A program made the translations under genes and the position numbers. Source: a virus. From it: a DNA stretch of 25,551 bases. Within the stretch, counting starts at the first letter, position 1. The number at the start of each line of letters is the position of its first letter. Positions 1-25,551 of this stretch are shown piece after piece. The DNA is taken from positions 1-25,551 of the IMG/VR virus record IMGVR_UViG_3300028712_000012; one strand, given 5' to 3'. The notes below the pieces were generated by a model that was not told the DNA's origin, did not search any database, and was given only the letters and a program-made list of their open reading frames with translations.

Positions 1-2468
1 CCGCCAGCTACCCTGCCGCGCTCCGCACCGACGCCACGGTTGCCGCCGATGCCAGCGAAGTTGCCGATGCCGGTGTTGCGCGCGCCGTACCACGATCCCC
101 AGCCATGCTTGCTGGCGTGCTTGAGCGCAAAGTCGATGGTGTCCTTTTCGTTGGCCGGATCGCGCGGGTCTTTGCCGGTCGCCTTCTGATAGGCGTTGCC
201 GAGGCCGCCGCCCATGTAGAGTTGGAAGGCACCCCAGCTATCCTCGCGCCCGTTGTAGCTGCCCTTGCCTGTTCGCTTCACAGACGACTGAAACGTGCCG
301 AGCCCTTCCGACTTCGCGACCGCCACCGCCGTGTCTGGATCGATGTTGTATTTTTTCGCCGTCTCACGGATGTGCTGCTCCATGCCGCGCGGATCGCCGC
401 CCTTGCCAACGCGGCCACGCGCAGCACCGACGCCGGGTGTGCCGCCGCCGCCACCTCCGCCACCTTCGATCTTGCTGCCGCCACCGCCGCCATACGATGA
501 GCCGCCACCGTAGCCAGCCGCAGGACCAGCGCGCTCGAATGGACCGCCGCCCCCTCCGCCACCGCCACCACCTCCGCCACCATAGCCGCCGCCGGAGCCA
601 CGGAAATTCGCTGGCAAGAACTTGGAATCAGAACTGCCGCCATACATGGCGTTCTGGTAGCCACCGCCCGGCAGAGCACCGCGACCAATGCCGATGCCGG
701 GTCCGCCCTCACCGCGTATGCCGCCACTGCCGGGAGTGCCGCGCTGCTTCAGGTCTTCGCGGCTGTAGCCGTAGGCCTTTGAAGCAACCCACGCCGCTGC
801 ATCCTTCGCGCTACTGGAGAACGACGAGCGCTGGTACAGGTTCTGGTTCGGTCCGGGCGGCGACGGCGGCGTGGTCAGCTTCTTCTCAAGCTCCTCCTGT
901 CGCCGCTTATGCTCTTCAAGCTCGAACTGTCCGCTCACGCCGGGTGCGGCTTCGTTGGAGAAGTGCGGTATCCGCAGCCCGTGCGGACCGACGAGGCTGA
1001 AGTTCGGTGCCTCGCCCTTGAAGCCGCCAGTGATATATTTCACCCAACTGCCAACGTATTTGAGCGTCTCGCCGAGCCCCTTCAGCTTTGCGGTAAAGAT
1101 GATGATGGCTTCAGGCGCGCCGATGTTGACCAGAAATTCGCCGAACGTCTTCGACAATTCCTTGAGATTCACCATCAGGCCCTCGATGCCACCGGACGCG
1201 GTCTTGTCGATGGCGATGCCATCCTTGACAGCACGGCTTTGCTCGGCAGCTTCCTTCAGCAATCTGATGCGCTCGCCGATCAAGCCGTTGTTGTCGGCTT
1301 CCATGATCTTGCGCAGGAACAGCGCCTCTCTGGCGTCGATCTTTTCAAGCCTGCGATAGGCAGCTTCCTTGTCGCGCACCTTTCTGAAATTATCGATCAC
1401 GAACGCGGTGACGTCGCCGCCGCGCTTCTTGATGTTTTCGATCTGCTCCTGCCACTGGCTTTCCGGCATGCCGAACACGTCGCCGACCCTACCGGAGGTG
1501 AGGCTCTGCATCGTGTTCTTCAACAGCACTGCGCCCTTTGAGGTGTCGCCCATCTGATCGGTGGCGATCTCAAGCAGCGCTCCCATCCGCGCCAGACCGT
1601 TCTCTCCGCCGTAGCCGATCTGCTTGGCCACCTCGGCTAGCTCCGAGCCGTTGGCGATCAGGTCCTTGATGTCGAGGTTGCCGCTGCGCGTTAGCTCGCC
1701 GATCATCTCCATCGTGCGCGCGAACTCGCTCGCGGGGATGTTGAGGTTGCGCATCAGATCGGAGGTGAGCTTGGCAAGGTTGCCGGGATCGACGTCCATG
1801 CCCTTGGCGACCATGTTGAGCCTTGGTGCCAGATCGGCGGCTTCTTTCGCCGTGATCTTCAGGCCGTTGCGCAGCCGCTCCATTCCCTCATAGGTCTTGT
1901 CCCAATCGGTCGACGTCGCTCTCGCCGTCTCGGTGAGCCTGTCCTTGACCTCGCCGATGGCAGCCGCCGTCATCCGGGTCCTGTTCTGCAACAGCGCCAT
2001 CTTCTTTTCGGTGTCGGCGAAATTGAGGTAGGCGCGGCGCGCGAGATCGGCAGCGGTAGCGACGCTGGCGTAGCGCGTCACCATCGATTGAAGCTCGTCG
2101 CCTAGCTCTCGAACAAGCGAGGTCTGCCGCTTCTTCGCGATAGCGTCCTTTGCCGCTGCATCCTGAGAGACCTTGGCTGCGGCGGCCTCGGCATCGGCCC
2201 GTTTCTTGGCGGCGGCTGCGCTCTCGGCGTTGAACTGGATGTGGTTTTGCAGGAGCCTGAGATAGCCTTCCTGTCCGCTCTTCGTTTCTCTGGTGCGCAC
2301 CTGCAGCGCGCGCATCGCTGTGTCACTGACCTTGCCGCTCTTCTCGATGGCGGCGATCAGCTTTTGCGTTTCGGTGGTCAGGTCGCGCGTGTTCTTCTGC
2401 GCCGACTTGAACGCAGCCGCAGTTTTGTCTTCGCCGGTTAATGTGATCTTGGAGGTGTTGTCGACCAT
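1..2468 (-). CDS. Tail tape measure protein with C-terminal lysozyme-like domain (3' end outside window)
   Basis: The minus frame starting at ATG 2468 is open to base 1, giving 822 residues with no stop. It is the last gene of the tail block, right after the chaperone, which is where P2 places gene T. Residues 20-150 are charged and Ala/Gln/Lys-rich, probably coiled coil. Residues 150-480 are helical, and 490-530 contain apolar segments (IIIFTAKLKGLGETLKYVG). About residues 580-690 form a glycine-rich linker with long Gly runs. From about 693 there is a lysozyme/transglycosylase-like domain: KYNIDPDTAVAVAKSEGLG with candidate catalytic Glu721, then SWGAFQLYMGGGLG, IDFALKHA and GWGSWYGA. The family sets tail length and may open peptidoglycan during injection. 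An SD-like AAAGGG overlaps the chaperone stop, supporting this start. The end is missing, so full length is unknown. Confidence 0.9.
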   Translation of the reverse strand, partial: MVDNTSKITLTGEDKTAAAFKSAQKNTRDLTTETQKLIAAIEKSGKVSDTAMRALQVRTRETKSGQEGYLRLLQNHIQFNAESAAAAKKRADAEAAAAKVSQDAAAKDAIAKKRQTSLVRELGDELQSMVTRYASVATAADLARRAYLNFADTEKKMALLQNRTRMTAAAIGEVKDRLTETARATSTDWDKTYEGMERLRNGLKITAKEAADLAPRLNMVAKGMDVDPGNLAKLTSDLMRNLNIPASEFARTMEMIGELTRSGNLDIKDLIANGSELAEVAKQIGYGGENGLARMGALLEIATDQMGDTSKGAVLLKNTMQSLTSGRVGDVFGMPESQWQEQIENIKKRGGDVTAFVIDNFRKVRDKEAAYRRLEKIDAREALFLRKIMEADNNGLIGERIRLLKEAAEQSRAVKDGIAIDKTASGGIEGLMVNLKELSKTFGEFLVNIGAPEAIIIFTAKLKGLGETLKYVGSWVKYITGGFKGEAPNFSLVGPHGLRIPHFSNEAAPGVSGQFELEEHKRRQEELEKKLTTPPSPPGPNQNLYQRSSFSSSAKDAAAWVASKAYGYSREDLKQRGTPGSGGIRGEGGPGIGIGRGALPGGGYQNAMYGGSSDSKFLPANFRGSGGGYGGGGGGGGGGGGGPFERAGPAAGYGGGSSYGGGGGSKIEGGGGGGGGTPGVGAARGRVGKGGDPRGMEQHIRETAKKYNIDPDTAVAVAKSEGLGTFQSSVKRTGKGSYNGREDSWGAFQLYMGGGLGNAYQKATGKDPRDPANEKDTIDFALKHASKHGWGSWYGARNTGIGNFAGIGGNRGVGAERGRVAG

Positions 2469-2477
2469 GTCGGCCCT

Positions 2478-2906
2478 TTACGGTTCTTCGCTCATATCGA
2501 AGCCCGGCTGCGTGTCGAACTGCGGCGGCAACGGAATGCCCGGCGCGGTCTGTGCAATGCCGCTGCCATTGGTGGCGCGCGGCGCTTCCTCCTCCTCATA
2601 GGTCTCCTGCTTCATCGGGATGCGACCGTTGGTGAGGTCGTCGCGTATCTCCGGCGTCAGCATGCCCATGAACGCTTCCATCACCCGGTCAGCGTCCGGA
2701 TAACGTAGCTCGCGAATGATCGCTTCCTCGACGCCAGCAAGCTCGACCAGAAGCTCGACCATGCTTTTCCACGCGCCTTCGCTCCAGCGCAGCGCGTGGC
2801 CGAACCGAAGCGGAGCGAGCGTGATGCTCTCGATCCGCTTCTTGTTGTGCTCGAACGGAACGAAAAGCTCGATGGTGCGTCCGCCGGTTGCGTGGTGGGT
2901 GATCAT
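2478..2906 (-). CDS. Tail assembly chaperone (gpE-like)
   Basis: This 142-residue acidic protein lies between the tube and tape measure genes, the fixed place of tail assembly chaperones, which coat the tape measure during tube polymerisation. The N-terminal half (VPFEHNKKRIESITLAPLRFG, then WSEGAWKSMVELLVELAGV) has the beta-then-helical pattern of the gpE/gp41 chaperone group. Residues 80-142 are acidic, Pro-rich and probably disordered. The ATG at 2906 overlaps the stop of the 53-aa gene as ATGA, so I prefer it to the in-frame TTG at 2918. Many phages make a longer chaperone form by ribosomal slippage here. I saw no convincing X XXY YYZ slippery site, and the tape measure starts 9 bases after the stop. 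The family call rests on position and weak pattern. Confidence 0.7.
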   Translation of the reverse strand: MITHHATGGRTIELFVPFEHNKKRIESITLAPLRFGHALRWSEGAWKSMVELLVELAGVEEAIIRELRYPDADRVMEAFMGMLTPEIRDDLTNGRIPMKQETYEEEEAPRATNGSGIAQTAPGIPLPPQFDTQPGFDMSEEP

Positions 2907-3064
2907 CTGTGGACCCAAATGGTGATGACAGGTTCACCCTTATCGACCCTTTGATCCACGAACTCAACGTTAGCCACGGGACCGGCACCATCGGTGTCGG
3001 CCACCACTACACGCTTTTTTTCATCATGGCGCTGTAGCCACGAGATCAGTTCACCGACGGTCAC
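2903..3064 (-). CDS. Small 53-aa tail-module protein with GTG start, function unknown
   Basis: A complete 53-codon frame fills the space between tube and chaperone. It begins at GTG 3064, overlapping the tube stop as GTGA, and ends with a TGA overlapping the chaperone start as ATGA. Both junctions are the kind used for coupled translation elsewhere in this operon. The product begins MTVGELISWLQRHDEKKRVV and ends VITIWVHR. It is hydrophilic, with no membrane segment or signal peptide. The opening resembles the many small phage proteins of the form MTVxELIxxL...VVVxDxDG, whose function I cannot name. The exact double overlap is the main evidence that it is real. An ATG-only or length-filtered gene search would miss it. 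Confidence 0.72.
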   Translation of the reverse strand: MTVGELISWLQRHDEKKRVVVADTDGAGPVANVEFVDQRVDKGEPVITIWVHR

Positions 3065-3675
3065 GCGTTAAACCCGCCGCCTACCGCCGGGCCTTCGGTG
3101 TCGACGGCGTTGCCCGGAATAGCCAGCATCGTGATCATGTCACGGTTGGTTTCCTTGCCACCGATACGTCGGCTCGAAGTGAAGAAATCCCAGTTGTAGA
3201 TTTCATCCAACTGGCCGTTCTCGGACAGTTGCATGTAAAGCTGGTACGACACGATGCTCTTGATGGAGTATTCGTGCGCCATCAGGTTGCCCATCGAGAA
3301 CGCCGTCGGGTTCACGCGACCGAGACGGCCCTCCATGATCGCCATTGCCTGCAGCGCCTTGCTGGTGCGCCGGTCACGGATCAGGCCGTAGGCGGTGAAG
3401 CGCTGATAGTAGGGATCGTTCTGGCCGATGTAGGCCATCAACGCCGGGTCCCAGCCTGCGAGGTTGAAGGTGGATTCCAGCTTGTTCATGTGCGTTGGAA
3501 TCTCGATGGCGATGGATGCGCCGCCGGGAGCGTGGTCGACGTAGTTCTCTTCCAGCCCGGGCAGCTTCAATTCCTGCAGCACCAGATGGGTCGAGATGCC
3601 GGGAGCGCTTGAGCCGCGAGTGTCACCGCAGATCAGGTTGGCGCTTTCCATGACGTAGATCGTTGCGTTGGCCAT
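3061..3675 (-). CDS. Major tail tube protein (P2 FII-like)
   Basis: A 204-aa protein directly downstream of the sheath gene. Its sequence has the character of contractile-tail tube subunits: an opening strand that names the protein's assembly face, then LVLQELKLPGLEENYVDHAPGG near residues 31-52, IPTHMNKLESTFNLAGWDP near 59-77, and IYNWDFF near 158. P2 FII is somewhat shorter (about 172 aa). The protein forms the inner tube that the sheath drives through the outer membrane. The ATG at 3675 follows AGGAAG at good spacing. Its RBS lies only about 15 bases after the T-run of a strong hairpin structure, so its level may be set by read-through of that element. Confidence 0.9.
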   Translation of the reverse strand: MANATIYVMESANLICGDTRGSSAPGISTHLVLQELKLPGLEENYVDHAPGGASIAIEIPTHMNKLESTFNLAGWDPALMAYIGQNDPYYQRFTAYGLIRDRRTSKALQAMAIMEGRLGRVNPTAFSMGNLMAHEYSIKSIVSYQLYMQLSENGQLDEIYNWDFFTSSRRIGGKETNRDMITMLAIPGNAVDTEGPAVGGGFNA

Positions 3676-3699
3676 AGGTTCTTCCTTTTCGGTTTCCGG

Positions 3700-3769
3700 A
3701 AAAAAGTTGGCGGACGGGCGCTTGCAGTCGCCCCTACAGTTTGAAGCACGTCAGTTCGTGCTGTCCGCC
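3700..3769 (-). terminator. Branched stem structure followed by T6 between sheath and tube genes
   Basis: On the minus strand an outer 7-bp stem GGCGGAC/GTCCGCC (3763-3769 with 3709-3715) encloses two perfect hairpins. One is AGCACG-AACTGA-CGTGCT (3745-3762); the other is GGGCG-ACTGCAAG-CGCCC (3716-3733). An 11-nt linker joins them. The outer stem is followed by AAC and six T (3700-3705) in the minus direction only. The form is that of an intrinsic terminator with a three-way junction. Since the tube gene starts 25 bases later with no room for an obvious promoter, partial termination, mRNA processing or end protection is more likely than full termination. It resembles a degenerate cloverleaf but lacks tRNA consensus positions. 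Confidence 0.6.
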
Positions 3770-3772
3770 GCC

Positions 3773-3792
3773 ACCCGCCTTCGCGAGCGGGT
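3773..3792 (-). other. Short hairpin at the tail-sheath stop codon
   Basis: ACCCGC (3787-3792) pairs with GCGGGT (3773-3778) across an 8-nt loop on the minus strand. The first base of the stem is the last base of the sheath stop codon. It stands three bases upstream of the branched terminator-like element and may protect the 3' end of sheath mRNA. No T-run follows it directly. Function is inferred. Confidence 0.4.
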
Positions 3793-5555
3793 TACGAGGA
3801 TGCGAGGTTCAGTTGCGTGGCGAGATCGGCCACCATTGCATCGATAGCCTCGCGATAGCGCGAGGATTCGATGGTGATGTGCTTGAGGACCGGCGGCTCT
3901 TCTGCCTTGAAGCCGACGGTGAGATGGCCGAGCCTGATCTGTTCAGGCGAGTTGCCCTCGGTCCGGAAGTTGACCTGATAGCCGAGGATGTGCTGATCGG
4001 CCTGCAGGTCGCGCAGGAAGAACCTCATGGTGTTGAGGATCGCCTGCACGGTGTGGCCGATGATGTTGTACCGGCCAAGGAAGTATCGCAGCGAGCGCAG
4101 CATGCCGAGGTGGATGTAGTCGCGTCCACGCATGACGTTGTACATCTGCCAGAGCGGGTCTTCGCCTGCATTGTCGGTCGAGATCAGCACGAAGCCGCCC
4201 GACGCGATGGCGAAGTCGTCGCCGACCTCGCCACGGATCAGCGCGCCGATGTTCGCAGCAAACAATTCCTGCGCCTCGTTCGCACTGTCGGTGAGGTTGA
4301 AACCGATCTCTCGGTTCGGAGAGATGATGCCTTGCACCGCTTGGTTAGCCGCCGAATGGAACGGCGCGCCGGTCTCGTGGTCGCGCCGCACCATGATGCC
4401 CGCCATGCGCGATGCCAGCGGACGGATTACGATGTAGGACGTCACCGGGTCCATCACACGGCAACCGCCGGAGAGCGGGATCAGGCGATGGCTCTGCATG
4501 GTCTCGCGCCAATCGAGATCGTTCTGCAGCGAAGAGCCCGACGATTCCACGATCATGTGCGCGAGAAGCTGGTTGCAGATCGAGGTCGCGCCAGCAACCA
4601 CCGGGTTGGCACCGGAGACGATGGTCGCTGTGTAGGTCGCAAGCTCGCCGGTCTCTTCCCATGTGATGATGAAGGCGGCACCCGTGCCGCTGCCGCTGGT
4701 AGCGGTGACATCCAACGGTGCCGTTGGCGGCGTCGTGGTGCCGACGACAAAGCCCGGGTTGGCCACCGTGGTGGTCAGCACCTCGCCGCCAGCGCCGACG
4801 GTGGCGACGACGAGGATGATCTGGTTCGGCAGGATCAATTGCTCGCCGACGCCGTAGCCGATGCCGCCAGAATCCACCGCTGCCGACGCCGCCTGATTGC
4901 CCGGAGGAGGTGCCACGATGGTGGGCGGCGTGTCGTACCATGCGCCCGGCATCTCAAGCTGGACCGCACCAAGCTGGCCATTGGACAGGCCGAAGGCATG
5001 CCCCTGCGCCTGCACCGCGTTCGGTCCGCCGCCGGAGAACGTCAGCGGATACATGTGATCAGTGAGGTAACCCTCGCCCGGCGCGGTGCGCTCGATGGCA
5101 CCGACGCCGTTCGCCATCTGCGATGTATAGCCCGGCGCGATCAGGATGCGCGGCGTGAAGCCGAGCTTCTGTGACGACTTCAGGAACGCCCACATCCCGG
5201 TCCCGGTCAGGCTGTCGCCAGCGATCTTCGAGATCGTTTGCTGCATCTTGATCGAGGGATCGGGATCGATGCCTTCCGGCGTGCGGACGATAACGATGCG
5301 CGCGGCGAATTGCGTCTCGCCAAGCTGATCGTTGACGCCGCGAACCGCGTCGGACAGATAACCCAACTCGCCGAGCTTGCGCGTCTTGTTGGTGTCGTTC
5401 GAGTTCAGGAAGATCGGCGTATCGTACGGAAACAGCGCCGCGTCCGCGAGCGGTGCCGGGCCGATGATTCCAATGGTCGAAAGGTCAGCGCCCAATACCG
5501 GACGCGCGCCTTCATCGACTTTGCGGATGCTAATGCCGAATACTGGGTCAGCCAT
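3792..5555 (-). CDS. Contractile tail sheath protein with large internal insertion
   Basis: A 587-aa sheath subunit, equivalent to P2 FI (about 396 aa). Family marks in order: N-terminal PVFGISIRKVDEG, ADLSTIGIIGPAP near residues 23-35, TPRILIAPGYTSQ near 134-146, NQLLAHMIVESSG near 328-340, MDPVTSYIVIRPLASRMAGI near 368-387, SPNREIGFNL near 412-421, then the C-terminal domain with RGRDYIHLGMLRSLRYFLGR and VNFRTEGNSPEQI. Between PGYTSQ (about 146) and NQLLAH (about 328) lies roughly 180 residues where simple sheaths have a short loop. It includes a Gly/Thr/Val-rich stretch with GIGYGVGEQL and SGSGTGAAFIITW. The sheath contracts to drive the tube. The ATG at 5555 follows AGGAG with 8-nt spacing. 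Confidence 0.94.
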   Translation of the reverse strand: MADPVFGISIRKVDEGARPVLGADLSTIGIIGPAPLADAALFPYDTPIFLNSNDTNKTRKLGELGYLSDAVRGVNDQLGETQFAARIVIVRTPEGIDPDPSIKMQQTISKIAGDSLTGTGMWAFLKSSQKLGFTPRILIAPGYTSQMANGVGAIERTAPGEGYLTDHMYPLTFSGGGPNAVQAQGHAFGLSNGQLGAVQLEMPGAWYDTPPTIVAPPPGNQAASAAVDSGGIGYGVGEQLILPNQIILVVATVGAGGEVLTTTVANPGFVVGTTTPPTAPLDVTATSGSGTGAAFIITWEETGELATYTATIVSGANPVVAGATSICNQLLAHMIVESSGSSLQNDLDWRETMQSHRLIPLSGGCRVMDPVTSYIVIRPLASRMAGIMVRRDHETGAPFHSAANQAVQGIISPNREIGFNLTDSANEAQELFAANIGALIRGEVGDDFAIASGGFVLISTDNAGEDPLWQMYNVMRGRDYIHLGMLRSLRYFLGRYNIIGHTVQAILNTMRFFLRDLQADQHILGYQVNFRTEGNSPEQIRLGHLTVGFKAEEPPVLKHITIESSRYREAIDAMVADLATQLNLASS

Positions 5556-5579
5556 TCTGGTTTCTCCTGTTGGGATCGT

Positions 5580-5873
5580 TCAGATCACGTGAGCGGGGGT
5601 TGATATTTCGAGAGCCTTGATGGTCAGCGCGTGCAGCCTCACCGACAGCACCATGATCGGCTCAGCGTGCGCTGCAGGCGCTGAGAAGACTCGTATCTCG
5701 CGGACGTAGTCGCCCACCAACTGGTCCTGCACTATGGGTGTGATCATCACCGAGCCGACCGGGTTGCACTCCATCGCGGTCGCCAGCATCTGCAGCGGCG
5801 ATGGTTGCGGGACCGCATGCGCAGGCGGCACTGGTGTGGTCTGTCGTCCTTCGAAGAATGCAGTGTCAGCCAT
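5580..5873 (-). CDS. Small protein of unknown function between adhesin and sheath genes
   Basis: A 97-aa frame starting at ATG 5873, with GGAG five to six bases upstream inside the 18-bp gap from the glycine-rich gene. The first 30 residues are Pro/Ala-rich; the rest alternates hydrophobic residues in a way that suggests beta structure (VGSVMITPIVQD, EPIMVLSVRLHALTIKALEI). No signal peptide, membrane helix or recognised motif. Its place after the adhesin and before the sheath would fit a fibre-assembly helper or minor virion protein, but nothing in the sequence decides this. Confidence 0.65.
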   Translation of the reverse strand: MADTAFFEGRQTTPVPPAHAVPQPSPLQMLATAMECNPVGSVMITPIVQDQLVGDYVREIRVFSAPAAHAEPIMVLSVRLHALTIKALEISTPAHVI

Positions 5874-5891
5874 GTGATCTCCACAGATGGG

Positions 5892-6728
5892 TTACTGGAC
5901 AGACCAAGTGTCATTCCCGGTGAACTGATGATAGGTGTAGCCGCCGCTCTCCCACACAGCGCCGCCACTCGCCCACGGCTTTCCGAGGTAGCGGATCACA
6001 ACGATGCCGGAGCCGCCCGCTGCGCCGTGGAAGTATTGCGGCGATCCGAATATGCCGGTGTAGCAACCACCACCACCGCCGCCGCCAGAGTTGGCCGCGC
6101 CGGGATTGCCGTTGCCGTTCAGGCCACCAGAACCGCCGCCGCCGGAGCCGCCGGGAGCTTGCGGCTGGATGTGCGAGGGACCGCCACCTCCACCGCCGCC
6201 GCCATAGGTGCCGCCGTTGAAGCAACCTCTGCCGGGACCGCCGCCGCCGGATGGACCGGTTGGTGAACCACCGGGGCCGCCAGCGCCGCCGCCGCCGCCC
6301 GCAGCGTATCCTCCGGCGCTACTGCCGCCATCGTATCCCTGACCGGGTGTGCCACCGCCCTGCCCGGTCGTGTAGGCAGCACCACCGCCGCAGCCACCGC
6401 CATTGCCATTGCTGGCCGAGGCCACGTATGGCGACCAGCTTCCGCCACCACCACCGCCGCCGACGACGCCGACGACGCCGTGGATGTACGTGTTGCCGCC
6501 GTTGACTCCGGTGTAGCCAGCGCCGCTATATCCAGAGCCGCCGCCGCCGATCTCGATAGGATAGCCGCCAGCGTTCATCGCGGATGTGCCTTCGAGAACA
6601 CCACCGCCGCCGCCACCACCTCCCGTGCCCCAACCGCCAGAACCACCACCGGCCACAACGAGCCAGTCGAACGTCGCCGGTCGCTGCCTTCCACCGGTCA
6701 ACAAACTCGCTTGCTGCGCACCGGCCAT
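5892..6728 (-). CDS. Glycine-rich adhesin-like protein, probable receptor-binding fibre tip
   Basis: This 278-aa protein is mostly Gly, with Ser/Asn/Tyr/Pro interspersed. It opens with about 18 ordinary residues, then FDWLVVAGGGSGGWG, has at least ten runs of four or more Gly, and ends with a beta-like cap GGSGIVVIRYLGKPW and YTYHQFTGNDTW. The DWLVVAGGG...GIVVIRY pattern is typical of phage glycine-rich domains. In the T4-like phage S16, gp38 uses polyglycine helices to display variable recognition loops at the fibre tip. The ATG (6728) abuts the stop of the 648-aa fibre (TAAATG), suggesting coupled expression with the fibre it would cap. Receptor binding is inferred. Cys residues near 113, 169 and 225 are unusual in such a chain. 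Confidence 0.72.
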   Translation of the reverse strand: MAGAQQASLLTGGRQRPATFDWLVVAGGGSGGWGTGGGGGGGGVLEGTSAMNAGGYPIEIGGGGSGYSGAGYTGVNGGNTYIHGVVGVVGGGGGGGSWSPYVASASNGNGGGCGGGAAYTTGQGGGTPGQGYDGGSSAGGYAAGGGGGAGGPGGSPTGPSGGGGPGRGCFNGGTYGGGGGGGGPSHIQPQAPGGSGGGGSGGLNGNGNPGAANSGGGGGGGCYTGIFGSPQYFHGAAGGSGIVVIRYLGKPWASGGAVWESGGYTYHQFTGNDTWSVQ

Positions 6729-8675
6729 TTAGGTCAGCGCTCCGGAGATGATCCAGACGCCGCCCTCGGTCTTGATCGCGGTGGCGATGCTGTTGACCGC
6801 GAGCGTGTGGTTGCCAGCGTAGCTGTTGCCACCGGATCGAAACATCGTCTCGGTGTTGTTGATGTAGCAGGTGCCTGCGCGGTTGGCGTAGGTGATGGTG
6901 GTGCCGACCGGATAGAGCCCGCCGTTGATGGTGCACTGTCCGCCATTGACGTACATGACGAGGCACTTGCCCTGATCGGTACCGACCGTCCAGTAGCCGT
7001 GCGGGATGGCGTAGGCAGGGACCGTGGAGAACAGTTGCACGTCCCTCGGCTGTGCATAGAGCGAGAAATTGCTGGAGTTTAGAAAGCGCACCCAAGCACC
7101 CGGAACGCCACCGCTCCAGTTGCGGGTCCACAACTCATTGGGGTTATCTTCCCAGCCCCAAGCCTGTTGCATGCCCCAGAAATTGCTGGCGTTGCCGTGG
7201 CGCAGGTTGGCCTGAAACCACCAGCCTGCATTTGGTGCGTTGGCGGCAGCGTTGGTTTCGCCGCCGAACAACCATCCTGATACTGGCGTGCTCTGAAACG
7301 AAGAATTCCAGTTCACCCCGGAAAAACCTTGCGGTGCCTTGATGGCTGTCAACGCCGATCCGCCAACGAAGGCGAAGTCGGTGCCGTTATAGCTGATGTA
7401 CTTGGTGCCGGTCTGGCCAAGCTCCAGCGTGCCGGACCCGGCTTTGACGTTGCCGCCAGCGTTAAGTGCGCCGGACAGCGTAACGATTCCGGTGATGTCG
7501 ACGTTTCCGATACCGGAGAACGTGCCGTTATAGTTGAGGCCCTTGACGCTGAGCGCACCGTTGGCGCGGTTGACGCTCAATGCCGTATCGATGAAGACGC
7601 CGTTGTCGGCGTAGCGCAGCAACGAAACGTTGGAGCCGGTGTTGCCGCCGCCTTCTGGTGAGGTATCAGCGAGAGACAGCACCCATCGCCTGACGCCGTC
7701 GACCGACAGCGCCTCTATCATGCGATGCTCTCCGGTTGCGGTGGATCGCAGCCGCAGCGCCGGGTTTGATGTGGTGATCGTCAGGATATTGCCGACCGTG
7801 CCGCCAGCGCCGATGATCGCATCGACGTAGGCCTTGGTCGCCGCCATCGTCGGTTGTGACGGCGGACCGAACAGATACAGCGGGCCGGTCATCACCGCGC
7901 CCGATGACGACATCGATCCCATCAGATACTCGTTCATCCGGGCACGGGTCCATGCCGTGGTCGCCAGCATGTTGTCGTTCGAGTTGATGTTCGGATGCAC
8001 GCCGGGCTGCACCGCAGTGAACGCCGTGGTGCCGTCCTTGCGGACGTAGTTGAAGAGATCGATACCGGCCCCCTCCAAATCCTCCGCAACACTGAGGATC
8101 GAATTATACATGGTGACGACTTCGGCGTGGTCCGCCACCACCGTGTCGTGCATCGGGCCGACCGCGTCGTGATAGAGCTTGGTGGAATCCGCCATGCCCG
8201 GTGTCGATGACACTACCCAGTCGCTGTGCGGCCCCGGGTCTCCATGCAGCGCCGTGATCATGATCTCAAGGATGCCAAGCTCCTGATCGTACGACATCGT
8301 GCGCGCGATGGCGTAGTCGTCAGGCGTGTGCTCGATGATCAGATAAGGCGATGGCGTGAAGGTCTCACGCTGCACACCTTCTTCGATCTGCAGCGTCATG
8401 TACCCCATGACCAGTTCGTACTCGCCATCGACCGGCGCGAGCAGGAATCCAAGCTGGGTGACCTCCAAGATGTCCTTGGTGGCCGGGATCAGGATTTCGT
8501 TCATCCGCAACAGCGCGGCGGCGCGAATTTCCTCGTTGACGCCAGCGAGAAGGTCTTGCGTCGATTCCAGATTCTGGAAGCGACCTTCCAGCGACGGCAG
8601 CAACCGCTTCATGTAGGGAAGCAGTTGCGTGCCGGGCTTTAGCTCGAACTCTTCGTCAAGCCGCTTCAGTGCCAT
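6729..8675 (-). CDS. Long tail fibre protein
   Basis: A 648-aa protein in the P2 H position (after gpI, before sheath). Residues 1-200 are mostly helical and acidic and likely attach to the baseplate or the upstream tail protein. Residues 236-290 have two fibre-type joints, LATTAWTRARMNEYL and AATKAYVDAIIG, flanking VMTGPLYLFG. Residues 300-460 are repetitive Gly/Asn/Thr-rich beta shaft (ANGALSVKGLNYNGTFSGIG, VTLSGALNAGGNVKAGSGTL). From about 470 there is a Trp/Asn-rich head domain (GWWFQANLRHGN, WGMQQAWGWEDN), and the C-terminal 110 residues form another compact unit ending GGVWIISGALT. The ATG at 8675 has AAGG upstream and lies 4 bases from the previous stop. Confidence 0.85.
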   Translation of the reverse strand: MALKRLDEEFELKPGTQLLPYMKRLLPSLEGRFQNLESTQDLLAGVNEEIRAAALLRMNEILIPATKDILEVTQLGFLLAPVDGEYELVMGYMTLQIEEGVQRETFTPSPYLIIEHTPDDYAIARTMSYDQELGILEIMITALHGDPGPHSDWVVSSTPGMADSTKLYHDAVGPMHDTVVADHAEVVTMYNSILSVAEDLEGAGIDLFNYVRKDGTTAFTAVQPGVHPNINSNDNMLATTAWTRARMNEYLMGSMSSSGAVMTGPLYLFGPPSQPTMAATKAYVDAIIGAGGTVGNILTITTSNPALRLRSTATGEHRMIEALSVDGVRRWVLSLADTSPEGGGNTGSNVSLLRYADNGVFIDTALSVNRANGALSVKGLNYNGTFSGIGNVDITGIVTLSGALNAGGNVKAGSGTLELGQTGTKYISYNGTDFAFVGGSALTAIKAPQGFSGVNWNSSFQSTPVSGWLFGGETNAAANAPNAGWWFQANLRHGNASNFWGMQQAWGWEDNPNELWTRNWSGGVPGAWVRFLNSSNFSLYAQPRDVQLFSTVPAYAIPHGYWTVGTDQGKCLVMYVNGGQCTINGGLYPVGTTITYANRAGTCYINNTETMFRSGGNSYAGNHTLAVNSIATAIKTEGGVWIISGALT

Positions 8676-8679
8676 GTGG

Positions 8680-9186
8680 TCACGCCTTCTTCTTGGCCTT
8701 GGTGGATTCCGGCTCCGGTTCTGGCGTCACGTCCGGGCTCGATGGCACGTCCGGGTCGACCGGCGTGTCGCCAAGCTCGACCGCGTCAACGATGCACGGT
8801 TGCACTTCTGGATCGAGGCATGTCTCGCCGGTCATCTGGTAGCTCTTCGCCGGAGCCAGTGCGCGACCGGCGAAGATGCAGGCCTTGCCGAGCGTGACCT
8901 GATAGACCTTCCCTGCGGTGAAGGTGGGCAACGCTCGACCGCTCTTCTTCCATTCCGGCGGCGAGTCCTTCGACGGGGACGACGTCGGAGAGCCGATCAC
9001 CATCACCCGGTCATCGACCCATTCCCCCTTGCGTATTTCACGTCGCGAGCCCTTGCCGTCCTGTGGCACATAGGGCATGAGCCCTGTCGGCGCTCCACCC
9101 GGATCGAGCCGGGCTCGCGCCGCCGCCAGCGCTCCCTCTTCCATCGGCATGTTGACGTTGCGTTGCGGATATTTATCCGTAGCCAT
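8680..9186 (-). CDS. Unknown protein between two tail fibre genes
   Basis: A 168-aa frame with a strong GGGAG Shine-Dalgarno 8 bases before ATG 9186. Residues 1-70 are basic and polar (RREIRKGEWVDDRVMVIG). The middle, about 85-140, looks like a small beta domain (FTAGKVYQVTLGKACIFAG, then SYQMTGETCLDPE) with three Cys. The tail is Pro/Asp/Glu-rich and ends in a basic STKAKKKA. No family recognised. It lies 15 bases after the 787-aa tail protein and 4 bases before the fibre, so a part in fibre attachment or assembly is possible but unsupported. Confidence 0.7.
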   Translation of the reverse strand: MATDKYPQRNVNMPMEEGALAAARARLDPGGAPTGLMPYVPQDGKGSRREIRKGEWVDDRVMVIGSPTSSPSKDSPPEWKKSGRALPTFTAGKVYQVTLGKACIFAGRALAPAKSYQMTGETCLDPEVQPCIVDAVELGDTPVDPDVPSSPDVTPEPEPESTKAKKKA

Positions 9187-9201
9187 ATTGAGTTCTCCCT
9201 T

Positions 9202-11565
9202 TTAAGCGATGGCGATGTCGACGCGCTCGCCCACCAAGAAAAGGGCGTTCACGTTATCGGTGGTGCCCTCGGACCTGATCTTGTAGGCCGTGATGGCGAC
9301 GCCACCGAGCGCAGCGAGATTCCACGTGCAGCTTCTCACCAGAACCGTCGGGTCATCCGGAGAAACCTCGTCTTGGATCAGCGATGGCGTCCTCGCGTTG
9401 ACGTAGCCCGCGCCCACCAACAGCCGTGGCGTGAAGCTGTGGTATGGAGCGCCACGCCACGACTCCAGACGGAAGTCGCAGTACACCGTGGTCACCGGAC
9501 CGGGCGTGGTGCGGGCGGTAGAGATGTGGCGGAAGTCCGAGCGCGGACGCGTTGTCAGCGAACGCGAGTTGGACGCAACACCAAAGCCCGGCATTTCGTC
9601 CGTGGTGCCAAGCAGGGTGACCCTGAACGGCAACAGCGGTGGCAGAGCTACCAACGGGTTGCCTTCGTGATAGTAGCCGAGAGGCCGCCAGATTCCGTTG
9701 ACCTGCACCTCGAAATTGATCGCTGTTCCGGGCGGCTTGGTGCTGTCGAAATTGAGATCGATGGCAGAAATTCCGCCGTTCAATTCGAGCGACAGCAATT
9801 GCGTGGTGCACTGCGTGGTGCGGAATCTCGCGAAGTAAAGCCGGAACGACAGGTCCTTGGTGAGATCGCCGACCGACCATGCCCCATCGCTCGATTGAAA
9901 CATCGAGCCCTGCGCGAACTTGTTGTTGTGCACCAGCGCGACGAAGTGGTTGCCCGGCGTCTGCAGGACAATGGCGTAGCGCTGGCCTTTGGCAAGATAG
10001 GTTGGGATGAAGTCGAACTTGGTACCGTTCGGCGGCGCACGCAGCCGGTCCGCAGTGAGCGTCGAGCGCGCGATGGTCCGCTCGAAGTTGGGAGCGCCCG
10101 CCGCGTTGCATTCGCAGATTAGGCAGTGAACGTCGCCGGTTGTGGCGATACGCGTGAAGAAGATATCAACACCGGTCATCCAGCCGCCCTGAGAGTTCAG
10201 GTAGGTCTGTGAGATCACCGACCCGGACAGGCCTTCGATGGTGACCACCTGCCGCCAGTAATAGCTGTCGATGATCTCATCGACCCAGAACTGCACCAGC
10301 CGGAGAACCGTGTGGCTCGGGTTGTCCATCACATCGAGGATTTGGAAGGTCTCGGTGCCGCGCGTCAGGATGTTCCTGACCGGGTCGTAGATCAGATCAG
10401 TGTTCGGCGTATAGCCGCCGACGCCTGATTGTTCATGGGATTGCAGGAAGCCGGTGCCGTAGTCATGACCGGCTGGTGCAAACCACCACCAGCCATTGGA
10501 GCAGACCACGAATGGCGTGCCCCACCGAATTCGCGTGCGGGTCTTGGCGCAAAGCTCCCATGAGATCGTCTGGTACTGATATTGCGAGATCGACATCTCG
10601 GAGTCTTTACCGAGCACCTCGATGCGAACTACCTGATCGTAGACCGGCAGCACAAAGTTGGCTTGGTTGATTACTCCGGGGTCCATCGGGTTCAGCAATG
10701 CGAACTGCGCATCACGTTCGGCTGCGTTCGGGAAGCGAATGCCTTCCTCCACCTTGGCCAGATAATCCACGTGATACAGATCGGTCTCGTCAGGCGTCAG
10801 GAAATGATCGGCTCCCCAAGACGAATAGGTGTCAGGCAGCCCGCTCTTTTCCTTCACGCGTGCAACGTCGGCTGCGATCTGCAGCACGAACTTCATTCCA
10901 GCGGTGCCGTTCAACCGGGCGGCCAGCGCAGCCATGTCGGTCGCCAGCGTGTCGAGGCGTGACGCGGTTTGCGTGCGCCACGCATCCATCTCGTTCATGC
11001 GGGCATCGAGATCGGTAACGTTCGGCGCGCGGTTTTCGTCCACCATCTGGATCGAGACGATGCCGGTAGAGTCCAGCAATATCCATGCAACCGCCAGCGT
11101 GTTCGACGCCACGCTCGGGTGCTGCGGGTCCGGGCCTTCAGCGCCGATCACGGTCGAGACGTTGGCCCACCTGCGGTTCTCGGTCGAGACCACACGCGCC
11201 ACCGTGGCGCGGGTCACCGGGTCCGTGAGGAAGGTTCTCGGTTCGGTATCGGTCTCGATCTCTTGGCCCCACGCCACCACGCCGACATAGCGCCGCGTCA
11301 CCACCGGCAGCACGCCGAGCATGTCGAGTGACGATCCGCCCTCGCTGTCGTTATAGAACACCAGACCGTTGTGGTAGAGCCTGCCGTTGCCGACGGTGAC
11401 CACCGCAGGCGCGGTCTGCACCGTGGTGAAGCCGGTGTAGGCCATGCCGGGGATGAGAGTATCCGCCACGATGTGATCAAACGAGGCGCGTGGAAACAAA
11501 CCGAAGTTGTTGAAGTCCTCGACCGTGACCTTCTGCCAATCTTGGATATTAACTTTCCGTTCCAT
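9202..11565 (-). CDS. Large baseplate-associated tail protein (fibre or fibre-network component)
   Basis: A 787-aa protein directly after gpI. Residues 1-100 (VTVEDFNNFGLFPRASFDHI, GMAYTGFTTVQTAPAVVTVG, RLYHNGLVFYNDSEGG) have the look of the N-terminal anchor seen in large tail proteins of DUF4815 type: a beta domain describing value and uptake faces. Residues 185-240 are predicted coiled coil (LDARMNEMDAWRTQTASRLD...). Residues 320-787 are beta-rich, with many aromatic residues and no visible catalytic motif. The gpI stop TAG is part of this gene's SD (TAGGAG, 7 bases before ATG 11565), so the two are translated together. It could be a fibre or a wedge-to-fibre adaptor. The family assignment is tentative. 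Confidence 0.65.
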   Translation of the reverse strand: MERKVNIQDWQKVTVEDFNNFGLFPRASFDHIVADTLIPGMAYTGFTTVQTAPAVVTVGNGRLYHNGLVFYNDSEGGSSLDMLGVLPVVTRRYVGVVAWGQEIETDTEPRTFLTDPVTRATVARVVSTENRRWANVSTVIGAEGPDPQHPSVASNTLAVAWILLDSTGIVSIQMVDENRAPNVTDLDARMNEMDAWRTQTASRLDTLATDMAALAARLNGTAGMKFVLQIAADVARVKEKSGLPDTYSSWGADHFLTPDETDLYHVDYLAKVEEGIRFPNAAERDAQFALLNPMDPGVINQANFVLPVYDQVVRIEVLGKDSEMSISQYQYQTISWELCAKTRTRIRWGTPFVVCSNGWWWFAPAGHDYGTGFLQSHEQSGVGGYTPNTDLIYDPVRNILTRGTETFQILDVMDNPSHTVLRLVQFWVDEIIDSYYWRQVVTIEGLSGSVISQTYLNSQGGWMTGVDIFFTRIATTGDVHCLICECNAAGAPNFERTIARSTLTADRLRAPPNGTKFDFIPTYLAKGQRYAIVLQTPGNHFVALVHNNKFAQGSMFQSSDGAWSVGDLTKDLSFRLYFARFRTTQCTTQLLSLELNGGISAIDLNFDSTKPPGTAINFEVQVNGIWRPLGYYHEGNPLVALPPLLPFRVTLLGTTDEMPGFGVASNSRSLTTRPRSDFRHISTARTTPGPVTTVYCDFRLESWRGAPYHSFTPRLLVGAGYVNARTPSLIQDEVSPDDPTVLVRSCTWNLAALGGVAITAYKIRSEGTTDNVNALFLVGERVDIAIA

Positions 11566-11575
11566 GCTGCCTCTC

Positions 11576-13030
11576 CTAGAGCAAGTTCACGACTTGCTGG
11601 TCAATGGTGGTTTCGTTGTAAGCGCGTTCGCGTAGCTCGATCAGGCGCGTCGGGTCGTAGGCAACGCGCACACGATCTCTCAGCGCCTGTGAAGTGACGA
11701 CGGCTCGGCTAGCGCGGTCGAAGTCGGCCATGTCGACTGCGCTCGCGAAGTAATTGTCGTCGGTGGTGAAGCCTTCATCACCGAACCAACTCCACCAATC
11801 GTCATCGGCATGAAGGTGGATCATCAGGTCCGCCGTGTAGGCGGGCCATGAGACGTAATCGACGCCGACATAGGAGATGCCGCCAGTGATGGTCGCGACG
11901 ATGTCAGGGTCGTACAGGAAGATGCGATCAGCCAGCATGCGCGCGGCGTCGTATCCGGCGTCGGCGTAGTAGACGACGGGGACCGGCGGTACCGGATAAG
12001 GAACGGTGTTCGGCGGCGTTGGCGGCAGCACTATCGGGTGCTCCGGACGCGGGATGGTGTCTGGAAGCTCGTGATCAGGATGCGGCAGGTCACTCGGGTG
12101 CGTGATGTTGCGGCTGTCGCTCCAATCGCCGACGAAGAAGAACGAATTGCCCCAGCCGATGTCGCTATTGCGCTCATAGCGCACATCGATAGGCTCAAGC
12201 CCGGGCAGCACCATGTCGAGATGCAGTTGGCTCTGCTCGTGGCTATAGCTGCCGTCGACGCGCACCGTGATCAGCTTCGGCACGATGGCTTCAGCACAGA
12301 CGAACCTCTCATCGTTAACGAAGTCCTCGGTCATGATGGCGTGACCGGCCTGCCCCGGCAACGCGATCTGCTCGAAGTCCACCGAGGCGACGCCGTTGAT
12401 CTCTTTGGTGAAGGTGTAGATTTGCAGCGGGATGTCCTGCCCGGTCCGCAGCCGCAGATACGCCTTGCGACCGTGCAGCGCCTCGCCATCATCGAGCCCG
12501 ACGAAATCGTTGACGCCGCCCTTGTCGGAATACAGCACATCAACGCCGTCCCAACCGATCCCCTCCTCGAAGGTGATGCGGATCGACGGCATCATGTGAA
12601 TCCAGAAATCGTAGGCCGCCTTGTCCATCGAGGGCGAGGCGAAGAACGCCTGCGGCGGACGGATCGCCTGCACCACCTCGTAACCGACCGGCCCGACGAA
12701 ATCCCGCCCGCTGTAGTGGAGCGCCATTTCGATTCCGGCCTGCGTGCCGCGCAGCGATTTGTATTCGAACTGCCGCGCCACCCATTCGCGTTGCGTGCTC
12801 TCGCTCCAGCCCTCCTCCCACAACAGCACGCCCTGCGCGTAGCCGAGATAGGGCAGGTTGTTGTAGCTGATCTTGTAGGGGTCCCACTGGTCGATGATGA
12901 TCTCGGCATAGGTGCCGATCAGCCGCTCACCGTCGACGTCGGCCATCGCCTTTTCGAGACCTGACGCCGAACGATAGAGCAGTTTCGCACCGGGTGCTTT
13001 GATCAGCCCCTCTGTGACGATGTCGTTCAT
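11576..13030 (-). CDS. Baseplate protein gpI-like (P2 tail protein I) with long C-terminal extension
   Basis: A 484-aa protein with a P2 I-like N-terminal domain: LEKAMADVDGERL near residues 25-37, IIIDQWDPYKISYNNLPYLG near 44-63, LLWEEGWSESTQREWV near 69-84, RGTQAGIEMALHYSGR near 94-109. The usual family length is about 180-220 aa. Here residues 190-310 add a beta-rich region, 310-355 is a Pro/His-rich linker (PTPPNTVPYPVPPVPVVYY), and 356-484 is a further Asp/Trp-rich domain. In P2, I helps join the wedge to the fibre. The ATG at 13030 overlaps the J stop as ATGA. The frame is open 81 codons further upstream, but that stretch lies within J and has no coding look. Confidence 0.85.
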   Translation of the reverse strand: MNDIVTEGLIKAPGAKLLYRSASGLEKAMADVDGERLIGTYAEIIIDQWDPYKISYNNLPYLGYAQGVLLWEEGWSESTQREWVARQFEYKSLRGTQAGIEMALHYSGRDFVGPVGYEVVQAIRPPQAFFASPSMDKAAYDFWIHMMPSIRITFEEGIGWDGVDVLYSDKGGVNDFVGLDDGEALHGRKAYLRLRTGQDIPLQIYTFTKEINGVASVDFEQIALPGQAGHAIMTEDFVNDERFVCAEAIVPKLITVRVDGSYSHEQSQLHLDMVLPGLEPIDVRYERNSDIGWGNSFFFVGDWSDSRNITHPSDLPHPDHELPDTIPRPEHPIVLPPTPPNTVPYPVPPVPVVYYADAGYDAARMLADRIFLYDPDIVATITGGISYVGVDYVSWPAYTADLMIHLHADDDWWSWFGDEGFTTDDNYFASAVDMADFDRASRAVVTSQALRDRVRVAYDPTRLIELRERAYNETTIDQQVVNLL

Positions 13031-13977
13031 AGGGCGCGCCCGCCGTAGGTGATCGACAGGCTTGTGACCCTGACCAGCCAATCCAGCGGCACGAACACGT
13101 TGTCTTCCGGCGAAACGATGTCGACGTGATGCACGCCGCTCATCCGGCACGCCGCATGGATCGCGGTGTGGCTGTGATCGTGGCCAAGCCAGTATTGGTC
13201 GTTGATCAGCGCTGCGATGTTGTCCCTGATCTTGGTGATGGTCTGGTCCTGCGCCGTGCCGGGATACAGCCACACCACGATCTTGTATTCGATCTCCCTG
13301 ATCTTCGGCGGGTTGACCGAGATCACGTCGGTCAGCGCCATGCGCGACAGGCTCTGGATGTAGGCGCGGATCGTCACAAGCTCTTCATCCGTCGGCTTCG
13401 GACCGGCAGGCGGCTCCTTCAGGCAGGTGATCAGGATTGTCGGATAGTAATCGTGCTGCACTGAGCGAATGGCCGTTACGTCGCGTAGTGACGGCAGCGC
13501 GGTGAGCGCCCAAAATTCGTAGGCTTCCGCCGTGCCATGCGGTGACAACGTGTTTGGCGACAGCCAGATGCGCCGACGATAGCGGTCGTCGCTCTCGCCC
13601 GGCAGGCGAGGAACGCCGCCGGGATAGCGCGAGGCGATAGCATCGAGATCGGTACCGATGGCGTAGGCCAGCGTGATCGAGCGAGCCGCCTGATTGACGC
13701 GATCCCGCAGCATCAATTCGAAATAGCTGCACGCCTCTTGGTTGATCTTGATCGGATCGAACTCAAGCTCCTCGACGTCGTACTGCGCAGCAACCGGCGG
13801 ATCGTACTGCATCCACAATTGCTTCAGCCGCGCCATCCGGTCAGCGAGGATTTGCTCGACGTCGAGCTTCTCCAGCACGATCATCGGCTGCAGGTTGGCT
13901 GGCAGGATGACCGAGATTCTATCGGTCAGCCTGTCGGCCAGTGCCTGTCCGCCGCCTTGGATGTAGACGTCGCTCAT
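13027..13977 (-). CDS. Baseplate protein gpJ-like (P2 J / Mu gp47 family)
   Basis: A 316-aa wedge protein between W and I, as in P2 (J about 302 aa). Marks in order: DVEELEFDPIKINQEACSYF near 67-86, ARSITLAYAIGTDLDAIASR near 98-117, ESDDRYRRRIWLSPNTLSPH near 128-147 (a family hallmark), GTAEAYEFWAL near 148-158, TDEELVTIRAYI near 196-207, and a C-terminal beta/helix unit ending SLSITYGGRAL. It forms the baseplate wedge with W and I. The start at 13977 is set by the ATGA overlap with the W stop. The same frame remains open to 15141, but that upstream part crosses W and the 162-aa gene and is not coding. Confidence 0.9.
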   Translation of the reverse strand: MSDVYIQGGGQALADRLTDRISVILPANLQPMIVLEKLDVEQILADRMARLKQLWMQYDPPVAAQYDVEELEFDPIKINQEACSYFELMLRDRVNQAARSITLAYAIGTDLDAIASRYPGGVPRLPGESDDRYRRRIWLSPNTLSPHGTAEAYEFWALTALPSLRDVTAIRSVQHDYYPTILITCLKEPPAGPKPTDEELVTIRAYIQSLSRMALTDVISVNPPKIREIEYKIVVWLYPGTAQDQTITKIRDNIAALINDQYWLGHDHSHTAIHAACRMSGVHHVDIVSPEDNVFVPLDWLVRVTSLSITYGGRAL

Positions 13978-14543
13978 AATTGGCTCCCCGGCGGAATGTT
14001 GGGTGTGGTGCCGATGCCGAGCGGCGGAGCGCCGGAGATGTAACCTCCCTGCCGCTCCCAGAGATTGTAGCCGCGCGACACCAGCCCGGTGGCGCGTCGC
14101 ACCTGCGGCGTGTCGTTGCCGAGGTGGCCGCGTGGCCGGTAGATGCCATCCATCGATGTGGTTAGCTCGCCCCTGCGAAGCTCCTCCGGCGAGGTCAGGC
14201 CGGAGCCATCGGCACGCTTGCCGACGCGCACGCGCTGGATGCGATAGTTCGGCTCCCACAGATCGAGCCCGGTGGAGATCGCCCAGTAGAACCGGCAGAT
14301 CGTGGTCTCGGTCGCGTTCTCGCCGATCAGGTGAGGCACGAACGAACCGACCCACCGACGCAACACCCGCTCGTGGTATCGCGTCGAGAAGATCAGCAAC
14401 ATCGATTGCTCGACGTGATCCCACCCGGTGAGCATCTTGCCGGTGATCCGGTCCATGCCGATGCGCACAGGGTTCAGAACGATGCGGCCATAGCGAAGGT
14501 CTGGCCACATGTCCGAGGTGGGATCGTAGAGTTCGTTCGCCAT
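13974..14543 (-). CDS. Baseplate wedge protein gpW/gp25-like
   Basis: A 189-aa protein with the gp25-like wedge fold in residues 15-108: RYGRIVLNPVRIG near 17-29, GWDHVEQSMLLIFSTRYHERV near 40-60 (usually H-x-x-Q-S-I...L-x-T-x-x-G-E-R), WVGSFVPHLIGEN near 64-76, LDLWEPNYRIQRVRVGKR near 93-110. P2 gpW is about 115 aa, so residues 110-189 are an extension rich in Gly, Arg and Pro with no clear fold. It acts with J and V in the baseplate. The ATG at 14543 lies 6 bases after the previous stop, with GAGG upstream. The four-base overlap with J supports the boundary at 13974. Confidence 0.85.
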   Translation of the reverse strand: MANELYDPTSDMWPDLRYGRIVLNPVRIGMDRITGKMLTGWDHVEQSMLLIFSTRYHERVLRRWVGSFVPHLIGENATETTICRFYWAISTGLDLWEPNYRIQRVRVGKRADGSGLTSPEELRRGELTTSMDGIYRPRGHLGNDTPQVRRATGLVSRGYNLWERQGGYISGAPPLGIGTTPNIPPGSQL

Positions 14544-14549
14544 CGCCGC

Positions 14550-15038
14550 TTACCTCGGCGGCGTTGTCGGCGGCACCCGCTTGTCGCGCGGACCTCCTTC
14601 TGGTTTGGCCTGCGCCTGCGGGTTGTCCGGGTTGGTCGACGTGAACGGCTCCTGCTTCTTGCCCTTGTGGCTGCGGGTCTGCCGTCCAGAGTAGCCGCCG
14701 ACGCCAGCGAACATCGGCGCGCCGGATTGGATGCGCCTGTCGTACCTCGGAATCCGCTTCGGATCGGCGTCGTTGTCCTCGCTGCGCCCGCGCGTGACCT
14801 GCGCCAGCATCTTCTTGGCGGCCTCGCCGATCTCGCCGACCGGCTTGTCGCCCATCAGCCCCTGATCGATCCAGTATTGCACTTGCTGCGCAACGGCGAG
14901 CACGTGCTTGGTGCCTTCCTTCGGGTTGCCCTTGTCGTCCCTGTCCTGCTTCACGGTCAGGCCGCCGAGCGTGTCGCTGACATTGGGGTCGTAGATGTAG
15001 AACTTGTGCAGAATGCGCGGGGTCTGAACCATTGGCAT
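14550..15038 (-). CDS. Unknown baseplate-operon protein between V and W
   Basis: A 162-aa frame with a perfect AGGAG seven bases before ATG 15038. P2 has no gene here between V and W. Residues 1-90 look folded (RILHKFYIYDPNVSDTLGGL, HVLAVAQQVQYWIDQGLMGD, VGEIGEAAKKMLAQVTRG). Residues 90-162 are Arg/Lys/Pro/Gln-rich and probably disordered. No catalytic or membrane motif. A minor structural or assembly role in the baseplate is likely from its context only; I do not recognise a family. Confidence 0.7.
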   Translation of the reverse strand: MPMVQTPRILHKFYIYDPNVSDTLGGLTVKQDRDDKGNPKEGTKHVLAVAQQVQYWIDQGLMGDKPVGEIGEAAKKMLAQVTRGRSEDNDADPKRIPRYDRRIQSGAPMFAGVGGYSGRQTRSHKGKKQEPFTSTNPDNPQAQAKPEGGPRDKRVPPTTPPR

Positions 15039-15056
15039 GTCGCTTCTCCTGTTGAG

Positions 15057-15752
15057 TTACTTGTCGTCGTTTTTGATCGGGTCCTTGCCGAGGATCGGCG
15101 GCTTCGAGAAGATGATCTTGCCCTTCGACACCACCACCCAATCTGAGCCCATCCGGATTTTCGCGCCGTCCTTTGCCGCTGCTACACGGCTGTCCTTGCC
15201 GACGCGCAGCGTGTGGCCGGTCTCCTTGTTCATGCGGGCTTTCATCACCGCCTTGTCGCCGCCGACGTGGCCCTTCTTCTGTTGCTTACCGCCACCACCA
15301 CCGCCGCCTTGGCCGCCCTGTTGCTGGCCGCCCTTCTTGTCGTCCTCATCGGGCTGCAGCCAGTTGTCAAAACCTTCCTTGGTCTGCTTGGCGCGCATGT
15401 CTTCGAGTTGATAGCTCTCCTCGTCCTGACCGGAGCCGTCGGCGTGCTCCGGCGTCTTGAAGTCCTTGTTCGGCGCGTACGGCATCAGCATGCCCTGCGC
15501 GACATCGCCGCCGGGCGCGAAGATCGATACGTTCTGTCCCTTCTTGTAGAACCGCTGCTCGCGAGCGCCGCCGCGCATGTTGCCGGTGTTGATCCACGGC
15601 GACAGCACTTCCTTGCCCTGCTTGTTCTTGCCGAGCAGCATCCTGATCTTGGTGCCCTTCACCTCATGCACCGTGCCGTGCTGCGTCTGTTCAGACATCT
15701 GACGCCGCAGGTCTGCGATCTGTGCGATGATGCGCTGATAGTCGTCAGCCAT
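15057..15752 (-). CDS. Baseplate spike protein gpV-like
   Basis: A 231-aa protein with the gpV/gp45 plan. Residues 1-22 are an N-terminal helix. Residues 24-92 are an OB-like barrel (GTVHEVKGTKIRMLLGKNKQ, SPWINTGNM, KKGQNVSIFAPGGDVAQGML). Residues 95-175 are a hydrophilic linker with a Gly/Gln run near 141-157. Residues 176-220 are a beta-spike-like region (GHTLRVGKDSRVAAAKDGAK, GSDWVVVSKGKIIFSKPP). P2 gpV is about 211 aa. It forms the central membrane-piercing tip of the baseplate. I see no His-x-His iron-binding apex motif, so tip metal binding cannot be claimed. The ATG at 15752 follows GAGG. It is the first gene of the P2-like V-W-J-I block. Confidence 0.85.
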   Translation of the reverse strand: MADDYQRIIAQIADLRRQMSEQTQHGTVHEVKGTKIRMLLGKNKQGKEVLSPWINTGNMRGGAREQRFYKKGQNVSIFAPGGDVAQGMLMPYAPNKDFKTPEHADGSGQDEESYQLEDMRAKQTKEGFDNWLQPDEDDKKGGQQQGGQGGGGGGGKQQKKGHVGGDKAVMKARMNKETGHTLRVGKDSRVAAAKDGAKIRMGSDWVVVSKGKIIFSKPPILGKDPIKNDDK

Positions 15753-15758
15753 GATGCC

Positions 15759-16382
15759 TCACTTCAGTTCGATCCTGATCTTGGTCGCGGTCTTGTTCAG
15801 GATGTCCTGCGCAAGCTGTCGCAACGTCATGTCGGCGTTCTGTCGGCGTCCTCCCGTTCGTCGCGATGCGCTGGTGCCCGACAGCGATGTCATCGTCACC
15901 GGCAGCCGCCTGCCTCTCGGCACGTACGGCATGATCACGCAGCGGCAGTGCGGATGCTTCGGGATGTGCTCGCGCGCGATCTCGATTGGCATCGGACCTG
16001 CGGCCTGCAACTCCTCGCAATCCATGCAGACAAGCTCGTCGTTCTTGGAGACGACGATGACCAGCGAGCCCGGCTGCCGCGTGCCGAAGTCGCGGCTCTC
16101 GCGCCTGCCCTCCAGCGTGCTCGGGTCGTCCTCCAGCAAACGGTTGTTGACGATGACGTCGTAACTCAGGCTGTTCTTGCTGGCGCGCTTTACCGTGATC
16201 ATGCCGCGCACCTGCTCAACAGCGAGCCCGGTGTCTCTCGATAGTGATGTCGACAATACCGACACCAGACCGTCGCCGACCTCGTTAAGGCCGACCATCA
16301 GCGACGGCGTGGTGCCCTGTTCAGCCTTGGTCAGCTTCCGCGAATAATTGTTCAGATCACTGGCATCGACAGCGATCTTCAT
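15759..16382 (-). CDS. Neck/minor tail protein with MuF-like CxxC...HPHCRC motif
   Basis: A 207-aa protein. Residues 1-80 (LNNYSRKLTKAEQ, SLMVGLNEVGDGLVSVLSTS, TGLAVEQVRGMITVKRASKN) resemble lambda gpZ / HK97 gp10-type neck proteins, which join head and tail. Residues 119-148 carry CMDCEELQAAG...IPKHPHCRC, a C-x2-C plus H-P-x-C-R-C cluster typical of the C-terminal part of MuF/SPP1 gp7 minor head proteins, probably a metal site. Its Cys/His positions are 119, 122, 143, 146 and 148. The last 55 residues are basic. The ATG at 16382 overlaps the previous stop as ATGA. It lies between the putative tail terminator and spike. The neck role fits the context; the mixed signature makes the exact family uncertain. 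Confidence 0.6.
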   Translation of the reverse strand: MKIAVDASDLNNYSRKLTKAEQGTTPSLMVGLNEVGDGLVSVLSTSLSRDTGLAVEQVRGMITVKRASKNSLSYDVIVNNRLLEDDPSTLEGRRESRDFGTRQPGSLVIVVSKNDELVCMDCEELQAAGPMPIEIAREHIPKHPHCRCVIMPYVPRGRRLPVTMTSLSGTSASRRTGGRRQNADMTLRQLAQDILNKTATKIRIELK

Positions 16383-17305
16383 TCGACCTCGCCGTCGGCC
16401 TTGAACTTGTCCGGCTTCTCGACCGGCACGCTGGTGACGACGTTGGTCTCGATGGTCTGTTCGTCCATCAGGCCGACGCTCTCGTCCTTCTCCATCTGGA
16501 CGTCATCGAGCCCGAGCCTGCGCAGGATCGGTGCCTCGCCGCGTCTGTCGGTCAGGTCGTCGCCGTAGGCCGTCGCGGTCACTGCAAGCTCGGACGAAAG
16601 TGGTGCAAGCCCGATGGCGCGGATTGCTATCCTGCGCACGCCAAGCGTGGCTTGCACCTTCTCCCATTCCGGCGCTCCCTCTCGCGAAGCAAGCGCCGCG
16701 CAGATTTCCGCCGCGTGATCCATGTCTGCCTCGGGATGCATCTGGGCGCACTGGATGAAACGGTTGATCGGATGATCTTCCGGCACCGGCACGCCCGGCG
16801 GCAGATCGGAGATCACATCGCAGACGATTCCGATCTGGCGCGCCGCCCAGCGCCGGTCGCGATCTCCGGATGCGCCACGCTGTCCGGTCAGCCGCTCGAT
16901 GCGCAGCACGAAGCACTTCAGCAATTCCGACCAATCATTATCGGGCGAGGCGAACATCGCCGCCAGCGCCTGCTCCTCGACCATGTCGAGCGCAAGCTCC
17001 ATGCCCTCATCGGTCAGCGGAATCTTCAATTGCGCGTCGCCCGTGGTGCCCTCGACCTTGGATGCGACGCCGATCTCCAGCACCAGATTGAGTTCGCGCC
17101 GCATGCCGTAGATGTCGGTGCCGTTCTGCTCCATCCGGTTGTCGCTGTCGGTGTAGACCACGATGTAGGGCTTGGCCGCCTCGTTCAGCATCAGCGCTTG
17201 GGAGAGCGGCGTGTTGTCGGAATCGAACACGCGCTTGTCGGCCCACGTCTGGCCGCGCAATGCTGCCACCGCGCTCATGCGTGTCAGCATGCGAACGACG
17301 CTCAT
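16379..17305 (-). CDS. Probable tail terminator / tail completion protein
   Basis: A 308-aa protein. Residues 1-80 (MSVVRMLTRMSAVAALRGQT, AAKPYIVVYTDSDN, RRELNLVLEIGVASK near 67-81) have the pattern of phage tail-terminator proteins: an N-terminal helix, a strand with PxIxVYTD, then a beta strand describing YxRxLxLxIEI. Residues 95-145 (DEGMELALDMVEEQALAAMF) are helical. Residues 190-275 hold a second repeated-looking alpha/beta segment (VRRIAIRAIGLAPLSSELAV), and the C terminus is acidic. Terminators cap the tail tube and dock the head. The start at 17305 overlaps the previous stop as ATGA; the frame is open upstream but crosses the preceding gene. The family call is inferred from pattern and position. 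Confidence 0.5.
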   Translation of the reverse strand: MSVVRMLTRMSAVAALRGQTWADKRVFDSDNTPLSQALMLNEAAKPYIVVYTDSDNRMEQNGTDIYGMRRELNLVLEIGVASKVEGTTGDAQLKIPLTDEGMELALDMVEEQALAAMFASPDNDWSELLKCFVLRIERLTGQRGASGDRDRRWAARQIGIVCDVISDLPPGVPVPEDHPINRFIQCAQMHPEADMDHAAEICAALASREGAPEWEKVQATLGVRRIAIRAIGLAPLSSELAVTATAYGDDLTDRRGEAPILRRLGLDDVQMEKDESVGLMDEQTIETNVVTSVPVEKPDKFKADGEVE

Positions 17306-17679
17306 TCCAGAACCCTGACCATGTGCACATCCCACCTTCCGCTGTAATCCGGATGCACGAACGTCACCTCGTGGGTTTCGTCGCGATCCGGAAAATAAAC
17401 CCGGTCGCCTTTCTTCAGGTCGCATTGCTCGCAGGGTTCGAGCCGGATCGAGAGCATGGTGTCGACCGTGGCCTGCCGGTGGATCGTGGTAGCGCCGCCG
17501 CCCTCCGAACCGCGCGTGGTGTCATAGATGCCGGTAGCGATCACCTCGACGCGCGATGGATCGGGCACCGATGCGCGATAGCCGCCCTCCTGAATTTTCA
17601 TCGGCTTCAGCACCACGGGTTCGCCGAACACTGCATCGACGCGCACGTCGACTGGCTTGCTGTCATTGACAGTGGGCAT
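17302..17679 (-). CDS. Small head-tail joining protein, unknown family
   Basis: A 125-aa frame from the second of two close ATGs: at 17679 the AGGAG is 6 bases upstream, whereas at 17685 it directly abuts the codon, so MPTVNDSKPVDVR is the better start. The protein is beta-rich, with SRVEVIATGIYDTTRG near 43-58, a pair CEQC near 82-85, and GDRVYFPDRDETHEVTFVHP near 91-110. This layout (small barrel with 'G..V' strands) resembles head closure or stopper proteins, which would fit between the adaptor and terminator genes. It has not been matched to a named family. Its stop overlaps the next gene as ATGA. Confidence 0.6.
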   Translation of the reverse strand: MPTVNDSKPVDVRVDAVFGEPVVLKPMKIQEGGYRASVPDPSRVEVIATGIYDTTRGSEGGGATTIHRQATVDTMLSIRLEPCEQCDLKKGDRVYFPDRDETHEVTFVHPDYSGRWDVHMVRVLE

Positions 17680-17788
17680 CGACATCTCCTAAACCGACCT
17701 CGACGGAGCCGGGGATTATGCACCCGGCGTTCTCAACGTGGCCGATGTGAGTTCGGTGTGAAGATATCCTGCGTTGGGCCGTCGCCAT
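17663..17788 (-). CDS. Candidate 41-aa coupled small ORF (uncertain)
   Basis: The 102-base space between two head-tail genes is the longest coding gap in the head module. An ATG overlapping the upstream stop (TGATG at 17788) opens a 41-codon frame, MATAQRRISSHRTHIGHVEN and onward to DVDAHCQ, which ends 17 bases inside the next gene. The junction type matches other genes here, but the product has no recognisable motif, contains a hairpin-forming sequence, and its composition is not decisive. It may equally be untranslated leader. Confidence 0.25.
   Translation of the reverse strand: MATAQRRISSHRTHIGHVENAGCIIPGSVEVGLGDVDAHCQ
17708..17728 (-). other. GCCGGG/CCCGGC hairpin in the intergenic space
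   Basis: A perfect 6-bp stem (17723-17728 with 17708-17713) around a 9-nt loop, 23 bases before the RBS of the 125-aa gene. No T-run follows on the minus strand, so it is not a good intrinsic terminator. It may protect mRNA or affect initiation. Its importance is unproven. Confidence 0.35.
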
Positions 17789-18171
17789 CAGCCATGCTCC
17801 AGCGTTGCATGCACGATGGTGACCTGCTTGCCGATCAGCAGTGAGGTATCATCGAGCACGATCTCGTAGTCGTGCACCTCGTCCTCGGTGGTGTCGACGC
17901 CGACCGTCATCTCATCGATGACGATGTTGCCAGCGCCGTCGGAGATGGTGCCGATGGTTGCCTGACCTTCGATGGCGACGAAGCCGGACGTCGGCGCGGT
18001 CAGCACCAGATCGTCGCCGACCAGATAGAACGACGGCATGGTCAAGAGCAGCGTGGCGAGGATGACACGCTCGGCGTTGCGAAGCTCGATCTTGCCGGGC
18101 GAGCCGCCGCCGTCGATGGATTGCAGCACCGCCGTCATGCGCAAGCGTCTTACGGGCAGGGTGTATTCCAT
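17788..18171 (-). CDS. Small head/connector-region structural protein, unknown
   Basis: A 127-aa frame following the DUF4054-like gene by one base. Residues 1-50 (VRRLRMTAVLQSIDGGG, KIELRNAERVILATLLLTMP) and the C-terminal part (TVGVDTTEDEVHDYEIVLDD, IGKQVTIVHATLEHG) have short alternating beta strands. Similar small beta proteins are common in the connector region of rhizobial prophages, where they are mostly unnamed. ATG 18171 has only GGTGA upstream; an in-frame ATG at residue 12 is an alternative start. A virion role is likely but unproven. Confidence 0.65.
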   Translation of the reverse strand: MEYTLPVRRLRMTAVLQSIDGGGSPGKIELRNAERVILATLLLTMPSFYLVGDDLVLTAPTSGFVAIEGQATIGTISDGAGNIVIDEMTVGVDTTEDEVHDYEIVLDDTSLLIGKQVTIVHATLEHG

Positions 18172-18172
18172 G

Positions 18173-18640
18173 TCAGATCACCGCGATGTGGGGGACGTTG
18201 CGCCTGCGAAACGAGAGATAGAGTTGGCCGTAGGGGGATGAATTCCAGAAATCCTCCGACGACGATGAGACCTTTTCGGTCTTGCTTTCGGTCCCCGACG
18301 CGCTGCCGGAGACCCGGTCATAGGTCACCTGCCGGTCGCGGAAGCGAACGCTCTTGACCCAGATCAAACCAGCTTCGGAATCAACAACAGGCGGTGTGCC
18401 GCCGCCGGTCCCACCGCCGCCAGTAATGAGGCCGCCGCTGGCCTTGTCGTGCAGCCAGAGATAATGCGCGGCGGCATACATCACCGCGAGTTTGGCGTCT
18501 GGCCAGAACCAGAAAGTGTCCACCCATGTCATCGCCGTATCGATGGCCATTTGCACTTGGTCATCGCTGGCCGACGCGAACTCCGGAAACGCCTTCCGGA
18601 ATTCAGCGATGGTGGGTGGCATCGTTGTGGTGATCGCCAT
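18173..18640 (-). CDS. Head-tail adaptor, DUF4054-like
   Basis: A 155-aa protein with the pattern of DUF4054 connector proteins (HK97 gp6-type): TIAEFRKAFPEFASASDDQV near residues 10-29, where the F-R-x-x-F-P-E-F element is typical; DTAMTWVDTFWF near 34-45; AVMYAAAHYLWLHDK near 53-67; a Gly/Thr-rich linker near 70-85; then a region with VKSVRFRDRQVTYDR and the C-terminal SPYGQLYLSFRRRNVP. It would form the ring below the portal. I chose ATG 18640 (AGGTGA upstream, one base after the previous stop) over an upstream in-frame ATG inside the previous gene. Confidence 0.78.
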   Translation of the reverse strand: MAITTTMPPTIAEFRKAFPEFASASDDQVQMAIDTAMTWVDTFWFWPDAKLAVMYAAAHYLWLHDKASGGLITGGGGTGGGTPPVVDSEAGLIWVKSVRFRDRQVTYDRVSGSASGTESKTEKVSSSSEDFWNSSPYGQLYLSFRRRNVPHIAVI

Positions 18641-18641
18641 A

Positions 18642-19049
18642 TCACCTGCCTCGGTGCGAGGTCCGTGTGCTGCCGTTGTCGTCGTCATCCTGCTTGCCGC
18701 GTTGCGGCGTGGCACTGCGTTGCTGACGCTCCTGACGTTCCTTCTCCGTCATCGGCGTCACCGTCGGCTGCATGTTCTCCTGATGCGGCTGCGATGTCGG
18801 CGGCTCGGTGGATTGCGCAGGCATCTCTTCAGCTTCCTTGTTGGCCTTGCTGGCCTTGACGCCGCCGTGGCTGCCGGAAACCTCGAACGGCTTCGGATCG
18901 GGAAGACCCTCCATCGTCTCCTGCAGATGCTTGAAGTCTGCTTCGGTCATGTTGAACTCGGCTTCCTCGCCGGGCTTCACGATGACGTGGCTGCCTTCCT
19001 CGGTATTGAAGCCACGCGGCTGGAAGCCCGTGTTCTTGATCTTCGCCAT
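18642..19049 (-). CDS. Small head protein with disordered C terminus, unknown function
   Basis: A 135-aa frame after the major capsid gene. The first 60 residues (AKIKNTGFQPRGFNTEEGSH, VIVKPGEEAEFNMTEADFK, PFEVSG) form a compact unit like small proteins found next to capsid genes in related prophages. Residues 65-135 are Gln/Glu/Pro/Ser-rich and end in DDDDNG...SHRGR, almost certainly disordered. It could be a minor capsid or head-assembly protein; I cannot name its family. The ATG at 19049 has AGGAG nine bases upstream. The same frame is open further upstream but only across the intergenic hairpin and capsid 3' end. Confidence 0.7.
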   Translation of the reverse strand: MAKIKNTGFQPRGFNTEEGSHVIVKPGEEAEFNMTEADFKHLQETMEGLPDPKPFEVSGSHGGVKASKANKEAEEMPAQSTEPPTSQPHQENMQPTVTPMTEKERQERQQRSATPQRGKQDDDDNGSTRTSHRGR

Positions 19050-19089
19050 GTTGATGTTCTCCTGTAATGGTTTTGAGGTGGAGCAATAG

Positions 19090-19109
19090 GCAGGCACTTT
19101 TGCGCCTGC
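19090..19109 (-). other. Strong hairpin directly after the major capsid gene
   Basis: GCAGGCGC-AAAA-GTGCCTGC forms an 8-bp stem (one G-T pair) with an AAAA loop, starting 8 bases after the capsid stop. No T-run follows on the minus strand, so it is not a standard terminator. A hairpin here commonly stabilises the 3' end of capsid mRNA, which would help give high capsid yield; that function is inferred. Confidence 0.5.
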
Positions 19110-19116
19110 GCTTTTG

Positions 19117-20073
19117 CTAGACGCCGTCGAGGTAGCGCATCGCCGCAGGCAGCCTGATCTCGACACCGCCGAGACGGAAGATGCCCGGAACGTCGAACAC
19201 CAGCGGCCCGCGCTGCCATACCGGCAGGAAGCGATGCGGCATGGGAATCCACATCTTCAGCACTTCGGGATCGCGGCGATAGGCCACCATGCGCGAGATG
19301 CCGCCGAGGCCAGCGGTCTCAAGTCCGCGCACGCCAGCCAGCGTGATCGGTCGTCCGGTCTGCACCGTGAGCACGTTGTACTGCTTGATCCAATCGAGCA
19401 GCGTCATCGATGAGTATTCGATGATGCGCCCGGCCAGACCGACCAGCACGGCGGGCGGCAACAGGATGGTGTCGGCGTAGTAGAGCCAATTGGTGCCGGT
19501 GGCGATACCGGTCATTGCCGAGTTGATATCGCGGATGACCTGTTGGTTGGTCTTCGAGGCGAAGGTCGTTGCCGAGCCGGTGCCGTCTGCCGGTGCTGTC
19601 GTCGCCGTCACCAGCGACGAGTTGATCAGCCCCTGCATGTTCTTTGGCACCGAACCGCGCAGCGCGAGGTTGTCAACGAACTCCTCGTAGGCACGACGGC
19701 AGGCTGCTGCCTTGTCTGCGGTGAGGTTGAGGCCCGGCGTGTTCATCGCGTTGGCGACCTCTTCGAGCGTGTAGCGATAACCGATGGCGGCCATCTCCAT
19801 TCCGCGCTCGAATTTCTCGCGGCTCAGTTCAGCCAGCGGCACATCGAGCGCCGTGTGGTGAAACCAATCCGCGCGACCTACCATGTCGGCGCTGTAATAG
19901 GTGATGCTTTTCACCCATTCGTTGCCGGTATTGGTGTCGACAGGGACGAGATCAGGATACTGCACCTCTGGATATTGGATGCGGATCACCTGATTCTCGA
20001 TGGCCGTGGTCTGGTTGACCACGAAGTTGTACGCGAGTTGCTGCGCGTCTCTCTGAAACATATGGTAGTTCAT
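19117..20073 (-). CDS. Major capsid protein (DUF2184-type)
   Basis: A 318-aa protein with the DUF2184 capsid pattern: RDAQQLAYNFVVNQTTAIEN near residues 8-27, RIQYPEVQYPDLVPVDTNTG near 31-50, EWVKSITYYSADMVGRADWF near 52-71, YRYTLEEVANAM near 98-109, LTADKAAACRRAYEEFVDNL near 116-135, and the C-terminal capsid-fold strands including LVFDVPGIFRLGGVEI. DUF2184 proteins are HK97-fold major capsid proteins and normally follow a DUF2213 protease and a small cement protein, as here. No long N-terminal scaffold domain is present, which agrees with a separate scaffold. The ATG at 20073 has AGGAG eight bases upstream. A strong hairpin follows the stop. Confidence 0.9.
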   Translation of the reverse strand: MNYHMFQRDAQQLAYNFVVNQTTAIENQVIRIQYPEVQYPDLVPVDTNTGNEWVKSITYYSADMVGRADWFHHTALDVPLAELSREKFERGMEMAAIGYRYTLEEVANAMNTPGLNLTADKAAACRRAYEEFVDNLALRGSVPKNMQGLINSSLVTATTAPADGTGSATTFASKTNQQVIRDINSAMTGIATGTNWLYYADTILLPPAVLVGLAGRIIEYSSMTLLDWIKQYNVLTVQTGRPITLAGVRGLETAGLGGISRMVAYRRDPEVLKMWIPMPHRFLPVWQRGPLVFDVPGIFRLGGVEIRLPAAMRYLDGV

Positions 20074-20127
20074 CTCTCTGACTCCTGATGGCTGTGGCTT
20101 TCTCCGAAAGGCGCGAAGCTGTTTCGC

Positions 20128-20712
20128 TTAGCGCTGGATGCCGAGTTGCACGACGTTGAGTTCGTTGGCCGGACGCGTATGCTTCCAGCGCGCGCCGACA
20201 ACCGGGCCGATGCCGCCAGTGTTGGTGAGGACGCCATCCGCAGCACCGAAGTGCACCGGATCGCCAGTGACCGTGGGCACCGTGGCGGTGGCGAAGATTT
20301 CACCCTTGGTGAGCACGCCGCAGTTGGCATATTGCGGATAGCTCTCGGGCGGCACCGTCGAGCCGATGACCTGAATGATCGTCGGATCGAGGATTGTGAT
20401 GCCGACGAAATCCTTCAGCGTGCCGCCGATGGTGCAACCGATGTCGGATGCCAGCGATTGCGAGACCGCGCGCGCGGGCGCAACGCCGGAGACCGCCGAG
20501 CCTTCGACCGAACGCGTCACCGCGTTGTAGTCGACCATGCGGTTGACCATGCCCGGGAAGCCCTGCCGCATCTGCTCGGGGAAGGTGGATTGCACCACAG
20601 CGAACGGTGAAACATTCGCCGCCAGTTGCGTTGCGTTGCGTGCAATAAGCTCGCCCTTGGTCTTCGCGGGCTCCTCGTGCTGCACTTCTTCTCTCTGGGT
20701 GGTTTCGGCCAT
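20128..20712 (-). CDS. Structural cement/decoration protein (Gp24-like)
   Basis: A 194-aa protein between the protease/scaffold and the capsid gene, where DUF2184 phages encode the Gp24-like cement protein. Residues 1-25 are charged. Residues 30-65 (NVSPFAVVQSTFPEQM, GFPGMVNRMVDYNAVTRSVE) contain the family-like 'FPGM' turn. The rest is Gly/Ala/Val/Thr-rich beta structure (VSGVAPARAVSQS, GVLTNTGGIGPVVGARWKHT). Such proteins sit on the capsid surface and strengthen it. The ATG at 20712 has AGGAG eight bases upstream. The family call rests on order plus pattern. Confidence 0.75.
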   Translation of the reverse strand: MAETTQREEVQHEEPAKTKGELIARNATQLAANVSPFAVVQSTFPEQMRQGFPGMVNRMVDYNAVTRSVEGSAVSGVAPARAVSQSLASDIGCTIGGTLKDFVGITILDPTIIQVIGSTVPPESYPQYANCGVLTKGEIFATATVPTVTGDPVHFGAADGVLTNTGGIGPVVGARWKHTRPANELNVVQLGIQR

Positions 20713-20766
20713 TATCGTGACTCCTGTTGAATGGGATTGATGGGTAGGCGCTGGTGTAATGCCGCA

Positions 20767-21384
20767 TTAGTTGGCGGCGCGACCGCCTGCGGTCTTCCAG
20801 CGGTTGGAGATGTCCTTGTCGTAGTCGGCATAGGCCTTGCCGCGTGCGTCGCCGCCGGGGTCGTTGCTGGCGATCACCTGCACCACATGGTTCAGGCCGT
20901 TGCCGCTGTAGTTGTTGTCGACGGTGGCAACCGACAGCGTGTTGAACGACGCATTGATCATGTCGTCATTCCAATCCTTGGCGACCTCACCGAGCTTGGT
21001 GAGCACCACCTGCTTGCGCATGTCGGCGTCGGTCTTGCCATCGACCACGAGCGCATCACCGATGATCGATTTGGCGCGCTGCACGGTGGCGACGCGTGCC
21101 GCCACCATCTGGTCGAGCTTCTGCGGCGTCATCTTCGCATCGGCCAGTTGGCTCTTCAGCGTGGTGATCTCCGCATCCTTGGTCTGCACTTCGGCTTTCG
21201 CATTGGCGGCGTCGGTCGTTGCTTTCGCAACGTCGGTCTGCGCAGCGGTCTGCGCGGCGGCGAGCACGGTCTGCGCCGTGGCTAGGTCCGCTGCGAGCTT
21301 TGCGATGTGACGCTCGACAATCTGCGCGTCACGATCTTCGAGCGTAACCTGAAGGCTATCTACGCTGATGGTTCTGGTGGCCAT
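20767..21384 (-). CDS. Putative nested scaffold protein from an internal in-frame start
   Basis: ATG 21384 (residue 192 of the protease/scaffold gene) is preceded by CCGGAGAGATACA: GGAG lies 7 bases before the ATG, as good as most real starts here. It falls exactly between the protease part and the coiled-coil part, giving a 205-aa scaffold (MATRTISVDSLQVTLEDRDA...). The same plan is used by lambda C/Nu3. It is an inference from spacing and domain boundary; no direct proof of initiation is visible. Confidence 0.5.
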   Translation of the reverse strand: MATRTISVDSLQVTLEDRDAQIVERHIAKLAADLATAQTVLAAAQTAAQTDVAKATTDAANAKAEVQTKDAEITTLKSQLADAKMTPQKLDQMVAARVATVQRAKSIIGDALVVDGKTDADMRKQVVLTKLGEVAKDWNDDMINASFNTLSVATVDNNYSGNGLNHVVQVIASNDPGGDARGKAYADYDKDISNRWKTAGGRAAN

Positions 21385-21957
21385 TGTATCTCTCCGGTTG
21401 TCACCCATACGCAAAAGAGGTCCACCGCGTGCGGTATGGGTGATCGCTACGTGGTTGGCACGGATGGAGGTCTGCTTGGCGTTGTAGGGTTCGCCGCTCG
21501 GCGTCACCCCGTCAGCCCACTCGATGATGGCGGAATATCCGACGGACAATTCCGCTCGACCGCCGTTCACTTCCTTGACAGCGGTGGCGTCCATCAGATG
21601 CAGCGGCACGCGGATGCAGTCGCCGTCGCGCATCACTTCATCGCCGACATGGCCGACCGCGTAATCTTTCCAGTTCTCTGCAGTGATCATCACATCGGGG
21701 TGCTCGACGGTGACCGGCTTGCCGACCAGCGTCTTGACCGCGTCGTGCGAGAACACTTCGGATTCCGGGCGATAGACCAGCACCTTCTCAAGGTCCGGCC
21801 TGCCCATCTCGATGCCGAGATATTCCTGAATGCCGGTGCGCGCGATGCGCGGCATGCAGACCATGTAGCCGTCGTTGAGCTTTTTCAGCGCGAACTTCTT
21901 GTCGGCCAGCATCGCTTTATCCATGACAAAGCGTTCCACGAAATCGGTGGTCTTCAT
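20767..21957 (-). CDS. DUF2213-type prohead protease with C-terminal scaffold domain
   Basis: A 396-aa protein in two parts. Residues 1-185 match the DUF2213 plan, which shares the prohead-protease layout: GKPVTVEHPDVM with candidate catalytic His86, AELSVGYSAI with candidate nucleophile Ser138, and RANHVAITHTARGG near 167-179. Residues 205-340 are coiled-coil and scaffold-like (LAADLATAQTVLAAAQTAA, DAEITTLKSQLADAKM), and the tail is hydrophilic. Such proteins cut scaffold and themselves during head maturation. The start at ATG 21957 has AGGTGA well placed. A second in-frame ATG (21384, residue 192) with its own SD lies just after the protease domain (separate entry). It precedes cement and capsid genes, as expected for this family. 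Confidence 0.85.
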   Translation of the reverse strand: MKTTDFVERFVMDKAMLADKKFALKKLNDGYMVCMPRIARTGIQEYLGIEMGRPDLEKVLVYRPESEVFSHDAVKTLVGKPVTVEHPDVMITAENWKDYAVGHVGDEVMRDGDCIRVPLHLMDATAVKEVNGGRAELSVGYSAIIEWADGVTPSGEPYNAKQTSIRANHVAITHTARGGPLLRMGDNRRDTMATRTISVDSLQVTLEDRDAQIVERHIAKLAADLATAQTVLAAAQTAAQTDVAKATTDAANAKAEVQTKDAEITTLKSQLADAKMTPQKLDQMVAARVATVQRAKSIIGDALVVDGKTDADMRKQVVLTKLGEVAKDWNDDMINASFNTLSVATVDNNYSGNGLNHVVQVIASNDPGGDARGKAYADYDKDISNRWKTAGGRAAN

Positions 21958-21973
21958 GATGTCACCTGTGTGA

Positions 21974-22267
21974 TTACTTCGGCGGGTTCTTCAGATACTG
22001 CTCAACGATGCGCCTGATCGACGCCTCGTTGCTTTCGATCTGCTGTTCGAGCACAGCGATCTTCAATTTCATCTCGTCCATGCGGCCTACCGTGTAGGCC
22101 GCGCCGCGCTCTTCCATGATCGAGACCCGGGTCTCCAGCTTGGTGAAGTAGGCCAGCATGCTGGCACCTCCAGCGCCGATAGCGATCAACTGCGCGATAA
22201 GGAAGTAGATCAGCGTGGAATTTTCCCGAAACCACGACGTTCGCACCCTACCGCTCGCGTCGATCAT
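21974..22267 (-). CDS. Membrane protein with one helix and coiled coil, possible i-spanin or holin-like
   Basis: A 97-aa protein. Residues 1-17 are basic. Residues 18-41 form one membrane helix (STLIYFLIAQLIAIGAGGAS...). Residues 43-92 form a coiled coil (TKLETRVSIMEERG, MDEMKLKIAVLEQQIESNEA). The basic N terminus suggests N-in, C-out. This topology fits an Rz-like inner-membrane spanin. DUF2730-like or XhlA-like phage proteins are alternatives. No overlapping Rz1-type lipoprotein frame or endolysin was recognised beside it. The ATG at 22267 overlaps the previous stop as ATGA; upstream in-frame sequence belongs to that gene. Function uncertain. Confidence 0.65.
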   Translation of the reverse strand: MIDASGRVRTSWFRENSTLIYFLIAQLIAIGAGGASMLAYFTKLETRVSIMEERGAAYTVGRMDEMKLKIAVLEQQIESNEASIRRIVEQYLKNPPK

Positions 22268-22707
22268 TGCTGCACGGGATCGTCCAGCGGGATATCTGGG
22301 TCCGGCGGCGGCAGCGTCGGCGGCTGTGCGGCCATCATCATCGGCGGCGGCTTGGTCGCATCCTCCACCCGCCACTTCTCGAAGAACGCGCCCATCGCCT
22401 GCAGCACCGTCGCAAAACTGATGGTGTTGCCGTCAACATCGACGGTCTCCTCCATCACCATCGGGATGCCACGGTTGATCGCGGTGCCGGGCATGATTCC
22501 GTAGGTGATCTTCTCGCCTTCCGTCGGTGTGGACGTGCCCATCATAGGTGTGACAGGCCGCAGGATTTCCGCGCCCTTGCTCGGGCTGTCGGGCTCCTGC
22601 AGCAACACCTCGCTGTAGCCGTACACCATACCGCTCGGCAAATGCGGCGAAGAGAATTCGAAACGCGCGATGCGGCTGGTTGCGTCAACGCTTAGGGTAA
22701 CGGTCAT
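22264..22707 (-). CDS. Unknown protein of the fibre-head junction
   Basis: A 147-aa frame; the ATG at 22707 has GAGG six bases upstream, within the previous gene's 3' end. Residues 1-110 are beta-rich, with hydrophobic alternation (TLSVDATSRIARFEFSS, GMVYGYSEVLLQEP, ETVDVDGNTISFATVLQAMG), and 111-147 form a Pro/Asp-rich end (PTLPPPDPDIPLDDP). There is no signal peptide. It could be a fibre-associated or minor structural protein; nothing identifies the function. Confidence 0.65.
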   Translation of the reverse strand: MTVTLSVDATSRIARFEFSSPHLPSGMVYGYSEVLLQEPDSPSKGAEILRPVTPMMGTSTPTEGEKITYGIMPGTAINRGIPMVMEETVDVDGNTISFATVLQAMGAFFEKWRVEDATKPPPMMMAAQPPTLPPPDPDIPLDDPVQQ

Positions 22708-22709
22708 GG

Positions 22710-22943
22710 CTAACCTCGCAGGTTGATCGCGCCATTGGTGCGCGCGTGTTGTTCGGGCTTCGGCTCCGGCTCTTTGTGTTCTGGCGCTGGCGGCGCTGGC
22801 TGCGGCACCGGCTCTTGCTGCGGCTGTTCGCCTTGCTGCAAAGCCATCACGTTGCGCAGCACCAGAATCTGCATGTGCAGATCGCCGATCAGGTAGCGCA
22901 CATCCTTCTCGATGCGCTGGGCCAGAATTTCGCTATTTGTCAT
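22710..22943 (-). CDS. Small helical/proline-rich protein, unknown
   Basis: A 77-aa frame beginning MTNSEILAQRIEKDVRYLIG at ATG 22943, with GGAG about nine bases upstream. It overlaps the previous gene's end by 11 bases. Residues 1-40 look like one long amphipathic helix; 41-70 are Gln/Pro/Glu-rich (QQEPVPQPAPPAP). It probably associates with another protein through the helix. No family recognised. Confidence 0.55.
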   Translation of the reverse strand: MTNSEILAQRIEKDVRYLIGDLHMQILVLRNVMALQQGEQPQQEPVPQPAPPAPEHKEPEPKPEQHARTNGAINLRG

Positions 22944-23433
22944 CTCTCGCTTTCTCCAGTTGCTGGACGCGCGCCCGCAGGTCGACAATGACCTCGGCCA
23001 GATTGTTCATCACGAACGCCTCATCCTCGGACATCTTCCGGGGCGGCGGCGGATCGGTGATCTCGTTGGTCTCAGGGTCGATGTACCTACTGCGCAGCCG
23101 CGCAATGATCTCGTCCTCGTCGGTAGTGCCAAAGCCGATGATCTCGCGCACGATCTGGTTTGCGGGAAAGATCAGGGTCGCATCGATCACCGATGGTCCG
23201 ATTTTCCAGCGCTGTTCGCTCTCATGCCACATGAAGGCGATCTTGACGCTGTCCTCGCGGAAGTTCTCAGAGAACAGGCGCTGCCGGTTTTCCTTCGGTG
23301 GGTTGACGTAATCGTACCAGTCCACGCCATCGCTCTCACGCTTGGCAAACAGTGCCTGCGCAGGCGCGCCTTCGGGCCATGCATCATTCGATGGTTTGTA
23401 CGGAATCCACTTGCCGTGATCGATGATCTTCAT
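22933..23433 (-). CDS. Tail-fibre-associated protein, possible fibre assembly chaperone
   Basis: A 166-aa protein directly after three tandem fibre genes, starting by ATGA overlap at 23433. Residues 1-90 (GKWIPYKPSNDAWPEGAPAQ, ALFAKRESDGVDWYDYV, KIAFMWHESEQRWKIG) and 90-130 (SVIDATLIFPANQIVREIIG, RYIDPETNEITDP) resemble Tfa-type or baseplate-bound fibre helper proteins in rhizobial prophages. The last 30 residues form a coiled coil (NNLAEVIVDLRARVQQLEKA). Position is the main argument: Tfa-type chaperones follow the fibre genes they serve. Confidence 0.5.
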   Translation of the reverse strand: MKIIDHGKWIPYKPSNDAWPEGAPAQALFAKRESDGVDWYDYVNPPKENRQRLFSENFREDSVKIAFMWHESEQRWKIGPSVIDATLIFPANQIVREIIGFGTTDEDEIIARLRSRYIDPETNEITDPPPPRKMSEDEAFVMNNLAEVIVDLRARVQQLEKARDDK

Positions 23434-24446
23434 GCGTAGCCAATCGCGAACCAGCCGTTAGTGTAATATTGAAACTGTCGAAAGCGCCGTATCCAATCGC
23501 CAGCGGCCTGACTCCCGGTCTGTCCTGTAATGGTGCTGCCGCCATAGGGCTCTTGCATACCCTCACCGTAGGGAAAGTTGCGGTCAGTCACGTAAGCCAG
23601 CCGCGCATTGTTGTACGGCATCGCACCACCCCAATCGTTGGTGCCGTAGATGCGACCCTGCCCGGCGAACACCGCCGCGCCGTTGAAATTGTATGTCCCG
23701 CCATCCCACTGCAGATAGCGCGCCCCAGAATTGCCGAGATAGATCACGCCGTAGTTGCCGTTGTTGTGCACCCACATGTCGGCACCGGCCTGCGTCAAGG
23801 TGCCAACACTGCCGCCAGACAGCGGCACGTAGCTGCCGCCACCGGCTCGACCCTTCACGAATTCCGTCGTCGCGATCCTCGTTGAATTGTTGCCAGCGGC
23901 AGGCGTCGGCAGCGTCGGAGGTTCCCGAAACACCATCGTCTGATCATTCTGGATGTAGAACACCGGAGCCGGGTTGCCGCTGTAGCCGGTGCGCACCCAG
24001 AAATGTCCGCTGCTGTCAGTGCCGATGCCGCACCAGCTATCCGGTGACCCTTCGACAGTGTGATCGTAGAGCTTGATGTTGGCGTCGGCTTTCGTCACAG
24101 CGCCAGCCGCTGCCGTGCCGCCCGCCGTGCCGAACTTGTGGCCCTTCGCCGTCGAGATCAGCCTGCCATTGACCGTGACATTGCCGCTGACATTGATCAT
24201 CGCCGCCGTCATCACACCAGTGAACGTCGCGTTGTTGATCGGTGCGCGAGATGTGTCGCTCGGATGCACATGATCACTGCGCGAATATTTGGTGCTGCTT
24301 CCGGCGCTGGCAGCGCCATCCATCACCGGGCTTGCGTCGCTGCCACCCGCGAAGGTCAGGACAGGTGAGGTCGACCACTTCTCGCCGTCCCAGATATAGG
24401 CCTGATGCTTTTGACCGACGGTTGGCGTGTTCGGAAAATTAAGCAT
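23430..24446 (-). CDS. Tail fibre-like protein, paralog B of a tandem array
   Basis: A 338-aa protein starting MLNFPNTPTVGQ at ATG 24446, which overlaps the previous stop by 8 bases (ATGCTTAA). Shared marks with its upstream neighbour: AYIWDGEKWSTS near residues 16-27, DHVHPSDTSRAPINNATFTG near 58-77, DSWCGIGTDSSGHFWVRTGY near 135-155, NNSTRIATTEFVKG near 187-200, EPYGGS near 304-309, and an ending with FRQFQYYTNGWFAIGYA. The HVHPSDTSRA and ATTEFVKG elements are widespread in phage tail fibres. It probably forms a trimer whose C-terminal domain meets the host surface. Upstream in-frame starts inside paralog A are rejected because of the conserved MLNF start. Confidence 0.8.
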   Translation of the reverse strand: MLNFPNTPTVGQKHQAYIWDGEKWSTSPVLTFAGGSDASPVMDGAASAGSSTKYSRSDHVHPSDTSRAPINNATFTGVMTAAMINVSGNVTVNGRLISTAKGHKFGTAGGTAAAGAVTKADANIKLYDHTVEGSPDSWCGIGTDSSGHFWVRTGYSGNPAPVFYIQNDQTMVFREPPTLPTPAAGNNSTRIATTEFVKGRAGGGSYVPLSGGSVGTLTQAGADMWVHNNGNYGVIYLGNSGARYLQWDGGTYNFNGAAVFAGQGRIYGTNDWGGAMPYNNARLAYVTDRNFPYGEGMQEPYGGSTITGQTGSQAAGDWIRRFRQFQYYTNGWFAIGYA

Positions 24447-25455
24447 AGCCCACCGCGTACCATCCGCCGTTGCCAAGCTGAATCTGGAATTGCCGGTAGC
24501 GCACATAACCGTAGGTGTAGCCAATGTGATAGTTTCCGGACACGCCGGTTGAGCACGAACCGCCATACGGCTCGACCAGCCCCGTGTTGTTTATGTCGTG
24601 CTGGTAGTCGGCAACATACGCCAGACGAATGTTGATGATCGGTTGCGCGTAATCGTTGGGACCCCACAGCCTGCCGTTGGCGGAAGCGGCATGCGCGCCC
24701 GGCAGATGATAGCCGCTGCCGTTGTAGTAGAGGTAGCGATCACCCGTGTTGTTGAGAAACACAACACCGGTTCTGTCGCCGCGATGTGTCCGAAAGTCTG
24801 CGTTGGCAATGTAGAGCATGCCCGTCATCGTATTGGCACCAGACAGCGTCACGTACGGCCCGGTGGCCGGGTTGGCCATAACGTATGCCGTCGTCGCTGC
24901 CTTGGTCGAATTGTCGGCTGTAGCAGGTGTCGGCGCTGTCGGCGTCTTCAACAGTGTGGCGTTGCGGCCCTGATCGATAAGCAGCGCTGGCCCCGGAGTC
25001 CCCGACAAACCCGTCCGTATCCAGAACGCACCGTTTAGATCGGTGCCCATGCCGCACCAGTTGTCGCCGCCGACATCGTACAGGATGATGTTGGCTTCGC
25101 TCTTCAGTGGCGGCGAGACGTTGCCGGACGGGATGCCGAGATAGTGGCTCTTGGCGCGGCTGGTGAAGGTGCCGCTGATGTTGATGTTGCCGGTGATGTT
25201 GGCGGCTTCGGCTGTCGTGGTCCCGGTCAGCGCAGCATTGTTCGGCAGTGCGCGCGAGGTGTCGCTCGGATGAACGTGATCGGCGCGGGCGTAGCTGTAC
25301 GAGAGACCCGGCAGCAACACGCCGTTCATCAGCGGGTTGGTGTCGCTCGCCGGATCGCCAGCTAACACTGTGCCGCTCCTCGACCATTTCTCTCCATCCC
25401 ACACGTAGAAGGAGTAGACCTGACCATTGCTCGGCGTATCGGGAAAATTCAGCAT
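24439..25455 (-). CDS. Tail fibre-like protein, paralog A of a tandem array
   Basis: A 338-aa protein starting MLNFPDTPSNGQVYSFYVWD at ATG 25455, overlapping the previous stop by one base (TGATG). It has exactly the same length as paralog B. Shared marks: VWDGEKWSRSG, DHVHPSDTSRALPNNAALTG near 59-78, DNWCGMGTDLNGAFWIRTGL, DNSTKAATTAYVMANP, EPYGGSCSTG, and RYRQFQIQLGNGGWYAVGYA at the end. The middle (residues 205-290) differs most from B. It is probably a tail fibre or fibre segment. The start was chosen by the conserved MLNF; in-frame starts upstream lie within the preceding gene. Confidence 0.8.
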   Translation of the reverse strand: MLNFPDTPSNGQVYSFYVWDGEKWSRSGTVLAGDPASDTNPLMNGVLLPGLSYSYARADHVHPSDTSRALPNNAALTGTTTAEAANITGNINISGTFTSRAKSHYLGIPSGNVSPPLKSEANIILYDVGGDNWCGMGTDLNGAFWIRTGLSGTPGPALLIDQGRNATLLKTPTAPTPATADNSTKAATTAYVMANPATGPYVTLSGANTMTGMLYIANADFRTHRGDRTGVVFLNNTGDRYLYYNGSGYHLPGAHAASANGRLWGPNDYAQPIINIRLAYVADYQHDINNTGLVEPYGGSCSTGVSGNYHIGYTYGYVRYRQFQIQLGNGGWYAVGYA

Positions 25456-25551
25456 CAGACATATCCCGCCGTGTACCAAGTGCCTTCGACATAGATTTGA
25501 TTGTAGCGATATCGGTTGGTGGTGCCCTTGTAATCTACCGTGACGCCAAGA
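25455..25551 (-). CDS. Tail fibre-like protein, paralog C (only 3' end in window)
   Basis: The minus strand from the window edge reads LGVTVDYKGTTNRYRYNQIY then VEGTWYTAGYV and stop. The ending matches the other two array members (...GGWYAVGYA; ...NGWFAIGYA) and sits at the same relative place, with its TGA overlapping the next ATG. Only 31 residues are visible, so length and N-terminal identity are unknown. Confidence 0.65.
   Translation of the reverse strand, partial: LGVTVDYKGTTNRYRYNQIYVEGTWYTAGYV

Follow-up and report, generated by a model that had tools for sequence, protein, structure and literature searches.

We find that a soil phage carries three paralogous fibre-like genes, C, B, and A, as an old, ordered tandem array directly before a single gene for a tail-fibre chaperone of the phage Mu Tfa (gpU) type, and that this set lies in the head cluster, ahead of the prohead protease. 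The DNA analysed is a virus record of 25,551 bases (hereafter the window, i.e. the whole stretch), whose structural genes are on the minus strand. In our preferred reading, to which we assign a probability of roughly 70%, the three proteins are specialised, co-translated adhesin fibres with a common anchor motif and chaperone, placed in a host-recognition block. As such, they would be present in virions, bind receptors, form trimers, and divide the labour among them.

The genes in the window run C (partial), B, A, a 166-aa gene, three small genes, and the protease, followed by a cement protein (PF22758), the major capsid protein, and later tail genes that include sheath, tube, and tape measure (Table 1). 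The original prediction described A and B as paralogues of equal length, and both points hold: they align end to end with 157 of 346 positions identical (45%; BLASTP, E 1e-83), and the alignment score of 726 is far above the maximum of 91 reached in 500 shuffles of B. The motifs quoted as shared by the two are also present, except that RYRQFQ in B reads RFRQFQ in A. Direct overlaps at the junctions were likewise seen correctly, and measure 8 nt for B/A (ATGCTTAA) and 1 nt for C/B (TGATG); a further overlap joins A to the 166-aa gene. The overlapping stops and starts may keep the amounts of C, B, and A matched.

Table 1. Positions of the array, its chaperone gene, and the genes used for context and comparison (in the window unless another record is named)
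Feature	Location	Strand	Remarks
Fibre paralogue C, 3' end	25455..25551	-	42-43% identical to A and B
Fibre paralogue C complete, 346 aa	L005 7949-8989		42-43% identical to A and B
Fibre paralogue B, 338 aa	24439..25455	-	BLASTP vs A; orthologue group
Fibre paralogue A, 338 aa	23430..24446	-	BLASTP vs B; orthologue group; weak PHROG match
N-terminal anchor-like motif of A, residues 1-26	24369..24446	-	Common to B, C, and other fibre genes of the block; putative anchor
C-terminal tip of A, ~residues 276-338	23433..23621	-	
C-terminal tip of B, last 68 residues	24442..24645	-	
Mu-Tfa-like tail-fibre chaperone, 166 aa	22933..23433	-	4-nt overlap with A (ATGA)
Head maturation (prohead) protease, DUF2213	20767..21957	-	Context gene
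Major capsid protein, PF09950	19117..20073	-	Context gene; marker for finding relatives
Tail-block fibre, 648 aa	6729..8675	-	First two thirds conserved, end swapped; comparison gene

A longer record of 79,976 bases matches the window at 99.98-100% along its full length. In this record and in another of 59,529 bases, C is a complete paralogue, which answers the concern that the fragment at the edge of the window might be an unrelated gene, and an A/B profile finds exactly three matches in each, in agreement with the predicted minimum of three copies. The order C-B-A is taken from these longer, near-identical contigs, in which the gene preceding C encodes a different protein with collagen repeats. 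Four array records end inside the array (the window, G007, G008, and L065). A chimeric assembly is rejected because the same arrangement is found in separate contigs. Scanning for promoters and terminators gave about the same yield as shuffled sequence.

The 166-aa gene, of which the original prediction made no mention, encodes a Mu-Tfa-like (gpU-like) tail-fibre chaperone. Specifically, a profile built from 11 relatives matches the Mu tail fiber assembly protein U (5yvq_B, E 1.2e-4), and phrog_136 (tail fiber assembly protein) matches 9 of these 11. Taken by itself the window's chaperone matches no PHROG or Pfam family, none of the 11 relatives matches a tail-fibre Pfam family, and a search of 50,697 phage records gives nothing at E 0.01. 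The structure model of the chaperone (pLDDT 89.8) retrieves 5yvq_B first in Foldseek (E 9e-3, probability 1.00), and VIA-align superposes the two over 100 residues with Z 9.9 and an rmsd of 3.3, the next match having Z 2.5; as modelled, the protein has the N-terminal fold of Mu Tfa. Among viral models, the best nine matches comprise 6 named tail fiber assembly protein, 2 named putative tail fibers protein, and 1 nameless entry, with three matches passing E 1e-3. Helices are predicted at residues 135-142 and 144-164, a part that may correspond to the C-terminal helical trimer of Tfa. At one related locus (L082 2472-3385), two different chaperone copies stand in tandem after a single fibre gene.

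The chaperone is paired with the array tip. We counted this pairing over 52 loci found through the major capsid protein: the chaperone is present in 14/14 loci with an array tip upstream of the protease and in 0/18 loci that have no tip and at least 4.5 kb visible upstream, counts in which the loci are not independent, several coming from the same phage. Left out of the count were 20 of the 52, all without a tip, that show <4.5 kb upstream or no protease start (including L071). In relatives too, the chaperone gene directly follows a tip-bearing gene. The pairing recurs in the tail block of G008, where the orthologue of the window's tail-block fibre ends in the array tip and is followed by its own copy of the chaperone. 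In G011, the match of this orthologue is confined to the segment preceding the tip, and here too a chaperone follows. There are exceptions, namely the tail-block fibre of G007, which has a weak tip match and no adjoining chaperone, and three loci with a chaperone and without the array tip (L105, L109, and L112). A comparable module is described for Alteromonas phage A5/V22, where a fibre and its cognate chaperone travel together between unrelated phages (PMC10579305, as excerpted), much as the array tip and chaperone occur here at two loci. This likeness is one of description, and the Alteromonas module, in the same excerpts, differs in having one fibre gene and a chaperone that resembles intramolecular chaperone domains. 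Judging from the fold, the tip pairing, and the Mu and Pam3 systems, the single chaperone would fold and trimerise the tips of all three fibres.

The fibre proteins themselves are recognised only faintly by family and structure searches. Their common plan would begin with an anchor-like motif at the N terminus (MLNFPxxPxxGQ...WDGxKW), continue in a body that includes a tail-fibre linker motif, and end in a C-terminal tip. Residues 170-224 of A give a weak match to a tail-fibre family (phrog_4209, 6.9e-6), and this family matches 8 of 13 copies, weakly, partially, and mainly over the linker. Pfam finds no family in A, B, or C, a gp10-like domain included, and the tip profile has no match among PDB sequences. 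Against the 50,697 phage records, tblastn with B gives nothing at E 1e-3; A at E 1 finds 33 records, none covering 80% of it, and the matches are mostly short motifs, e.g. a linker also present in E. coli tail fibres. The monomer structure model of A (pLDDT 43.5) is of too low a quality to search by fold. A comparison of the fibre profile with plant mannose-binding lectins gives 2.9e-4 for the whole chain and 0.87 for the best single stretch, and is a lead only. A lectin-like motif, xDANIxLYD, as in these plant lectins, is found at window 23982-24131 (about residues 106-155 of A).

Thirteen copies from five phages, one of them lacking its first residues at a contig end, were placed in a maximum-likelihood tree. 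The copies group by position rather than by phage, with support of 99.6/100 for the B group, 99.3/100 for the C group, and 99.2/100 for the split of A from B and C, and the 8-nt B/A overlap is kept in 5/5 phages. A recent duplication is rejected on the same grouping. All three copies are older than the divergence of these phages, and their order has been preserved; each therefore probably performs a task of its own within a fixed adhesin device. Among the five phages, orthologues of A are on average 59% identical and those of B 57% (10 pairs in either case), with 52% for C over 3 pairs. The protease and the chaperone both average 61%, and the capsid protein 84%. Within the closest pair, dN/dS is 0.125 for A, 0.199 for B, and 0.253 for the end of C, against 0.132 for the chaperone, 0.139 for the protease, and 0.055 for the capsid protein; by region, dN/dS peaks at 0.39 in B residues 31-75, and it is 0.27 in the B tip.

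These data bear on the earlier suggestion that A, B, and C are alternative receptor-binding fibres, one host surface per copy, that diversify to widen host range in the manner of tandem tailspikes. A tandem of genes with a common N-terminal motif is what this reading would expect, and it gains from the closest pair, in which the tips of B and C (73% and, for the end of C, 72%) vary more than the rest (85% for whole B). However, all three tips are homologous across the five phages and all groups, full-length conservation proceeds at about the pace of the protease and chaperone, the dN/dS range of 0.125-0.253 indicates purifying selection, and no full-length copy switches group; nor is any exchange between full-length copies of the five phages seen in the tree. 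We therefore regard diversifying alternatives as distinctly improbable, and A, B, and C are not hypervariable spares. The companion expectation, that the middle regions differ most, does not agree with the data either: A-B identity by thirds is 49, 43, and 43%, and in the closest pair identity is lowest in the C-terminal tip (83% in A, tied there with residues 1-30). The sequence observation behind the original prediction is sound, and its interpretation is partly wrong. The branched tailspike complex of Ackermannviridae, in which up to four tailspikes are joined by shared N-terminal parts (PMC11414711, as excerpted), is alike in having several receptor-binding proteins per phage with shared N-terminal parts, putatively so for the array. 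By contrast, the excerpted text gives these tailspikes variable C-terminal parts and differing receptors, unlike the homologous tips of the array, and their gp10-like XD and TD domains have no Pfam match in A, B, or C.

Given its age and its constant gene order among related phages, the array appears to be a conserved, fixed part of the host-attachment kit. The tail-block fibre appears to behave in the opposite way, the swapped element being its end. In alignment columns 1-400, identity of the window's protein is 56-80% with its counterparts in G007 and G008 and 49-77% with that in G011, whereas in the last third identity with G007, G008, and G011 falls to 15-32%. This separate fibre looks like a swappable host-range determinant.

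Copy number bears on a further reading, in which C, B, and A would assemble into a single hetero-oligomeric fibre (e.g. an A:B:C heterotrimer), with the chains made in equal amounts and served by one chaperone. It is favored by the finding that complete tip-bearing arrays have three genes each (G002, L066, L074, and L094) and other phages one (clearly so in L045, L046, and L072, and probably in L078 and L082, where only ~0.3 and ~1.3 kb are visible before the gene), with no complete two-gene array seen among the tip-bearing loci; in G008 the contig ends within C, and in G007 within B. That gene order and overlaps are kept points the same way. Nevertheless, chain lengths are unmatched within a phage (347, 330, and 356 in L066), and in the solved Mu-type relative Pam3 the tail fibre gp24, whose chaperone is gp25, is a trimer of a single protein (PMC9608196, as excerpted). 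The array of L094 can be argued both ways. It has three genes of 345, 345, and 346 aa, then the chaperone, then a fourth tip-bearing gene, and the 8-nt overlap recurs where its second gene meets its third. Its bodies are 50-59% alike within the phage and only 16-25% like the bodies of C, B, and A, and its first tip groups with the C tips (SH-aLRT 76.8, bootstrap 94). The second and third tips, however, are not assignable to B or A: against two phages the three tips pair best as C-B-A, and against two others as C-A-B. Such a pattern would be expected from a hetero-oligomer with matched bodies, and equally from homogenisation or independent triplication. Overall, we consider a hetero-oligomer unlikely. 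Its strictest form, an obligate heterotrimer with position-specific tips on matched bodies, equal amounts through overlapping translation, one Tfa-type chaperone, and possibly a mounting on the head, is unlikelier still.

C, B, A, and the chaperone gene close a fibre-like block of ~12 kb between the portal and prohead-protease genes, counted from the gene for a 663-aa protein through the chaperone gene (L023 3114-15527). The gene before C encodes a 599-aa collagen-repeat protein (PF01391, with many tail-fibre PHROGs), and upstream of it lie genes for two proteins, of 1731 and 663 aa, each with a match to phrog_5939 (tail protein). The region would be the end of a host-recognition block, and the shared N-terminal motif may anchor all three fibres at one virion site, perhaps the collagen-repeat protein.

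The position ahead of the prohead protease is confirmed, but it is not unusual in the sense first proposed. A fibre-like block lies between portal and protease in 9/9 relatives for which the whole interval or part of it was inspected, G016 and G017 being taken as a single phage, and it does so in the window's own phage as well. Each of the nine has a relative of the collagen-repeat protein, reduced to ~116 residues in G022 and G023, and the other large fibre-like genes of the block vary from phage to phage. Where terminase and protease lie on one unbroken contig, the interval between them is 16.3 kb in G020, 17.4 kb in G029, 18.6 kb in G011, 22.2 kb in G022, and 24.4 kb in G019. In G016 and G023 the two genes lie towards opposite contig ends, and the G016 length was not used because it spans ends that may not adjoin. 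By contrast, the nine annotated isolates that carry a related protease show an interval of 1.4-6.7 kb; in a further isolate of this kind, S72, no terminase is annotated. Among the isolates, an esterase family (phrog_8480) occupies this site in RHEph06 and RHph_TM3_3_3, and in RHph_N17 it is taken by a large protein whose matches are to unknown families only. The array position is thus ordinary for this phage group and unusual only in the wider comparison with isolates.

The same position raises the possibility that the products are capsid or neck fibres rather than tail fibres, with genes in the head cluster because the fibres are mounted on the head. The portal-protease position in the window's phage and nine relatives fits this, as does a tail block with a fibre of its own, and Agrobacterium phage 7-7-1, which has capsid fibres as well as tail fibres, demonstrates that the two kinds can coexist in phages with contractile tails (PMC12796354, as excerpted). 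The likeness to 7-7-1 lies in adhesin fibres beyond the tail fibres; the major capsid protein is of 469 aa in 7-7-1 and of 318 aa in the window's phage, and the 7-7-1 capsid-fibre genes are given as unknown in these excerpts. Gene position, however, is the sole support for a head mounting, Tfa-type chaperones are known from tail fibres (PMC9608196, as excerpted), and the tail-block fibre of G008 ends in the same tip, with a weak match in that of G007. We find capsid or neck fibres somewhat unlikely, and this alternative is compatible with the preferred reading in all but the site of attachment.

Phage fibres are usually pictured as one variable gene with its chaperone. Here, three paralogues form a fixed set with a rate of evolution close to that of the head protease, and it is the tail-block fibre that swaps its end. 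Conserved adhesin machinery would thereby be separated from the host-range switch, and a heteromeric fibre becomes directly testable. A fibre gene followed by a chaperone of this fold is known from Mu (with gpU/Tfa, 5yvq) and from Pam3 (gp24 with gp25), the latter sharing also a related protease and cement protein. What differs here is that three conserved paralogues precede one chaperone in the head cluster, whereas Mu and Pam3, in the excerpted sources, have one fibre gene per chaperone at the tail-fibre position; the demonstrated likeness is that of the chaperone and the gene order. The literature searched, whose coverage was partial, describes no such array, and we make no claim of absence. 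In these soil phages, the portal-protease fibre block becomes recognisable, and the chaperone is a marker of tip-bearing fibres.

The block and its surroundings hold several other features. A second kind of tandem triplet occurs in the same block of relatives (L189 9360-11016; L176, reverse complement, 10797-12471; L187 4249-5870), with consecutive genes of ~170-197 aa, most starting MGxDIGG or similar, and one member matching phrog_15750 (unknown function). At the block start in the window's phage (L023 751-1578 and 1582-2394), adjoining genes encode 275- and 270-aa proteins that are 41% identical and have no PHROG or Pfam match. Just before the protease, a 133-aa frame (window 21974-22375) has a C-terminal hydrophobic stretch, a coiled-coil-like end, and a sub-threshold XhlA match (E 0.026), and similar frames are found at this place in relatives. 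The sole relative from the bacterial genome scan is a contig of a Myxococcaceae metagenome-assembled genome (L167), with a related capsid protein that is 55% identical.
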